A stretch of DNA of 64,000 bases from Rathayibacter sp. VKM Ac-2804 (lineage in GTDB: Bacteria; Actinomycetota; Actinomycetes; Actinomycetales; Microbacteriaceae), in the NCBI RefSeq assembly GCF_009866655.1, contig NZ_CP047420.1, positions 1,550,001 through 1,614,000 on the forward strand, read 5' to 3'. Positions 1 through 64,000 of this stretch are shown in pieces. The number at the start of each line of letters is the position of its first letter. The stretch's first letter is position 1. Position numbers and translations under genes: made by a program. Under the pieces are notes generated by a model that worked only from the letters and a program-made list of their open reading frames with translations, was not told the origin of the DNA and did not search any database.

Positions 1-123
1 TACACGAAGCCGCGCACGGTGCTCGAGCCGGACTTCTTCTGGCGGCGCACGCCGCGCTGGATCGTCTTCCCCTGGTCGGCTCTGCCCCCGGTGGCGGGAG
101 CCCTCGCGGAGGACGACGAGTGA
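1..123 (+). CDS. C-terminal end of an unidentified protein (5' truncated by window)
   Basis: An open frame runs from the first base to a TGA at 121-123 and gives 40 residues, rich in Pro, Trp and Arg and ending in an acidic tail (AEDDE). Its last base and stop overlap the GTG of the next gene (GTGA), so the two are probably translationally coupled. The remaining piece contains no motif I recognise, so I assign no function. Confidence 0.6.
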   Translation, partial: YTKPRTVLEPDFFWRRTPRWIVFPWSALPPVAGALAEDDE

Positions 124-845
124 GCGTCCACCTGATCGGCGGCGGTGGCGGTGTCGAGCACGACCAGCAGCTCTACGGCGCGTTCCTGACCGAGGCGCAC
201 GACCGCGCCGTCGACGCCGGCCGCATCGAGGGCCCGCGGATCGCCATCGTCGTCGTGCACGACGGGCTCGGGCCCGAGGTCTACGCCGGCTGGGCCGCGA
301 CGCTCGCGACCGCCGGCAAGCTCCTCCCCGTGGCCGTGATGAAGCCCGAGGGCGGCCGGATCGACCCGGCGGTCTTCGACGACGTCGACGGGATCTTCGT
401 CGGCGGGGGTCTGACTCCCGCCTACCGTGACGCCCTCGAGGCGTCGTTCCCGCGCCTGCGCGACCTCGTCTCCTCCGGAGTGCCCTACGCCGGCTACTCG
501 GCGGGCGCCGCGGTGGCCGCCGACCGCGCGATCGTCGGCGGCTCGCGGATCGGCGGAGTCGCCGTCGCCCCGGAGCACGCGGCCGAGGAGCTCGACGAGG
601 TGACGGTGCTCGAGGGCATCGGCCTGGTCGACGTCTCGATCGATGTGCACGCCGCCCAGTGGGGCACGCTCGGCCGGCTGGTCGCGGCCGTCGAGGCGGG
701 GCTGGTCGACGGCGGAGTCGCGATCGACGAGTCGACCGTCCTCACCGTCGGCACGGGCGCGCTGCGCGTCCGCGGCGCCGGCTCGGTGTGGCGCGCGAGC
801 GCGGGCGAGGCCGGAGTGTCGGTCGCCACGCTCGCCGCGAGCTGA
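120..845 (+). CDS. Peptidase S51-like / type 1 glutamine amidotransferase-like protein
   Basis: The 241-residue protein has the Rossmann-like layout of the peptidase S51 family (cyanophycinase, dipeptidase E). There is a glycine-rich N-terminus (HLIGGGGG), a [10 protein letters not shown] strand-loop near residue 91, and a nucleophile elbow GYSAGA at 125-130 with Ser127 as the likely nucleophile. A His in [11 protein letters not shown] near 177 is a candidate catalytic partner. No signal peptide is visible, so it is cytoplasmic. The GTG start overlaps the upstream stop by 4 bp, and ung follows 2 bp after its stop, so the three genes look like one operon. The substrate is unknown. The family call is fairly sure; peptidase activity is inferred. 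Confidence 0.75.
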
Positions 846-847
846 GC

Positions 848-1534
848 GTGGACCTGCAGGAGCTGGCCGGTGCCGGCCTGATCGACGGCGGCTGGGCGGA
901 GGCGCTCGCCCCGGTCGCCGGCGACATCGCGGCGATGGGCGACTTCCTCCGCGCGGAGACCGCGGCCGGGCGCCCCTACCTCCCGGCCGGCGCGCAGGTG
1001 CTCCGCGCGTTCGCTGCGCCGCTGGAGGAGGTGCGCGTGCTCATCGTCGGGCAGGACCCGTACCCGACGCCCGGGCATCCGATCGGGCTGTCCTTCGCCG
1101 TCGACCGGCACGTCCGGCCGCTGCCGCGGAGCCTGCAGAACATCTACCGCGAGCTCCGGGACGACCTCGGCGTCGCGCCGCCCGAGCACGGCGACCTCAG
1201 CGGCTGGACGCGCAGCGGCGTGCTGCTGCTCAACCGCGTCCTCACCGTCGCGCCGGGCGCTCCCGCCTCGCACCGCGGCAAGGGCTGGGAGCGGGTGACG
1301 GAGCACGCGATCCGCACCCTCGTCGCCCGCGAGCAGCCGCTCGTCGCGATCCTCTGGGGACGCGACGCGGCGAACCTCCGGCCGCTGCTCGGCGACTCCG
1401 GGATCGTCGAGAGCGCCCACCCCAGCCCGCTGTCCGCGTCGCGCGGCTTCTTCGGCTCGCGGCCGTTCAGCCGCGCGAACGAGCTGCTGGCCGAGCGCGG
1501 CGCCGAGCCGGTCGACTGGGCGCTCCTGGACTGA
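848..1534 (+). CDS. ung: Uracil-DNA glycosylase, family 1
   Basis: Removes uracil from DNA as the first step of base excision repair. The water-activating motif [11 protein letters not shown] lies at residues 68-78 with catalytic Asp70. The DNA-intercalating/His loop HPSPLS is at 191-196, followed by the family sequence [12 protein letters not shown] start at GTG 848, two bases after the preceding stop. That gives 228 residues, the normal actinobacterial length, and puts the conserved core at the expected distance. The frame stays open upstream, but only through the preceding gene. Identification is secure. Confidence 0.95.
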
Positions 1535-1648
1535 CCCGCGCGCGGTCAGCCGCGCGTGCGGCGCTCCTCCGCCCCGGCTACGCTGGCCCGGATCCCGGCC
1601 GTCGCCCAGGAGCGCAGACGCCGACCACCACCGCTGAGAAGGAGCGAG

Positions 1649-2227
1649 ATGCTCGAGGAAGAGTACGAGCAGCGCCGGACCCTCCCGCCGCACCTGCGGC
1701 GACGGCCCGCCCCCGAGCCGGAGTTCTCCTTCGAGATCCGCGAGGCGCGGGACGCCGATCTGCCGGACATCCAGGAGATCTACAACCACTACGTCCGCAA
1801 CACCGTGGTGACCTTCGACGAGGACGACTCGACGCTGAAGGAGTGGCGCTCGAAGTTCGCTCGGAACCAGAAGCTCGGGCTGCCGTTCATCGTGGCCGTC
1901 TCGCCGTCGGGTCAGATCCTGGGCTACGCGATGGTGTCGCCGTGGTCGTCCAAGCGCGCCTACCGCTTCACCGTCGAGAACTCGATCTACCTCCGCGCGG
2001 CCTCGACCGGCAAGGGCCTCGGCAAGGCGCTGATGACCGAGCTGCTCGACCGCGCGAAGGCGGTCGGCATCCGCCAGGTCATGGCCGTCATCGCCGACAA
2101 GGGAGCGGAGGCGTCGCTCACGATGCACGCGAAGTACGGCTTCGTCGAGGTCGGCCGGATGGGCCGCGTGGGCTTCAAGTTCGAGCGCTGGCTGAGCACC
2201 GTGCTGATGCAGAAGACGCTGAAGTAG
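1649..2227 (+). CDS. GNAT-family N-acetyltransferase (phosphinothricin acetyltransferase-like)
   Basis: A 192-residue single-domain acetyltransferase. After a charged leader of about 30 residues comes the PAT-like start FEIREARDADLPDIQEIYNH. A central acetyl-CoA loop reads STGKGLGKALM, matching the R/Q-x-x-G-x-G/A pattern, and the C-terminal part has KYGFVEVGRMGRVGFKF, the usual PAT-type ending. ATG 1649 is preceded by a Shine-Dalgarno (GAGAAGGAG) at proper spacing, although the frame is open further upstream. Likely acylates a small amine-bearing molecule; the substrate cannot be told. It stands between ung and lemA on the same strand. Confidence 0.85.
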   Translation: MLEEEYEQRRTLPPHLRRRPAPEPEFSFEIREARDADLPDIQEIYNHYVRNTVVTFDEDDSTLKEWRSKFARNQKLGLPFIVAVSPSGQILGYAMVSPWSSKRAYRFTVENSIYLRAASTGKGLGKALMTELLDRAKAVGIRQVMAVIADKGAEASLTMHAKYGFVEVGRMGRVGFKFERWLSTVLMQKTLK

Positions 2228-2286
2228 CGCCCGGCCGCCTCTCTGCGAATGCGCCGGACTGCCGAGGACGGCGCGGAGTCCTTCCC

Positions 2287-2292
2287 TACACT
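2287..2292 (+). promoter_or_regulatory. -10 hexamer TACACT of leaderless lemA
   Basis: TANNNT hexamer ending 7 nt before ATG 2300, with no Shine-Dalgarno in between. Confidence 0.5.
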
Positions 2293-2299
2293 TGTCGGC

Positions 2300-2866
2300 A
2301 TGGAATGGCTCGTCCCGCTCATCGTCGTCGTCGTGCTCGTGGTGATCCTCGGGATCTACCTCTGGGCGACCTACAACTCCCTCGTCACGCTGAACGTCCG
2401 CGTGGACGAGGCCTGGAGCGACATCACCGTCCAGCTGAAGCGGCGGGCGGATCTGATCCCGAACGTCATCGACTCGGTGAAGGGCTACGCCTCGCACGAG
2501 CGGCAGGTCTTCGACTCGGTGACCCGCGCCCGCGCCGAGACGCTCTCCGCGCAGGGGCCCGCCGAGGCGTCCGCTGCCGAGGACCACATGCAGAAGGCGC
2601 TGAAGTCGATCTTCGCCGTCGCCGAGGCGTATCCGCAGCTGCAGGCCAGCCAGAACTTCCTGCAGCTGCAGGGCGAGCTGGTCGACTCGGAGGACAAGAT
2701 CCAGTCGGCCCGGCGCTTCTACAACGGCGGCGTCCGCGAGATGAACACCAAGGTCACCGTCTTCCCCAACACGCTCTTCTCCCGCCGCCTCGGCTTCTCC
2801 GAGCGCGAGTTCTTCGAGGTCGGCGACCTCGCCGCCATCTCGGAGCCGCCCCGCGTCCAGTTCTGA
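2300..2866 (+). CDS. lemA: LemA family membrane-anchored protein
   Basis: The 188-residue protein has one N-terminal transmembrane helix (about residues 4-26, VPLIVVVVLVVILGIYLWAT). It is followed by the helical LemA body: YNSLVTLNVRVDEAWSDI, then QLKRRADLIPNVI, then a long coiled stretch, and the C-terminal RRFYNGGVREMNTK...FP signature. LemA proteins sit in the membrane with the helical domain outside or in the periplasm-like space; their biochemical role is unsettled. ATG 2300 is chosen because it puts the start 7 nt after a -10 hexamer and starts the protein at the membrane helix. Confidence 0.93.
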   Translation: MEWLVPLIVVVVLVVILGIYLWATYNSLVTLNVRVDEAWSDITVQLKRRADLIPNVIDSVKGYASHERQVFDSVTRARAETLSAQGPAEASAAEDHMQKALKSIFAVAEAYPQLQASQNFLQLQGELVDSEDKIQSARRFYNGGVREMNTKVTVFPNTLFSRRLGFSEREFFEVGDLAAISEPPRVQF

Positions 2867-2880
2867 CGCGACCGACCGCC

Positions 2881-2947
2881 GGTCGAGCAGCCCCGGAGGG
2901 GCGCCCCCTCATGCTGGTCGAGTAGCCGTGCAGAGGCGTATCGAGAG
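2881..2947. repeat. Two copies of dispersed palindromic element A (GTCGAGTAGCC...GTATCGAGA)
   Basis: Copies at about 2881-2902 (divergent, GGTCGAGCAGCCCC) and 2914-2946 (CTGGTCGAGTAGCC...GCGTATCGAGA). Each can fold into an imperfect hairpin by pairing TCGA and GGC arms. They lie between the convergent ends of lemA and the TetR gene, so they may act in termination. Other clusters are at 20.4, 29.3 and 48.1 kb. Confidence 0.8.
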
Positions 2948-2953
2948 CTGCCG

Positions 2954-3550
2954 TCAGCGCGCCGCCGGGGCTCCGGCCGCGAGCGGGCCGCCGTCGAGCG
3001 TCGTGAGGTAGTCGTCGAACACCGGTGCCGGGTCCGTGCCGGTCGCGACGGCGTCCACCAGCGCCCGCCGCACCAGCGCCAGCACGACCGTCGCGAGCAC
3101 GGCCGCGCGCGGCTCGTCCGCCGCCGGGAGGCCCATCCGCTGCGCGATGCTCGGCGTGAGCGCGGCCTCGCCGTCGTGCAGCGACTGCGCCCAGACCGCG
3201 CGCATGCCCGGCGTCTCGGTGAGCAGCGGCATCAGCCGCAGCGTGCGCTCCAGTTGCGGACCGGAGGCGGCCGCGGCGAACGCGGCACCCAGCGCGGTGT
3301 TCAGCGACTCCGACTCCGGCCGCGCCACGAGCTCGCGCCCCATGGCCGCGATCGCCGCGTAGAGCACGGGCCGCACGCAGTCCTCCTTGCCGCCGAGGTA
3401 GCGGTGGAAGGTGCGCAGCGAGATGCCGGCGGCGTGCGCCAGGTCGATCGAGCTGACGCCCTTCGTGGTCCCGCGCTCCAGCAGCAGGGCGACGCACTTC
3501 TCCGAGAGCGCCAGCGCGATCGGACCCTGCCGCTCCTGGGGGACGCTCAT
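2954..3550 (-). CDS. TetR/AcrR-family transcriptional regulator
   Basis: A 198-residue repressor-type protein. The N-terminal HTH is visible as LLLERGTTKGVSSIDLAHA followed by AGISLRTFHRYLGGKEDCV, the TetR recognition helix signature (G-x-S/T-x-x-T-F/x-Y-x-Y/H-F/L-x-x-K). The C-terminal helical ligand domain is not conserved enough to suggest an effector. The ATG overlaps the stop of the upstream YcaQ-like gene by 4 bp (ATGA), so the two are cotranscribed and translationally coupled. The regulator might therefore control this pair. Confidence 0.85.
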   Translation of the reverse strand: MSVPQERQGPIALALSEKCVALLLERGTTKGVSSIDLAHAAGISLRTFHRYLGGKEDCVRPVLYAAIAAMGRELVARPESESLNTALGAAFAAAASGPQLERTLRLMPLLTETPGMRAVWAQSLHDGEAALTPSIAQRMGLPAADEPRAAVLATVVLALVRRALVDAVATGTDPAPVFDDYLTTLDGGPLAAGAPAAR

Positions 3551-4773
3551 GCGAGGACCTCGCGGTGCCCTGCGGTGAGCGCGACGAGGAGCTCGGGCGC
3601 GAGGGTGCCCCGCCCGACGACGTCGACCGACTCGAGCCCCTGCCAGTGCGCGGCGGCGACGAGCAGCGCGGCGAGGCGCTCGGCGGTGTCCGGCGGCGCC
3701 CCGGGCTCGCGCCAGGCCGCCTGCACGCGCAGCACGCCGTTCTGGCGATCGCTCTTGAGGTCGACCCGCGCCGCCAGGACGTCGTCGAGCAGCACGGGCA
3801 GCACGTAGTAGCCGTGCACGCGCTGCGCCGCCGGCGTGTAGATCTCGATCCGGTAGTGGAAGTCGAAGAAGAGCTCGGCGCGCGGGCGGTGCCAGACCAC
3901 GGGATCGAAGGGGGAGAGCAGCGCGTCGGCGCGGAGCTCCCGCGGCCGCCGCGCCGCGGTGTGCCGCCAGAGCGGCAGCGGGCGACCCGAGCGCTCCCAG
4001 CCGCGGACCTCGACGGGCACCAGCTCGCCGGCGTCGACCAGGTCGTGCACGGCCGCGAGCGTCGGCGCCTTCAGCAGCCGGTGATAGTCGGCGAGATCGC
4101 CGAGGGTGCCGACGCCGAGGGCGAGCGCGGAGCGGCGCACCAGCTCGCGGACCGCGTCCTCCGCGGAGACCTCGGCCGCCAGCACCTCGCGGGGCAGCAC
4201 CTGCTCGGCGAGTGCGTAGGAGCGCTCGAAGCGCGTGCGCCCGGCGGAGACGACCTCGCCCCAGCGGAAGAGCACCTCGAGCCCGCGCTTCATGTCGGAC
4301 CAGCCCCACCACGGACCGGTGCGGGTGTTGGCCTCGTGCTCGATCTCCGAGGCGCGCAGCGGGCCGTCCGCGAGAGCCGCGCGCAGCCAGTCCAGCGTGG
4401 AGCGGTTCTCGGCCGCCCAGCCCTCGTGCTCGGGCAGGCGCACGCGGCGGTAGTGCTCCATCCGCCAGCGGTAGAGCGGCAGGTCCGCGCGGCGGATCAG
4501 AGCCGCCTCGTGCGCCCAGTACTCCAGGTAGTGCCCCTTCGGCGAGAACGCGACGGCGTCGAGGAGGCCGCGGTCGTAGGGGCCGAGGCGGGCGAGGACG
4601 GGGAGGTAGTGGCTGCGCTCGAAGACGTTGACCGAGTCGAGCTGCAGCGGCCGGATCCGGTCGATCACGCCGAGGATCTGCCGCGTGCCGACGCTCGGCG
4701 GCGGCGCGGCGCCGAAGCCCTGGGCGGCCAGGGCGATGCGGCGCGCGAGCGCGGGGCTGAGCTGCTCGGTCAT
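3547..4773 (-). CDS. Winged-helix DNA-binding protein of the YcaQ/AlkX (HTH_42) family
   Basis: The 408-residue length and sequence fit the DUF1006/HTH_42 family, whose E. coli member YcaQ is a glycosylase acting on interstrand DNA crosslinks. Visible landmarks: LDSVNVFERSHYLPVLARLG near residue 45, YLEYWAHEAALI near 85, and a C-terminal half with LLSPFDPVVWHRPRAELFFD and FHYRIEIYTPAAQRVHGYYV, both typical of the family. GTG/ATG context is unremarkable; it is the first gene of a two-gene minus-strand unit with the TetR regulator. Role in DNA damage tolerance is inferred from the family. Confidence 0.82.
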   Translation of the reverse strand: MTEQLSPALARRIALAAQGFGAAPPPSVGTRQILGVIDRIRPLQLDSVNVFERSHYLPVLARLGPYDRGLLDAVAFSPKGHYLEYWAHEAALIRRADLPLYRWRMEHYRRVRLPEHEGWAAENRSTLDWLRAALADGPLRASEIEHEANTRTGPWWGWSDMKRGLEVLFRWGEVVSAGRTRFERSYALAEQVLPREVLAAEVSAEDAVRELVRRSALALGVGTLGDLADYHRLLKAPTLAAVHDLVDAGELVPVEVRGWERSGRPLPLWRHTAARRPRELRADALLSPFDPVVWHRPRAELFFDFHYRIEIYTPAAQRVHGYYVLPVLLDDVLAARVDLKSDRQNGVLRVQAAWREPGAPPDTAERLAALLVAAAHWQGLESVDVVGRGTLAPELLVALTAGHREVLA

Positions 4774-4933
4774 GGTGCCCCCACGCTAGCGAAGGCCGCC
4801 GACATCGGCCGATCCTGTCCCGCCGCCGAGTGTTCCCGTCCGGTTCATCGCAGCGGCCCCGGGACGTCGGGAGCAGCCCCTACGTTTCCCGAGGCGCCCG
4901 CAGGGGCCCACCCACCCGACTCCTGGAGGACTC

Positions 4934-6073
4934 TTGACGACCCAGCGCTTCCCCCGCGCCGGCGTGCTCGCCGCCGCGACCGCCGCTCTCGCTCTCACCC
5001 TGACCGCCTGCTCCGGCGACGCCGGCGCCTCGTCGGGGGACGCGTCCGTCGACGCCTCGACCGCGACCTCCGCCGCCGACCTCGGCGGGCTCGACGCCCT
5101 GATCGAGGCCGCGAAGGCCGAAGGCGAGCTCAACGTGATCGCGCTGCCCGACAACTGGGCCAACTACGGCGAGCTCATCTCGGGCTTCGAGGACGAGTAC
5201 GGCATCACCGTCAACTCGGCCGACCCCGACGTCTCCTCCGCCGAGGAGATCAGCACCGCGCAGAACCTGGCCGGCCAGGACACCGCTCCGGACGTCTTCG
5301 ACCTCGGTGCCGCCGTGGCCCTCGCCAACACCGACCTCTTCGCGCCGTACAAGGTCGAGACCTGGGACGACATCCCCGAGGGCAACCGCGAGGAGACCGG
5401 CCTCTGGGTGAACGACTACACCGGCCTGATGTCGATCGGCTACGACGCCGACGCCGTGCCCGCGCCCGAGGCGCTCGACGACCTGCTCGGCGCCGACTAC
5501 CGCGGCTCCGTCGCGATCAACGGCGACCCGACCCAGGCCGGAGCCGCGGCCGCCGCCGTGCAGCTCGCCGCCCTGCAGTCGGGCGGCTCGGCCGACGACG
5601 TCCAGCCGGGCATCGACTTCTTCGAGAAGCTGAACGACGCGGGCAACTTCCTGCCGCTGGACCCGACCGACGCGACCATCGCCTCGGGCGAGACCCCGGT
5701 CGTCTTCGACTGGAGCTACAACAACCTCGCCGCCGCGACGGCGAACGAGGGCACCCGCGAGTGGACGACGACGGTGCTGCCCGGCACCGCGGTCGGCAGC
5801 TACTACAACCAGGCGATCAACGCCGACGCGCCGCACCCGGCCGCCGCGCGCCTCTGGCAGGAGTACCTCTACTCCGACGCCGCGCAGAACCTCTACCTCG
5901 CGGCCGGCGCCTACCCCGTGCGCCTGGCGGCCATGGTCGACGCGGGCACGGTCGACCAGCAGGCCCTCGACGCGGTCGGCGCCGCCCCCGAGGACCTCGT
6001 CCAGTTCACCTCCGAGCAGACCGAGGCCGCCTCGGCCCTGCTGGCCGAGAAGTGGGGCGCGGCGATCCAGTGA
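4934..6073 (+). CDS. ABC transporter solute-binding lipoprotein (PotD/Fe3+-type)
   Basis: A 379-residue secreted receptor. The signal peptide ends in a lipobox LTAC (residues about 23-26), after which comes a Ser/Gly/Ala linker and a type II periplasmic-binding fold (EGELNVIALPDNWANYGEL at the start of the domain). The start is an unusual TTG at 4934, supported by a strong Shine-Dalgarno GGAGGA six bases upstream and by the signal peptide it creates. It opens a four-gene importer with 4-bp overlaps throughout. Relatives bind polyamines, ferric iron, thiamine or phosphonates; the ligand is not readable here. Confidence 0.88.
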   Translation: MTTQRFPRAGVLAAATAALALTLTACSGDAGASSGDASVDASTATSAADLGGLDALIEAAKAEGELNVIALPDNWANYGELISGFEDEYGITVNSADPDVSSAEEISTAQNLAGQDTAPDVFDLGAAVALANTDLFAPYKVETWDDIPEGNREETGLWVNDYTGLMSIGYDADAVPAPEALDDLLGADYRGSVAINGDPTQAGAAAAAVQLAALQSGGSADDVQPGIDFFEKLNDAGNFLPLDPTDATIASGETPVVFDWSYNNLAAATANEGTREWTTTVLPGTAVGSYYNQAINADAPHPAAARLWQEYLYSDAAQNLYLAAGAYPVRLAAMVDAGTVDQQALDAVGAAPEDLVQFTSEQTEAASALLAEKWGAAIQ

Positions 6074-6966
6074 CGACCGCCGCCGTCCGCGCCGTCCCCG
6101 AGGCCCGTGCGCCCCGGGGACGGCGCGGTCTCCCCGCAGCGCTCGGCGTCGCTCCGTTCGCGGTCTACGTCCTGCTCTTCCTCGCCGTGCCGACCGTCCT
6201 CGCGGTCGGCACGGGCTTCGTGGACGGCGACGGCCGGCCGACGCTCGCGAACGTCGCGGCGCTGGGCGATCCCGTCGTCCTGTCGGCCTTCGGCGCCTCG
6301 CTCGGTCTGTCGGCGCTCACCGCCGTCGTCGGCGCGATCCTCGGCGGGATCGTCTGCCTGGCCCTGCTCGGCGCCGATCCGCGCGGTCCGCTGCGCACGA
6401 TCGTCGACGCCGCCGCGAGCGTGCTCGCCCAGTTCGGCGGCGTGATGCTGGCGTTCGCGTTCATCGCGACGATCGGCGTGCAGGGCCTCGTCACGACCCT
6501 CCTGGCCGGCGCGGGTGTCGACCTCTACGCCGACGGGGTCTGGCTCTACCAGCTGCCCGGGCTGATCCTGCCCTACCTCTACTTCCAGATCCCGCTGATG
6601 GTGCTGACCTTCCTGCCCGCCCTCGAGGGCCTGCGCCCCGAGTGGGCCGAGGCGAACGCCGTGCTCGGCGGGGGAGGGGTGAGCTACTGGTGGCGGGTCG
6701 CGGTCCCCGTCCTCGCGCCCTCCTTCCTCGGCTCGGTGCTGCTGCTGTTCGCCAACGCGTTCTCCTCGTTCGCCACGGCCGCGGCGTTGATCAGCCAGGG
6801 CGCGCAGATCGTGCCGCTGCAGATCCGCGCCGCCCTCGTCAGCGAGACGGTCCTCGGCCGGGAGAACCTGGCCGGCGCGCTCGCGCTCGGGATGCTCCTG
6901 GTGATGATCGTGCTGATGTCTGGCTACGCGCTGCTGCAGCGCCGCGCCCGGCGGTGGCAGCGATGA
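6070..6966 (+). CDS. ABC transporter permease 1 (PotB/CysT-like)
   Basis: A 298-residue inner-membrane permease with about six transmembrane helices. The first is GVAPFAVYVLLFLAVPTVLA near residues 25-44. The cytoplasmic EAA loop reads EWAEANAVLGGGGVSYWWRV (about residue 195 on), which contacts the ATPase. GTG 6070 overlaps the stop of the binding-protein gene (GTGA). The protein ends at 6966, overlapping the second permease by 4 bp. The two different permeases imply a heterodimeric channel. Confidence 0.88.
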   Translation: MTTAAVRAVPEARAPRGRRGLPAALGVAPFAVYVLLFLAVPTVLAVGTGFVDGDGRPTLANVAALGDPVVLSAFGASLGLSALTAVVGAILGGIVCLALLGADPRGPLRTIVDAAASVLAQFGGVMLAFAFIATIGVQGLVTTLLAGAGVDLYADGVWLYQLPGLILPYLYFQIPLMVLTFLPALEGLRPEWAEANAVLGGGGVSYWWRVAVPVLAPSFLGSVLLLFANAFSSFATAAALISQGAQIVPLQIRAALVSETVLGRENLAGALALGMLLVMIVLMSGYALLQRRARRWQR

Positions 6967-7763
6967 CCCGCGCCCTCTCGCGCACCGTCCTGGTCGTCAC
7001 CGGCCTCGCCTTCGCGGTGCCGCTGATCGCGATGGCCGAGTTCACCCTCCGCGGCGCCGGCGGCTACGACCTCTCGCACTGGACCGCGATCCTCGACCCG
7101 GAGAACGAGCGCGGCTACCGCGCGCTCTTCCAGGGCATCGGCAACTCGCTGGTCCTCGCGGTCGTCACCGCCCTGATCGTGCTCGTGCTGCTCGTGCCGA
7201 CGATGCTCCTCGTCGAGATCCGCCTGCCGCGCCTGCGCCGGGCGCTCGAGCTGGTCTGCCTGCTCCCGCTGACCGTCCCCGCGATCGTGCTGGTCGTCGG
7301 GCTGGCCCCGGTCTACTCGGTGATCACCCGGCTCGTCGGATCGTCCCCCTGGACGCTCGCGCTCGCCTACGGCGTGCTCGTGCTGCCCTACGCCTACCGC
7401 GCGATCGCCGCCGACCTCGCGGGGCTGGATGCCATCACGCTCTCGGAGGCCGCCCGCTCGCTGGGCGCCGGCCCCGTCGGCGTGCTCACCCGGGTGCTGC
7501 TGCCGAATCTGCGCCGCGGTCTCGTCGCCGCCGCGCTGATCACGGTCGCGGTGGTCCTCGGCGAGTACACCATCGCCTCGCTGCTCAGCCGGACCACCCT
7601 GCAGACCGGTCTCGTGCAGGTGTCGAAGCAGGACGCCTACGTCGCCGTGATCTTCTCGCTCCTCTCCCTCCTGTTCGCCTTCGCCCTGCTGCTCGGGATC
7701 GGCCGCCTCGCGCGGATCGGACTCGTCGCCACCGGGCGCCGCGCTTCGAAAGGCACGCCGTGA
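6963..7763 (+). CDS. ABC transporter permease 2 (PotC-like)
   Basis: A 266-residue permease partner, starting at ATG 6963 inside the previous stop (ATGA). Six hydrophobic segments are visible. The EAA motif is LSEAARSLGAGPVGVLTRV (about residue 160 on), better conserved than in permease 1. It ends in an arginine-rich cytoplasmic tail and overlaps the ATPase gene by 4 bp. It completes the translocation pore of the importer. Confidence 0.88.
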   Translation: MTRALSRTVLVVTGLAFAVPLIAMAEFTLRGAGGYDLSHWTAILDPENERGYRALFQGIGNSLVLAVVTALIVLVLLVPTMLLVEIRLPRLRRALELVCLLPLTVPAIVLVVGLAPVYSVITRLVGSSPWTLALAYGVLVLPYAYRAIAADLAGLDAITLSEAARSLGAGPVGVLTRVLLPNLRRGLVAAALITVAVVLGEYTIASLLSRTTLQTGLVQVSKQDAYVAVIFSLLSLLFAFALLLGIGRLARIGLVATGRRASKGTP

Positions 7764-8818
7764 CCGCTCCTCTCTCCCCGGGCGCTCGCGTCCGCTTCCT
7801 CGACGTCGCGCGGCACTACGGCGCCGCCCGCGCCCTCGACGGCGTCAGCTTCGACGTCGCACCGGGGGAGTTCATCGCCCTCCTCGGCCCGTCCGGCTGC
7901 GGCAAGACCACGGCGCTGCGCGCGCTCAGTGGGCTCGAGCGGATCGACTCCGGCCGCATCCTGGTCGACGAGCGCGACGTCGCCGGCCTGCCGGTCGCCC
8001 GCCGCGACATGGGCATGGTCTTCCAGTCGTACTCGCTCTTCCCGCACCTGCGCGCCCGCGAGAACGTCGAGTTCGGCCTGCGCACCCGCGGTGTCGCGGC
8101 GAAGGAGCGGCGGACGGCCGCGCAGGACGCGCTCGACCTGGTCGGCCTCGGCGCTCTGGGCGACCGCTACGCGCATCAGCTCTCCGGCGGGCAGCAGCAG
8201 CGGGTGGCGCTCGCCCGGGCGCTCGTGACCCGTCCGCGGGTCCTGCTCCTGGACGAGCCGCTCTCCGCGCTGGACGCGAAGGTCCGCGTGCAGCTGCGCG
8301 ACGAGATCAAGCGGCTCCAGTCCGAGATCGGCATCACCACGTTCTTCGTCACCCACGACCAGGAGGAGGCGCTCGCCGTCGCCGACCGGGTCGCCGTGAT
8401 GAGCGCCGGGCGCATCGAGCAGCTCGGGGCACCGGAGGACCTCTACGCGCGGCCCTCGACGCCGTTCGTCGCGCACTTCGTCGGCCTCTCGAACGTCGTG
8501 CCGGGAGTCGTGTCCGCGGGCGGCGTCTCCGTGCTCGGGGCACGCCTGCCACTGGTGGATCCGGCGACGGGGGACGGCGCGGTGTCGGCGTTCCTCCGGC
8601 CGGAGGACATCGAGATCGTGCCGGGCGGTGCCCCCGGCGCCCTGCCCGCGGTCGTCGTCGCGACCAGCTTCCTCGGCCCGGTGCGCCGCTCGACGGTCCG
8701 GACCGAGCAGGGCGACGAGCTCGTCGTGCAGCACGCCGCCGGGATCCGGCTCGCACCGGGGGAGCGCGTCGGTCTCGCACTGGCGCTGCGGCCGGTGGCG
8801 GTCCGCGCCGCCGCGTGA
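7760..8818 (+). CDS. ABC transporter ATP-binding protein (PotA-like)
   Basis: The 352-residue ATPase energises the upstream importer. Walker A is GPSGCGKTT (about residues 43-51), the signature LSGGQQQR near 140, Walker B VLLLDEP near 160, and the switch His in VTHDQ near 195. A C-terminal TOBE-type domain (about 235-350) marks the spermidine/iron/sugar subfamily. GTG start overlapping the permease stop (GTGA). The group has the order receptor-permease-permease-ATPase with no gap, so it is one operon. The likely promoter lies in 4774-4933, where I could not pick a clear -10/-35 pair. Confidence 0.92.
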   Translation: MTAPLSPGARVRFLDVARHYGAARALDGVSFDVAPGEFIALLGPSGCGKTTALRALSGLERIDSGRILVDERDVAGLPVARRDMGMVFQSYSLFPHLRARENVEFGLRTRGVAAKERRTAAQDALDLVGLGALGDRYAHQLSGGQQQRVALARALVTRPRVLLLDEPLSALDAKVRVQLRDEIKRLQSEIGITTFFVTHDQEEALAVADRVAVMSAGRIEQLGAPEDLYARPSTPFVAHFVGLSNVVPGVVSAGGVSVLGARLPLVDPATGDGAVSAFLRPEDIEIVPGGAPGALPAVVVATSFLGPVRRSTVRTEQGDELVVQHAAGIRLAPGERVGLALALRPVAVRAAA

Positions 8819-8855
8819 GTCGTCGCGGATTCCGCCCGCGGAATGCGGCGGGGAT

Positions 8856-8861
8856 TAGTCT
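8856..8861 (+). promoter_or_regulatory. -10 hexamer TAGTCT of leaderless permease gene
   Basis: Ends 6 nt before ATG 8868; no Shine-Dalgarno present. Confidence 0.55.
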
Positions 8862-8867
8862 GGGCGG

Positions 8868-10058
8868 ATGAGACTCGGCCGGTCCCGCCGCACGTCCGGC
8901 GCCCGCGACGCCGCCCGCATCACCGCGGCTCCCGAGCGTCCGCCGCAGCCCCGCCCGCTCGACCCGGATGCGGCCTTCGTCAGCACCGGGATGCGCATCG
9001 CCGGGGCGTGGGCCTGGCGGATCCTCGTGGTCGCCGGCGCTCTCGCCGTGATCGGCCTGCTCGTGATCGAGCTGCGGCTGATCGTCATCCCCCTGCTGCT
9101 CGCGATCGTCATCGCGGCGCTGCTCGTGCCGTTCTCGACGTTCCTGCAGCGCCACCACTGGCCCAAGTGGCTCGCGATCGTGGTGGCCGAGCTCGGCATC
9201 GTCCTGGTGATCGGCGGGCTGCTCTTCCTCGTCGTCACCCAGGTCTACTCCGGCTTCGACGATCTCAGCCGCCAGACGGTGGAGTCCTACGACGACCTCA
9301 AGACCTGGCTGCTCGAGGGCCCGCTGCACCTGACCGAGACCGACATCAACCAGTACGCGCAGCAGGCGCTCGCGGCGGTGCAGCAGGACTCGGGGATGCT
9401 GGTCAGCGGCGCCCTCAGCGTCGGCTCGACGGTCGGGCACGTGCTCACCGGTGTGCTGCTGACGCTGTTCTCGACGCTCTTCATCCTGATCGACGGCCCG
9501 AACATCTGGCGCTGGGTGGTGCGGCTGTTCCCGCACCGCGCGCGCGGCGCCGTCGACGGCGCCGGCCGGGCGGGCTGGGTCACGCTGACCAACTTCGTGA
9601 AGGTGCAGATCCTGGTCGCCTTCGTCGACGCGGTGGGCATCGGTCTCGGCTCGTTCTTCCTCGGCGTCCCGCTCGCGATCCCGATCGGCGTGCTGGTCTT
9701 CCTCGGCTCCTTCGTGCCGGTCATCGGAGCCGTCGTCACCGGAGCGCTCGCCGTCTTCATCGCCCTGGTCTACAACGGCCCGGTCATCGCGCTGATCCTG
9801 CTCATCGTCGTCCTCGGCGTGCAGCAGCTGGAGGGGCACATCCTCCAGCCGCTGATCATGGGCTCCGCCGTCAAGGTGCACCCGCTCGCCGTCGTCCTCG
9901 CGGTCGCCGGCGGTTCGATCGTCGCGGGCATCGCGGGCGCCTTCTTCGCGGTCCCCGTGGTCGCGACCCTCAACGTCATGGTCAACTACGTCGCGAGCGG
10001 AGCCTGGCGCTCGCCGACCCGAACCCCCGAGAGAGTTGCCGAAGAGCATGCAGACTAG
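8868..10058 (+). CDS. AI-2E (PerM/TqsA) family transporter
   Basis: A 396-residue polytopic membrane protein with about eight transmembrane segments in the pattern of the AI-2E exporter/PerM family. There is a helical pair near residues 45-90 and a soluble insert of about 120 residues. A helix-rich second half follows, with VPLAIPIGVLVFLGSFVPVI and the family motif LQQLEGHILQP-like sequence (GVQQLEGHILQPLIMG). Family members export autoinducer-2 or act as Na+/H+ antiporters, so the substrate stays open. It appears leaderless and overlaps the start of ilvA by 11 bp. Confidence 0.85.
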   Translation: MRLGRSRRTSGARDAARITAAPERPPQPRPLDPDAAFVSTGMRIAGAWAWRILVVAGALAVIGLLVIELRLIVIPLLLAIVIAALLVPFSTFLQRHHWPKWLAIVVAELGIVLVIGGLLFLVVTQVYSGFDDLSRQTVESYDDLKTWLLEGPLHLTETDINQYAQQALAAVQQDSGMLVSGALSVGSTVGHVLTGVLLTLFSTLFILIDGPNIWRWVVRLFPHRARGAVDGAGRAGWVTLTNFVKVQILVAFVDAVGIGLGSFFLGVPLAIPIGVLVFLGSFVPVIGAVVTGALAVFIALVYNGPVIALILLIVVLGVQQLEGHILQPLIMGSAVKVHPLAVVLAVAGGSIVAGIAGAFFAVPVVATLNVMVNYVASGAWRSPTRTPERVAEEHAD

Positions 10059-11289
10059 CCGCGTCGTCGGACCGACCCTGAGCGAGTTCGAGGCGGCCCG
10101 AACCGTCCTCGCCCCCGTGATCGCCAACACCCCGATGGAGACGAGCAGCTTCCTCGCCGAGGTGCTCGGCTCGCCCGTGTTCCTCAAGTGCGAGAACCTG
10201 CAGCGCACCGGCTCCTACAAGATCCGCGGCGCTGTGTTCCGGCTCTCGCACCTCTCGGCGGAGGAGCGCGAGCGCGGCGTCGTCGCCGCCTCAGCCGGCA
10301 ACCACGCGCAGGGCGTCGCCTTCGCCGCGCGCGAGCTCGGCATCAAGGCGACCATCTTCATGCCCATCGGCGTCGCCCTGCCCAAGCTCGCGGCGACCCG
10401 CGACTACGGCGCGGAGGTGGTGCTGAGCGGGCACATCTTCAACGAGGCCCTCGCCGCGGCGGCCGAGTTCGCCGAGCGCACCGGCGCGGTCTTCGTGCCG
10501 CCCTACGACCATCCGGACGTCATCACGGGCCAGGGCACGATCGGCCTCGAGATCCTCGAGCAGGCGCCGGGAGTCGAGACCCTCGTCGTCCCGATCGGCG
10601 GCGGAGGGCTCATCGCCGGCGTCGCCTCCGCGGCGAAGCAGAAGGCGGCCCAGGAGGGGCGCACGCTGCGGGTCATCGGCGTCCAGGCGGCGAACGCGGC
10701 GCCGTATCCGCTCTCGCTCGCGGCGGGGGAGCCGATCGCGATCACGATCTCGCCCACCATCGCCGACGGCATCGCGGTCGCGAAGCCCGGGCAGCTCAAC
10801 TTCGAGATCATCCGGGAGGTCGTCGACGAGGTCGTCACCGTCGAGGACGACGACACCGCGCGGGCGCTGCTCGTGCTGCTCGAGCGCGCGAAGCTCGTCG
10901 TCGAGCCGGCCGGCGCAGTCGGCATCGCCGCGATCCTCACCGGCAAGATCCGGAACGCGGGCCGCACCGCTGTCATCCTCTCCGGCGGCAACATCGACCC
11001 GCTGATGATGGAGCGCGTGATCAGCCGGGGGCTCGCCGCCTCCGAGCGCTACCTCAAGATGAGCATCGGGCTGCCCGACCGGCCGGGTCAGCTCGCGCGG
11101 ATCGCGGACCTGATCTCGGAGGCGAACGCCAACGTCGTCGAGGTGCTGCACACCCGGCACGGCCGAGGCCTGCAGATCAGCGAGGTCGAGCTCGAGATCA
11201 GCGTCGAGACCCGCGGTCCCGAGCACGCCGACCGCGTCCTCCAGGTCCTCCGCGACGCGGGCTACTCCCCGCGCCTCTCGAACGGCTAG
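10048..11289 (+). CDS. ilvA: Threonine ammonia-lyase (threonine deaminase)
   Basis: PLP enzyme converting L-threonine to 2-oxobutanoate and ammonia, the committed step toward isoleucine. The PLP lysine is Lys58 in TGSYKIRGA, the phosphate-binding glycine loop is IGGGGLIAG near residue 190, and a single ACT-like domain occupies about 330-413 (MSIGLPDRPGQLARIADLI). The 413-residue form with one C-terminal ACT domain is the short type. I start at ATG 10048; a TTG four codons upstream is possible. The start lies inside the end of the upstream permease gene. Confidence 0.92.
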   Translation: MQTSRVVGPTLSEFEAARTVLAPVIANTPMETSSFLAEVLGSPVFLKCENLQRTGSYKIRGAVFRLSHLSAEERERGVVAASAGNHAQGVAFAARELGIKATIFMPIGVALPKLAATRDYGAEVVLSGHIFNEALAAAAEFAERTGAVFVPPYDHPDVITGQGTIGLEILEQAPGVETLVVPIGGGGLIAGVASAAKQKAAQEGRTLRVIGVQAANAAPYPLSLAAGEPIAITISPTIADGIAVAKPGQLNFEIIREVVDEVVTVEDDDTARALLVLLERAKLVVEPAGAVGIAAILTGKIRNAGRTAVILSGGNIDPLMMERVISRGLAASERYLKMSIGLPDRPGQLARIADLISEANANVVEVLHTRHGRGLQISEVELEISVETRGPEHADRVLQVLRDAGYSPRLSNG

Positions 11290-11301
11290 CCCGCCTGTCA
11301 A

Positions 11302-11362
11302 CGCGAGATGCCACTTGTGACGGCCCGACACGGCATGTCGGGCGCACAAGTGGCATCTCGCG
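11302..11362. repeat. Dispersed palindrome B (GCGAGATGCCAC arms), convergent gap
   Basis: Perfect 18-bp arms at 11302-11319 and 11345-11362 enclose a second small stem (CCCGACA/TGTCGGG). It lies between the convergent ends of ilvA and greA, so it could terminate both, though no T-run follows. The same arms recur at 56801-56869. Confidence 0.85.
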
Positions 11363-11382
11363 GAGTGCGTCAGCGCTGAGGG

Positions 11383-11874
11383 TCAGTGGCCGTTCCAGGT
11401 CTCGACGTTCGTGACCTTGACCGTGATGTTCCGGCCGTTGGGGGCCTCGAAGGTGGTGGAGTCGCCGACCTTCAGGCCCATGATGGCGCCGCCGAGCGGG
11501 CTCTGCGGGCTGTAGACGTCGAGGTCGCTCTCGCCCGCCATCTCGCGGTTGCCGAGGAGGAAGCGCGACTCATCGCCGGCGATCTCGGCGGTGATGATCG
11601 TGCCCGCCTCGACGACGCCGTGGCTCTCGGGCGGCGTGCCGATCTCGGCCTCGCGCAGCAGCGCGGTCAGCTGGCGGATGCGCGCCTCGATCTTGCCCTG
11701 CTCGTCCTTCGCGGCGTGGTAGCCGCCGTTCTCCTTGAGGTCGCCCTCCTCGCGCGCGACCTCGATGCGCTTGGCGATCTCGAGGCGGCCGTTGGTGGAC
11801 AGCTCGGTGTGCTCCGCCTGGAGGCGGTCGTACGACTCCTGGGTCATCCAGGTGACCTGAGGCTGGTCGGCCAT
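11383..11874 (-). CDS. greA: Transcription elongation factor GreA
   Basis: A 163-residue factor that binds in the RNA polymerase secondary channel and stimulates cleavage of backtracked RNA. The N-terminal coiled coil carries the acidic tip signature RIEVAREEGDLKENGGYHAA (about residues 40-60). The C-terminal FKBP-like domain includes VYSPQSPLGGAIMGLKVGD. ATG 11874 is preceded by GAGGAG, and the length is standard. Identification is secure. Confidence 0.95.
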   Translation of the reverse strand: MADQPQVTWMTQESYDRLQAEHTELSTNGRLEIAKRIEVAREEGDLKENGGYHAAKDEQGKIEARIRQLTALLREAEIGTPPESHGVVEAGTIITAEIAGDESRFLLGNREMAGESDLDVYSPQSPLGGAIMGLKVGDSTTFEAPNGRNITVKVTNVETWNGH

Positions 11875-12010
11875 GGTGGGCTCCTCACATGACGGCCGCG
11901 CGCGACCGACGGTGCTGTCGGACGCCTGCGCCCGGCGACCGGATCGACCGAGGGCGTGCGGCGGGGGAAAAGACAAGGCCCCGACGAGTCCGTCAGGGCA
12001 CCCCGACACC

Positions 12011-12475
12011 CTACGGGAGCCAGCAGGAGGAGATCAAACCTGTCGTGGCGAGCTCCGTGGTCCGCACCGTCTCGGTGTAGGAGCGGAAGCGCTCGGTCGA
12101 CGCGGGGTACTCGACGACGAGCCAGCCGACGACGGCGGACTGCTCGTTGAGCGCCTGGACAGCACAGGCGGCGTCGCGGCCGGTCGGGACGGTCAGATCG
12201 AACGACACCTCGACGGTGCGGTCGTCGACCACCTGGTGCGCGGTGTCCTGCACGTCGACGCCGTCGCGGGCGCCGTCGAGGCCGGCCCAGATCACCCAGG
12301 CGGCGAAGACGGCGACGAAGGCGACGGCGACGAGGGCGAACAGCCGGCGGTCGCCGCGGCGGCTGCGGGGCGTCCTCCCGTAGCGGGAGGCGAGCGGGCC
12401 GGCGGCGCGGACGGCGTCCGGATCGAGGGCGGGGTCGCTCGCGCGCTCGTCGCTCTCGGACGTTCGGGCGGCCAC
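12011..12475 (-). CDS. DUF4307-like single-pass membrane protein
   Basis: A 154-residue protein with a polar N-terminal tail of about 45 residues and one membrane helix (LFALVAVAFVAVFAAWVIWA). An extracytoplasmic domain of about 85 residues contains two cysteines (DAACAV and SSCWLP). The arrangement and its position next to greA and divergent from mca are typical of the actinobacterial DUF4307 family. Function unknown. GTG start at 12475 with a GGGAG-type site upstream. Confidence 0.75.
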   Translation of the reverse strand: MAARTSESDERASDPALDPDAVRAAGPLASRYGRTPRSRRGDRRLFALVAVAFVAVFAAWVIWAGLDGARDGVDVQDTAHQVVDDRTVEVSFDLTVPTGRDAACAVQALNEQSAVVGWLVVEYPASTERFRSYTETVRTTELATTGLISSCWLP

Positions 12476-12570
12476 GGAACTCCCTGGGTGAAGCGACTAT
12501 TCTGGCGGGTGACGTGCGCCGGAGAGAACCCGGCGACGTCCCCCATTAAACCCCGAGGAATCGAGAGATC

Positions 12571-13551
12571 GTGTCCCAGGCCGTCCAGGTCTCCGCAGAT
12601 TCAGAGGCGCACGCCGACGCTGCGCCGCGCGAGGTCCCGCGCCTGCTCGCCGTGCACGCCCACCCGGACGACGAGTCCAGCAAGGGCGCCGCGACCCTCG
12701 CCTCCTACGCCGACCGCGGCGCCGAGGTCATGGTCGTCTCCTGCACGGGCGGCGAGGCCGGCTCGATCCTGAACGAGGCGCTCTCGGCCCGGGCTCACGC
12801 CGAGCGCGACATGGGCGGCCTCCGCCGCTACGAGATGGCCGCCGCTCAGCGGGCGCTCGGCGTCGAGCACGCCTGGCTCGGCTTCGTCGACTCCGGGATG
12901 CCCGAGGACGGCGCCGTCGCCGCGGACTCCTTCGCCGGCCTGCCGCTGCCGACCGCGGCCGCGCCGCTGGTGCGGCTCGTCCGCCGCTTCCGCCCGCACG
13001 TGATCATCAGCTACGACGAGAACGGCGGCTACCCGCACCCGGACCACATCCGGGCGCACCAGGTCGCGGTCGAGGCCTTCCGCGCCGCGGGCGAGGCCGA
13101 CGAGTACCCCGGCACCGGCGCCGCCTGGTCCGTCTCGAAGCTCTACTACGACCGCGTCTTCAGCTCGCAGAAGCTGCGCGCGATCGCCGAGCACATCCGC
13201 TCGATCGACCCGGAGGACCCGCTGCTCGCCTCGTTCGAGGAGATGAAGCGCTGGAACGAGGAGACGCCCTACCTCGCCACCACGAAGATCGTCGTCTCCG
13301 GCTTCCACGACCGCCGCGACGCGGCCCTGCTCGCGCACGCGAGCCAGGTCGCTCCCGACAACAAGTTCTTCTTCCTCCCGCACTCGGCGATCGACGCCGC
13401 GTGGCCGACCGACGACTTCCAGCTCGTGCAGAGCCGGGTCGACGCGCCGACCCCCGAGACCGACCTCTTCGCCGGGATCGACGTCGCGCTGCCGGCCGAC
13501 TCCGCCGCCGCTGAAGACGCCGCCCCCGTCCCCGAGGAGCAGACCGCATGA
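12571..13551 (+). CDS. mca: Mycothiol S-conjugate amidase
   Basis: Zinc amidase that cleaves mycothiol S-conjugates to a mercapturic acid, which is exported, and a glucosaminyl-inositol that is recycled; a thiol-based detoxification step specific to actinobacteria. The PIG-L zinc motif is HAHPDDES with His31, Asp34 as ligands, and a further His lies in PHPDHIRAH. The sequences SSKGAATLA and GGEAGSILN point to Mca rather than the paralogue MshB. 326 residues, slightly longer than usual because of N- and C-terminal extensions, so the GTG start is tentative. Confidence 0.9.
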   Translation: MSQAVQVSADSEAHADAAPREVPRLLAVHAHPDDESSKGAATLASYADRGAEVMVVSCTGGEAGSILNEALSARAHAERDMGGLRRYEMAAAQRALGVEHAWLGFVDSGMPEDGAVAADSFAGLPLPTAAAPLVRLVRRFRPHVIISYDENGGYPHPDHIRAHQVAVEAFRAAGEADEYPGTGAAWSVSKLYYDRVFSSQKLRAIAEHIRSIDPEDPLLASFEEMKRWNEETPYLATTKIVVSGFHDRRDAALLAHASQVAPDNKFFFLPHSAIDAAWPTDDFQLVQSRVDAPTPETDLFAGIDVALPADSAAAEDAAPVPEEQTA

Positions 13552-13820
13552 TCACCGCGACCGTGCTCGAGGCCGCCCACCTCGCGCTGATCCGCGCCGC
13601 CGAGGCGACGCCCGTGCCGACGACCGCGCCGGAGTTCAACGAGGACACGGTGACGCCCGGCCTGTTCGGCTTCATCACCATGTTCGTGATCGCGCTCGCC
13701 GCGGTCCTCCTGGCGCTCGACATGGTGCGCCGGGTGCGCCGGACGACCTACCGCGCCCAGGTGAACGAGCAGCTCGACGCCGAGGAGCGCGAGAGCGCGG
13801 ACGGCGCCGCGGGGCGCTGA
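13548..13820 (+). CDS. Small single-pass membrane protein downstream of mca
   Basis: 90 residues with a short N-terminal segment, one membrane helix (TPGLFGFITMFVIALAAVLLA, about residues 39-59) and a basic then acidic cytoplasmic tail. Its ATG overlaps the mca stop by 4 bp (ATGA), implying coupled translation. Small proteins of this kind commonly follow mca in actinobacteria, but no role is known. Confidence 0.75.
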   Translation: MITATVLEAAHLALIRAAEATPVPTTAPEFNEDTVTPGLFGFITMFVIALAAVLLALDMVRRVRRTTYRAQVNEQLDAEERESADGAAGR

Positions 13821-13831
13821 GCCCGCCGCGC

Positions 13832-14605
13832 TCAGCCGACGTTGTAGGTCGGGTGCAGGCAGACGATCAGCGCCGCCGTCCAGTGGCAGAGGAAGGCCAC
13901 CGCGGTCAGCGCGTGGAAGATCTCGTGGAAGCCGAAGACTCCGGGCAGCGGATTGGGCCGCTTGATCCCGTAGATCACCGCGCCGACGGAGTAGCAGAGG
14001 CCGCCGACCAGGACGAGCACCATCATCGCCGCGCTCGCCTCGAACAGCGGTCCGAGATACATCACGGCCGCCCAGCCCAGCAGCAGGTAGAGCGGCACGT
14101 AGAGCCAGCGCGGCGCGGAGATCCAGAACACCCGGAAGCCGATCCCGAGCAGCGCCCCCGCCCAGACCAGCACGAGCAGCAGCGACCCCTGCGCGGGCGG
14201 CAGGGCGAGCGCGGCCAGCGGCGTGTAGGTGCCGGCGATCAGCAGGAAGATGTTCGCGTGGTCGATCCGCTTGAGGATCATCTTGGTCCGCGGCGCCCAG
14301 TCGAAGCGGTGGTAGAGCGCGGAGTTGCCGAAGAGCAGCAGCGACGAGACGGCGAACACGGTGGCCGCCCACTTCGCCGGAGCGCCGTCGGCGACGCTGA
14401 CCAGGACGATGCCCGCCGCGATCGCCAGGGGGAACAGGCCGGCGTGGATCCAGCCGCGCCAGGTCGGTCGCGCCTCCGTCGCCGGGCCGTGCTCGATCTC
14501 GTCCTCGACGAGCGGCAGGGCGGGCAGCGGCGGATGCGCCGCCTCGTCCCGGGCCAGGGCGCGCGCGTCCGGATCGGGCGTGGGGGAGGTCGGCCGCTGG
14601 CTCAT
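13832..14605 (-). CDS. Hemolysin III / PAQR family membrane protein (YqfA-like)
   Basis: 257 residues with a cytoplasmic tail of about 50 residues followed by seven predicted helices. Family landmarks are a Ser/His pair in LLFGNSALYHRFDW, the PAQR His site in GVFGFHEIFHAL, and HANIFLLIAGTYTPL. PAQR proteins bind zinc through these histidines and may act as lipid hydrolases or ceramidases; the bacterial function is not established. Appears leaderless. Confidence 0.87.
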   Translation of the reverse strand: MSQRPTSPTPDPDARALARDEAAHPPLPALPLVEDEIEHGPATEARPTWRGWIHAGLFPLAIAAGIVLVSVADGAPAKWAATVFAVSSLLLFGNSALYHRFDWAPRTKMILKRIDHANIFLLIAGTYTPLAALALPPAQGSLLLVLVWAGALLGIGFRVFWISAPRWLYVPLYLLLGWAAVMYLGPLFEASAAMMVLVLVGGLCYSVGAVIYGIKRPNPLPGVFGFHEIFHALTAVAFLCHWTAALIVCLHPTYNVG

Positions 14606-14612
14606 ACGGACG

Positions 14613-14618
14613 AGGATA
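14613..14618 (-). promoter_or_regulatory. -10 hexamer TATCCT of leaderless hemolysin-III gene
   Basis: On the minus strand the hexamer ends 7 nt before ATG 14605. Confidence 0.5.
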
Positions 14619-14700
14619 CGACCCGCCGCCCGGCACGGACCCGGAGACGACGCTCGGACGGGTGAGCGGCCGAGGTCCGCTGACCGGTCCCGTCTTCGAC

Positions 14701-14706
14701 TACCGT
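14701..14706 (+). promoter_or_regulatory. -10 hexamer TACCGT of leaderless prenyl transferase gene
   Basis: Ends 6 nt before GTG 14713 and decides that start over the in-frame GTG 17 codons upstream. Confidence 0.5.
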
Positions 14707-14712
14707 GGCAGG

Positions 14713-15498
14713 GTGCCGAAGCCGAGACTGCCTGTGGGAAGGGACCTCCTCTACGGCGTCTACAAGAAGCGCCTGCGCTCGAGTCTCGAGGGCGCCGCGC
14801 TGCCGAACCACGTCGCGATGATCATCGACGGCAACCGCCGCTGGGCCCGCCAGCGCGCACTGGAGACGGCCGCGCACGGTCACCGGGCGGGCGCCGCGAA
14901 GGTGCACGAGTTCCTGCAGTGGTGCGACGAGCTCGGCGTCCGGCACGTCACCCTCTACCTGCTCTCGCAGGACAACCTGGTCGGCCGGGACAGCTCCGAG
15001 CTGACCGAGCTGATCGCGATCATCGCCGACCTCGCCGAGGAGGTCTCGCAGCAGCCCGAGTGGCGGGTGCAGCACGTGGGCTCCGACGACGGGCTGCCGG
15101 AGTCGCTCGTCTCGGCGCTCGACCGCGCGGAGGAGCGCACCGCCGCACACACCGGCCTGCACGTGAACCTCGCTGTCGGCTACGGCGGACGGCACGAGAT
15201 CGCGCAGGCGGTCCGCAGCATCCTGGACGAGCACGGCAAGCGCGGCTCGTCGATCGAGGACGTCGCGGGGCTGCTCACTCCCGAGCTGATCGGCGAGCAC
15301 CTCTACACCAGCGGCCAGCCCGACCCGGATCTCGTAATCCGCACCTCGGGCGAGCAGCGGCTCTCCGACTTCATGCTCTGGCAGAGCGCGCACAGCGAGT
15401 TCTACTTCATGGAGGCGCTCGGGCCCGACATCCGCGAGGTCGACTTCCTCCGGGCGCTGCGCGACTACGCCGGCCGGCACCGCCGCTTCGGCAGCTGA
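14713..15498 (+). CDS. uppS: Isoprenyl transferase (Z-polyprenyl diphosphate synthase, UppS-like)
   Basis: Condenses isopentenyl diphosphate onto an allylic primer to make cis-polyprenyl diphosphate, the carrier lipid for cell-wall precursors. The catalytic motif MIIDGNRRWA gives Asp39, Asn41 and Arg42-Arg43. Further family motifs are LYLLSQDNL and the C-terminal DLVIRTSGEQRLSDFMLWQ with the substrate-binding Arg/Ser. 261 residues from GTG 14713. Actinobacteria often carry two such enzymes, so this may be the short-chain (Z-farnesyl) or the decaprenyl form; the sequence alone does not settle which. Confidence 0.9.
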   Translation: MPKPRLPVGRDLLYGVYKKRLRSSLEGAALPNHVAMIIDGNRRWARQRALETAAHGHRAGAAKVHEFLQWCDELGVRHVTLYLLSQDNLVGRDSSELTELIAIIADLAEEVSQQPEWRVQHVGSDDGLPESLVSALDRAEERTAAHTGLHVNLAVGYGGRHEIAQAVRSILDEHGKRGSSIEDVAGLLTPELIGEHLYTSGQPDPDLVIRTSGEQRLSDFMLWQSAHSEFYFMEALGPDIREVDFLRALRDYAGRHRRFGS

Positions 15499-15590
15499 GC
15501 CGCCCTCCCGCGCGCGCTGTTCACATAGCCGTTACACGTTCGTCTCGGCAAGAACCACACGGCTGTCATTTCCGGGATTAGGTTCGGATC

Positions 15591-15727
15591 ATCAGGTGAC
15601 GCACCTGGTCGAGTCGGCCACAGAAGTACGGCTCGAAGACCTGCCAGTGAAGGAACTGAGCGGTGCTGACACGCACCACCGGCCGACTCGCAATCCTCTG
15701 AAGTGAGTCGGGGGCTCCGGCCCCCGG
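15591..15727 (+). promoter_or_regulatory. Structured 5' leader of the PIN-PhoH gene (candidate cis-regulatory RNA)
   Basis: Three helices are visible. An 8-bp hairpin pairs 15591-15598 with 15602-15609 (one G-T wobble). A perfect 10-bp long-range helix pairs 15610-15619 with 15681-15690. It encloses a multi-branch region with GGTGC/GCACC (15662-15666 / 15673-15677) and a possible GCTC/GAGC pair. A GC-rich hairpin pairs 15709-15715 with 15720-15726 around a TCCG loop. The last helix sits just 5' of the Shine-Dalgarno GGAGAG and has no T-run. An AT-richer stretch with GATTAGGTT at 15576-15584 could be the promoter. I do not match it to any known riboswitch class. Confidence 0.5.
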
Positions 15728-15743
15728 AATGTGGAGAGTCGAC

Positions 15744-17126
15744 GTGACAGTTCCCCAGGGTACGGATCCGCAGAACGGCACGCAGGGCGCGGTCCACCGC
15801 CGCGCGCAGCACGGCGCCTCGGATCGCACCGAGCAGCTCCAGCGCACCTACGTCCTCGACACCTCGGTGCTGCTGTCGGATCCCTCCTCGATGTTCCGCT
15901 TCGCGGAGCACGCCGTCGTCCTGCCGATCGTCGTGATCAGCGAGCTCGAGGGCAAGCGCAACGACCCCGAGATCGGCTACTTCGCCCGCCAGGCGCTGCG
16001 GCACCTCGACGAGCTGCGGGTCAAGCACGAGCGGCTCGACTTCCCGATCCGGGTCGGCCGGGGCGGGACCCTCCGCGTCGAGCTGAACCACTCGAACATG
16101 TCGGTGCTCCCCAGCGGGCTGCAGCTCGGCGACAACGACTCGCGGATCCTCGCCGTGGCGATGAACCTGCAGAGCGAGGGCGCCCTCGTCACCGTCGTGT
16201 CGAAGGACATGCCGATGCGCGTGAAGGCCGCCTCGATCGGCCTCGCCGCCGAGGAGTACCTCGCCGAGCTGGCCCCCGAGTCGGGCTGGACGGGCATGGA
16301 CGACGTCACCCTCCGGGGCGACCAGATGAGCGAGCTGTACGACCGCGAGCGGCTCTTCACCGACGAGGTCGCCGACATCCCGATCAACACCGGGCTGGTC
16401 GTGCACTCGGACCGCGGCTCCGCGCTCGCCCGGGTGACCGGCAAGCGCCAGATCACGCTCGTGCGCGGCGACAAGGACGTCTTCGGGCTGCACGGCCGCT
16501 CGGCGGAGCAGCGGCTCGCGATCGATCTGCTGCTCGACCAGGAGGTGGGCATCGTCTCGCTCGGCGGCCGGGCCGGCACCGGCAAGTCGGCGCTCGCCCT
16601 CTGCGCCGGTCTCGAGGCCGTGCTGGAGAAGCGCCAGCATAAGAAGATCATGGTGTTCCGGCCGCTCTACGCGGTCGGCGGCCAGGACCTGGGCTTCCTG
16701 CCGGGCGACGCCGCGGAGAAGATGAACCCCTGGGCCCAGGCGGTCTTCGACACTCTTGGCGCGCTGGTCTCGCAGAACGTGCTCGACGAGGTGATCGAGC
16801 GCGGGATGCTCGAGGTGCTGCCGCTGACGCACATCCGCGGCCGCTCGCTGCACGACGCGTTCGTGATCGTGGACGAGGCGCAGTCGCTCGAGCGCAACGT
16901 GCTGCTGACGGTGCTGTCCCGGGTCGGCCAGAACTCGCGGGTGGTGCTCACGCACGACGTCGCCCAGCGCGACAACCTGCGCGTCGGCCGCTACGACGGC
17001 GTCGCCTCGGTGATCGAGACGCTCAAGGGGCACCCGCTGTTCGCCCACGTGACGCTGACCCGCTCGGAGCGCTCGGCGATCGCGGCGCTCGTCACCGAGA
17101 TGCTGGAGTCGAACGAGTCGGCCTGA
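15744..17126 (+). CDS. PIN-PhoH family ATPase (PhoH2-type)
   Basis: A 460-residue fusion. The N-terminal PIN ribonuclease domain (about residues 35-175) begins at YVLDTSVLL with Asp39, and the C-terminal PhoH ATPase (about 245-455) has Walker [10 protein letters not shown] and Walker [13 protein letters not shown]. Mycobacterial PhoH2 proteins of this layout are ATP-dependent RNA helicase/ribonucleases, which makes an RNA role likely. GTG 15744 is preceded by GGAGAG; an upstream GTG at 15729 would destroy the spacing. Preceded by a long structured leader, so post-transcriptional control is likely. Confidence 0.92.
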
Positions 17127-17157
17127 TCCGCCATGCCGGAGGCGCGCGTCTGAGCGG

Positions 17158-17217
17158 CCTCCGGCTCGGGGAACCCGCTCCGGCTCGCCGGAGTCGCCGG
17201 TTCCCGCGAGCCGGAGG
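17158..17217. repeat. Dispersed palindrome C (CCTCCGGCTCG arms)
   Basis: Arms CCTCCGGCTCG (17158-17168) and CGAGCCGGAGG (17207-17217) are perfect, with a nested GGAACC/GGTTCC pair. It lies between the PhoH gene and the next gene on the same strand, so it may form a terminator-like hairpin. A second copy is at 35783-35823. Confidence 0.8.
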
Positions 17218-17272
17218 TCGTTCGGCGTGCCGGAGGTGCTCCGGGGGCGGGGTGCTCCACGACCGGGGCGCG

Positions 17273-17278
17273 TAGCGT
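17273..17278 (+). promoter_or_regulatory. -10 hexamer TAGCGT of leaderless acyl-CoA dehydrogenase gene
   Basis: Ends 7 nt before GTG 17286; supports that start over the ATG-like codon three codons upstream. Confidence 0.5.
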
Positions 17279-17285
17279 GGGGCGG

Positions 17286-18452
17286 GTGAGCATCCTCGAC
17301 GACGCGCTCCTCGAGCGCTTCCGCCTCCGCGCGGCCGACTACGACGCGCGCAACGTCTTCTTCGCCGAGGACCTCGAGGAGCTGAAGGCCGTCGGCTACC
17401 TGACGATGCTCGTCCCGGAGGAGCTCGGCGGCGGCGGGCTCGGTCTCGAGCAGGCGTCGGCCGAGCACACCCGGCTGGCGACCGCTGCTCCCGCCACCGC
17501 GCTGGCGACGACGATGCACCTGGTCTGGACCGGGATCGCGAAGGCTCTGCGCGCCCGCGGCGACGCCTCTCTCGAGCACGTGCTCGTCGACGCGGCCGCC
17601 GGGCACGTCTTCGCCTTCGGCAACAGCGAGCCCGGCAACGACCTCGTGCTCTCGGACTCGCTGACGCGCGCCGAGCCGCTGGGCGACGGCGGCTACCGCT
17701 TCACCGGCACCAAGATCTTCACTTCGCTCTCGCCGGCCTGGACGCGCCTGGGCGTCTTCGGCCGCGACGACAGCGGGCCGGAACCGCGGCTCGTGCACGG
17801 CTTCGTCGACCGTCCGTCGCCGGACGCGCCGGTGCCGGGACTCACCGTGCACGACGACTGGGACACCCTCGGGATGCGCGCCACCCAGAGCCGCACCACC
17901 GTGCTCGACGGCGTCGAGGTGCCGGCTGCGCGGATGTTCCACTCGCTGCCGGTCGGCCCGACGGCGGACCCGCTGGTCTTCGCGATCTTCGCCGACTTCG
18001 AGCTGCTGATCGCCTCGGTCTATCTCGGGGTCGCCCAGCGCGCCCTCGACCTCGGCGTGGCGTCGGCGCGGAAGCGGACCTCGCTCCGGGCGGGCGGACG
18101 ACCGCTGTCCGAGGACCCGGACATCCGCTGGCGCCTCGCGGACGCGGCGATCCTGCTCGACGGGCTGCGGGCTCCGCTCGCGAGCGCGGCGGCCGACGTC
18201 GACGCGCTCGTGGACCGCGGGGCCGCCTGGTTCCCGTCGCTCGTCGGTGTGAAGATCCGCACCACGGAGGCGGCCCTGCGCATCGTCGAGAGCGCCGTCC
18301 GCGTCTCGGGCGGCTCGTCCTACCGCCGCGACTCCGAGCTCTCGCGGCTCTACCGGGACGTGCTCGCGGGGCTCTTCCACCCCTCGGACGACGAGTCCGC
18401 GCACGGGCTCTTCGCGAACGCGCTGCTCGGGCCGGTGCCGCCGCGGGAGTGA
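17286..18452 (+). CDS. Acyl-CoA dehydrogenase family flavoprotein
   Basis: 388 residues with the three-part acyl-CoA dehydrogenase fold. The N-terminal helical domain holds LVPEELGGGGLGLEQA near residue 45. The middle beta domain holds YRFTGTKIFTSLSPAW and TLGMRATQSRTTVLDGVEVP. The C-terminal helical bundle ends in RVSGGSSYRRDSELSRLYRD, which contacts FAD. An obvious catalytic glutamate in the usual C-terminal place is not visible, so it may be a monooxygenase-like (DszC/hydroxylase) member rather than a beta-oxidation enzyme. It stands alone, with no fatty-acid genes nearby. Confidence 0.82.
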   Translation: MSILDDALLERFRLRAADYDARNVFFAEDLEELKAVGYLTMLVPEELGGGGLGLEQASAEHTRLATAAPATALATTMHLVWTGIAKALRARGDASLEHVLVDAAAGHVFAFGNSEPGNDLVLSDSLTRAEPLGDGGYRFTGTKIFTSLSPAWTRLGVFGRDDSGPEPRLVHGFVDRPSPDAPVPGLTVHDDWDTLGMRATQSRTTVLDGVEVPAARMFHSLPVGPTADPLVFAIFADFELLIASVYLGVAQRALDLGVASARKRTSLRAGGRPLSEDPDIRWRLADAAILLDGLRAPLASAAADVDALVDRGAAWFPSLVGVKIRTTEAALRIVESAVRVSGGSSYRRDSELSRLYRDVLAGLFHPSDDESAHGLFANALLGPVPPRE

Positions 18453-18505
18453 GGCGCACGCTCGCCGCCTGTGGACAACTCCGGCGGGGGCGGGGCGATC
18501 CGCTC

Positions 18506-18511
18506 TAGGGT
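18506..18511 (+). promoter_or_regulatory. -10 hexamer TAGGGT of leaderless prepilin peptidase-like gene
   Basis: Ends 6 nt before ATG 18518. Confidence 0.5.
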
Positions 18512-18517
18512 CTCCGG

Positions 18518-19024
18518 ATGCATGGCCTCCACGACCTCCCGGCGGCGCTCGGCGCGGCGGTCCTGCTCGGCGCGATCGGACTCACCCGCGTCGAGGGGCG
18601 TCCGGTGCTGGTCGTCCTCGTCGTCGCTGCGGCGACGGTGCCGCTCGTCCTCGCGGATGTGCGCGAGCGGCGTCTGCCGAACGCGCTGACGGGGCCGATC
18701 CTGCTGGCGGGGCTCGCGACGACGGTCGGCGGGGCGCTCGCCGGCCGGATGCCGGGGGAGCTGCCCGCCGTGCTCCTCACGGCCCTCGCGCTCGGGGTGC
18801 TGCATCTCGCCGGCGGGCTGGGGCTGGGGGATGTGAAGCTCGGGACGGGGCTGGCCCTCCCGCTCGCGGCGGTCGATCCGGCGCTCGCCCTCCAGGCGCC
18901 GGTGCTCGCGTTCGTCCTCGCCGGGGCGTGGAGTCTGCCGTCGGCGCTGCGGGGCGGGGGAGAGCGGATCCCGTTCGGGCCGTTCCAGCTCGCCGCGTTC
19001 TGGGTCGTGCTCGCTGCATCGTGA
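18518..19024 (+). CDS. Minimal A24 (prepilin peptidase / CpaA-like) membrane protein
   Basis: 168 residues of almost continuous hydrophobic helices. Both aspartate sites of the A24 aspartic proteases are present: ADVRERRLPNALT (first Asp, about residue 47) and GLGLGDVKLGTG (GxGD-type second Asp, about residue 108). The N-terminal methyltransferase domain of full-length PilD is absent, as in TadV/CpaA. No pilin or secretion-ATPase gene is in the window, so its substrate lies elsewhere. Confidence 0.8.
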   Translation: MHGLHDLPAALGAAVLLGAIGLTRVEGRPVLVVLVVAAATVPLVLADVRERRLPNALTGPILLAGLATTVGGALAGRMPGELPAVLLTALALGVLHLAGGLGLGDVKLGTGLALPLAAVDPALALQAPVLAFVLAGAWSLPSALRGGGERIPFGPFQLAAFWVVLAAS

Positions 19025-19094
19025 GGGGCGGGACCTCGACGCTGGCCGGGAGAGCCGCGGGGGTGTAGACCGGGTGCCGAGCGAGGAGGCGGAC

Positions 19095-20384
19095 GTGGCG
19101 CACGGCGACGGAGACGACGGGGTGGCCGGCGGGAACGCGACACCGGAGCGGCGGACGACCTGCGCGATCGTGGGCGGCGGTCCGGCGGGGCTGGTGCTCG
19201 GTCTGCTGCTGGCGCGGGCCGGCGTCGAGGTGACGGTGCTGGAGAAGCACGCCGACTTCCTCCGCGACTTCCGCGGTGACACGGTGCACCCGACGACGCT
19301 GGGGCTGCTCGAGGACCTCGGCCTCCTCGACCGGTTCGAGGCGATCCGGCACTCGCGGGTGGAGCGGGTGACGATCCCGGGCCGCGACGGACGCGACGTG
19401 GTGATCGCGGACTTCGCGCGGCTGCCGGTGCGCCACCCGTACGTCGCGATGGTGCCGCAGTGGGACCTGCTCGCTCTTCTCTCCGAGGCCGCGCAGACCG
19501 AGCGCGGCTTCACGCTGCTCACCGAGCACGAGGTCACCGGAGTCGTCCGCGAGGGCGGGCGGGTCGTCGGCGTCGAGTACCGCTCGCCGGCCGGGGAGGG
19601 ACGGCTGCTCGCCGATCTGACCGTCGCCTGCGACGGCCGCTGGTCGGCGGTGCGCCGGGCGGTCGGGCTGCGGGTGCACTCGCTGCCGGTCGGCTTCGAC
19701 GTCTGGTGGTACCGCCTGCCGACGGCGCGGGCGGTGGGCGAGTCGCTCCTGCCGCGGATCGGGCGCGGGCGGGTGGCGATCGCGATCCCGCGCGACGGCT
19801 ACCTGCAGATCGCGCGGCTGGGTCTGAAAGGCACCGACGCGGCGGTGCGGGAGCGGGGGATCGAGGCGTTCCGGGCGGAGGCGGCCGAGCTGCTCCCCGA
19901 GGTCGCCGAGGACGTGGCGGGGATCGGGTCGATGGACGACGTGAAGCACCTCGACGTCCGGCTCGAGCGGCTGCCGCGCTGGCACGCTCCGGGGGTGCTC
20001 TGCCTCGGCGACGCGGCGCACGCGATGTCGCCGGTGGGCGGGGTCGGCATCAACCTGGCCGTGCAGGACGCGGTGGCGGCCGCGCGGCTGCTGGCGGGGC
20101 CGCTGCGCCGCGGCGTGCTGCGGACGGCGGCGGGCGAACGGGTGCTCGCGCAGGTGCAGCGCCGGCGCGCGCTGCCCGCGGTGCTGATCCAGTCGCTGCA
20201 GGTGGTCCTGCACGCGCGCCTGATCCTGCCGGCGCTGGCCGGGCGGCTCTCGGGACCGCCGCGGGCGCTGGCCGTGCTGCTCCGGCTGCTGCCCGGGCTC
20301 GCCGTCGTGCCGGCGGCGCTGGTCGGCATCGGTCCCCGGCCCGAGCGCGCGCCGTCGTGGGCGCGGCGGCGGGCCGCGCGCTGA
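19095..20384 (+). CDS. FAD-dependent monooxygenase (PHBH/aromatic hydroxylase family)
   Basis: The FAD-binding GxGxxG motif is AIVGGGPAGLVLG near residue 24, ending in E/K-type adenosine recognition (TVLEKHADF). The second FAD motif, CLGDAAHAMSPVGGVGINLA near residue 305, is the GD motif of flavin aromatic hydroxylases. I choose GTG 19095 because GAGGAGG sits 5 nt before it; a GTG seven codons upstream lacks a ribosome site. A C-terminal hydrophobic extension of about 60 residues (LIQSLQVVLHARLILPALAG) is unusual and may tether it to the membrane. Substrate unknown. Confidence 0.85.
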   Translation: MAHGDGDDGVAGGNATPERRTTCAIVGGGPAGLVLGLLLARAGVEVTVLEKHADFLRDFRGDTVHPTTLGLLEDLGLLDRFEAIRHSRVERVTIPGRDGRDVVIADFARLPVRHPYVAMVPQWDLLALLSEAAQTERGFTLLTEHEVTGVVREGGRVVGVEYRSPAGEGRLLADLTVACDGRWSAVRRAVGLRVHSLPVGFDVWWYRLPTARAVGESLLPRIGRGRVAIAIPRDGYLQIARLGLKGTDAAVRERGIEAFRAEAAELLPEVAEDVAGIGSMDDVKHLDVRLERLPRWHAPGVLCLGDAAHAMSPVGGVGINLAVQDAVAAARLLAGPLRRGVLRTAAGERVLAQVQRRRALPAVLIQSLQVVLHARLILPALAGRLSGPPRALAVLLRLLPGLAVVPAALVGIGPRPERAPSWARRRAAR

Positions 20385-20410
20385 CGGCCGACGTTCCGGC
20401 CGCGGTGGGT

Positions 20411-20609
20411 CTCGATACGCGCCTGCGGCGCTGCTCGACCAGCGTGCAGGGGGGCCCCGTCGCGCGGCGGCGGACCGCTCGTGTCGATCGAGTGGCCCGC
20501 GGAGCGGGCGTATCGAGATTCACCGGCGTCAGGACGTGAGTCTGCAGACCCGCCCTGCTGAGCACGGTGGGTCTCGATGCGCCCCTGCGGGGCCACTCGA
20601 CCAGCGTGG
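20411..20609. repeat. Three copies of dispersed palindromic element A
   Basis: Copies at about 20411-20446 (CTCGATACGC...CTCGACCAGCGTG), 20487-20519 (inverted: GATCGAGTGGCC...GTATCGAGA) and 20572-20609. They fill the gap between the convergent ends of the FAD monooxygenase gene and fumC; I see no gene in 20385-20618. Confidence 0.8.
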
Positions 20610-20618
20610 AGGCGGGGC

Positions 20619-22070
20619 TCAGCCCGGGCGGGTCATCGACATGACGTCGAGGGCGCTGTCCAGCTGCGCCTCCGTCACCTCGCCGCGCTCGACGAAGCCG
20701 AGGTCGACGACGGACTCGCGGACGGTGATGCCCTTCGCGACCGAGTTCTTCGCGACCTTGGCGGCGGCCTCGTAGCCGATCACCTTGTTCAGCGGCGTGA
20801 CGATCGAGGGCGAGGACTCGGCGAGGGCGCGCGCGTGCTCGACATTGGCCTCGAGGCCGTCGATCGTCTTGTCGGCGAGCAGGGTCGCGGAGGCGGTGAG
20901 CAGGCGGATCGACTCGAGCAGCGCAGTGCCCATCACGGGGATGGCCACATTGAGCTCGAAGGCACCGGAGGCGCCGGCCCAGGCGATGGTCGCGTCGTTG
21001 CCGATCACGCGGGCGCAGACCATCAGGACCGCCTCCGGGATCACCGGGTTCACCTTGCCGGGCATGATCGACGAGCCGGGCTGGAGGTCCGGGATGCTCA
21101 GCTCGCCCAGACCGGTGTTCGGGCCGGAGCCCATCCAGCGCAGGTCGTTGTTGATCTTGGTCAGGCTGACCGCGAGCACGCGGAGCGCACCGGACGCCTC
21201 GACGAGCGAGTCGCGGGCGCCCTGCGCCTCGAAGTGGTTGCGCGCCTCGGTGACGGGCAGGCCGGTCTCCTCGGCGAGGCGGGCGATGACCTTCGCCGGG
21301 AAGCCGGCGGGCGTGTTGATGCCGGTGCCCACGGCGGTGCCGCCGAGCGGGACCTCCGCGACGCGGGGGAGGGCGGACTGCACGCGCTCGATGCCGAGGC
21401 GGATCTGCGCGGCGTAGCCGCCGAACTCCTGGCCGAGGGTGACGGGCGTCGCGTCCATCAGGTGCGTGCGGCCGGCCTTGACGACCTCGGCCCACAGCTC
21501 GGCCTTCGTCTCGAGGGCCTCGGCGAGGTGCTCGAGAGAGGGAACCAGGTCCTGGATCAGCGCGCCCGTCACGGCGACGTGCACCGAGGTGGGGAAGACG
21601 TCGTTCGAGGACTGCGAGGCGTTGACGTGGTCGTTCGGGTGCACTGTGCGGCCGAGCGCGGTGGTCGCGAGGGTGGCGAGCACCTCGTTCATGTTCATGT
21701 TCGACGACGTGCCGGAGCCGGTCTGGTAGACGTCGATCGGGAAGTGCTCGCCGTAGCCGCCGCCGACGACCAGGTCGGCCGCGTCGGCGATCGAGCGGGC
21801 GATCTCGCCGTCGAGGACGCCGAGGTCCGCGTTCACGAGGGCCGCGGCCTTCTTGATCCGGGCGAGGGCCGCGATCTGGGCGGGCTCGAGGCCGGCGCCG
21901 GAGATCGGGAAGTTCTCGACCGCGCGCTGCGTCTGCGCGGCGTAGAGCGCGTCGCGCGGGACGCGGACCTCGCCCATGGTGTCGTGCTCGATGCGGAAGG
22001 CGTCGGTCGCGCCGGAGTCGGTCGGGGAGGTGTCCACCACGCTGTGTTCGTCCTGTTCTGTTCGGTTCAT
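20619..22070 (-). CDS. fumC: Class II fumarate hydratase
   Basis: Interconverts fumarate and L-malate in the TCA cycle; a homotetramer. Family signature [11 protein letters not shown] is near residue 335, with the other conserved blocks at [13 protein letters not shown] and [11 protein letters not shown]. 483 residues is normal length with a short acidic N-terminal extension of about 20 residues. ATG 22070. It is the last gene of a run of minus-strand genes from xseA onward, 36 bp after the carbonic anhydrase stop. Confidence 0.95.
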
Positions 22071-22106
22071 CGGTTCGGTGAGGTCGGGTCGGTCGTCCGC
22101 GGCCGG

Positions 22107-22904
22107 CTACTCGGCGGCCGGAGCGGTCGCGTCGGGGCTCGAGACGCTCTGGAGCGGGCTCGAAGTGCGCTCCTGCTCGGAGCGGTAGGGGCTCATCTGC
22201 GGCGGGTCGATGCCGAGGACCACGTCGGAGTCGACGGTGCCGTCGGACAGGCGGTAGTTGGCGCCGACGACGGCGAGCTCTCCCGCGGCGACCGCGTCGG
22301 CGATGAGCGGGGAGCGCTGCAGCAGCTCGGCGACGGTGTCGCGGAGGTGCTCGCGGCCGACCGCGAGGGTGTCGGTCGTGGACGGGTCGACGAGCACCCG
22401 GCCGTCGGGCTGCGGGCCGACGATGCGGCGGACGGCCGGGATGATCGGCTCAATCAGGTGCTCGATGTGCGGGGGGAGCCGCTCGGCGCCGGGCGCCTGC
22501 GACTGGATCGCGGCCTTGACCGCTCCGCACTCGTCGTGCCCGAGGACGAGGATCAGCTTCACGCCGAGCACGGCGACGCCGTACTCGAGCGAGCCGATGA
22601 TCGAGTCGGCGATGACCTGGCCGGCGTTGCGGACGACGAAGAGGTCGCCGAGGCCGAGGTCGAAGATGATCTCGGCGGCGAGACGGGAGTCGCTGCAGCC
22701 GAAGAGCGCGGCGAGCGGCTTCTGCTCGGCGGCGAGCTCGTTGCGGCGCTCGACGTCCTGGCGGGGATGGCGGGGCTCACCGGCGACGAAGCGCTGGTTT
22801 CCGCGCAGCATCTCCTTCCAGACCCACGACGGCGGGCGCGATTCGCGCGCGACGGCGATGCTCTGCGGGACCTCGTGCTGGGGGCTCGACGGATCGAAGC
22901 TCAA
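22107..22904 (-). CDS. Beta-class carbonic anhydrase
   Basis: Zinc enzyme hydrating CO2 to bicarbonate. Ligands and the Asp-Arg dyad are visible as CSDSR (Cys70, Asp72, Arg74) and HDECGA (His123, Cys126). The start is a TTG at 22904 with GGAGGAG upstream; it overlaps the stop of the preceding gene by 4 bp (TTGA), so the pair is coupled. 265 residues, with a Pro/Ser-rich C-terminal tail of about 35 residues beyond the core. Bicarbonate supply for carboxylases next to fumarase is plausible. Confidence 0.93.
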   Translation of the reverse strand: MSFDPSSPQHEVPQSIAVARESRPPSWVWKEMLRGNQRFVAGEPRHPRQDVERRNELAAEQKPLAALFGCSDSRLAAEIIFDLGLGDLFVVRNAGQVIADSIIGSLEYGVAVLGVKLILVLGHDECGAVKAAIQSQAPGAERLPPHIEHLIEPIIPAVRRIVGPQPDGRVLVDPSTTDTLAVGREHLRDTVAELLQRSPLIADAVAAGELAVVGANYRLSDGTVDSDVVLGIDPPQMSPYRSEQERTSSPLQSVSSPDATAPAAE

Positions 22905-23545
22905 CGGGACTCCTCCTGGCCGATCTGCGGGGTGATGGCGTCGACGACCTGGCGGATCTCGTCCGTCGGCGCCGTGCCGTAGACGAGGTAGGTGCTGCCA
23001 CCGGCCGTCGTCTCGAGAGCGTAGGGGCTGTTGCCGGTCTCGCCCGCCCCGTCGCGGTGGTCGTAGACCGTCCACTCGCGGCCGTCGATCTGCTCGACGC
23101 CCGTCGCGGCGGCGCTGTCGAGCTGGCCGGAGACCCAGCGCTCGTCGGCGTCGAAGCCCTGGCTGACGCCGATGTAGCCGTTCTTCGGCGTGATCAGGCC
23201 GACGTACCAGTACTCGACGCCGGCGTCCTCGCGCAGCTCGGCCGCGTTCGAGGACCAGGAGTCGGGCATGTCGGGCGCGGCGAGCGTCTCGCTCTCGCCG
23301 AGCTGGAACTGGGCGGCGACCGCCGGCACGTCGACCGGGTCGCGCACGGTGCCTTCGCCCCGGGGGACGATCAGGACGATCAGCGCGACCACGCCGACCG
23401 TCGCGAGCAGCGAGAACACGAGGTTGTTGACGGTCTTGCGCTGGCGGTAGAGCCGGCTGTTCTCGGCTTTGCGGGCCGCGGTCTCGGCGGCGGTCTCGGG
23501 CCGGCCGAGCTCGGCGACGACGCGGGGCGGCTTCTGGCGGCTCAT
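22901..23545 (-). CDS. DUF4245-like membrane-anchored protein
   Basis: 214 residues: a basic N-terminal tail of about 40 residues, one membrane helix ([20 protein letters not shown], about residues 43-62) and an outer domain of about 150 residues with conserved-looking [11 protein letters not shown] and YWYVGLITP. The order xseA-xseB-DUF4245-fumC region is common in actinobacteria and supports the family call. Start ATG 23545 overlaps the xseB stop. Function unknown. Confidence 0.78.
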
Positions 23546-23826
23546 CCGGCGCTCGATCCGCCGGCGGCCGACCCGCCCGAGCGGGCGGCGTCGAGCCGGG
23601 CGCGCGCGCCGATCAGCCACTCCTCGCAGCGGGCCGCGAGCGCCTCGCCGCGCTCCCAGAGGGCGAGCGAGCGCTCGAGGGTGGAGCTGCCCTGCTCGAG
23701 CTCGGAGACGACGCGGACGAGCTCGTCGCGCGCCTGCTCGTAGCTGAAGCCCGAGACGTCGCTCTCGCCGGACGGGGCGGGGTCGCTCGACTGCACGGCG
23801 GGGGAGTCGGTGCGGGCGTCGGCCAT
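23542..23826 (-). CDS. xseB: Exodeoxyribonuclease VII small subunit
   Basis: A 94-residue helical hairpin protein that coats the XseA helices of exonuclease VII. The signature is [20 protein letters not shown] followed by [19 protein letters not shown], with low-complexity Ser/Ala ends. It lies 60 bp downstream of xseA. Its own leaderless-type -10 may allow separate expression. Confidence 0.93.
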
Positions 23827-23833
23827 GGGGGTG

Positions 23834-23839
23834 ATCCTA
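23834..23839 (-). promoter_or_regulatory. -10 hexamer TAGGAT of leaderless xseB
   Basis: On the minus strand the hexamer ends 7 nt before ATG 23826. Confidence 0.5.
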
Positions 23840-23886
23840 TCGATCGGGGCTGCGAGGAGGGGCGCGGGAGGGTGGGTGCGGGCTGC

Positions 23887-25119
23887 TCAGCCGCGGCCGG
23901 CGGGATCGGCCGCGGGGCCGGTCGAGCGGGCGGCGACGGCGCCCTCGGCGAGCGTGAGCACGAGCGCCTCGCCCTCCGCCGCGTCCTGCGGCGCGCGGAC
24001 CACGTGGCCGGCGCCGTTCTGCACGATCGCGTAGCCCCGGTCGAGGGTGTGCTGCGGCGAGAGAGCGCGGAGGTGCCCGTGCAGGCGCTCGACCTCGAGG
24101 TGGGCGCGCTCGATCCGCCGCTCGACCAGCTCCGCGCCGCGGGCGACCCAGCGGGTCAGCTCTTCCGAGCGCTGGTCGACGAGGACGCGGGGCTGCGCGA
24201 GGACCGGCCGGGAGCGCAGCTGCGAGAGGCGGTCGATCTCGTGCGAGACGAGCCCGCTGACCCTGGTGGTCATCCGCAGGCGCGCCTGCTGGACCCGGAG
24301 CAGCTCGTCGGAGACGTCCGGGACGACCCGCTTCGCCGCGTCGGTCGGGGTGGAGGCGCGGAGGTCGGCGACGTCGTCGAGCAGCGGGCGGTCGGCCTCG
24401 TGCCCGATGGCGCTGACGACGGGCGTGGCGCAGGCGGCGACCGCGCGCACCAGCGACTCGTCGCTGAAGCCGAGCAGGTTCTGGAAGTCGCCGCCGCCCC
24501 GGGCGATCACGATCACGTCGATGCTCGCGTCGGCGTCGAGGGTGCGCAGGGCCGAGGTCACCTCGGACACCGTGCGCTCGCCCTGCACGGCGGCGTGCAC
24601 CACCCGGAAGCGGACGGCCGGCCACCGCAGCTGGGCGTTGCGGAGGACGTCCTTCTCGGCGTCGGAGTCCTTGCCGGTGATCAGGCCGATGCCGTGCGGG
24701 AGGAAGGGCAGCCGCTTCTTGCGCGCGGGCTCGAACAGACCCTCCGAGGCGAGCTGCCGGCGCAGGCGCTCGAGCTTCTCGAGCAGGTCGCCGAGACCGA
24801 CGTGCCGCATCTCGAACACCTGCATCGAGAGCGTGCCGCCCTTGACCCAGTAGTTCGGCTTGACCAGCGCGATCACCCGGTCGCCCTGCTTGAGGTCCGC
24901 CGGGAGGCGGGCCCGGACCGAGGACCAGACGGTGAAGCCGACCGTCGCGTCGCCGGAGAGGTCCTTGAGCTTGCCGTAGACGTTGCCGCCGGAGACGCCC
25001 CACTGGGTGATCTCGCCCTCGACCCACGCCGTGCCGAGGCGCTCGATCCAGCCCTTGATCTTGCTCGCGAGCAGACCGACCGGCCAGGGAGCATCGGCGG
25101 TGGGAGGGGCGTCTGTCAT
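23887..25119 (-). CDS. xseA: Exodeoxyribonuclease VII large subunit
   Basis: Catalytic subunit of exonuclease VII, which degrades single-stranded DNA from both ends and processes repair intermediates. An N-terminal OB fold (WVEGEITQWGVSGGNVYGKL near residue 32) leads to the catalytic core with GIGLITGKDSDAEKDVL, VIVIARGGGDFQNLLGFSDE and ATPVVSAIGHEAD. A long helical coiled region follows. 410 residues from ATG 25119, slightly shorter than E. coli XseA. The frame remains open upstream, but the family start fits this ATG. Confidence 0.94.
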   Translation of the reverse strand: MTDAPPTADAPWPVGLLASKIKGWIERLGTAWVEGEITQWGVSGGNVYGKLKDLSGDATVGFTVWSSVRARLPADLKQGDRVIALVKPNYWVKGGTLSMQVFEMRHVGLGDLLEKLERLRRQLASEGLFEPARKKRLPFLPHGIGLITGKDSDAEKDVLRNAQLRWPAVRFRVVHAAVQGERTVSEVTSALRTLDADASIDVIVIARGGGDFQNLLGFSDESLVRAVAACATPVVSAIGHEADRPLLDDVADLRASTPTDAAKRVVPDVSDELLRVQQARLRMTTRVSGLVSHEIDRLSQLRSRPVLAQPRVLVDQRSEELTRWVARGAELVERRIERAHLEVERLHGHLRALSPQHTLDRGYAIVQNGAGHVVRAPQDAAEGEALVLTLAEGAVAARSTGPAADPAGRG

Positions 25120-25294
25120 CGGTGCCTTCGCGGGAGCGGGCGGGCGGGGGGAGCGGGTGGCGGACCCGCGACGACAACGGTACGGGATGCCTCCGACACC
25201 TCGGCGGCGTCGGCGCCGGGGGGCGCGCGGAGGCGTCCGCCGACCGGTCGGCACCGGATCCGGCTCATCCGCGGGGAGCACAGGATGCACCGCG

Positions 25295-25300
25295 TAGAAT
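25295..25300 (+). promoter_or_regulatory. -10 hexamer TAGAAT of leaderless ispH
   Basis: Close to consensus; ends 6 nt before GTG 25307. Confidence 0.6.
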
Positions 25301-25306
25301 CGCGGG

Positions 25307-26380
25307 GTGAGTGAAGCCCCGATCAGCCTGCCCATGCCGCGCATGCCCCGCGCTACCGGGCGCCTGCGCGACGAGCCCGTCGACGGAGCCAAGCGAGTGC
25401 TCCTTGCCGCTCCCCGCGGCTACTGCGCCGGCGTCGACCGCGCGGTCGTCGCCGTCGAGAAGGCCATCGAGCACTACGGCGCCCCCGTCTACGTCCGCAA
25501 GCAGATCGTGCACAACGTGCACGTCGTCTCGACGCTCGAGAGCCAGGGCGCGATCTTCGTCGAGGAGGTCGACGAGGTCCCCGAGGGCTCGCACATCGTC
25601 TTCAGCGCCCACGGCGTCTCGCCGGCGGTCGTGCAGGGCGCGGCGGACCGCAACCTCCAGGCGATCGACGCGACCTGCCCGCTCGTCACGAAGGTGCACC
25701 GCGAGGCCGTCCGCTTCGCGCGCGACGACTTCGAGATCCTCCTGATCGGCCACGAGGGGCACGAGGAGGTCGAGGGCACCGCGGGCGAGGCCCCCGATCA
25801 CGTGACCCTGGTCGGCAGCCCCGACGACGTCCCGAACATCGTGGTGAAGGACCCGGACAAGGTCGTCTGGCTCTCGCAGACCACGCTCTCGGTCGACGAG
25901 ACGATGGAGACGGTCCGCCGCCTCCGCGAGCGCTTCCCGAACCTGCAGAACCCGCCGAGCGACGACATCTGCTACGCCACCCAGAACCGCCAGGTCGCGA
26001 TCAAGAAGGTCGCCGAGCACGCGGAGCTGGTCATCGTGGTCGGGTCGGCCAACTCGTCCAACTCGGTCCGCCTCGTCGAGGTCGCCCTCGAGTACGGCGC
26101 CAAGGCCGCCTACCGGATCGACTACGCCAGCGAGATCAAGCAGGAGTGGCTCGACGGCATCCGCACCGTCGGCGTCACCAGCGGCGCCTCGGTGCCCGAG
26201 GTCCTCGTGCGCGAGGTGCTCGACGACCTCGCCGCCGCCGGCTACGGCGACGTCGAGGAGGTCAAGACGGCCGAGGAGGACCTGATGTTCTCGCTGCCGA
26301 AGGAGCTGCGCAAGGACGTCGCCGGCAAGCGCGACGCCCGCGGCGCCGGCGGACGCGTGAGCGCCCCCGTCCGCGCCTGA
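25307..26380 (+). CDS. ispH: 4-hydroxy-3-methylbut-2-enyl diphosphate reductase
   Basis: Last enzyme of the MEP isoprenoid pathway, reducing HMBPP to IPP and DMAPP with an Fe-S cluster. The three ligands are Cys40 ([11 protein letters not shown]), Cys124 (ATCPLVTK) and Cys222 ([10 protein letters not shown]). The substrate Thr/Glu site is in [14 protein letters not shown]. 357 residues, with an N-terminal extension of about 28 residues before the core. GTG 25307 is chosen on the leaderless promoter. Confidence 0.96.
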
Positions 26381-26400
26381 CGCTCCGCACGCCGAACGCG

Positions 26401-26437
26401 GAGAAGGCCGCCGCTCCCGAGGGAGGGCGGCCTTCTC
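26401..26437 (+). terminator. Terminator-like hairpin after ispH
   Basis: Perfect 12-bp arms GAGAAGGCCGCC and GGCGGCCTTCTC around a 13-nt loop, 20 bp after the ispH stop and between convergent genes. No T-run follows, so the mechanism is uncertain. Confidence 0.65.
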
Positions 26438-26456
26438 GCGTGTGCGGGTGCTGCGG

Positions 26457-27017
26457 CTAGACGTCGGTGCCGGTCCCGGCGGACATCCGCGAGACGTAGT
26501 CGGCGAAGGTCGGGTCGCCGAGGATCGCGATGGCGGCGACCGTCAGCGAGAGCACGACCGTCGCCGCGATGCCGAGGATCGGCACGAGGACGGCGCGCTT
26601 GCCGGCGCGGAGCCGGCGGACGGCGATCCAGACCGCGAACGCGACGATGAGCGCCTGCGCCAGCGCGACGACCAGTCCGAGGGTGCGGGCGAGCTCGGGC
26701 GAGGCGTAGGTGCCGATGCCCTGGCTCGTGTACAGCTCTGAGAGCGTGGTCGCGAAGCTCGACGGATCGAGCAGCGTCGGCACGGCGAAGAAGACGCCGA
26801 GCGCCAGCAGGATGATCGTGATCAGCCGGTCGACGGGGTGCGCCACGGTCTTCGCGGCCGGGGCGCTCGCGGGCCGCGGATCCGTCTCGGACCCTCGCGG
26901 GTCCGGGACGACGACGGCGTCCTCCGGAGGCGTCCACGACCAGCCGGGCGGCGCGTACTCGCCGTACTGCGGTTCCGGGCGCGGGGAGCCGCTCGGCTGG
27001 TCGTGTGCGTTCGTCAC
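26457..27017 (-). CDS. DUF6264-like four-helix membrane protein (unknown function)
   Basis: 186 residues: a proline-rich hydrophilic N-terminus (YGEYAPPGWSWTPPEDAVVV) and about four transmembrane helices. Two landmarks are PVDRLITIILLALGVFFAVP near residue 63 and LVVALAQALIVAFAVWIAVR near 115. GTG 27017 is the likely start, 11 bp after the fbaA stop, so it may be cotranscribed with fbaA. I do not recognise a function. Confidence 0.65.
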   Translation of the reverse strand: MTNAHDQPSGSPRPEPQYGEYAPPGWSWTPPEDAVVVPDPRGSETDPRPASAPAAKTVAHPVDRLITIILLALGVFFAVPTLLDPSSFATTLSELYTSQGIGTYASPELARTLGLVVALAQALIVAFAVWIAVRRLRAGKRAVLVPILGIAATVVLSLTVAAIAILGDPTFADYVSRMSAGTGTDV

Positions 27018-27028
27018 GGAGCGGTGCC

Positions 27029-28054
<1,026 letters not shown>

Positions 28055-28249
28055 GGCATCTCCTTTGACGGATGAACGGGAGGGGGTCGGGCGAGGCCCG
28101 CGTCGGCGTCGAGTCTAGCGAGGCGGCTGCGGGGCGTCCCCCGGGCGCGGGGCGGGCCTCGGATAGACTCCGCTCCGGGATGGGGATCCGCTCCGCGGGT
28201 CCTGCGACGACGCCGTCTGCACGAACTCGAACGCGAAGGACTCCGCGCT

Positions 28250-29236
28250 GTGACCGATATCGACCACGACTCGCTCTACCTCCACCCGGACCGCAACCTC
28301 GGCATGGAGCTCGTCCGAGCCACCGAGGCGGCGGCGATCCGCGCCGTCCCCTTCATCGGCAAGGGCGACAAGAACGCCGCCGACGGCGCCGCCGTCGACG
28401 CGATGCGCACCTTCCTCGGCACCGTCAACTTCGACGGGGTCGTCGTCATCGGCGAGGGCGAGAAGGACAACGCGCCGATGCTCTACAACGGCGAGCACGT
28501 CGGCAACGGCTCGGGCCCCGCGGCGGACATCGCCGTCGACCCGATCGACGGCACCTCGCTGACCGCCGCCGGCCGGCAGAACGCGCTGTCGATGATCGCC
28601 GTCGCCGACCGCGGCGCGATGTTCGACCCGTCCGCCGTCTTCTACATGGAGAAGATCGTCACCGGGCCCGAGGGCGTCGGGATCATCGACATCGAGCGCC
28701 CCATCGGCGAGAACATCCGCGCGCTGGCGCGGGCCAAGCGCAAGCCCGTCGACGAGATGCGCATCGCGGTGCTCGACCGCCCGCGGCACGCGCAGCTGAT
28801 CGACGACATCCGCGCGGCGGGTGCCGGGACGCGGCTGCTGCTCGACGGCGACGTGGCGGGCGGCATCAACGCCGCTCGGCACGACTCCCGGGTCGACATG
28901 TGCGTCGGCACCGGAGGCACGCCCGAGGGCATCATCACCGCGTGCGCCATCCGCGCGCTCGGCGGCGTGATCCAGGGCATCCTCCGCCCCAAGGACGACG
29001 ACGAGCGCCAGCGCGCGATCGACGCCGGCCACGACCTCGACCGGGTGCTGCACGCGAACGACCTGGTCCGCAGCGACAACACCTACTTCGTCGCCACCGG
29101 CGTCACCAACGGCGGTCTGGTGAAGGGCGTCCGCAAGGAGGGCCACATCATCACCACCGAGTCGATCGTCCTGCGCTCGCGCTCGGGCACGATCCGCCGC
29201 GTGACGGCCCAGCACCTCGCGGAGAAGTGGGTCTAG
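28250..29236 (+). CDS. glpX: Class II fructose-1,6-bisphosphatase
   Basis: Metal-dependent phosphatase making fructose 6-phosphate in gluconeogenesis. Landmarks are [17 protein letters not shown] near residue 39, [11 protein letters not shown] with acidic metal ligands, and the [10 protein letters not shown] phosphatase signature near 102. 328 residues, typical of actinobacterial GlpX, the only FBPase type in many of these bacteria. GTG start with GAAGGA upstream. A candidate -10 TAGACT at 28164-28169 would give a leader of about 75 nt. Confidence 0.96.
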
Positions 29237-29252
29237 GCAGCCGCTGACTCGT

Positions 29253-29477
29253 GCTGGTCGAGTAGCCGTGCAGCGGCGCACCCATGCTGGTCGAGTAGCC
29301 GCGGAGCGGCGTATCGAGATTCGGTGTCCCCGCGCGGGTGGATCTCGATACGCGCCCTGCGGGCGCTACTCGATCAGCATGTACGGCGCGCTCGGCCGCT
29401 GCAGGCACGGCGCGTGCGGCCGTACGACGCCGACGCGTTCCCTGCTGGTCGGGCAGCCGCGCAGCGGCGTATCGAGA
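29253..29477. repeat. Four or more copies of dispersed palindromic element A
   Basis: Copies at about 29253-29278 (half), 29287-29320, 29342-29380 (inverted) and 29442-29477, filling the gap between the convergent ends of glpX and rmuC. Nothing else is visible in 29237-29485. Confidence 0.8.
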
Positions 29478-29485
29478 CCCGGCGC

Positions 29486-30718
29486 TCAGGCCGTGCGCTC
29501 GTCCGGGCCGAGGAGCTCGACGGCCGTCAGCCGCCGCGGGGACACCGTGACGCCGTCGGCGGGCGCGATCACGCGGGACTCGTCGAGGGTGTCGAACTGG
29601 CGCGCGGTGACGAGGACGCGGGTCTCGAGCGAGCCCGCGAACGCGTTGTAGGAGTCGACCGTCCTCTCGATCGAGCGTCGGAGCCCCTCGGCGTGATCGG
29701 CGAGCGTCGCGAGGCGCGCGTAGAGGGTCTTGCCGAGGTCGAGCAGGCGCTTCGCGTCGTCGGTCAGGACGTCCTGCTGCCAGGTGTAGGCGACGGTCTT
29801 CAGCACCGACCAGAGCGTCACCGGCGAGGCGAGGGCGACCCGCTTGCGGAACGCGTACTCGAGCAGCGTCGGATCGGCGTCGAGCGCGCTCGCGAGCAGC
29901 GGCTCGCTGGGGATGAAGGCGATCACGAACTCGGGGCTCGCCGGCAGCCCGGTCCAGTAGGCGCGGCCGGCGAGGGCGTCGATGTGCCCGCGGAGGGCGC
30001 GCACGTGCGCCCGCAGCAGGCCGGCGCGGCGGGCCTCCTCCTCGGCGCCCGCCCCGGCGGGGATGGCGCTCGCCTCGAGGTACGCGTCGAACGGCACCTT
30101 CGCGTCGACGGCGATCGCCTTGCCGCCGGGCAGGCGCACCACCATGTCGGCGCGGCCCTTCCCGCCCTCGCCCTCGAGCCCGAACTGCACGTCGAAGTCG
30201 ACCCGCTGGGTCAGCCCGGCCGCCTCGACCACGTTGCGCAGCTGCGTCTCGCCCCAGGCCCCGCGGCTCGCGCTCGAGCGCAGCGCGGAGGCGAGGGTCT
30301 CGGTCGTCGACCGCAGCCGCTCGCCGGCGAGCCGCTGCCCCTCGAGCTGCTCGGTGATGGCGCCGAACTGCGCGGCGCGCTCGCTCTCGAGGCGGCGCAC
30401 CGACTCCTGCATCCCGCGCAGGCTCTCGGCGACGGGGGAGAGGGTCTGCAGGATCCGCGCGTCGTGGCGCTCGCGCTCGGCGACGACGCGCAGCTGCTCC
30501 TGCAGCTCGCGGATCTGATCGCGGGCGGAGCCGAGATGCTCGCGGTGCTGCTCGACGACGGACTCGTGCCGCTCCTCGAGCCCCTCGGCGCGGGCCTGAG
30601 CGGTGGCCAGCTCGAGGGCGAGCGCGGTGTCGGGAGTGCGGGCGCGGGCGAGCAGCACCGCGACGACGGCGGCGAGGAGCGCGCCGACGACGAGGCCGAG
30701 GACGAAGCTGAGTTCCAT
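29486..30718 (-). CDS. rmuC: DNA recombination protein RmuC
   Basis: 410 residues: an N-terminal membrane helix (VLGLVVGALLAAVVAVLLAR), a coiled coil to about residue 150, then the RmuC nuclease-like domain. The latter shows SRGAWGETQLRNVVEAAGL, DMVVRLPGGKAIAVDAKVPF (PD-(D/E)xK-type Asp and Lys) and EFVIAFIPSEPLLASAL. RmuC limits DNA inversion at short repeats and is a predicted nuclease. It borders a repeat cluster. Start ATG 30718. Confidence 0.92.
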   Translation of the reverse strand: MELSFVLGLVVGALLAAVVAVLLARARTPDTALALELATAQARAEGLEERHESVVEQHREHLGSARDQIRELQEQLRVVAERERHDARILQTLSPVAESLRGMQESVRRLESERAAQFGAITEQLEGQRLAGERLRSTTETLASALRSSASRGAWGETQLRNVVEAAGLTQRVDFDVQFGLEGEGGKGRADMVVRLPGGKAIAVDAKVPFDAYLEASAIPAGAGAEEEARRAGLLRAHVRALRGHIDALAGRAYWTGLPASPEFVIAFIPSEPLLASALDADPTLLEYAFRKRVALASPVTLWSVLKTVAYTWQQDVLTDDAKRLLDLGKTLYARLATLADHAEGLRRSIERTVDSYNAFAGSLETRVLVTARQFDTLDESRVIAPADGVTVSPRRLTAVELLGPDERTA

Positions 30719-30830
30719 GCGCCGAGGAGACCACGGACCTCCGACATCCGAGCGGCGGCGCTCCGGTAGGGCGCGTCTGACCCTCGGACGGGTGGCCGGA
30801 GCGGGAGGAGGCGGAGTCGGCGGTTGCCTC

Positions 30831-30836
30831 TAGGCT
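30831..30836 (+). promoter_or_regulatory. -10 hexamer TAGGCT of leaderless secreted-protein gene
   Basis: Ends 8 nt before ATG 30845. Confidence 0.5.
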
Positions 30837-30844
30837 TCGGGACC

Positions 30845-33046
30845 ATGGGGAATCACCGCCGTCCTTCGCGCCTGCTCACCGCCGCGCTCGCCCTCGCCGT
30901 CGGTCTCGGCACCGCTCTCGTCCCGGTCGCCGCGGCGTCCGCCGCCGACGAGACGCTGCCGTCCGCGACCGTCCTCGTCGATCCGGGAGCGGGGGAGGCT
31001 CAGGTCACCGCTGCCGACGGCTCCGTCCTCCCCGACGTCAAGGTCCAGTACGAGGCGAGCAGCACCAAGAGCTTCCGCGCCGGCTACATCTTCAGCGACG
31101 CGAACTTCTTCGACAGCGACGCCCGCTCGGCGCAGCAGATGCAGGCGCTCCTGGACGACAAGGGCCGCAACTGCTCCGGCACCCCCAACGGCGTGCCCTG
31201 CCTGAAGGCCTTCAGCCAGGTCACGCCGTCGAAGGCGGCCGACCCGATGTGCAAGGCGTACCGCGGCGGTGTCCTCGAGTCCGCGGCGTCGATCTTCGCC
31301 GGCGTCGGCGAGGCCTGCGGCATCAGCCCGCTCGTCCTCGCGGTCCTCGTGCAGAAGGAGACGAGCCTCGTCTCGACGACGAGCCCCACCGAGCGCCTCT
31401 ACAACCGCGCGACCGGCTTCAACTGCCCCGACAGCACCGGCTGCGACAACGGCTCCGCCGGCTTCTTCACCCAGGTCTACGGCGCGGCCCGCCAGTTCAA
31501 GAAGTACGCGAACCCGCCCGGATCCGGCTCGAACTTCACCGCCTACGCCGCGGGAACCACGCCGAACATCCTCTTCAACCCGGACACGTCCTGCGGCTCG
31601 TCGCCGGTCGCCATCCGCAACCAGGCCACCGCGAACCTCTACTACTACACGCCGTACCAGCCCAACAGCTACGCGCTGACGAACACGGGCAACCAGGCCT
31701 GCGCGACCTACGGCAACATCAACTTCTGGTACATCTTCAGCGACTGGAACGGCTCGCTCGCCAACGCCGGCGTCGCCCCGGCCGGCCGCGTCGACGCCCC
31801 GAGGATCTCGGGCGGCACGCTGACCGCCTCCGGCTGGGCCGTCGACCCGACGACGCAGCGCGCGCAGCTCGCCACCACCGTCACCATCACCGCGCCGGAC
31901 GGCTCCAAGACCGTCCGCACCCAGACCGCGACCGCCTCCCGCGGCGACATCCCGGGCGAGTACCCGGCCGCCGGCGGCAACCACGGCTTCTCCGCGACCG
32001 CCCCCGCCTCGGCCGCCGGCACCTACACGGTCTGCGCCAGCGCCGCCTCGGTGGACTGGAACCTCTGGACCGGCTCGGGCGACGCGAAGGCGCCCGGCAC
32101 CAAGGATCTCGGCTGCACGAGCGTGTCCAACGGCACCACCGTTCCCGTCGAGCGCATCGCCGGCACCGACCGCCAGGACACGGCCGTCCGCGTCTCGAAG
32201 GCGACCTTCACGGCGAACGTCCCCGTCGTCTACGTCGCCACCGGCTCCGCCTTCCCCGACGCGCTGAGCGCCGCGCCCGCCGCGGCCAAGCAGGGCGGCC
32301 CGCTCCTGCTCGTCGACCGCGACTCGATGTCGCAGCCGGTCCGCACCGAGCTGACCCGCCTCAAGCCCGCGAAGATCGTCGTGGTCGGCTCCACGCTGAG
32401 CGTCAGCGACGCCGTGCTGCAGGATCTCAAGCAGTACGTGCGCGGCGGAGCGACCCCCACCCGCCTCGGCGGCGTCGACCGCTACGACACCGCGAAGAAG
32501 GTCGTCCAGTACGCCTTCTCCGACGGGTCGAGCCGGGCCTGGCTGGCCACGGGCGAGAAGTTCCCGGACGCCCTGGGCGCCAGCGCGGCGGCCGGCTCGG
32601 TGGACGCTCCCGTGCTCCTGGTCAACGGGACCCTCGCGACCGCCGACGCCACGACGAAGAGCCTCGTCTCGCAGCTCGGCGTCCGCTCGCTCACGATCGC
32701 GGGCAACGCGCTCTCGGTGAGCGACGGCATCGAGCGCTCGCTCGCCGTCGCCTCGAAGACCCGCATCGCCGGCTCGGACCGCTACGACACCTCGGAGAAG
32801 CTGAACAAGGCGGCCTTCCAGCGGGCCAACACGGTCTACCTCGCGACCGGTGAGAACTTCCCGGACGCGCTCGCGGGAGCGACCGCCGCCGGCTACACCT
32901 CGAGCCCGCTCTTCGCGGTCCCGCGGGACTGCGTGCCGCAGGCGGTGCTGAACGACATCACCGCGTTCGGTGCGAAGAAGGTCGTCCTGCTCGGCGGCCC
33001 GAACACGCTGTCGGACGCGGTCGCGCGACTCACGCCCTGCGGCTGA
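30845..33046 (+). CDS. Secreted protein: eight-cysteine module plus three cell-wall-binding repeats
   Basis: 733 residues exported by a Sec signal peptide (about 1-34, ending ASAADE). A module at about 75-305 has eight cysteines (110, 119, 136, 158, 194, 200, 250, 286) and a lone Glu172 in VLVQKETSL after a helix. It ends in YYYTPYQPNSYAL and NINFWYIFSDWNG. A beta-rich linker (about 310-430) follows, then three CW_binding_2 repeats beginning ERIAGTDRQDTA, RLGGVDRYDTA and RIAGSDRYDTS (about 435-733). CW_binding_2 repeats attach proteins to cell-wall polymers. The module looks like an uncharacterised, possibly lysozyme-like, enzyme. Confidence 0.85.
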   Translation: MGNHRRPSRLLTAALALAVGLGTALVPVAAASAADETLPSATVLVDPGAGEAQVTAADGSVLPDVKVQYEASSTKSFRAGYIFSDANFFDSDARSAQQMQALLDDKGRNCSGTPNGVPCLKAFSQVTPSKAADPMCKAYRGGVLESAASIFAGVGEACGISPLVLAVLVQKETSLVSTTSPTERLYNRATGFNCPDSTGCDNGSAGFFTQVYGAARQFKKYANPPGSGSNFTAYAAGTTPNILFNPDTSCGSSPVAIRNQATANLYYYTPYQPNSYALTNTGNQACATYGNINFWYIFSDWNGSLANAGVAPAGRVDAPRISGGTLTASGWAVDPTTQRAQLATTVTITAPDGSKTVRTQTATASRGDIPGEYPAAGGNHGFSATAPASAAGTYTVCASAASVDWNLWTGSGDAKAPGTKDLGCTSVSNGTTVPVERIAGTDRQDTAVRVSKATFTANVPVVYVATGSAFPDALSAAPAAAKQGGPLLLVDRDSMSQPVRTELTRLKPAKIVVVGSTLSVSDAVLQDLKQYVRGGATPTRLGGVDRYDTAKKVVQYAFSDGSSRAWLATGEKFPDALGASAAAGSVDAPVLLVNGTLATADATTKSLVSQLGVRSLTIAGNALSVSDGIERSLAVASKTRIAGSDRYDTSEKLNKAAFQRANTVYLATGENFPDALAGATAAGYTSSPLFAVPRDCVPQAVLNDITAFGAKKVVLLGGPNTLSDAVARLTPCG

Positions 33047-33065
33047 TCGGCTCCGGCACGGCCGC

Positions 33066-33071
33066 TAGCGT
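33066..33071 (+). promoter_or_regulatory. -10 hexamer TAGCGT of leaderless module-paralogue gene
   Basis: Ends 6 nt before ATG 33078. The intervening GGAGGG could instead serve as a very close Shine-Dalgarno. Confidence 0.45.
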
Positions 33072-33077
33072 GGAGGG

Positions 33078-33977
33078 ATGAGCCCGGCCGATCCCTCCCC
33101 GGCTGCCGCCGCCGCCCCGTCCGTCGTGCGACGTCGACGGGGAGGGGCGGCGGCCCTCGGAGCCCTCGGGGTCGTGCTGCTGCTCACCGGCGCGACGGAC
33201 CTCGGGGCAGCGGCCGCCCCCGCGACCGAGGTGCCGAGCATCCGGATGTGGACCGACCTGGCCGGCGGCGTGGACGGGTCGGGCTTCGATCCCGGCGACA
33301 TCGTCTCGGACGAGCTCTTCTTCGACGGCGACGCCCTCGGCCCGCTGACGATCCAGGCGTTCCTCAATGCGCGGGTGCCCTCCTGCGCGGGGACCGACGT
33401 GCCGTGCCTGCGCGACTACGCCGAGGACACCGGCGACGTGGCCGCCGACGAGCAGTGCGCCGCCTACACCGGCGATGAGGACAGCTCCGCCGCGGAGATC
33501 ATCGCCTTCGTCGCGGGCGCCTGCGATGTCAGCCCCGCCGTGCTGCTGACGCTGCTGCAGAAGGAGCAGTCGCTCGTCACCGACAGCGCGCCGAGCGAGC
33601 GCCAGTTCCGCAGCGCCACCGGCTACGGCTGCCCGGACACGGCCGACTGCGACACCGACTACTTCGGCTTCTTCGGCCAGGTCTACGGCGCGGCCTGGCA
33701 GTTCCAGCGCTACCGGAACCCGGAGAGCAGCTTCGACTGGTACCCGGTGGGCGAGACCAGTGCGATCCAGTACTCGCCCGACGCCGCCTGCGGGACGGCT
33801 CCGGTGCGGATCGAGAACGCGGCGACGGCGGGGCTCTACTACTACACGCCCTACCAGCCGAACGCGGCGGCGATGAGCGACCTCTACGGCTCGGGCGACG
33901 CGTGCTCGGCCTACGGCAACCGCAATTTCTGGCGCATCTTCAGCAACTGGTTCGGCGACCCGCGCGCGGGGGAGTGA
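33078..33977 (+). CDS. Secreted or membrane-anchored eight-cysteine module paralogue
   Basis: 299 residues: a basic N-terminus and hydrophobic segment (GAAALGALGVVLLLTGAT, about 23-40) that is either a signal peptide or an anchor. It is followed by the same module as the upstream gene without wall-binding repeats. The eight cysteines (103, 110, 127, 149, 185, 191, 238, 276) keep the spacing of the neighbour, and Glu163 in LLQKEQSL is 14 residues after the fourth cysteine in both. Probably a tandem duplicate; the function is unknown. Similar proteins in actinobacteria are sometimes annotated hemagglutinin. Confidence 0.8.
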   Translation: MSPADPSPAAAAAPSVVRRRRGGAAALGALGVVLLLTGATDLGAAAAPATEVPSIRMWTDLAGGVDGSGFDPGDIVSDELFFDGDALGPLTIQAFLNARVPSCAGTDVPCLRDYAEDTGDVAADEQCAAYTGDEDSSAAEIIAFVAGACDVSPAVLLTLLQKEQSLVTDSAPSERQFRSATGYGCPDTADCDTDYFGFFGQVYGAAWQFQRYRNPESSFDWYPVGETSAIQYSPDAACGTAPVRIENAATAGLYYYTPYQPNAAAMSDLYGSGDACSAYGNRNFWRIFSNWFGDPRAGE

Positions 33978-34009
33978 GCGCGCAGGCTCCCGGATCGCCG
34001 CCCCGGGCG

Positions 34010-34597
34010 TCAGGCGGCGACCGGCGCCTTCGGCCGCAGGCGCTTGACCGACACTCCGGCCAGCTCACCGAGCTCGGCCAGGCTCCCGGCTCCGTGCCGG
34101 CGGGCGGCGTGCACGACGATCGCGGCGCAGGCCTCGGCGTCGGCCGATGCGTCGTGGTGGCGGAAGTCGTCGTAGCCGGCGGCGAAGGCGACGGACGGCA
34201 GGCGGTAGGACTCGAGCTCGTAGGTCTTGCGGGCGAGCTGGAGGGAGCAGAGGTAGTCGTAGGCGGGGAGCTCGAGCGCCGTCGCGGCGCAGGCGGCGCG
34301 GATCACGCTCATGTCGAAGCCGGCGTTGTGCGCGACGAAGACGTCCTGGCCGGCGAAGGTGACCAGGTCGTCGAACTGCTCGACCCAGGAGGCGGCCGCG
34401 TGCACGTCGTGCTTGCGGATGCCGTGGATGCGGGTGTTCCACTCGAGGAAGTCGTCGTAGCCGTACGGCGGGCGGATGAGCCAGCCCGCGCGGTCCACGA
34501 CGCGGCCGTCGCGGACCTTCACGAGCCCGACCGAGCAGGCGGAGGCTCCGTGCGAGTTGGCGGTCTCGAAGTCGATGGCGGTGAAGTCGATGGGCAC
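34010..34597 (-). CDS. DEDDh 3'-5' exonuclease (DNA polymerase III epsilon-like)
   Basis: 195 residues of a DnaQ-type exonuclease. The catalytic acidic residues are in AIDFETAN (Asp9, Glu11), the ExoII Asp in FVAHNAGFDMSVI, and the DEDDh ExoIII site in HHDASADAEACA. Freestanding proteins of this size proofread or process RNA/DNA ends; which is not known. GTG 34597 with GAGGG upstream. It converges on the module paralogue. Confidence 0.88.
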   Translation of the reverse strand: MPIDFTAIDFETANSHGASACSVGLVKVRDGRVVDRAGWLIRPPYGYDDFLEWNTRIHGIRKHDVHAAASWVEQFDDLVTFAGQDVFVAHNAGFDMSVIRAACAATALELPAYDYLCSLQLARKTYELESYRLPSVAFAAGYDDFRHHDASADAEACAAIVVHAARRHGAGSLAELGELAGVSVKRLRPKAPVAA

Positions 34598-34664
34598 GCC
34601 CTCACCCTCTCACGCACCTCCGACGCCGCCCGGACCGGCACGCGGCGCCCCCGCGACCACGCCG

Positions 34665-34670
34665 TAGGAT
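34665..34670 (+). promoter_or_regulatory. -10 hexamer TAGGAT of leaderless ychF
   Basis: Ends 8 nt before GTG 34679 but only 2 nt before the alternative ATG 34673, which would not leave room for a TSS; favours GTG 34679. Confidence 0.55.
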
Positions 34671-34678
34671 GGATGCCC

Positions 34679-35752
34679 GTGGCTCTCACTATCGCAATCG
34701 TCGGACTCCCCAACGTCGGCAAGTCGACGCTCTTCAACGCGCTGACCAAGAACACGGTGCTCGCCGCGAACTACCCGTTCGCGACGATCGAGCCCAACGT
34801 CGGGGTCGTGAACCTGCCCGACTCCCGCCTCGAGGTGCTCGCCGGCATCTTCGGCTCGGAGCGCATCCTCCCCGCGCCCGTCTCCTTCGTCGACATCGCC
34901 GGCATCGTCCACGGCGCCTCGGAGGGTGAGGGCCTGGGCAACAAGTTCCTCGCCAACATCCGCGAGGCCGACGCCATCGCCCAGGTCATCCGCGGCTTCG
35001 AGGACGCCGACGTCGTGCACGTCGACGGCAAGGTCGACGCCGCGAGCGACATGGAGACGATCAACACCGAGCTCGTCCTCGCCGACCTGCAGACCCTCGA
35101 GAAGGCCGAGGCGCGCTACGAGAAGGAGCTCAAGGGGAAGAAGATCGAGCCGATCGTGCTCGAGACGGCGAAGAAGGCGCGCGAGTTCCTCGACACCGGC
35201 AAGCCGCTCTCGGCGTCCTCGATCGAGCTCGAGCCGATCCGCGAGCTGGGCCTGCTCACCGCGAAGCCCTTCATCTACGTCTTCAACGTCGACGAGGCCG
35301 TGCTGACCGACGAGGCGCGCAAGGCCGAGCTGGCCGCGCTGGTCGCCCCCGCGCACGCGATCTTCCTCGACGCCAAGATCGAGTCCGAGCTGATCGACCT
35401 CGACGAGGCCGACGCCGCCGAGATGCTCGAGTCCACCGGCCAGACCGAGTCCGGCCTCAACCAGCTCGCGAGCATCGGCTTCGACACCCTCGGCCTGCAG
35501 ACCTACCTGACGGCGGGCCCGAAGGAGACGCGCGCCTGGACGATCGGCAAGGGCTGGACCGCCCCGCAGGCGGCCGGCGTGATCCACACCGACTTCCAGA
35601 AGGGCTTCATCAAGGCCGAGATCATCTCGTTCGACGACCTCGTCGAGACCGGCTCCATCGCCGAGGCCCGCGCCAAGGGCAAGGCCCGCATCGAGGGCAA
35701 GGACTACGTGATGCAGGACGGCGACGTCGTGGAGTTCCGCTTCAACGTGTGA
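34679..35752 (+). CDS. ychF: Ribosome-associated ATPase YchF/OLA1
   Basis: An Obg-family P-loop protein that prefers ATP over GTP and associates with ribosomes. Walker A is GLPNVGKST, switch/G3 is DIAGIVHGASEGEGLGNKF and the altered G4 is FNVDE, typical of YchF. The C-terminal TGS domain ends in MQDGDVVEFRFNV. Starting at GTG 34679 gives 357 residues and the family N-terminus VALTIAIVGLPN; the ATG two codons earlier is excluded by the -10. Confidence 0.95.
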   Translation: MALTIAIVGLPNVGKSTLFNALTKNTVLAANYPFATIEPNVGVVNLPDSRLEVLAGIFGSERILPAPVSFVDIAGIVHGASEGEGLGNKFLANIREADAIAQVIRGFEDADVVHVDGKVDAASDMETINTELVLADLQTLEKAEARYEKELKGKKIEPIVLETAKKAREFLDTGKPLSASSIELEPIRELGLLTAKPFIYVFNVDEAVLTDEARKAELAALVAPAHAIFLDAKIESELIDLDEADAAEMLESTGQTESGLNQLASIGFDTLGLQTYLTAGPKETRAWTIGKGWTAPQAAGVIHTDFQKGFIKAEIISFDDLVETGSIAEARAKGKARIEGKDYVMQDGDVVEFRFNV

Positions 35753-35763
35753 CGGTCCGCCGG

Positions 35764-35823
35764 GTTCCGGCTCGCGGAACGGCCTCCGGCTCGCAGGATC
35801 CCCACGATCCGGCGAGCCGGAGG
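35764..35823. repeat. Dispersed palindrome C, second copy, plus small hairpin
   Basis: Arms CCTCCGGCTCG (35783-35793) and CGAGCCGGAGG (35813-35823) with inner GGATC/GATCC, preceded by a short GTTCC/GGAAC hairpin at 35764-35780. Lies between the convergent ends of ychF and the next gene. Confidence 0.8.
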
Positions 35824-35867
35824 TGATTCCGCGCGCCCGAGGGCCGCGTCGGCCGACGTGCCGAGCC

Positions 35868-36977
35868 TCAGTTGAGGACGTCGCCGATGATCCAGCTGGA
35901 GAGGCCGACCAGCGTGCAGACGCCGACGACGACCCAGGCGACCGTCCGGCGGGTCGAACGGGCGACGGCCTCCGAGGTGCGCGGGGTCGGCCGCAGCGGC
36001 GCGACGTAGGCGGGTGGCGCCTCGGTGGCCCCCGGGACCAGCCGGGGGAGCGTCACCGGCCGGCCGTCGACCCAGTCCGCCGGCAGCTCGGCGGCGCGCG
36101 CCGCCTGGAGGGTCAGCTCGGCCTTCAGGGGCGAGCCCTGGAGCGAGCAGTAGGCGACGGCGGTGAGGCCGAGGCCGGCCAGGTGGCGGAGGGTGGGCGC
36201 GAACTGCTCGGACGTCGCGGTGGTCAGCTCGCCCACGCGGTCGCCGTCGAGGCGCACCTCCACGAGACCGCCGTCGAGGTGGAGCGTCACGAGGAGGAGG
36301 CCGCGGCCGCCCTGGGGGACCACGCCGGCCAGGCGGACGAAGTGCTCGTCCTCGCGCTGCACCTGCAGGGCGCGACCCCACGGCAGGATCGAGTAGCGCT
36401 CCTGAGGCGGCGCGTTGAGCGGCACGAGGAGCTCGGGGGCGACAAGGGCGACCTTCACCGAGGCGCGCAGGCCCTCCTCCGTCCGCTCGGCGCGCAGCCG
36501 GGCGGACGTCGTGGGGGCGGCGCGACCGGCGACGACGCGGGAGAGGCCGGTGAGCGCGGGGGCGCGGCGGTAGGCGTCGGGGAGATAGCCGATCACGCGG
36601 CCGCCGGCACGGACGGAGACGGCGGGAGTGCCGGTGGGGTGGTCGGGCTCGGGGACGAGGACGACGTCGAGGATCCGGTCGGAGATCTCGCCGACGCGCA
36701 GCGGGCGGCCGACGACGGCGGCGATCTCCTCGATCCGCTCCGCCTCGTCCGTGGCGTCGACGGTGGGGGTCCCGGCGGAGTTCGGGAGGCGGTACTCGAC
36801 GTGCTCGGGGGCGGTGTCCGGGAGCCTGCGCTGCTCCTGCTCGTCCGGGTCGCCGGGCGCCGAGTCCTCCGCGGAGCGGCGGGCGTCGGTCCAGGCGGTG
36901 CCGTCCCACCAGCGCATCGACCCCGGGCGGGCGTCATCGCGGTACCAGCCCGCAGGTGCGGCGCGTTCGTCGTCCAC
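35868..36977 (-). CDS. DUF2510-containing membrane-anchored protein with HIRAN-like repeats (unknown function)
   Basis: 369 residues. The N-terminal DUF2510 zipper reads GWYRDDARPGSMRWWDGTAW. The middle has two similar beta domains (about 85-180 and 195-300) with VIGYLPDAYRR and RVGELTTATSEQF, which faintly resemble HIRAN domains. A C-terminal membrane helix VAWVVVGVCTLVGLSSWIIG puts most of the protein in the cytoplasm, if DUF2510 follows its usual topology. GTG 36977 starts just before DUF2510. HIRAN similarity is a guess. Confidence 0.6.
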   Translation of the reverse strand: MDDERAAPAGWYRDDARPGSMRWWDGTAWTDARRSAEDSAPGDPDEQEQRRLPDTAPEHVEYRLPNSAGTPTVDATDEAERIEEIAAVVGRPLRVGEISDRILDVVLVPEPDHPTGTPAVSVRAGGRVIGYLPDAYRRAPALTGLSRVVAGRAAPTTSARLRAERTEEGLRASVKVALVAPELLVPLNAPPQERYSILPWGRALQVQREDEHFVRLAGVVPQGGRGLLLVTLHLDGGLVEVRLDGDRVGELTTATSEQFAPTLRHLAGLGLTAVAYCSLQGSPLKAELTLQAARAAELPADWVDGRPVTLPRLVPGATEAPPAYVAPLRPTPRTSEAVARSTRRTVAWVVVGVCTLVGLSSWIIGDVLN

Positions 36978-37060
36978 CGGGTCCCCGTTCTCTCGGCCCG
37001 TCGAGTCTACGAGGGGCCCGCGGCGTCCCTCCGCTCGGCGGGGGAGGCCCCGACTCCGCA

Positions 37061-37180
37061 GAAGCCGCGGTAGTCGCGCTCGACTACCGCGACTCTCGGG
37101 GAGTGGAGCGAGGCCGGGAGGCAGAGGCACCTCCGAGTCCGCGGAAGTCGCGGTACTCGCGCTCGACTACCGCGACTTCT
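37061..37180. repeat. Tandem pair of palindrome D (CGGTAGTCGCGCTCGACTACCG)
   Basis: Two units of about 37 bp, at 37061-37097 and 37144-37180, 83 bp apart. Each pairs GTCGCGGTA arms with TACCGCGAC around a GTCGCGCTCGAC-like centre. They occupy the gap upstream of the DUF2510 gene; nothing else is visible there. Confidence 0.75.
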
Positions 37181-37234
37181 GAGGAGTGGGGCGAGGCGGT
37201 GAAGTGCCGGGTGACGCGGTGGCGGTCGGGGCGT

Positions 37235-37447
37235 TCAGAGGGCCGGGTTCTCGTCCGCCGGGTCCTCCGACGCGAAGGCGACGAGCTGGGCCGGGGCGCC
37301 GGCGCAGTCGCTGAGGGCCGGGGCGGAGTCGAGGGCGCCGGCGAGCAGTCCGCTCACGTGCCGGGCGTGCCCCGGGTTGATCGGCGCGGGGTCCTCGAGG
37401 ACCTCCACCAGTCGGTGGAGCACGGCACAGGTGTCCGGACGCGACAT
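37235..37447 (-). CDS. Small 70-residue protein of unknown function
   Basis: Starts MSRPDTCAVLHRLVEVLEDP and contains two cysteines and an amphipathic N-terminal helix; no signal or membrane segment. Support for it being real: a TACGGT hexamer ends 7 nt before the ATG, matching the leaderless pattern of this genome, and the frame shows strong G/C third positions. No function recognised. Confidence 0.55.
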   Translation of the reverse strand: MSRPDTCAVLHRLVEVLEDPAPINPGHARHVSGLLAGALDSAPALSDCAGAPAQLVAFASEDPADENPAL

Positions 37448-37454
37448 GCCGACA

Positions 37455-37460
37455 ACCGTA
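37455..37460 (-). promoter_or_regulatory. -10 hexamer TACGGT of the 70-residue gene
   Basis: Minus-strand hexamer ending 7 nt before ATG 37447. Confidence 0.45.
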
Positions 37461-37510
37461 TTGGCGCTCCTCGCGTCCCGGTAGAGGCGATCCGCGCCAG
37501 ACCCCCCGTC

Positions 37511-37516
37511 TAGGCT
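37511..37516 (+). promoter_or_regulatory. -10 hexamer TAGGCT of leaderless SDR gene
   Basis: Ends 6 nt before ATG 37523. Confidence 0.55.
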
Positions 37517-37522
37517 TCCGGG

Positions 37523-38197
37523 ATGACACGTTTCGAAGGCTCCGTCGTCCTCGTCCTCGGTGCCTCCGGCGGGCTCGGGCGCCTGCTCGCGGACGAGCTG
37601 GAGCGCTCCGGCGCGACGGTGGTCCGCTCGGGCCGGGACGGCGCCGCACTCGGCGACGCCCCGCTCGTCGCCGATCTGCTCGGCGAGGACGCTCCGCAGC
37701 GCCTCGTCGACGAGGTCCTCCGCCGTCACGGGCGCCTCGACGGCGTCGTCGTCGCGGCCGGCGTCGTCGCCTTCGGGCCGTCGGCCGAGCTCGACCCTGC
37801 GGTGCTCGAGGAGCTCGTCGACGTGAACGCGCTGGCGCCGATCCGCGTGCTGACGGCGGCGTTCTCCGCACTGTCCGCCTCTGAGCGCCGGCCCTTCGCG
37901 GTGACGATCAGCGGGGTGGTCGCCGAGGCGCCGACCGCCGGTCTCGCGGCCTACTCCGCATCGAAGGCGGCGCTGTACTCGTTCGTCCGGGCGTCGGCGC
38001 GGGAGTACAAGAAGGCGGGGATCCTTCTCCTCGACGCGCGGCCCGGCCACACCGAGACGGCACTGTCCCAGCACCCCCTCGCGGGCACGGCGCCGCGCTT
38101 CGGCGCGGGTCACTCCCCGGAGTCGGTCGCCGTCCGCATCGTCCGCGCGATCGAGGACGGCGAGACGGACCTGCCGCCCGCGGCGTTCGACGCCTAG
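37523..38197 (+). CDS. Short-chain dehydrogenase/reductase
   Basis: 224-residue classical SDR. The dinucleotide motif is GASGGLG at 13-19. Ser130, Tyr144 and Lys148 (YSASKAA) form the catalytic triad. The protein is about 25 residues shorter than typical SDRs because the C-terminal substrate loop is trimmed. The loss of a basic residue at the end of beta 2 gives no clear NADP preference. It divides from the 70-residue gene by 75 bp. Substrate unknown. Confidence 0.88.
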   Translation: MTRFEGSVVLVLGASGGLGRLLADELERSGATVVRSGRDGAALGDAPLVADLLGEDAPQRLVDEVLRRHGRLDGVVVAAGVVAFGPSAELDPAVLEELVDVNALAPIRVLTAAFSALSASERRPFAVTISGVVAEAPTAGLAAYSASKAALYSFVRASAREYKKAGILLLDARPGHTETALSQHPLAGTAPRFGAGHSPESVAVRIVRAIEDGETDLPPAAFDA

Positions 38198-38318
38198 GCG
38201 CCGCGAGGAGCTCCCCGCCTTCCACCTGCCGCCCTCCACAGGTGCCAGAACTCCCGCGCTCTCCACGGATGCAGCCATCGAGCGCCCGAGGGAGGAGCGT
38301 GCTCGGCAGCATCGACGC

Positions 38319-38810
38319 ATGGGAATCCGTTATCACGCCTACGCGTTCGATGCCGACCAGACCGAGCGCGCGCTCGCCGATCCGCGGAGCGTCCTCAGCG
38401 ACGATCCGCTCGCGGACGCCTGGGGGATGCCGAACGGTGCCGTCACCGCGTGCACCGACTTCCGGCGCTCCGTGCCGGAGGGCGACATGCTCCATCTCGA
38501 CAAGGCGTGGTCGGCGCTGCAGACGCTGACCGCTCCGCGATCACCGGGGCAGCCGCCGCGCCCTGCGCATCGGATGGTGGAGGGGCGGGTCACCGTGCGC
38601 GGCATGGGCTGGGACCCCTGCGTGCGCGCCGTCCCTCCGGACGAGGTCGCCGAGATCGCCGACGATCTGATCGCTCTCCGGGCGGAGGTGGAGGAGCAGC
38701 TGGCGGAGCATCCCGAGGGGGAGTACGCCCGCCAGTGCCTCGACCGCGCCGTGGAGTTCACGACGGAGGTCGCGCGCTCGGGTCGCGGCTTCGCCTACCT
38801 GATCGGCTAG
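38319..38810 (+). CDS. DUF1877-like conserved hypothetical protein
   Basis: 163 residues, soluble, acidic. MGIRYHAYAFDADQTERALA at the N-terminus and MLHLDKAWSALQTL around residue 57 recall the DUF1877 pattern LDKAWxxLxxLL, but the match is partial. A C-terminal helical part (EIADDLIALRAEVEEQLAEH) follows. Such proteins are widespread small cytosolic proteins of unknown role. Confidence 0.6.
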   Translation: MGIRYHAYAFDADQTERALADPRSVLSDDPLADAWGMPNGAVTACTDFRRSVPEGDMLHLDKAWSALQTLTAPRSPGQPPRPAHRMVEGRVTVRGMGWDPCVRAVPPDEVAEIADDLIALRAEVEEQLAEHPEGEYARQCLDRAVEFTTEVARSGRGFAYLIG

Positions 38811-38827
38811 GCGCGTGCTCGTGAGGG

Positions 38828-39100
38828 TCAGGCCGTCGCGAAGCGCTTCGCCGAGCGCTCGCGGGCCTTCGCCGCCTCGACCTCGCGGTCCTTCGGCGGC
38901 GCGGTCGTCACCAGGTCCTCGAGGAGGTGGCCCGTGATGTGGGCGATCTCGGACACGGCGCGGTCGAAGGCCTCCTGATTCGCCTTCGACGGACTGGTGG
39001 CCCCGCTGATCTTGCGGACGTACTGCAGGGCGGCGGCGTGCACCTCCTCGTCGGAGGCGGCGGGCTCGAAGTTGTGGAGGGTGTGGATGTTCCGGCACAT
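38828..39100 (-). CDS. DUF2277 family protein
   Basis: 90 residues starting with the family hallmark MCRNIHTLHNFEP, followed by a helical body and a Lys/Arg-rich C-terminus (DREVEAAKARERSAKRFATA). DUF2277 members are short actinobacterial proteins with no known function, possibly nucleic-acid binding by the basic tail (inference). Leaderless start. Confidence 0.85.
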   Translation of the reverse strand: MCRNIHTLHNFEPAASDEEVHAAALQYVRKISGATSPSKANQEAFDRAVSEIAHITGHLLEDLVTTAPPKDREVEAAKARERSAKRFATA

Positions 39101-39106
39101 GCGACG

Positions 39107-39112
39107 AGGGTA
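39107..39112 (-). promoter_or_regulatory. -10 hexamer TACCCT of leaderless DUF2277 gene
   Basis: Minus-strand hexamer ending 6 nt before ATG 39100. Confidence 0.5.
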
Positions 39113-39180
39113 CGACCGGCCCGGCCCGGGCGCGAGAGGAGCGGACACCCGCCGTTCACCGGAGCGTCGTGCGGGCGCTC

Positions 39181-39186
39181 TAGCGT
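39181..39186 (+). promoter_or_regulatory. -10 hexamer TAGCGT of leaderless ppk2
   Basis: Ends 6 nt before GTG 39193. Confidence 0.55.
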
Positions 39187-39192
39187 CGCTCC

Positions 39193-40206
39193 GTGCCCTC
39201 CGCCTCCGATCGTTCCCACCGCTCCGACGCCGTCCTCGATGCCGCTCCGGGCACTGCTCCCGACGGCGCGCTCGTGCCCTCGCCCGAGCTGCTCCGCTCG
39301 CTCACCCCCGAGGACGCCCGCGACCTCGTGGTGCTCGACGAGGACGACGACGATCCGGTGCTGCTGCGCCGCGACGGCACGCAGATCGACACCTGGCGCG
39401 AGGGCTACCCCTACGACGAGCGGATGTCGCGCGAGGAGTACGAGGCCGGCAAGCGGCTGCTGCAGATCGAGCTGCTCAAGCTGCAGAACTGGATCAAGAA
39501 GCACGGCCGGCGCCTCGTCGTCGTCTTCGAAGGGCGCGACGCCGCGGGCAAGGGCGGCACCATCAAGCGCTTCACCGAGCACCTCAACCCGCGCGGCGCC
39601 CGGGTCGTCGCGCTCGAGAAGCCGACCGAGCGGGAGGGCACGCAGTGGTACTTCCAGCGGTACGTCTCGCACCTGCCCGCCGCGGGCGAGATCGTGCTGT
39701 TCGACCGCTCCTGGTACAACCGGGCGGGGGTCGAGCGCGTGATGGGCTTCTGCACTCCGGAGCAGTACGACGAGTTCGTCCGGCAGACGCCGCTGTTCGA
39801 GAGCATGCTCGTCGGCGAGGGCATCGACCTGGTCAAGCTCTGGTTCTCGGTCTCGGCCGAGGAGCAGCGCACCCGGTTCACCATTCGGATGATCGACCCG
39901 GTGCGGCAGTGGAAGCTCTCGCCCATGGACCTCGCCTCGCTGGACAAGTGGGACGACTACACGGCGGCGAAGGAGGCGATGATGGCGGCGACCGACACGG
40001 CCGACGCCCCGTGGACCATCGTCAAGAGCAACGACAAGAAGCGCGCCCGCCTCGAGGCCATGCGCTACGTGCTGAGCCTGTACGACTACGACGGCCGGGA
40101 CGACGAGGTCGTCTCGCCGCTCGGACCCGACCCGCTGATCGTCGGCTCGGCGGCGGACGTCTACGAGCGCGGCGAGCACGCGGCGACCGCGCGGGCGTCG
40201 GACTAG
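39193..40206 (+). CDS. ppk2: Polyphosphate kinase 2
   Basis: Transfers phosphate between polyphosphate and nucleoside diphosphates (or monophosphates). Walker A is FEGRDAAGKGGTIKRF, Walker B/lid motifs are IVLFDRSWYNRAGVERVMGF and FSVSAEEQRTRF. Class I PPK2 layout with an N-terminal extension of about 70 residues; 337 residues. Leaderless GTG start. It ends 35 bp before the phosphopantetheinyl transferase. Which nucleotide it uses cannot be told. Confidence 0.93.
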   Translation: MPSASDRSHRSDAVLDAAPGTAPDGALVPSPELLRSLTPEDARDLVVLDEDDDDPVLLRRDGTQIDTWREGYPYDERMSREEYEAGKRLLQIELLKLQNWIKKHGRRLVVVFEGRDAAGKGGTIKRFTEHLNPRGARVVALEKPTEREGTQWYFQRYVSHLPAAGEIVLFDRSWYNRAGVERVMGFCTPEQYDEFVRQTPLFESMLVGEGIDLVKLWFSVSAEEQRTRFTIRMIDPVRQWKLSPMDLASLDKWDDYTAAKEAMMAATDTADAPWTIVKSNDKKRARLEAMRYVLSLYDYDGRDDEVVSPLGPDPLIVGSAADVYERGEHAATARASD

Positions 40207-40241
40207 CGCGGGACCGGCAGAGGGAACAGGGGGACGGGATC

Positions 40242-40997
40242 ATGGGGGACGGGACGAGGACGGTCGACGCCGTGCACGACCTGCCGGGGGTGCATCTGCG
40301 CTGGCTCGCGCTCGACGAGCAGAGCCTCGGCGCCGAGCGGCTGCTGCCGCTGCTCGGCCCAGCCGAGCGGGAGCGCTACCGCGCGACGGGGTCGGCCGCG
40401 GTGGCCGAGCGCTTCGTCTTCGGCCGGGTGCTGCTGCGGATGCTCGCGGGCGAACTGCTCGAGCGGCCGGCGACGGCGGTGCAGGTGACCGCCCGCTGCC
40501 TGCGCTGCGGCGGAGCGCACGGGCGCCCCTGGATCGAGGGCGCCGAGCACCTCTCCGTCAGCATCGCGCACTGCGCGGGCGCCGTCGTCGTCGCGGCGAG
40601 CAGCGCGGGAGTCGTGGGGGTCGACGTCGAGCCCGTCGAGGGTCCGGCCGAGCGCGGGATCGCGATCACGCGGATCGCCGGCGCCCCCTTCGCTACGGGC
40701 GGGTTCCGGGCAGCCGATCCGATCCTGCACTGGACCCGCATCGAGGCGGCGCTCAAGGCGGACGGCCGCGGGCTGGACGTCGATCCGCGGCGCGTCCGCA
40801 TCCACGAGTCGCGCTTCGCCGCGGAGGCGCGGATCGACGAGTCGCGCTTCCGTCTCGCCGAGCCGCGGATCGACCCGGCGCTCCGCGTGAGCGTCGCGCT
40901 GGGTGACGCGGTGGGCGGCGCCGGTCCGATCATCGGCTGGCGCCGCGAGCACGGCGACGCGCTCGAGGACTCGCTCGCCTCAGTGGGCGGGCGGTAG
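40242..40997 (+). CDS. 4'-phosphopantetheinyl transferase (Sfp-like), probable NRPS activator
   Basis: Attaches phosphopantetheine from CoA to carrier-protein serines. 251 residues with Sfp-type motifs: SVSIAH (105-110), GVDVEPVE with Asp128 and Glu130 for Mg2+, and WTRIEAALKADGRGL at 164-178. The third motif normally reads W-x-x-K-E; here the Lys is Ile167, while Glu168 and the second Lys172 remain. It converges on the aminopeptidase gene and overlaps its 3' end by 18 bp. Activating the carrier domain of the neighbouring NRPS is the obvious job. Shine-Dalgarno GGGACGGG before ATG. Confidence 0.82.
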   Translation: MGDGTRTVDAVHDLPGVHLRWLALDEQSLGAERLLPLLGPAERERYRATGSAAVAERFVFGRVLLRMLAGELLERPATAVQVTARCLRCGGAHGRPWIEGAEHLSVSIAHCAGAVVVAASSAGVVGVDVEPVEGPAERGIAITRIAGAPFATGGFRAADPILHWTRIEAALKADGRGLDVDPRRVRIHESRFAAEARIDESRFRLAEPRIDPALRVSVALGDAVGGAGPIIGWRREHGDALEDSLASVGGR

Positions 40998-42317
40998 CGG
41001 CGGCAGCCGCACCTCGATCAGCCACGCGTCGAGCAGAGCCTCGACGCCGGCGACCCCGGCGTCACCGGCGGCCTCGGCGCAGAGCGCGCGGAAGTCGTCC
41101 TCGGTGGCGGTGCCGCCGGCGTGCCGACCGGTCCAGGTGCGCAGCAGCCCGAAGAACGCCGCATCCCCGAGCCGGAGGCGCAGCGCGTGCAGCGCGAGGG
41201 CCCCGCGCTTGTAGACGCGGTCGTCGAAGAGATCGACCGGCCCCGGGTCGCCCAGCACGAGGTCCTGGGGCTGGAGCCGGAGCAGCGCGTGGTGGCGGCG
41301 CGCCTGCGCGTCGGCGGTGGGCCCGCCCGACTCCTCGGACCACAGCCACTCGGCGTAGCAGGCGAAGCCCTCGTTCAGCCAGATGTGCCGCCAGCGGGCG
41401 AGGCCGACGCTGTTGCCGAACCACTGGTGCGCCAGCTCGTGGGCGATCAGCCGCTCCGAGCCGCCGCGGCCGTCGACGTGGTTCGCGCCGAAGACGGCCA
41501 TGCCCTGCGCCTCGAGCGGGATCTCCAGCTCGTCGGCCGTCACCACGACGGTGTACTGCCGGAACGGATACGGGCCGAACACCTGCGAGAAGAACGCGAG
41601 CATGCCGCCGAGCGGAGCGAAGTCGCGCGCGACGCGCGAGGCCAGGGCGGCCGGGCGCGCGAGGGTGACCGCGACTCCGGAGAGCAGGCGGTCCTCGAGC
41701 ACGTAGCGGCCGATCTGCACCGACGCGAGGTAGCTCGCGGTCGGCTCGAGCTGCTCGTAGAGCCAGGTGCGCCGGCCCGAGCGCTCGCTCGTCTCGAGCA
41801 GCACGCCGTTCGCGAGCACGGAGTAGCCCTCCTCCGCGCTCACCCGGATCCGGTAGGTCGCCTTCTCGGCGACGTCGTCGTTGCAGGGGTACCAGGTCGA
41901 CGCGCCGGAGGGCTGCGAGGCGACGAGCACGCCGTCGGCCAGCTCCTCCCAGCCGAGTTCGCCCCAGTGACTGGCGCGGGGACCCGGGTGGCCGCCGTAC
42001 TCGATCTCGACGAGCGCGCTCGCGCCGGCCTCGAGCGGTTCGGCCGGCGTGATCCGGAGCTTGTGCGCGCCCTGCTCGGCTCGCGCCTTGCGACCGCCGA
42101 CCCGCACCCGGGTCACTCGGAGGCGGCTGAGGTCGAGCGAGAAGCGGCGCAACGGCTGCAGCGCGAGGATCCGCAGGGTCGCGCGACCGGCGAGCCGGTT
42201 GCTCGACACCCGGTAGTCGAGATCGAGGTCGTAGGACTCGACGCGATACCCGGTGTTGCCGATCCCCGGCAGGTACGGGTCGCCCGCCGACTCCAGTCCG
42301 GTCTGCGCGGGGGTCAC
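40980..42317 (-). CDS. M1-family zinc aminopeptidase coupled to the Pls-type NRPS
   Basis: 445 residues, short for M1 because the C-terminal ARM domain is missing. The zinc site is HELAHQWFGN (His293, Glu294, His297) with the third ligand Glu316 in LNEGF, a perfect HExxH-x18-E. The exopeptidase GxMEN motif is replaced by EAQGMAVFGAN at about 269-279. No signal peptide is visible. GTG 42317 overlaps the NRPS stop (GTGA). In Streptomyces albulus the poly-lysine-degrading Pld enzymes are zinc aminopeptidases, as I recall, so hydrolysis of the NRPS product is a good guess. Confidence 0.87.
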   Translation of the reverse strand: MTPAQTGLESAGDPYLPGIGNTGYRVESYDLDLDYRVSSNRLAGRATLRILALQPLRRFSLDLSRLRVTRVRVGGRKARAEQGAHKLRITPAEPLEAGASALVEIEYGGHPGPRASHWGELGWEELADGVLVASQPSGASTWYPCNDDVAEKATYRIRVSAEEGYSVLANGVLLETSERSGRRTWLYEQLEPTASYLASVQIGRYVLEDRLLSGVAVTLARPAALASRVARDFAPLGGMLAFFSQVFGPYPFRQYTVVVTADELEIPLEAQGMAVFGANHVDGRGGSERLIAHELAHQWFGNSVGLARWRHIWLNEGFACYAEWLWSEESGGPTADAQARRHHALLRLQPQDLVLGDPGPVDLFDDRVYKRGALALHALRLRLGDAAFFGLLRTWTGRHAGGTATEDDFRALCAEAAGDAGVAGVEALLDAWLIEVRLPPLPPAH

Positions 42318-45300
42318 GCGACGGGCGCGTGGTAGTCGCCGACGCGCACCTCCCGCCACGGGCCGATCGGGTTGCCGCTCCAGCGGCTGCCGGCGGGCAC
42401 GAGCTCGCCGCGCATCACGAGCGAGGCGGGGCCCACCGTGCCGTGCGCCGCGATCGTCGCCGCGGGGAGGATCACGCTGTGCGGGCCGAGAGTGGCGCCG
42501 GCGTCGAGACTCACGAGATCCATGCTCATGATTCGATCATGGAACAGGTGCGTCTGCACGACGCAGCCCCGGTTCACGGTCGCTCCGTCGCCCAGATCGA
42601 CGAGATCGGCCTCGGGGAGCCAGTAGCTGTCGCACCAGACGCCGCGGCCGATCCGCGCGCCCAGGCTCCGCAGCCACCAGACCAGCGCGGGAGTGCCGGC
42701 CGCGGCGTGCGCGAACCAGGGCGCCGCGACCATCTCGGTGAAGGTGTCGGCCAGCTCGCTGCGCCAGACGAAGGACGACCAGAGCGGGTGCTCGCTCGGG
42801 CGCACGCGCTGGATCAGGAGCCACTTGGCCGCCGTCGAGACGCCCGCCGCGACTGCGCCGGCCGCGAGCAGGACGACCCCGCCGACCACCGCCGTCGCGA
42901 GCGCCCCGATCACCGGCACCAACGCCAGCAGCGCCACGACGACGCCGAGGCCGATCGCGATCGAGACGACGACCGGGACGAAGCGCAGCAGCTCCCAGAC
43001 GATCCGGGCGGCGCGGAGGCGCGCGGCCGGCCGGAACGTGCGCGCCGACTCCGCCTCGACCACCGTGCGCCGCAGCCGCACCGGCGGCGAGCCGAGCCAG
43101 GACGAGCCCGCCTTCGACTTCCGCGGGGCGGAGGAGAGGACCGCCACCAGTCCGCCCGCCGGCACCGTGTGGCCGGGCGCGGCCATCCCGGAGTTGCCGA
43201 GGAAGGCGCGCTCGCCGATCTCCGCGCGGGCCAGCCGCATCCAGCCGCCGCCGAGGGCGTAGGAGGCGACGAGGGTGTCGTCGGCGAGGAAGGCGCCGTC
43301 GCGGATCGTCGTCATCGCGGGCAGCAGCAGCACGGTCGAGGCCTCGACGTCACGGCCGACCCTCGCGCCGAGCAGCCGCAGCCAGACGGGAGTGAAGAGG
43401 CCGGAGTAGAGCGGGAAGAGCAGCGCGCGGGCGTGGTCGAGCAGGCGCTCCGTCGACCAGACCTGCCAGCCGATCCGGCCGCGCACGGGGTGCGTGCCGG
43501 CCTGGACGCCGAGGCCGAGCAGGCGCACGAGCACGACGACGAGCCCGCCTAGCACGACGCCGGTGACGGCGACCGCGGGGACGAGGGCGGCGAGGGCGCG
43601 GGGGAGTGCCTCCGCGAGATCGGCGGAGCCCTGCGTGGCGAGGGCGAGCACACCCAGGCCCACCGCGAAGGAGACCACGGGCACGGCGGCCAGTCCCACC
43701 GCCGAGACGGCATAGGCCCAGACCCACGGCGTCGCGCGCGGCGGGCGCTCGGCGGGGAAGCCCGCGCTCGCCTTGCCGAGGCGCTGCGCGGGCGAGCCGC
43801 CCCAGCGCTGGCCGGCGGGCACCCGGCCGAAGACGGCGGAGCCGGGCTCGATCTGCGCGTTCTTGCCGATCCGCGTGCCGGGCAGCAGCGTGCTGCGGGC
43901 GCCGACCGTGCTGCCGGCGCCGACGCGGACCGCGCCGACCCGCAGGACGTCGCCGTCGATCCAGTAGCCAGAGAGGTCGACCTCGGGCTCGATGGCGGCG
44001 CCGCGGCCGAGAGTGAGCATCCCGGTGAGCGGCGGGAGCGAGTGCAGGTCGACGTCGTCGGCGATCCGGGCGCCGAGGGCGCGGGCGTAGAGCGCGACCC
44101 AGGGGGCGCCGGCGAGGCTGACGGCGCCGAGCTGGTGCGCGATCCGCTCGGCGAGCCACAGCCGCAGGTGCACCCCGCCGCCGCGCGGATGGTCGCCGGC
44201 GCGCACGCCGCGCAGCAGCGAGCGGGCGGCGAGGACGGTGAGGCCCATCCGGCCGAACGGGGTGCAGAAGAGCGCGAAGGCGACGACGAGCCCGGGCAGC
44301 GGCACTGTCGGCAGCCAGCCGAAGCCGGGCAGCAGGTCGAGGAGGGCGCAGACCGTGAGCACCACCGTCGTCCAGCGGGCGCCGCCGAGCACCAGCAGCG
44401 GGGCGCCGAGCAGGGTCTGCAGCACCTGCATCCGGCGCGGGACCGGCGCGATCCGGTGGGTCGAGACCTCGCCGGCACCGGTCGCACGGCTCGTGATCTC
44501 GGCCGACATCGCGGCGAGCCGTGGGTGCGCGTAGACGTCGGCGACGGTGAACTCCGGGTCGCGCTCGCGGATCCGGGCGACGAGCTGGGCGGCGGCGAGC
44601 GAGCCGCCGCCGAGGTCGAAGAAGTTCGCCCTCTCGTCGACCGGGACGCCGAGGACCTCGCGCCAGAGGCCGGCCAGCCAGGCCGTCTCGGCGTCGAGCC
44701 CCGGGTCCGCCGAGGTGCTCTCGGGCAACGGCCACGGCAGGGCCGCGCGGTCGACCTTGCCCGACACCCGGGTCGGCAGCTCGTCGACGACGGCCAGCAG
44801 CGGGACGAGGGCGGCTGGCAGCTCCTCGCGCAGGCGCGTCAGGGCGGCGTCGCGGTCGAGCTCGCGTCCACCGGCCAGGGCGAGGTAGCCGACCAGGACC
44901 TGGATCCCGGCGCCGGTGGTGCGGACCGCGGCCGCGGCGCCCGAGACTCCTGGCAGGCCCTGCAGCGCCGCCTCGACCTCGCCGAGCTCGATCCGCCGAC
45001 CGCCGAGCTTGACCTGGTCGTCGGCCCGGCCCTGGAAGACGAGCCCGGCGCTCTCGAAGCGGACCAGGTCGCCGGAGCGGTAGGCGCGCTCCCAGCCGAG
45101 GGTCGGTGCGGGCGCGTACTTCTCGGCGTCCTTCGCCGGGTCGAGGTAGCGGGCCAGGCCGACGCCGCCGATGATCAGCTCGCCGACCTCGCCCTCGCCG
45201 ACACGGCGGCCCTCCGGATCGACGACGGCCAGCCGCCAGCCGTCCAGCGGCAGACCGATGCGCACCGGGCCGGGCCCGCCGAGGGGAGCGGCGCAGGCGA

Positions 45301-46246
45301 CGACGGTCGCCTCGGTCGGACCGTAGGTGTTCCAGACCTCGCGGCCGTCGACGGCCAGGCGCTGGCCGAGCTCCGGCGGGCAGGCCTCGCCGCCGAAGAT
45401 CAGCAGCCGGACGTTCTCCAGCGACTCCGCGGGCCAGAGCGCAGCGAGGGTCGGCACGGTGGAGACGACCGTGATGCCGTGCGTGGTCAGCCAGGGACCG
45501 AGGTCCATCCCGCTGCGCACGAGCGAGCGCGGGGCGGGCACGAGGCAGGCGCCGTGCCGCCAGGCCAGCCACATCTCCTCGCAGGAGGCGTCGAACGCGA
45601 CGGAGAGGCCCGCCAGCACGCGGTCTCCGGGCCCGAGCGGCTCGGCCTGGAGGAAGACGCGCGCCTCGGCGTCGACGAAGGCGGCGGCCGAGCGGTGGCT
45701 GACGGCCACGCCCTTCGGCGTGCCGGTGGAGCCCGAGGTGAAGATGATCCAGGCGTCGTCCTCGAGGGTCGGCGGCTGCAGCAGCGGGATCGAGGCGGTG
45801 CTGGGATGCGGCGCCGAGCCGGTGAACAGCCGCGCGGGTTCCGCATCGACGCGCTCGAAGCGGCCGGAGCCGGTGACGACGCCGCGGACGGCGGCCTCGC
45901 CGAAGACGAGTCGCGCCCGCTCCTCGGGGTCGTCGGCGTCGACCGGGACGTAGGCCGCGCCGGCGGCGAGGATGGACAGGATCGCGAGGTACAGCTCGCG
46001 CGAGCCGCTCGCCATCCGCACGCCGACCCGATCGCCGCGGCGGACCCCCGCGGCGGTCAGCTCGCCGGCGGCGGAGACGACGCGGGCGAGCAGCTCGCGA
46101 TAGCTGAGCGCGCCGGCCGGGTCCTCGAGCGCGGAGGCGTCGGGGTGGCGCTCGGCGGTGTCTCGGAGCACGTCGATCAGGGTGCGCGGTGCCGGGGCGA
46201 GGGTGCCGGCGTCGAGGGGGTCCTGGGCATGCGCGGCCGTGCTCAC
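42314..46246 (-). CDS. Pls/PosA-family membrane NRPS (epsilon-poly-lysine synthetase-like)
   Basis: 1310 residues in Pls order. Adenylation domain at about 20-510 (core motifs IIFTSGSTGTPKG, NTYGPTEA, RSGDLVRF, SGKVDR). Carrier domain with phosphopantetheine Ser549 in FFDLGGGSL. Then three pairs of membrane helices (about 610-675, 840-915, 1085-1145), each followed by a left-handed beta-helix acyltransferase-like domain (about 720-830, 960-1060, 1195-1310). There is no condensation or thioesterase domain. My manual specificity code, on GrsA numbering, is D219 A220 E223 S262 I283 G285 T307 V315 V316 K497 (DAESIGTVVK); the acidic E223 suggests a basic amino acid. GTG with GGAGAG. Confidence 0.93.
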   Translation of the reverse strand: MSTAAHAQDPLDAGTLAPAPRTLIDVLRDTAERHPDASALEDPAGALSYRELLARVVSAAGELTAAGVRRGDRVGVRMASGSRELYLAILSILAAGAAYVPVDADDPEERARLVFGEAAVRGVVTGSGRFERVDAEPARLFTGSAPHPSTASIPLLQPPTLEDDAWIIFTSGSTGTPKGVAVSHRSAAAFVDAEARVFLQAEPLGPGDRVLAGLSVAFDASCEEMWLAWRHGACLVPAPRSLVRSGMDLGPWLTTHGITVVSTVPTLAALWPAESLENVRLLIFGGEACPPELGQRLAVDGREVWNTYGPTEATVVACAAPLGGPGPVRIGLPLDGWRLAVVDPEGRRVGEGEVGELIIGGVGLARYLDPAKDAEKYAPAPTLGWERAYRSGDLVRFESAGLVFQGRADDQVKLGGRRIELGEVEAALQGLPGVSGAAAAVRTTGAGIQVLVGYLALAGGRELDRDAALTRLREELPAALVPLLAVVDELPTRVSGKVDRAALPWPLPESTSADPGLDAETAWLAGLWREVLGVPVDERANFFDLGGGSLAAAQLVARIRERDPEFTVADVYAHPRLAAMSAEITSRATGAGEVSTHRIAPVPRRMQVLQTLLGAPLLVLGGARWTTVVLTVCALLDLLPGFGWLPTVPLPGLVVAFALFCTPFGRMGLTVLAARSLLRGVRAGDHPRGGGVHLRLWLAERIAHQLGAVSLAGAPWVALYARALGARIADDVDLHSLPPLTGMLTLGRGAAIEPEVDLSGYWIDGDVLRVGAVRVGAGSTVGARSTLLPGTRIGKNAQIEPGSAVFGRVPAGQRWGGSPAQRLGKASAGFPAERPPRATPWVWAYAVSAVGLAAVPVVSFAVGLGVLALATQGSADLAEALPRALAALVPAVAVTGVVLGGLVVVLVRLLGLGVQAGTHPVRGRIGWQVWSTERLLDHARALLFPLYSGLFTPVWLRLLGARVGRDVEASTVLLLPAMTTIRDGAFLADDTLVASYALGGGWMRLARAEIGERAFLGNSGMAAPGHTVPAGGLVAVLSSAPRKSKAGSSWLGSPPVRLRRTVVEAESARTFRPAARLRAARIVWELLRFVPVVVSIAIGLGVVVALLALVPVIGALATAVVGGVVLLAAGAVAAGVSTAAKWLLIQRVRPSEHPLWSSFVWRSELADTFTEMVAAPWFAHAAAGTPALVWWLRSLGARIGRGVWCDSYWLPEADLVDLGDGATVNRGCVVQTHLFHDRIMSMDLVSLDAGATLGPHSVILPAATIAAHGTVGPASLVMRGELVPAGSRWSGNPIGPWREVRVGDYHAPVA

Positions 46247-46370
46247 GAGTGCTCTCCGTCCCGGTCGCGCCTCCGGGAGCGGGTCGACCGGGGCGCCACG
46301 GTAGGGGCACCCGGTGACGCGGAGGTGAACAGCCGGTGCCCCGCGCGGAGGCGGAGCACCGGCACGGGGG

Positions 46371-47852
46371 CTAGTGCGCGACCACCGGACGCGGCACGTC
46401 CGACTCGGCGGGCCGCTTCACGAAGAAGGCGGCGACGATCGCGGCGGTGGCGATGGAGGCGCCCCAGACGAACGCGGAGTGGATGCCGCCCGCCGTGGCG
46501 ACGACCTCGTCGACGCCCTCGCGGGCGAGCGCGGCCGACTGGACCGACAGCACGGTGACGAACAGCGCCGTGCCAGCCGCGCCGCCGAGCTGCTGGACCG
46601 TGCCGATGATCGCGCTGCCGTGCGAGTAGAGCGCGGGGCGCACCGAGCCGAGGCCCGCGGTGAACAGCGGCGTGAAGACCAGCGCGAGGCCGAGGCTCAG
46701 CACCACGTGCAGGGAGAGGATGAACCAGGAGACCGAGTTCTCGTCGAGCGTCGTGTAGCCCCACAGCGCACCGGCGACGATGATCGAGCCGGGCACCAGC
46801 AACACCCGCGGGCCGAAGCGGTCGTAGCCGCGGCCGACGAACGGCGCGAGCAGACCCATCAGCAGCCCGCCGGGGAGCAGCAGCAGGCCGGTCTCGAGCG
46901 GGGTGAGGCCGAGCACGTTCTGCGTGTAGAGCGGGAGCAGGATCAGCGTGCCGAAGAGCGCCGACATGCTCACCGCCATCATCACGATGACCACGGTGAA
47001 GTTGCCGGAGGAGAAGGTGCGGAGGTCCAGCAGGGCGCGGTCGGTCTTCTGCAGCAGCAGCTGGCGGACGATGAACGCCGCGAGGCCGACACCGGCGACG
47101 ACGAAGGGCACCCAGGGCGCGACGATCGCTTCGCCGCCCTCGCCCAGGCTGCTGAGGCCGTAGACCAGGCCGCCGAAGCCGAAGACCGAGAGCACGACGG
47201 AGAGCGAGTCGATCGGGATCTTCCGCGGCTCGGTCACGTTCTCGACCTTGCGGAGGCCGAGGAGGAGCGCGCCGACCGCGATCGGCAGCACGATCCAGAA
47301 CATCCAGCGCCAGCTGAGGAAGTTGAGGATGACGCCCGAGATCGTCGGGCCGACCGCGGGGGCGACCGAGATGACGATGGAGATGTTGCCCATCATCCGG
47401 CCGCGGATCGCCGGCGGGACGAGGGTCATCACGGTGGTCATCAGCAGCGGCATCATGATCGCCGTGCCGCCGGCCTGCACGACGCGCGCGGCCAGCAGGA
47501 CCTCGAAGGTCGGCGCGAGCGCGGCGGTCAGCGTGCCGATGCTGAACAGCGTCATCGCGGCGGCGAACAGCGTGCGGGTGTGCAGGCGCTGGATCAGGTA
47601 GCCGGTGATCGGGATGACGACCGCCATCGTCAGCATGAACGCGGTCGAGAGCCACTGGCCGACGTGCGCCTCGACGCCGAAGTCGCGCATGAGGTCGGGC
47701 AGCGCCACGCTCATGATCGTCTCGTTGAGGATGACGACGAAGGCCGACACCAGCAGGAGGCTGATGACGAGGCGGCTGCGCGGGTCGAGCGCCGTGGAGG
47801 GCTTGTCGGCCGCGGCGGCGGGCCGGGTCTCGGGAAGGGTGCGCTCGGTCAC
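46371..47852 (-). CDS. DHA2-type MFS exporter (EmrB/QacA, 14 helices)
   Basis: 493 residues with about 14 transmembrane helices. The antiporter motif C-like SVAPAVGPTISGVI lies in helix 5, and the DHA2 pattern NETIMSVALPDLMRDF is in helix 1 (about residue 45). Proton-coupled drug or metabolite efflux is the family role. It lies upstream of the NRPS on the same strand with 124 bp between, so it could lead the transcript and export the product or give self-resistance. GTG 47852 has GGAGA nearby; an ATG 15 codons upstream (47897) is the alternative. Confidence 0.87.
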   Translation of the reverse strand: MTERTLPETRPAAAADKPSTALDPRSRLVISLLLVSAFVVILNETIMSVALPDLMRDFGVEAHVGQWLSTAFMLTMAVVIPITGYLIQRLHTRTLFAAAMTLFSIGTLTAALAPTFEVLLAARVVQAGGTAIMMPLLMTTVMTLVPPAIRGRMMGNISIVISVAPAVGPTISGVILNFLSWRWMFWIVLPIAVGALLLGLRKVENVTEPRKIPIDSLSVVLSVFGFGGLVYGLSSLGEGGEAIVAPWVPFVVAGVGLAAFIVRQLLLQKTDRALLDLRTFSSGNFTVVIVMMAVSMSALFGTLILLPLYTQNVLGLTPLETGLLLLPGGLLMGLLAPFVGRGYDRFGPRVLLVPGSIIVAGALWGYTTLDENSVSWFILSLHVVLSLGLALVFTPLFTAGLGSVRPALYSHGSAIIGTVQQLGGAAGTALFVTVLSVQSAALAREGVDEVVATAGGIHSAFVWGASIATAAIVAAFFVKRPAESDVPRPVVAH

Positions 47853-48064
47853 AGGTGCGTCTCCGGTCGTGAAGGGGATCGTCGTGAGGGGGCGCATCGC
47901 CAGGGTGACGTCGATGCGACGGGTCGTACGAGTCCCAGAACACTGCCGGTGACCTCCGACATTCCCGATCGGCCGACATCCGTCGCGCATCCGGCGTGTC
48001 GGGAGCGGGGTGAGCGGCGGCGAGACGGCGTGCCGCCGCCGCTTCGGGATCGCCGCCGCCCATC

Positions 48065-48236
48065 ATGCTGGTCGAGTAGCCCTGTCGGGGCCTGCCGCGA
48101 CTGCATGCTGGTCGAGTAGCCCTGCAGGGGCGTATCGAGACCCACCGTCCCCACCTGGGCGGGTCTGCGGCCTTCTCGTCTGCCGTCGGTGGATCTCGAT
48201 ACGCCCGCTCTGCGGGCTACTCGATCAGCATCACAC
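48065..48236. repeat. Three copies of dispersed palindromic element A
   Basis: Copies at about 48065-48090 (truncated), 48104-48140 and 48193-48236 (inverted). The gap 47853-48247 otherwise contains the upstream region of the MFS gene, with no further gene visible. The cluster marks the left edge of the unfamiliar gene island. Confidence 0.8.
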
Positions 48237-48247
48237 CCGCGCGATCA

Positions 48248-48751
48248 TCACTCGACGGGAACCGGGTCCCCGATCAGGCACCGACCGGTCGCGAGCGGCG
48301 CGACGACCGACCCGAGGTACCTCGGGCCGCCGTCCTCGCCCGAGGCCTTGTGCCGGTACTGACCCACGAGGCAGGAGTCGCCGACCCTCACCACGACGAA
48401 GACCGCATCGGCCCTCTTGTCGGCGGCCGTGATGTCGGCCGTGATCTCCAGACCGGCCCGGTTCACGCCACCGGCGATCAGCGCCCGGGTCAGATCCGCC
48501 CCGCTCGGATCGCCGATCGAGGCGACCGTCTCCCGGTTGATCGCATCGAACGCCTCGAGATCGAGAGGAACGGCCGGACCGGGTCCGTCGACACTCGGGA
48601 CGGCGCTCGGAGCGGGCGGCGGCGGTGCGGATCCGTCGATCGGCGGCAGTCCGAGAGCGCAGCCGCTGAGGACCGCGGTCACGACCGCGAGGACGGTTGC
48701 CGCCCTGACGCCGGACCGGGAGGACGACTGCGTCCGCTCGCGCATCACCAT
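48248..48751 (-). CDS. Putative lipoprotein of unknown function
   Basis: About 167 residues. A signal peptide with lipobox LSGC (ATVLAVVTAVLSGCALG), a Pro-rich linker (PPPPAPSAVPS), then a small domain with two cysteines (GDSCLVGQYR, TGRCLIG) that may be bridged. The start is uncertain: ATG 48751, ATG 48745 or GTG 48757 are all in frame and none has a strong Shine-Dalgarno. Divergent from the operon at 49.1 kb. No relative recognised. Confidence 0.65.
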   Translation of the reverse strand: MVMRERTQSSSRSGVRAATVLAVVTAVLSGCALGLPPIDGSAPPPPAPSAVPSVDGPGPAVPLDLEAFDAINRETVASIGDPSGADLTRALIAGGVNRAGLEITADITAADKRADAVFVVVRVGDSCLVGQYRHKASGEDGGPRYLGSVVAPLATGRCLIGDPVPVE

Positions 48752-49018
48752 CTGCACACCGACCGATCGTCCTTCTGCAGGATCGTCGTCGTCCTGGTCC
48801 GTAGAGGACCCTAGGCACGATCGACAGCCAGAGCCTTCCCGGCGCAAGAACTCGAGGACATCGGCGCGCTCTGTCCGGTCGTCGGCCCGCTCTGCGCTCC
48901 GTCGCCCTGGCGATCGAGCGCTGCTGAGCGCGCACCGGCCAGCTCGCTTCCAGGGCTCGTCTCCCGCTGCGCATCCGACGAGCCGGTCAGACGTCCTGGC
49001 AAAGACACCATCTGCGTA

Positions 49019-49047
49019 TTGTCATTCAGACGGAAGTGAAGTATCTT
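49019..49047 (+). promoter_or_regulatory. Candidate promoter with overlapping inverted repeat
   Basis: TTGTCA (49019-49024), 17-bp spacer, TATCTT (49042-49047), near the sigma-70 consensus. The imperfect palindrome GAAGTGAAG...CTTCGCTTC (49033-49053) overlaps the -10 and could be an operator. It would give the operon a leader of about 70 nt. The divergent gap 48752-49122 holds no other feature I can name. Confidence 0.5.
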
Positions 49048-49122
49048 CGCTTCCAAGAAGTGACCGACGAGACGGTGGGCCGTCATGGCTCTCGTCGAGT
49101 GCAACGATGCCAGGAGGTTCAC

Positions 49123-49950
49123 GTGGAGGATCGTGATCGGTCGAGCTCCGTCAGGAGTAGTAGGAAGTCCCGACGCCTCCCTCAGGAGGAGGGCGTCTCC
49201 TCCGATCGCGATGACCTCGTCGTCGCTACTGGTCGGGTTCGGGCGGACGGCGGGCGCATACGCCTCGCGGCGATCGGCCGAGGGCATTACGACCACGTTC
49301 TGCAGCACGCGGCCGGCATCGAAGTCCTGACCGACCTTCCACTCGGCTTCCAGCGGGAGGGCGTCACCACCCTGCAGGGCTACTGGGACGGCCAGCAGAT
49401 CTCCGACGCTCGAGTAGTCGCGGCGCTCGATCCCGTGCGTCTTCCGGAGCACCTCGGCGATCGGATCGATCGCTCGATCATTCCCACCGGGCGCGTCTCC
49501 CACTCCGATGCGCTCGCTCCTGATCTCCTCGCCGCCCTCGATCGGCTGCGAGCCGACGTTCTCGTCTCCTATGTCGCACATCAGCTGCCGGACGGTTGGG
49601 TCGGCGTCGCGAGTGCGACCGATTCGACAGCAGCCCGAGACGCGCTTCAGCCGTTCCTCGGTGACGCCTTCGCTCTCACACGGTCGCCCTGGGGGGAGGC
49701 CGATCTCGATGCCATCGACGAGATCTTCGAGTCGGGGGCTCTCCGCGACGAGCTGCTCGACATCGGTCGCTTCGTCGATCCCTTCGGACGTCTCCGGGTG
49801 TGCGCGCTCGTCCGCGCCCTCTCCGCGGATGCGGCGGCAGAGCTCGACATCGAGCACGCGGACGCAGTCGTCGTGTCCAGCTGGATGCACCCGATCGCCG
49901 GATCGACAGAAGTCGACCTCGGAAAAGAAAAGAAGAAGGAGATCTCATGA
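49123..49950 (+). CDS. Unknown protein, first gene of a three-gene island operon
   Basis: 275 residues, mostly soluble. GTG 49123 sits 5 nt after a perfect AGGAGG, which decides the start over a GTG 29 codons upstream whose extra codons have atypical third positions. The N-terminus is basic and Ser-rich, the middle is alpha/beta (RLAAIGRGHYDHVLQHAAG, VLVSYVAHQLPDGWVGVA), and the tail is lysine-rich (GKEKKKEIS). I do not recognise a family. Less G+C in third positions than neighbours suggests recent transfer. Confidence 0.65.
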   Translation: MEDRDRSSSVRSSRKSRRLPQEEGVSSDRDDLVVATGRVRADGGRIRLAAIGRGHYDHVLQHAAGIEVLTDLPLGFQREGVTTLQGYWDGQQISDARVVAALDPVRLPEHLGDRIDRSIIPTGRVSHSDALAPDLLAALDRLRADVLVSYVAHQLPDGWVGVASATDSTAARDALQPFLGDAFALTRSPWGEADLDAIDEIFESGALRDELLDIGRFVDPFGRLRVCALVRALSADAAAELDIEHADAVVVSSWMHPIAGSTEVDLGKEKKKEIS

Positions 49951-50360
49951 TGAAAGGCGATCCACGCTCCCGGCGGGCGCGAGGGCTGACGCGTGTCGTG
50001 GTCGGAACCGCAGCACTCGTCGTCGTTGCGCTCACATCGACACTCCCGCCCTCCGCTGGTCCCGGTCGAGACGCTGCCGTCCTGGTATCGGCCGCAGGTA
50101 ACGTCGTCGAACCGCCGGGCGGCACGGAAGTCCAGCTCGCGGCCGTCTACTACCACGGGTTCTATCCGACGAAGAAGGAGTGTGAGGCCGCGGTCAAAGC
50201 CAAGCTGGCAACTCGTCTCTACCGACTCGGTGGATGCACGCTCTTCAACCAGGCTCCGCACAAGGGTGAATGGCAGCTCTGGCTCGACGAGAAGGACTGC
50301 ACGGATCGCGTTCTGAGAGCGCTGGAGGCAGTGAACGGTCGACCTGAGGTTGTCCTCTGA
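49947..50360 (+). CDS. Small secreted protein of unknown function
   Basis: 137 residues with an Arg-rich N-terminus and signal sequence (VVVGTAALVVVALTSTLPPS). The mature part holds three cysteines (KKECEAA, GGCTLFN, KDCTDR) and a YYHGFYPTKKECEAA start reminiscent of small secreted actinobacterial proteins. ATG 49947 overlaps the previous stop (ATGA), with AAGGAGA just upstream. Function unknown. Confidence 0.65.
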   Translation: MMKGDPRSRRARGLTRVVVGTAALVVVALTSTLPPSAGPGRDAAVLVSAAGNVVEPPGGTEVQLAAVYYHGFYPTKKECEAAVKAKLATRLYRLGGCTLFNQAPHKGEWQLWLDEKDCTDRVLRALEAVNGRPEVVL

Positions 50361-50362
50361 CG

Positions 50363-51121
50363 GTGTCGCCCTTGAAGAGCAGACGAATGCTTCGTATCTT
50401 CACTATCTCCGTGTCGCTGTCGGCAGTTCTCTGTGGTTGCTCGCCGGAGTCCTCAGCCGTCCCACGATTCGAGGACGTGAGGATCGACGTCGATGGAGTC
50501 GAGCGTCACGTTGCACTGCACCGCCAGCAGGACGGCGTCGTCGCCCGTGCGCTCGTTCTGATCGCGGGCGGCGGCCCAGGGAGCGAGTTCGTCGAGGAAT
50601 CGGCAGCGGAACTGTCAGCGAAAGGATACGCCTCCCTCGTCATCGACGATCCCGACGTGACGACGCCGGAGCAGATCAGGGCCGTCTTCGATCATGTCGC
50701 TGACAGCAGTGAAACGCCCGTGCCGCAAGCGATTCTCGGCTTCTCACCGGCCGGCCCCGACGTCTGGCGATTGATGGAGAGTGACGCTGAGCGCATCGAC
50801 ATGGCGTTTCTGGTCTCATGCGCCCTACCTCGAGGCGAGTTCGATTTTCAGCAGTTGCGTGCAACCGGCGTGCGTGCTGTCTTCGCCGAGGGCGGCGAGG
50901 TCTATCGCAGTAGTTATCAGCGGGCGCACGGTCCGATGAGCTCGATTCCCACACCTCACGACTTCCTCGTCTACGGGAACGGCATCACGGACATCTACTA
51001 TGACCGTGCCTCGCAGGCTTTCCATGATGAGACGTGGAGGGCAACACTCGAATCCTTGGCGGACTGGTTCGATATCTGGGCGCCGGGATCGGCGTCAGCG
51101 GGAGCGCATCCCGACCACTGA
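50363..51121 (+). CDS. Putative alpha/beta-hydrolase-fold lipoprotein
   Basis: 252 residues. A lipoprotein signal ends LCGC (about residues 23-26). The body fits an alpha/beta hydrolase: an oxyanion-type strand ALVLIAGGGPGSEFV, a nucleophile elbow ILGFSPAGPDVW (Ser, GxSxAG) and a C-terminal His in SQAFHDETW. A strong family match is lacking. GTG 50363 is 2 bp after the previous stop; ATG 50387 with GAAGAG would remove eight residues but keep the signal. It would act outside the membrane. Confidence 0.6.
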   Translation: MSPLKSRRMLRIFTISVSLSAVLCGCSPESSAVPRFEDVRIDVDGVERHVALHRQQDGVVARALVLIAGGGPGSEFVEESAAELSAKGYASLVIDDPDVTTPEQIRAVFDHVADSSETPVPQAILGFSPAGPDVWRLMESDAERIDMAFLVSCALPRGEFDFQQLRATGVRAVFAEGGEVYRSSYQRAHGPMSSIPTPHDFLVYGNGITDIYYDRASQAFHDETWRATLESLADWFDIWAPGSASAGAHPDH

Positions 51122-51174
51122 TGACGCCGTCGGAGATCAGCGAAAGAGGTCGACCAGGTTGACATCGGCAGGTG

Positions 51175-52299
51175 TCACGCCCGCGCGAGCACCGCCGCGA
51201 ATGCGTCCGCCGCGGCAGCCGCGTCGGCCGGCGTCGACTCCGCGCCGAAGCTGAAGCGCACCGCCGTCTGCGCGACGGCCGGCTCGAGCCCGAGCGCCAG
51301 GAGCGTCGGGGACGGCTCGTCCCGGCCGGCGGCGCACGCCGAGCCGCTGGACACCACGACGCCGCGCTCCTCCAGCGCCAGCAGGATCGACTCGCCGCTG
51401 CGCCCCGGCACCACGAACGACGCGATCGACGGCAGCCGGTGCTCCGCCGACCCCAGCGGCACGGCCCGGGGCACCTCCGCCGCGACCCGCGCCGCGAAGG
51501 CGCCGCGCACCGCCGAGACGCGGTCGCCCCGCGCCGGATCCACCAGCTGCACCGCGACGCCGAGCGCCACCGCGAACGCCACGTTCTCGGTCCCCGAGCG
51601 CCGCGCCCGCTCCTGCCCGCCGCCGTGCACGAGCGGCTCGAACGGCACCCGGCTGCGCAGCAGCAGGGCCCCCACGCCCTTCGGCGCCCCGAGCTTGTGC
51701 CCCGAGATCGACACCGCGTCCGCACCGAGTCCGGCGAGATCCACCCAGCCCGCCGCCTGCACGGCGTCCACGTGCAGCGGGATCCGCAGCGGCCGGCACA
51801 GCGCCGCGATCGCCGCGACGTCCTGCACCGTCCCGATCTCGTTGCTCGCCGCCATCACCGAGACGAGCGCCGTGTCCGGCCGCAGCAGCGCGGCGAGCGC
51901 GTCGAGGTCGAGCCGCCCCTCCGCGTCCACCGGCGCGACCGAGATCTCGACGCCGTGCAGCCGGCGCAGGTGATCCGCGGACTCGACCGTCGCCTCGTGC
52001 TCGATCGCCGAGATCACGACGTGCCGATGGGACGGATCGAGCGCCAGACCGCCGAGAGCGATGCCCTTGACCGCCGTGTTGATCGACTCGGTCCCGCCCG
52101 AGGTGAAGAGGACCTCCGAGGCGCGCCCGCCGAGGAAGCGCGCCACGTGCCTCCGCGCCTCCTCCAGCGCCCGCGCCGCCGAGTCGCCCAGTGCGTGGCT
52201 GCTCGACGGATTGCCGTACTCGCTGGTAAGGAACGGCCACATCGCCTCGAGCACCTCGCGGCGCACGGGCGAGGTCGCGGCGTGATCGAGGTAGATCAC
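51175..52299 (-). CDS. nifS: Cysteine desulfurase (NifS/IscS family)
   Basis: PLP enzyme that takes sulfur from cysteine for Fe-S clusters. PLP lysine is Lys202 (SISGHKLGAPKG) and the persulfide Cys321 lies in VVSSGSACAAGR. The first residues VIYLDHAATSP are family typical. GTG 52299 overlaps the nadC stop by 4 bp, so it is the last gene of the NAD operon. There it very likely supplies sulfur for the NadA 4Fe-4S cluster, as nifS does in Bacillus. Confidence 0.94.
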   Translation of the reverse strand: MIYLDHAATSPVRREVLEAMWPFLTSEYGNPSSSHALGDSAARALEEARRHVARFLGGRASEVLFTSGGTESINTAVKGIALGGLALDPSHRHVVISAIEHEATVESADHLRRLHGVEISVAPVDAEGRLDLDALAALLRPDTALVSVMAASNEIGTVQDVAAIAALCRPLRIPLHVDAVQAAGWVDLAGLGADAVSISGHKLGAPKGVGALLLRSRVPFEPLVHGGGQERARRSGTENVAFAVALGVAVQLVDPARGDRVSAVRGAFAARVAAEVPRAVPLGSAEHRLPSIASFVVPGRSGESILLALEERGVVVSSGSACAAGRDEPSPTLLALGLEPAVAQTAVRFSFGAESTPADAAAAADAFAAVLARA

Positions 52300-53159
52300 G
52301 CCGCCGGAGCCTCGATCGCGATGTCGAGGCCGAGATCGAGCGAGCGGACGCTGTGCGTCAGCGCCCCGACGGAGATCACGTCGACACCGGCCTCGGCGAT
52401 GGCGCGCACCGAGTCGAGGTTCACCCCGCCGCTGGCCTCCACCACGGCCCGGCCGCCGATCAGCGCGACGCCCTGCGCCAGCTGCTCGGACGTGAAGTTG
52501 TCGAGCATGATCGTGTCGGCGCCGCCGGCGAGGGCCGCGCCGATCTGCTCCAGCCGGTCGACCTCGACCTCGATGTGCGTCGTGTGCGAGACGGCCGCGC
52601 GGGCGGCGAGCAGCGCGTCCGTCAGGTCGAGACCGCGCTGGGCGAGGATCGCGAGGTGGTTGTCCTTCGCGAGGATCGCGTCCGAGAGCGAGAAGCGGTG
52701 GTTGTGCCCGCCGCCGCTGCGCACCGCGTGCCGCTCGAGGGCGCGCAGTCCCGGAGTGGTCTTGCGGGTGTCGACGATGCGCGCGCGGGTGCCCGCCACG
52801 GCCTCGACGTACCGCGCGGTCAGCGTCGCGATGCCGCTCATCCGCTGCACGAGGTTCAGCGCCACGCGCTCGCCGCGCAGCACTCCGCCGGCCGGACCGT
52901 CGATCCGCGCGAGGACGTCGCCGGCCGCGAAGACCGTGCCGTCCGGGACGACGTCCTGCACGCGGATCCGCGAGTCGGCCTGCAGGAAGGTGCCGAGCAG
53001 AACCGCGCCGCCGCTGAAGACGCCGGGCTCGCGCGCGACGAGCGCCGCGGAGGCCGTCGCGTCGGCGGGCAGCAGTGTGTCGGAGGTGAGATCGCCCCAG
53101 GGGGCGTCCTCCTCCAGGGCCAGGGTGACGATGCGCTCGATGCTCTGACGGGTCAGCAC
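52296..53159 (-). CDS. nadC: Quinolinate phosphoribosyltransferase (carboxylating)
   Basis: Converts quinolinate and PRPP to nicotinate mononucleotide and CO2. Landmarks are ALEEDAPWGDLTSD at the start, ALNLVQRMSGIATLT, DTRKTTPGLRALER and a C-terminal VEASGGVNLDSVRAIAEAGV barrel end. 287 residues. GTG 53159 lies within the nadB end (7-bp overlap GTGCTGA), so translation is coupled. Confidence 0.95.
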   Translation of the reverse strand: MLTRQSIERIVTLALEEDAPWGDLTSDTLLPADATASAALVAREPGVFSGGAVLLGTFLQADSRIRVQDVVPDGTVFAAGDVLARIDGPAGGVLRGERVALNLVQRMSGIATLTARYVEAVAGTRARIVDTRKTTPGLRALERHAVRSGGGHNHRFSLSDAILAKDNHLAILAQRGLDLTDALLAARAAVSHTTHIEVEVDRLEQIGAALAGGADTIMLDNFTSEQLAQGVALIGGRAVVEASGGVNLDSVRAIAEAGVDVISVGALTHSVRSLDLGLDIAIEAPAA

Positions 53160-54655
53160 GGGACGGCGACCTTTCTCGTACCGGCGACGCGGTAGGCGCT
53201 CGCCGAGGGGTGGGGGTGGTCGGTGCGGTGGTGGGCGCCGCGCGACTCGGCGCGGGCCAGGGCGGCGTCGATCAGGGCGAGACCGCAGGCGCGGAGGTTC
53301 GCGTCCTCGAGGGTCGCCCGGGTCAGCGGCGCGGGGGAGCCGGCCGCGGCCAGCGCGGCGCGGGCCGACTCGAGGCCTGCGGCGTCGCGCGAGAGCCCGG
53401 CGCCCGTCCAGAGCGTCTCCTGCAGGAGCGCCCGGTCGAGGGCGAGCGGCACGAGGGCGGTGGGCGGCGCGGAGTCCGAGGCGGAGGAGGCCCGAGCCCC
53501 GTCGTCCAGCGCCGCAGCGACCCGTCGCGCGAAGACGACGCCCTCGAGCAGGCTGTTCGACGCCAGACGGTTCGCGCCGTGCACGCCGGTGCAGGCGACC
53601 TCGCCGACGGCGAAGAGCCCGGGGAGGCTGGTCCGCCCGTCGAGGTTGGTGGCGATCCCGCCCATCCAGTAGTGCGCGGCCGGCGTCACCGGGATGAGGT
53701 CGTCGGCGAGCGAGAGCCCGCCCGCGCGGCAGGCGGCGGAGATCGTCGGGAAGCGGTGCGCGAGCACCTCGGCAGGGATCGCCCGCGCGTCGAGGTGCAC
53801 CGGCAGTCCGCCCTGGAGCCGCATCCGGTCGGCGATCGCGCGCGCCACCACATCGCGCGGCGCCAGCTCGGCGTCCGGGTGCACGCCGACGAGGAAGCGC
53901 TCGCCCGCGGCGTCGCGCAGCACCGCGCCCTCGCCGCGGACCGCCTCCGACACCAGGAACCCGCCCGGCAGGGCGAGCGAGGTGGGGTGGAACTGGTAGA
54001 ACTCCAGGTCCGCCGTCTGCGCACCGGCCCGCAGCGCCGCCGCGAGCCCGTCGCCGGTGGCGACCGCGGGATTCGTCGTGTGCAGGTAGAGCTGCCCGGC
54101 GCCGCCGGTGGCGAGGACGACCGCGTCGGCGTCGATCCGCTGGACCCGGCCCTCCCTCAGCACGTCGACGCCGGTGACCGCGGCACCCGCCCGCACGAGG
54201 TCGACCAGCACGGTCTCCTCGAGCACGGTGACGGCGGCGGCGCGCACCGCGGCGACGAGCGCCTCCTCGATGGCGGAGCCGGTCGCGTCGCCGCCCGCGT
54301 GCAGGATCCGCGGCCGCGAGTGCGCGCCCTCGAGTCCGCGCGCCAGCCGGTCGCCGTCGCGGTCGAAGCCGACGCCCCACGCCACGAGCGCGGCGACCGC
54401 CGCCGGCCCCTCGGCGCAGAGCACCTCGACGGCCGAGCGCGAGCAGAGCCCGGCGCCGGCGGTCAGGGTGTCCTCGACGTGCAGCGCGACCGAGTCGTCG
54501 TCCGTCGTGACGGCCGCGATCCCGCCCTGCGCGGCGCGTGTGCTCGACTCCGCGAGCGCGCCCTTGGTGACGAGGAGCACCTCGTGCCGGCGCGAGGCCA
54601 GCAGGGCGACGACCAGGCCGGCGATCCCGCTGCCGACCACGACCGTGCGGGTCAC
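53153..54655 (-). CDS. nadB: L-aspartate oxidase
   Basis: FAD enzyme oxidising L-aspartate to iminoaspartate. FAD motif VVVGSGIAGLVVALLA near residue 5; succinate-dehydrogenase/fumarate-reductase-family sites at STRAAQGGIAAV, EFYQFHPTSLALPGG and HGANRLASNSLLEGVVF. 500 residues. GTG 54655 one base from the nadA stop. Second enzyme to meet NadA, passing unstable iminoaspartate to it. Confidence 0.95.
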   Translation of the reverse strand: MTRTVVVGSGIAGLVVALLASRRHEVLLVTKGALAESSTRAAQGGIAAVTTDDDSVALHVEDTLTAGAGLCSRSAVEVLCAEGPAAVAALVAWGVGFDRDGDRLARGLEGAHSRPRILHAGGDATGSAIEEALVAAVRAAAVTVLEETVLVDLVRAGAAVTGVDVLREGRVQRIDADAVVLATGGAGQLYLHTTNPAVATGDGLAAALRAGAQTADLEFYQFHPTSLALPGGFLVSEAVRGEGAVLRDAAGERFLVGVHPDAELAPRDVVARAIADRMRLQGGLPVHLDARAIPAEVLAHRFPTISAACRAGGLSLADDLIPVTPAAHYWMGGIATNLDGRTSLPGLFAVGEVACTGVHGANRLASNSLLEGVVFARRVAAALDDGARASSASDSAPPTALVPLALDRALLQETLWTGAGLSRDAAGLESARAALAAAGSPAPLTRATLEDANLRACGLALIDAALARAESRGAHHRTDHPHPSASAYRVAGTRKVAVPC

Positions 54656-54656
54656 G

Positions 54657-55967
54657 TCAGACCCCCGCGGCGGGAGTCGGGGCGACCGGACCGGCCGGCG
54701 GCACCGCGGCGAGCATGCGCTCGAGCGCCACCCGCGCCTGGTCCTGCACGGCGTCGTCGACCGAGATCCGGTTGTGCACCGTCCCGGCGACGAGCCCCTC
54801 CAGCACCCAGGCGAGGTACCCCGGGTGGATCCGGTACATCGTCGAGCACGGGCAGACCACGTCGTCGAGGCAGAAGATGGTGTGCTGCGGATACTGCACC
54901 GCGAGGCGCTGCACGAGGTTGATCTCGGTGCCGATCGCGAAGGTACTGCCCGCCGGCGCGGCCTGGATCGCCTTGACGATGTAGTCGGTCGAGCCGTACT
55001 CGTCCGCCGCGTCGACGACCGCCATCGGGCACTCCGGGTGCACGATCACGCGGACGTCCGGGTGCTGGAGGCGCGCGCGCTCGATCTGCGCGACTGTGAA
55101 GCGCTTGTGCACCGAGCAGAAGCCGTGCCAGAGGATGACCTGCGCGTCGAGCAGCGTCGCCTCGTCCGAGCCGCCGCCCGGCTTCCGCGGGTTCCACATC
55201 GGCATCCGCTCGAGCGGCACGCCCATCGCCTTCGCGGTGTTGCGGCCGAGGTGCTGGTCGGGGAAGAACAGGACCCGCTGCCCGCGCGCGAACGCGTCCT
55301 CGAGCACGGTGGTCGCGTTCGACGAGGTGCAGACCACGCCGCCGTTGCGCCCGCAGAACGCCTTGAGCGCCGCGGAGGAGTTCATGTAGGTCACCGGGAT
55401 CAGCGGCACCCGGCCGTCGGCGTCCGGCTCGGTGCCGTAGAGCTCGGTCAGCTCGGCCCAGGCGTCCTCGACGGAGTCGATGTCGGCCATGTCCGCCATC
55501 GAGCAGCCGGCGGCGAGGTTGGGCAGGATGACCGCCTGGTCGGGGCGGGAGAGGATGTCCGCCGTCTCCGCCATGAAGTGCACGCCGCAGAAGACGATCG
55601 CCTCGGCGTCCGGCCGGTTCGCGACCGCTTTGGCGAGCTGGAAGGAGTCGCCGACGAAGTCCGCGTACTGCACCACCTCGTCGCGCTGGTAGAAGTGGCC
55701 GAGCACGACGACGCGCTCGCCCAGCGTCTCCTTCGCCGCGAGGATGCGGCGGTGCAGCTCGTCGGCGCTCGCCGCGGTGTACTCGTCGGGGAGGCGGCCC
55801 TGGACGGGCGACGCCGCCGGGATCGGGTCCGCCTGCGAGGCGCCGGGACCGTACGCGGGGACGCCGAGGTCGAACGACCAGGGCGCGTCGGCGAGCTCGG
55901 GCGCGCAGGTCTCGCCGGGGGCTGCTCCCCGCTCGATGAGCTGGATGGTGCTGTCGACCGATGTCAC
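54657..55967 (-). CDS. nadA: Quinolinate synthase (4Fe-4S)
   Basis: Condenses iminoaspartate with DHAP to quinolinate. Candidate cluster cysteines are Cys155 (AAGCSMADM), Cys213 (GVVCTSSNAT) and Cys372 or Cys374 (DDVVCPCSTMYRI). HFYQRDEVV and the ECPMAVV block are family hallmarks. 436 residues with an extra N-terminal region of about 60. 45 bp downstream of nrtR, on the same transcript. Confidence 0.96.
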   Translation of the reverse strand: MTSVDSTIQLIERGAAPGETCAPELADAPWSFDLGVPAYGPGASQADPIPAASPVQGRLPDEYTAASADELHRRILAAKETLGERVVVLGHFYQRDEVVQYADFVGDSFQLAKAVANRPDAEAIVFCGVHFMAETADILSRPDQAVILPNLAAGCSMADMADIDSVEDAWAELTELYGTEPDADGRVPLIPVTYMNSSAALKAFCGRNGGVVCTSSNATTVLEDAFARGQRVLFFPDQHLGRNTAKAMGVPLERMPMWNPRKPGGGSDEATLLDAQVILWHGFCSVHKRFTVAQIERARLQHPDVRVIVHPECPMAVVDAADEYGSTDYIVKAIQAAPAGSTFAIGTEINLVQRLAVQYPQHTIFCLDDVVCPCSTMYRIHPGYLAWVLEGLVAGTVHNRISVDDAVQDQARVALERMLAAVPPAGPVAPTPAAGV

Positions 55968-56012
55968 GGTGTCTCCTCGATGGTGCGGTTCGGACGGGGG
56001 CGGCGGCCGGTG

Positions 56013-56696
56013 CTAGACCGGCAGCGGCCCGTTGTCGACGAGTGCCACGGACCCGTCGTAGCGGTACAGCCGGGGCGGGCGGTGACGGGTGCCCGTCAGC
56101 CGCTGCTCGGTCGGCACCACGGTCTTGGAGGCCTCGATCGTCCGGCGGAAGTTCGCCGGGTCGAGGGGCTTCTGCAGGACGGCCTCGTGCACCTCGCGCA
56201 GCTGGGCGAGCGTGAACGTCTCGCCGAGGAAGGCCTGCGCGATGCGGGAGTACTCCATCTTGTTGCGCAGGCGCCAGAGCGCGTAGTCGACGATCAGCCC
56301 GTGATCGAAGGCCAGCTCGGGCATCAGATCGGTGCAGAGCCAGGCGACGTTCTCGTCCACGATCGCGGCGTCGGCCTCGGAGGTCCGCACCAGCGCCCAG
56401 TAGACGATCGAGACGACGCGGCGCTCGCCGCGGGAGCGCTCGGTGCCGCCGACGGCGTAGAGCTGCTCGAGGTAGCGCGGAGCGAGGCCCGTCGTCTCGC
56501 GGAGGGTGCGGCGCGCCGCCTCGGCGAGGTCCTCGTCGGGGCGGAGCGGGCCGCCGGGCAGCGCCCAGAGCCCCTGGTAGGGATCGCGCAGACGGCGGAC
56601 GACGGGGATCCAGACGGCGGCGGCCCCGGTCTCCGGGTGCGGGCGCAGCGCGAAGATCACGGTCGACACCGCGAGCTGCGGCGCTGCTGCGTCCAC
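56013..56696 (-). CDS. nrtR: NrtR-type transcriptional regulator of NAD synthesis (Nudix-winged helix)
   Basis: 227 residues: an N-terminal Nudix fold and a C-terminal winged helix (about 150-215, LGETFTLAQLREVHEAVLQK and NFRRTIEASKTVV), the domain order of NrtR. The Nudix box GGPLRPDEDLAEAARRTLRE is degenerate at the metal-binding positions (RTLRETTG instead of REUxEExG), so it likely senses ADP-ribose or NAD metabolites rather than hydrolysing them. It leads the nadABC-nifS operon and probably represses it and itself. Confidence 0.88.
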   Translation of the reverse strand: MDAAAPQLAVSTVIFALRPHPETGAAAVWIPVVRRLRDPYQGLWALPGGPLRPDEDLAEAARRTLRETTGLAPRYLEQLYAVGGTERSRGERRVVSIVYWALVRTSEADAAIVDENVAWLCTDLMPELAFDHGLIVDYALWRLRNKMEYSRIAQAFLGETFTLAQLREVHEAVLQKPLDPANFRRTIEASKTVVPTEQRLTGTRHRPPRLYRYDGSVALVDNGPLPV

Positions 56697-56706
56697 CCGG
56701 ACCCCC

Positions 56707-56727
56707 TAAAAGTCACTCTGACCCTAA
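56707..56727 (-). promoter_or_regulatory. Candidate NrtR operator
   Basis: Minus-strand TTAGGGTCA-GAG-TGACTTTTA, an imperfect palindrome (6 of 9 pairs) 10 bp before the nrtR GTG. A further half-site TTAGTGTCA is at 56742-56750 on the plus strand. Known actinobacterial NrtR sites have TTAG-GTCA-type half-sites. Confidence 0.5.
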
Positions 56728-56800
56728 CGACTCCCTCGAGCTTAGTGTCACCCCGACCCGAACACCAAGTCCCTCCGCCGTCCGCGCCCGCGCCCGTTCC

Positions 56801-56869
56801 CCGCCGCGAGATGCCACGTGCGGACGCGACACGCCGAGAAAGCCGTGCACAAGTGGCATCTCGCGGCGG
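56801..56869. repeat. Dispersed palindrome B, second copy
   Basis: Perfect 17-bp arms CCGCCGCGAGATGCCAC (56801-56817) and its complement at 56853-56869 around a 35-nt loop. Unlike the copy at 11.3 kb it sits in a divergent gap, where a terminator is not expected. Confidence 0.85.
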
Positions 56870-56929
56870 GGGACAGGACGTGCACCCGCCCGCTAGGGTG
56901 AGCGGACAACCGAATACCGGGCCGCATAC

Positions 56930-57107
56930 GCGACGCGGGAGAGCCGACTCCGGTCGGCACCGAAGGAGCAAGCCTCCCCGCCAATCTCTCAGGTCTTGTA
57001 CCGCGTCGAACTGGCCACTCTGGAAAGCGATCCGCACGAGGATCCGCCGATGGTGAAAGCGATCGCCCCGCGAGGGACGGCGTGAATCTCTCAGGCACCA
57101 CGACAGA
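56930..57107 (+). promoter_or_regulatory. Tandem glycine riboswitch (gcvT leader)
   Basis: Aptamer I (about 56934-56995) has GCGGGAGAGCC, CCGAAGGAGCAA and AATCTCTCAGG. Aptamer II (about 57012-57106) has CTCTGGAAAGC, GATGGTGAAAGC and AATCTCTCAGGCACC. Both are the glycine-aptamer consensus; two in tandem with a short linker is the classical form. A -10 TAGGGT at 56894-56899 is suitably placed for the transcript. It controls the glycine cleavage operon. Confidence 0.93.
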
Positions 57108-57195
57108 GGGGGAGTTCCCACGGCACTGCTGTGCCACGCATCACCGACCTGTGCGGGCGCGTGCGCAGCACTGCGACGAATTGGAGAACTCCCAC

Positions 57196-58497
57196 ATGTC
57201 CGAAGAGAACTCAATCGACGAGAACCCTGTCGACGAGAACGCTGTCGAAGGCACCTCTGCCCAGACGGCCCCCGCCGAGTCCGGCGCCCCCGAGACCGGC
57301 GGCATCGAGATCGACTCGCCCGACGCCACCGCGCCGAGCACCGAGCCCCGCCGCTCGCCGCTGCACGACGTGCACGTGGCCGCCGGCGCCTCCTTCACCG
57401 ACTTCGCCGGCTGGTGGATGCCCGTCCGCTACACCGGCGACCTCGCCGAGCACCACGCCGTCCGCACCGCGGCCGGCCTGTTCGACCTCTCCCACATGGG
57501 CGAGATCCTCGTCGTCGGCCCCGAGGCGGTGGACGCCCTCGACTACGCGCTCGCGAGCGACCTCTCCGCCGTCGCCGTCGGCCGGGCGAAGTACACCCTC
57601 CTGCTCGACCGCACCGGCGGCGTGATCGACGACCTCGTCGTCTACCGCACCGGCGAGGACCGCTTCATGGTCGTGGCGAACGCCGCCAACCGCCACGTGG
57701 TCGCCGAGCAGCTGCGCGACCGCACCGCGATGTTCGAGTGCGAGCTCTACGACGAGAGCGACGACGTCGCGCTGATCGCGATCCAGGGCCCGCGCTCGCT
57801 CGAGATCCTGCAGAACCTCCAGGGGCTCGCGATCGAGGTCGACCGGGGCGAGGAGTCGGTGCTCGACACCGACGACGCGGCCCGCCTGCTCGAGGAGCTG
57901 CGCTACTACCGCGCCGTGCCCGCCAGCTTCGAGGCGCACCCGATCCTGATCGCGCGCACCGGCTACACCGGTGAGGACGGCTTCGAGATCTACGTCGCCC
58001 CCGACACCGCCCCCGCGCTCTGGGAGGCGCTCGCCGAGACCGGCGCCGGCGCGGGCCTCGTCCCCGCCGGGCTCGCCGCCCGCGACACCCTCCGCCTGGA
58101 GGCGGGCATGCCGCTCTACGGCCACGAGCTCTCCCGCGACGTCTTCCCCGCGCAGGCCGGCCTCGGCCGCGTCGTCGCGCTCGGCAAGCCGATCGACTTC
58201 GTCGGCCGCGCGGCCAGCGAGGAGGGTCCCTCCGGCGATGCGCCCGTGCTCGTCGGCCTGATCGGGGAGGGCCGCCGCGCCGCCCGCGCGGACTACAGCG
58301 TCCACGGCGCCGACGACGACGTGATCGGCGTCGTCACCAGCGGCGTCCTCTCACCCACCCTCGGCGTGCCCATCGCGATGGCCTACGTCGCGCCGGCCTC
58401 CGCGCAGCCCGGCAGCGTCGTCTCCGTCGACATCCGCGGCAGCCGGCTCCCGATGACCGTCACCGAGCTCCCCTTCTACTCCAGAAAGAAGAACTGA
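57196..58497 (+). CDS. gcvT: Glycine cleavage system T protein (aminomethyltransferase)
   Basis: Transfers the aminomethyl carbon from the H protein lipoamide to tetrahydrofolate. The folate-binding fold starts at [33 protein letters not shown] and [14 protein letters not shown] are T-protein blocks. ATG 57196 follows GGAGA and yields 433 residues, about 55 longer than usual because of an acidic, repetitive N-terminal extension ([16 protein letters not shown]). First gene under the riboswitch. Confidence 0.95.
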
Positions 58498-58498
58498 C

Positions 58499-58873
58499 AT
58501 GGCCGTACCCACCGAGCTCCAGTACACGTCCGACCATGAGTGGATCCTGGTCGAGGGCGGGACCGCGACCGTCGGGATCACCGCGTACGCCGCCGACAAG
58601 CTCGGCGACGTCGTCTTCGTCGAGCTGCCCGAGGCGGGCAGCCGGGTCGAGGGCGGCTCCGTCGTCGGCGAGATCGAGTCGACCAAGTCGGTCGGCGAGC
58701 TGTTCGCGCCCGTCGACGGCGAGGTCCTCGAGACCAACACCGCCGTCGTCGACAGCCCCGAGCTGGTCAACTCCGACCCCTTCGGCGACGGCTGGCTGAT
58801 CAAGGTGCGCTTCGACGCGCTGCCCGACGGCCTGCTCGACGCGGCCGCCTACGACGAGCTGGTGGGCGAGTAG
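58499..58873 (+). CDS. gcvH: Glycine cleavage system H protein
   Basis: Lipoyl carrier that shuttles the aminomethyl group between P and T proteins. Lipoylated Lys63 is in [12 protein letters not shown]. 124 residues, normal. ATG 58499 follows the gcvT stop by one base, and the stop abuts gcvP. Lipoylation enzymes are outside this window. Confidence 0.97.
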
Positions 58874-61759
<2,886 letters not shown>

Positions 61760-61871
61760 TCCGCGCCTGACGCCCGCCGACGATCCGTCGCGAACCGTCG
61801 TGTCCGCTCCCTCGACACGACCGCTCGCGACGGACCGTCCGCTCGGCGTCGGCGTCGGCGTCGGCGGGGAG

Positions 61872-62690
61872 TCAGGGCGTCGGAGCGACCGTCGGCGTCG
61901 CGGCCGGCGTCGGCGCCGCGAAGAGCTCCGGCCAGAGGGCCACCGCCAGCGGGTAGCCCACGAACGACACGATGTCGATGATCGAGTGGGCGATCACCAG
62001 CGGCAGCGTGCGCCCGAAGCGCTGGTAGAAGAGCCCGAAGACCACGCCCATGATCACGTTGCCGATGAACGGCCCGATGCCCTGGTACAGGTGGTAGCTG
62101 CCCCGCAGCAGCGCGCTCGCGAACAGGATCTTCCAGCGACCCCAGCCGAGGTCGCCCAGGCGCGCGAAGAGGTAGCCGATCATGATGACCTCCTCCTGCA
62201 CCCCCGCCCGGATCGCCGAGAGCACCAGCACAGGCACCGTCCACCAGTAGGCGTCCAGCGGCGAGGCGACCACCGCGACCGTGATCCCGAGCGCCCGGCC
62301 GAGCGCGTAGAGCCCGATCCCGGGAGCGCCGATCGCCACCGCGAGCACGACTCCCGTGCCGAGGTCCGGGAGCGGCCGGCGCCGGTCGAGCCCGAGCCGC
62401 CCGAGCGGACGCGGACCGCCCTGCCAGAGCAGGAAGACGCAGAGCAGCACCGGCACCAGGTCGAAGAACAGCGCGAGCAGCTGGTAGATCAGGTCGAAGG
62501 CGGGCCGGTCGCTGAGCGCCCCGTTGATCGTCGTGGACTGCTGCCCGAGCGCGACCGACCGGGTGAGCTTGTTGGTGATCGACACCACGGAGTAGACCGC
62601 CGACGCGCCGAGCGAGAGCCCGAGCACCAGGAGGACCTCGGCCCCGATCCGCCGCCGGGACTGGGTGGACGCTGGGGGAGCGGTGGACAC
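61872..62690 (-). CDS. CPBP-family intramembrane metalloprotease
   Basis: 272 residues with about seven transmembrane helices. The CPBP (Abi) motifs are visible: motif 1 GVQEEVIMIGYLFARL with Glu-Glu and Arg, motif 2 with LLRGSYHLYQG (His), and motif 3 IAHSIIDI (His, Asp). The C-terminus is a low-complexity Ala/Thr/Pro tail (TPAATPTVAPTP) encoded by a GGCGTC-rich run. GTG 62690 with AGGAAGGAG upstream. CPBP proteases process prenylated or bacteriocin-type substrates; the substrate here is unknown. Confidence 0.88.
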   Translation of the reverse strand: MSTAPPASTQSRRRIGAEVLLVLGLSLGASAVYSVVSITNKLTRSVALGQQSTTINGALSDRPAFDLIYQLLALFFDLVPVLLCVFLLWQGGPRPLGRLGLDRRRPLPDLGTGVVLAVAIGAPGIGLYALGRALGITVAVVASPLDAYWWTVPVLVLSAIRAGVQEEVIMIGYLFARLGDLGWGRWKILFASALLRGSYHLYQGIGPFIGNVIMGVVFGLFYQRFGRTLPLVIAHSIIDIVSFVGYPLAVALWPELFAAPTPAATPTVAPTP

Positions 62691-62811
62691 GCGGGAGCTC
62701 CTTCCTGGATTCGCTACCGTGCGTGGAACGACACGCAGACGCACGTTTCGTGCACATCCGCGCAAGGATTCCACCTCCCGGTTACCGCTGTGTAACGGTT
62801 TCCCCATCGTT

Positions 62812-62841
62812 TTGTGGCGATAGGCAGTCGATACATAGTCT
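62812..62841 (+). promoter_or_regulatory. Candidate promoter of the solute-binding protein gene
   Basis: TTGTGG (62812-62817), 18-bp spacer, TAGTCT (62836-62841), about 120 nt before the GTG. An upstream inverted repeat GTTAC...GTAAC at 62781-62796 might be an operator. Confidence 0.45.
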
Positions 62842-62960
62842 CGTCGGAGGCACTCGCGCGGTGGCCACCAGTCTCGCGCGCCGACGTCGTCGCCACGCGC
62901 ACGGCACTCCACGCGTCAGGGAAACCACTTCTCGCGCGCCCCCACACCACTGGAGGAATT

Positions 62961-64000
62961 GTGAAAATCAGACGTTTCGGCCTCGGAGCTCTGGCGCTCG
63001 TCGCCGCGAGCACCCTGGTCCTGGCCGGCTGCAGCAGCTCGGGCGACACCGGCGGGGGTGACGCGGGAGGCGACTCCGGCGCGATCATCACCACCAACGG
63101 CTCCGAGCCGCAGAACCCGCTGATCCCGACCAACACCAACGAGGTGGGCGGCGGCAAGATCCTCGACGAGATCTTCGCCGGCCTCGTCTACTACGACGCC
63201 GAGGGTGCGCCGCAGAACGACGTCGCCGAGTCGATCGAGTCGGACGACGCGCAGAACTACACCATCACGATCAAGCCGGACCTCACCTTCACGAACGGCG
63301 ACCCGGTCACGGCGAGCTCGTTCGTCGACGCCTGGAACTACGGCGCGAAGCTCTCGAACAACCAGCTGAACAGCTACTTCTTCGAGGACATCCAGGGCTT
63401 CAGCTACGACGAGGACTCCGAGCTCACCGGCCTCGCCGTCGTCGATGACACGACGTTCACCGTCGCGCTCAGCGAGCCCAAGTCGGACTTCCCGCTGCGC
63501 CTGGGCTACTCGGCCTACTACCCGCTGCCCGCCGCCGCGTTCGAGGACATGGACGCCTTCGGTCAGAACCCGATCGGCAACGGCCCGTACATGCTCGCGG
63601 GCGATGACGCGTGGCAGCACAACGTGCAGATCGACCTCGTCGTGAACCCCGACTACACCGGCGGCCGCACCCCGGTCAACGGCGGCCTCACGGTCACCTT
63701 CTACGCCACGCAGGACGCGGCGTACTCCGACCTCCAGGGCGGCAACCTCGACGTCCTCGACGCCATCCCGGACTCGGCCTACGGCACCTACGAGAGCGAC
63801 CTGGGCGACCGTGCGGTCAACCAGCCCGCCGCCGTGTTCCAGTCCTTCACCATCCCGGACCGCCTCGCGCACTTCGGCGGTGAGGAGGGCCAGCTGCGAC
63901 GCCAGGCCATCTCGATGTCGATCGACCGCGCGCAGATCACCGACGTCATCTTCGAGGGCACCCGCACCCCCGCCTCCGACTTCACCTCCCCGGTGATCGA
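62961..64000 (+). CDS. Oligopeptide-type (family 5) ABC solute-binding lipoprotein, 3' truncated by window
   Basis: The frame is open from GTG 62961 to the end of the window (346 codons) without a stop. Signal peptide with lipobox LAGC (ALVAASTLVLAGCSSSG), then a family 5 (OppA/DppA-like) start with NPLIPTNTNEVGGGKILDEI, followed by YDAEGAPQNDVAES and the KPDLTFTNGDPVTASSFVDA site of the fold. Strong Shine-Dalgarno GGAGGAA. A permease/ATPase set probably follows outside the window. Substrate likely peptides. Confidence 0.9.
   Translation, partial: MKIRRFGLGALALVAASTLVLAGCSSSGDTGGGDAGGDSGAIITTNGSEPQNPLIPTNTNEVGGGKILDEIFAGLVYYDAEGAPQNDVAESIESDDAQNYTITIKPDLTFTNGDPVTASSFVDAWNYGAKLSNNQLNSYFFEDIQGFSYDEDSELTGLAVVDDTTFTVALSEPKSDFPLRLGYSAYYPLPAAAFEDMDAFGQNPIGNGPYMLAGDDAWQHNVQIDLVVNPDYTGGRTPVNGGLTVTFYATQDAAYSDLQGGNLDVLDAIPDSAYGTYESDLGDRAVNQPAAVFQSFTIPDRLAHFGGEEGQLRRQAISMSIDRAQITDVIFEGTRTPASDFTSPVI

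Follow-up and report, generated by a model that had tools for sequence, protein, structure and literature searches.

Among the closest described systems is the pls-pldII operon of Streptomyces albulus, in which the genes for the synthetase and its peptidase partner overlap by 4 bp (PMC4361855) and the peptidase, PldII, has been reported outside the cell membrane (PMC9223678). An operon comprised of a Pls gene and a peptidase gene was also published in 2021 for coryneform actinobacteria, with Corynebacterium variabile as the tested organism, and the same report describes Pls homologues in Microbacterium, a member of the family to which Rathayibacter belongs; the novelty that the first-pass annotation implied for a locus outside Streptomyces is thereby forestalled (PMC8117764). 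In that work S. coelicolor M145 served as host for the pls gene of C. variabile (PMC8117764). C. variabile was reported to give no detectable polymer under the test conditions (PMC8117764), so that pls genes may be silent. For PosA, the delta-poly-L-ornithine synthetase of Acinetobacter baumannii, a three-fold beta-helix model is already in print (PMC10522769).

The window analysed here is a stretch of 64,000 nucleotides from Rathayibacter sp. VKM Ac-2804 (contig NZ_CP047420.1, positions 1,550,001 to 1,614,000). Rathayibacter is a plant-associated bacterium. The features of the locus, in window coordinates and with the basis of each call in brackets, are:

40242..40997, plus strand: probable Sfp-like 4'-phosphopantetheinyl transferase, PPTase (Sfp match, motifs, PF01648 below cut-off)
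40980..42317, minus strand: pldII-like M1 aminopeptidase, 445 aa, without a visible hydrophobic signal at the N-terminus (PF01433/PF17900, identity to the Streptomyces locus L062)
42314..42317, minus strand: GTGA overlap of the pls stop and the peptidase start (sequence)
42314..46246, minus strand: pls, epsilon-poly-L-lysine synthetase-type NRPS, 1310 aa, GTG start (TIGR02353, PDB match 7wew)
42365..44425, minus strand: polymerisation domain, residues 608-1294, three transmembrane hairpins and three beta-helices (TIGR02353, hydropathy, AlphaFold, Foldseek)
44498..44680, minus strand: peptidyl carrier domain, residues 523-583, LGGGSL serine (PF00550 at 51.6 bits, motif)
44720..46198, minus strand: adenylation domain, residues 17-509, lysine-type code DAESIGTVVK (7wew alignment, code extraction, core motifs)
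46371..47852, minus strand: EmrB/DHA2-type MFS transporter, probably outside the unit (TIGR00711)

The reading favoured here, with a probability of roughly 0.82 and drawn from sequence comparison, is that this pls-pldII operon would make and break down epsilon-poly-L-lysine, with a probable PPTase gene adjacent to it.

The synthetase and its predicted product

The 1310-aa protein is a Pls-type NRPS. Its front end bears AMP-binding (residues 28-366) and PP-binding (residues 523-583) domains in Pfam, the table of which contains neither a C nor a TE domain for this protein, and the adenylation domain displays core motifs A3, A5, A7, A8 and A10, in the patterns that we take to define them. The TIGR02353-like C-terminal part sought in the domain search is present at residues 608-1294, with a score of 680 bits against a curated cut-off of 423.1. 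Hydropathy places three hydrophobic pairs near residues 612-673, 840-918 and 1079-1145, and an AlphaFold model of residues 601-1310 (pLDDT 87, pTM 0.88) displays helical hairpins followed by three beta-helices, predictions that suggest a C-terminal half composed of three transmembrane helix pairs and three beta-helix domains. The nearest PDB folds found with Foldseek for this domain are hexapeptide acetyltransferases, a weak resemblance (best E 5.4e-5; TM-score by query length 0.12). Pfam, TIGR02353, hydropathy and AlphaFold thus agree on the Pls layout that had been proposed from the letters alone, namely an adenylation and carrier module lacking C and TE domains, three membrane pairs and three beta-helices in 1310 residues; since the three-fold model was published for PosA, no novelty attaches to the structure of the polymerisation domain (PMC10522769). 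The frames of pls, the peptidase and the probable PPTase are open and under purifying selection, with a dN/dS of 0.09-0.14 for pls against five congeners.

The PDB chain closest to the NRPS is the adenylation domain of S. albulus Pls (7wew; E about 3.5e-184 to 5.5e-185), and PosA (8g95) is a far weaker match to the same domain (E 5e-61). The ten residues of the code DAESIGTVVK, read from the 7wew alignment, are identical to those of S. albulus Pls, and for this reason the predicted product is very probably epsilon-poly-L-lysine; the earlier proposal of a basic isopeptide polymer or oligomer is narrowed accordingly to a predicted polylysine. The same code is present in 133 of the 136 loci fetched, 80 of which were picked by similarity to S. 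albulus. That the synthetase instead makes another cationic homopolymer, of ornithine, diaminobutyrate, diaminopropionate or beta-lysine, is very improbable: such enzymes do belong to the Pls/PosA family, and a code prediction differs from an assay, but code position 2 is Ala as in the lysine enzymes, rather than Met as in PosA or Phe as in the PDAP/PDAB enzymes (PMC10522769), and all ten code residues agree with S. albulus Pls. The genomic context taken up below bears on this alternative as well.

The peptidase and its pairing with the synthetase

The M1 peptidase is matched by PF01433 and PF17900 and retains the HExxH-18-E signature. It is 46% identical to the M1 enzyme adjoining pls in L062, the closest Streptomyces locus, the operon of which has an identical 4-bp overlap. 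Its best solved relative is an M1 enzyme of 474 residues (PDB 6a8z/6iff; E 5.8e-57), which those entries name only as a zinc metalloprotease, with no polylysine link given. The peptidase would thus appear to correspond to PldII, the published polylysine-degrading partner, and the coupled product hydrolase suspected in the first-pass annotation, directly downstream of pls with its start in the overlapping GTGA, gains definition as a putative PldII-type enzyme.

The two genes occur together across the family: among 299 genomes, in tallies that may miss genes cut by contig ends, pls is found in 117, the M1 gene in 118 and both in 116. Of 52 Microbacteriaceae loci, which include 11 from Rathayibacter, 51 have the peptidase gene directly after pls; the same holds for all four loci from other families of the order and for 67 of the 75 named loci that could be judged. 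The sole Microbacteriaceae exception, L159, encodes a second synthetase with the non-lysine code DFECLSVVTK. A single control, it is consistent with a lysine-type context and so counts against the other homopolymers considered above, as does the dissimilarity of the pls-peptidase operon from the context of the three further synthetases in the comparison of PMC8117764. This argument from context is limited by the remaining eight of the 75 judgeable named loci, which bear a lysine-type code with no M1 gene directly beside pls (one of them, L090, has a broken pls frame and an M1 gene further along); the peptidase therefore does not strictly mark the lysine type.

Within Rathayibacter, pls exceeds the cut-off in 12 of 15 genomes. 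Loss in the other three was considered and rejected, in that contigs of G012 and G013 end inside pls, the N-terminal part of which is present at 86-87% identity, leaving only G001 without the gene. G001 is without the M1 gene as well, and the pls-peptidase unit is consequently dispensable.

Hydropathy and inspection of the N-terminus revealed no signal-like segment in the M1 peptidase. In two sets of loci chosen by the C-terminal domain, of 20 and 35 loci, hydropathy likewise gave no such segment ahead of the pls-linked M1. Among the 69 named loci it gave one in 8; all eight are from Streptomyces and bear twin arginines, and they account for 8 of the 11 Streptomyces loci with an M1. A second, unlinked M1 enzyme in the genome of Rathayibacter sp. 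VKM Ac-2804 has a signal-like N-terminus.

In the favoured make-and-degrade reading, the PPTase would attach phosphopantetheine to the serine of the Pls carrier domain and the adenylation domain, judging by its code, would load L-lysine; the membrane-anchored triple beta-helix domain, by analogy with published enzymes, would then join alpha-carboxyl to epsilon-amino groups over some 10-35 lysines. The M1 peptidase, presumably coupled in translation through the observed overlap, would return the polymer towards lysine, probably in the cytosol given that no signal peptide is visible by hydropathy, which would point to a part in turning the polymer over or controlling its length, and not to the self-protection outside the cell that has been proposed for S. 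albulus. Whether the polymer itself stays in or at the cell, recycled by a cytosolic peptidase and serving as a reserve of lysine or nitrogen, as a counter-ion of polyanions or in a stress response, is a further matter, and such an intracellular cycle is rather unlikely. The distribution of signal-like segments, confined to Streptomyces, the signal-like N-terminus of the unlinked M1 and the lack of polymer in C. variabile culture (PMC8117764) favour it, but a PPK2 gene near pls, which would fit a polyphosphate connection, occurs in just 2 of the 41 genera.

Neighbouring genes

Polyphosphate had been considered as a partner, or as an ATP source, of the cationic polymer; with PPK2 near pls in just those two genera (g1 and g12, in the same arrangement) and, among 80 named loci, in just L084 and L106, the link was rejected. 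A promoter and terminator scan of 40100-48400 found nothing and is uninformative.

The PPTase is called probable because PF01648 scores 18.8 bits, below the Pfam gathering cut-off of 25, its detection threshold. Its only PDB match is Sfp (two entries; E 4.5e-4), and VGVDVE and WTRIEAALKADG fit what we take to be PPTase motifs. The gene converges on that of the peptidase, the 3' ends overlapping by 18 bases. Of 41 genera, 35 have it near pls, 33 of these at the same convergent place. A literature search found no published report of a PPTase beside pls. Of the private PPTase first envisaged, the linkage and the convergent placement stand, but strict privacy does not, as G001 keeps the gene though pls is absent and the Rathayibacter sp. 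VKM Ac-2804 genome has other PPTase-like genes. An orthologue was not found in G012 and G013, which may stem from contig ends and was not counted.

The MFS transporter had been regarded as a dedicated exporter, and a complete secretion unit in which it exports the polymer as an antimicrobial would be the corresponding reading. The gene does lie upstream of pls on the same strand, across a 124-bp gap, in all 11 fetched Rathayibacter loci, but it matches the general efflux subfamily EmrB/DHA2 (TIGR00711; 311 bits against 230) and, among the loci examined, adjoins pls only in Rathayibacter, MFS matches near pls elsewhere being at most 30% identical. Its presence also does not follow pls: it is found in 15 of 15 Rathayibacter genomes, among them the single pls-less one, G001, which has it at 90% identity and in which the matched ends of the MFS and PPTase genes lie some 60 bases apart. 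The role of dedicated exporter is thus not sustained, a secretion unit is highly unlikely, and the transporter is probably an unrelated neighbour.

Comparison with known systems

The pairing in 116 genomes, the PPTase in 35 of 41 genera and the signal-less peptidase together yield a testable idea, in which the polymer is normally turned over in the cell and antibiotic secretion is a special case of Streptomyces. Taken further, polylysine in the majority of actinobacteria beyond the Streptomyces group might be intracellular or envelope-bound, and not chiefly a secreted antibiotic, and turned over by a cytosolic PldII, with a linked PPTase in Microbacteriaceae, and the signal-bearing extracellular PldII of Streptomyces might be a later specialisation for secretion; this proposal is offered tentatively and is itself doubtful. 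The three-gene set of pls, the pldII-like gene and the probable PPTase gene is a compact candidate for polylysine production.

PosA shares with the Rathayibacter synthetase the adenylation and carrier domains and the triple beta-helix membrane domain, but differs in its code (DMEHNGTVSK, against DAESIGTVVK here) and in a much weaker adenylation-domain match (PMC10522769). The coryneform system is alike in the Pls plus peptidase operon of C. variabile, whereas Rathayibacter and a PPTase are both absent from the Results and Discussion of that report (PMC8117764). The S. albulus pls-pldII operon agrees in its adenylation-domain match, substrate code, gene order and 4-bp overlap, and the Rathayibacter locus departs from it in a peptidase that has no signal-like segment, in the convergent probable PPTase and in the MFS gene upstream. 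The Rathayibacter locus is thus a member of the known pls-pldII type, with a probable PPTase adjacent.

The synthetase and its substrate code

The genome containing the locus is a single contig of 4.09 Mb, and the genes concerned are as follows:
40242-40997, plus strand, probable PPTase
40980-42317, minus strand, M1 peptidase
42314-46246, minus strand, NRPS of 1310 aa (AMP-binding domain, carrier domain and TIGR02353)
46371-47852, minus strand, MFS protein

Among the matches listed, a Rathayibacter sp. VKM Ac-2856 protein shares 96% identity with the NRPS over the full length of the latter, and three further Rathayibacter proteins share 88-89%. The Pls layout claimed for it in the first-pass annotation (A-PCP, membrane-helix pairs, three β-helices and neither C nor TE domain) is borne out. 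The TIGR02353-like C-terminal domain is present at 680 bits in a profile search (curated cut-off 423.1), the Pfam table of the NRPS holds no condensation or thioesterase domain, and hydropathy and an AlphaFold model predict three β-helix regions in the C-terminal part, preceded by three hydrophobic pairs. The model of residues 601-1310, built from 48 sequences, is confident (pLDDT 87, pTM 0.88); its closest solved folds are hexapeptide acetyltransferases, matched weakly, and it is the same as the three-fold β-helix model already published for PosA, the δ-poly-L-ornithine synthetase of Acinetobacter baumannii (PMC10522769).

The best solved relative of the A-PCP part is the A domain of the ε-poly-L-lysine synthetase Pls of Streptomyces albulus (7wew; E 5.5e-185), followed by gramicidin synthetase modules (~4e-121), with PosA (8g95) at 5e-61. 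Its ten pocket residues, placed by the standard GrsA numbering, read DAESIGTVVK and are identical to those of 7wew when the printed alignment is compared by eye. PosA, in contrast, bears DMEHNGTVSK, and position 2 is described as Ala in lysine enzymes, Met in PosA and Phe in PDAP/PDAB enzymes (PMC10522769). The A domain would then be predicted to load lysine, and the NRPS to form a polymer. The code is identical in 133 of 136 fetched loci, although agreement is partly by construction in 80 of these (hereafter the named loci), which were selected because their A domains resemble that of S. albulus Pls. The other 56 were chosen by the C-terminal domain, namely a first set of 20 (from 24 above the TIGR02353 cut-off, the window's own and three others being excluded) and a family set of 36 loci in 35 further genera, drawn from 117 NRPS-positive genomes of Microbacteriaceae. 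The exceptions are L108 (DAESIGTVIK), L149 (DAESVGTVVK) and L159 (DFECLSVVTK). Found in a genus of Microbacteriaceae, the last (G107:C2:394689-412761) is its second TIGR02353 synthetase, has no M1 partner, and carries a non-lysine code with Phe at position 2, reminiscent of PDAP/PDAB enzymes.

Pairing of the synthetase with the M1 peptidase

The M1 gene starts with GTG at 42317 and overlaps the NRPS stop by four bases (GTGA), as the first pass had read it; a 4-bp overlap is likewise stated for S. albulus pls and pldII (PMC4361855). The same GTGA overlap occurs in the Streptomyces locus L062. The A domain of L062 shares 93% identity with S. albulus Pls, and the M1 proteins of L062 and the window share 46%. 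The window M1 is taken as pldII on the basis of position and literature, the sequence comparison being made with the L062 peptidase.

Of 52 Microbacteriaceae loci, 11 of them from Rathayibacter, 51 have an M1 gene directly after pls, the sole exception being the non-lysine L159. The same arrangement is seen in all four loci from other families of the order and in 67 of the 75 named loci that could be judged (5 of the 80 could not). The remaining eight, all lysine-type (L067, L071, L072, L074, L087, L090, L108 and L121), count against strict pairing; L090 has an interrupted pls frame, with an M1 farther downstream. L071 and L087 are two lysine-code loci of one genome, Kitasatospora aureofaciens CPD02. 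Across 299 family genomes (TIGR02353 E≤1e-100; M1 E≤1e-60), the synthetase was found in 117, representing 41 of 85 genera, M1 in 118, and both in 116. G253 lacks M1 and gives only a partial match to the NRPS; G312 and G325 have M1 only (41% and 46% identity). The M1 of G325 is of the type linked to pls, yet no pls was detectable in the 18 kb around it (L185, G325:C16:4000-22000).

Within Rathayibacter, TIGR02353 exceeds its cut-off in 12 of 15 genomes. Two more, G013 (L183) and G012 (L184), have contigs that break off inside pls, so that only its start is present and a whole-genome domain count wrongly scores them as lacking the gene, leaving one genome, G001, without pls. Pairwise dN/dS against five congeners is 0.09-0.14 for pls and 0.145-0.305 for M1.

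The flanking PPTase and MFS genes

The PPTase candidate matches Sfp and contains two motifs that fit those of PPTases, although its PF01648 score of 18.8 bits falls below the cut-off of 25. A tblastn match to it lies near pls (in 15.8-18.1 kb fetched around the gene) in 35 of 41 genera, convergent behind the peptidase in 33 and upstream on the pls strand in two (g5, g57); the same stretches gave no match in g8, g15, g21, g92, g97 and g98. By locus, the convergent place is occupied in 43/52 of the family, 1/4 of the order and 2/80 of the named loci, and the link is therefore mainly a feature of Microbacteriaceae. The adjacent PPTase may activate the NRPS. Its description as private is not supported in the strict sense, as G001 keeps the PPTase without pls, and the window's genome encodes a second PPTase-like gene (41% identical) and two ACPS-domain genes.

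For the MFS gene, the role of exporter proposed at first is not supported. It lies upstream of pls in all 11 fetched Rathayibacter loci and occurs in 15/15 genomes of the genus; in the other loci, no MFS match close to pls exceeds 30% identity. In G001 (L178, G001:C6:137000-156000), the pls-M1 block is missing, the matched MFS and PPTase ends lie about 60 bases apart, and the MFS is retained at 90% identity. Being genus-limited near pls and kept in this one pls-less genome, on which the reading rests, it is probably a neighbour and not part of the unit.

Peptidase location and relation to described systems

M1 starts were scanned for hydropathy from up to 60 codons before to 15 after the aligned start, a strong hydrophobic segment being one whose mean over 15 residues reaches 1.3 or more; this threshold was chosen after the values were seen. 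Such a segment precedes M1 in 8 of the 69 named loci having the gene, all Streptomyces and all with two adjacent arginines before it; three other Streptomyces (L086, L098, L102) lack one in the scan. None was found in 20 loci of the first set or 35 of the family set (top value 1.17), nor in the window M1 from its GTGA-overlap start, where the N-terminus was read directly. The pls-linked peptidase here is therefore probably cytosolic, whereas S. albulus PldII is described as outside the membrane (PMC9223678). The adjoining M1 would cleave the polymer, acting in the cytosol; that polylysine is turned over intracellularly is an unlikely proposition, to which we give about one chance in five. A second short M1 of the same genome (L182, G000:C1:2231000-2235500), unlinked to pls and 40-42% identical to the linked one, has a signal-like N-terminus and may be the counterpart of Pld in S. 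albulus.

Searches of the open-licence literature, which are no proof of absence, returned no paper on polylysine in Rathayibacter or on the synthetase in Clavibacter; among the papers listed, no report of a PPTase link to pls or of a cytosolic PldII was seen. Pls systems have been described earlier, including that of C. variabile, for which PMC8117764 describes polymer from its pls in S. coelicolor, unlike C. variabile itself, where none was detected; the window locus is thus a further member of these already described systems.
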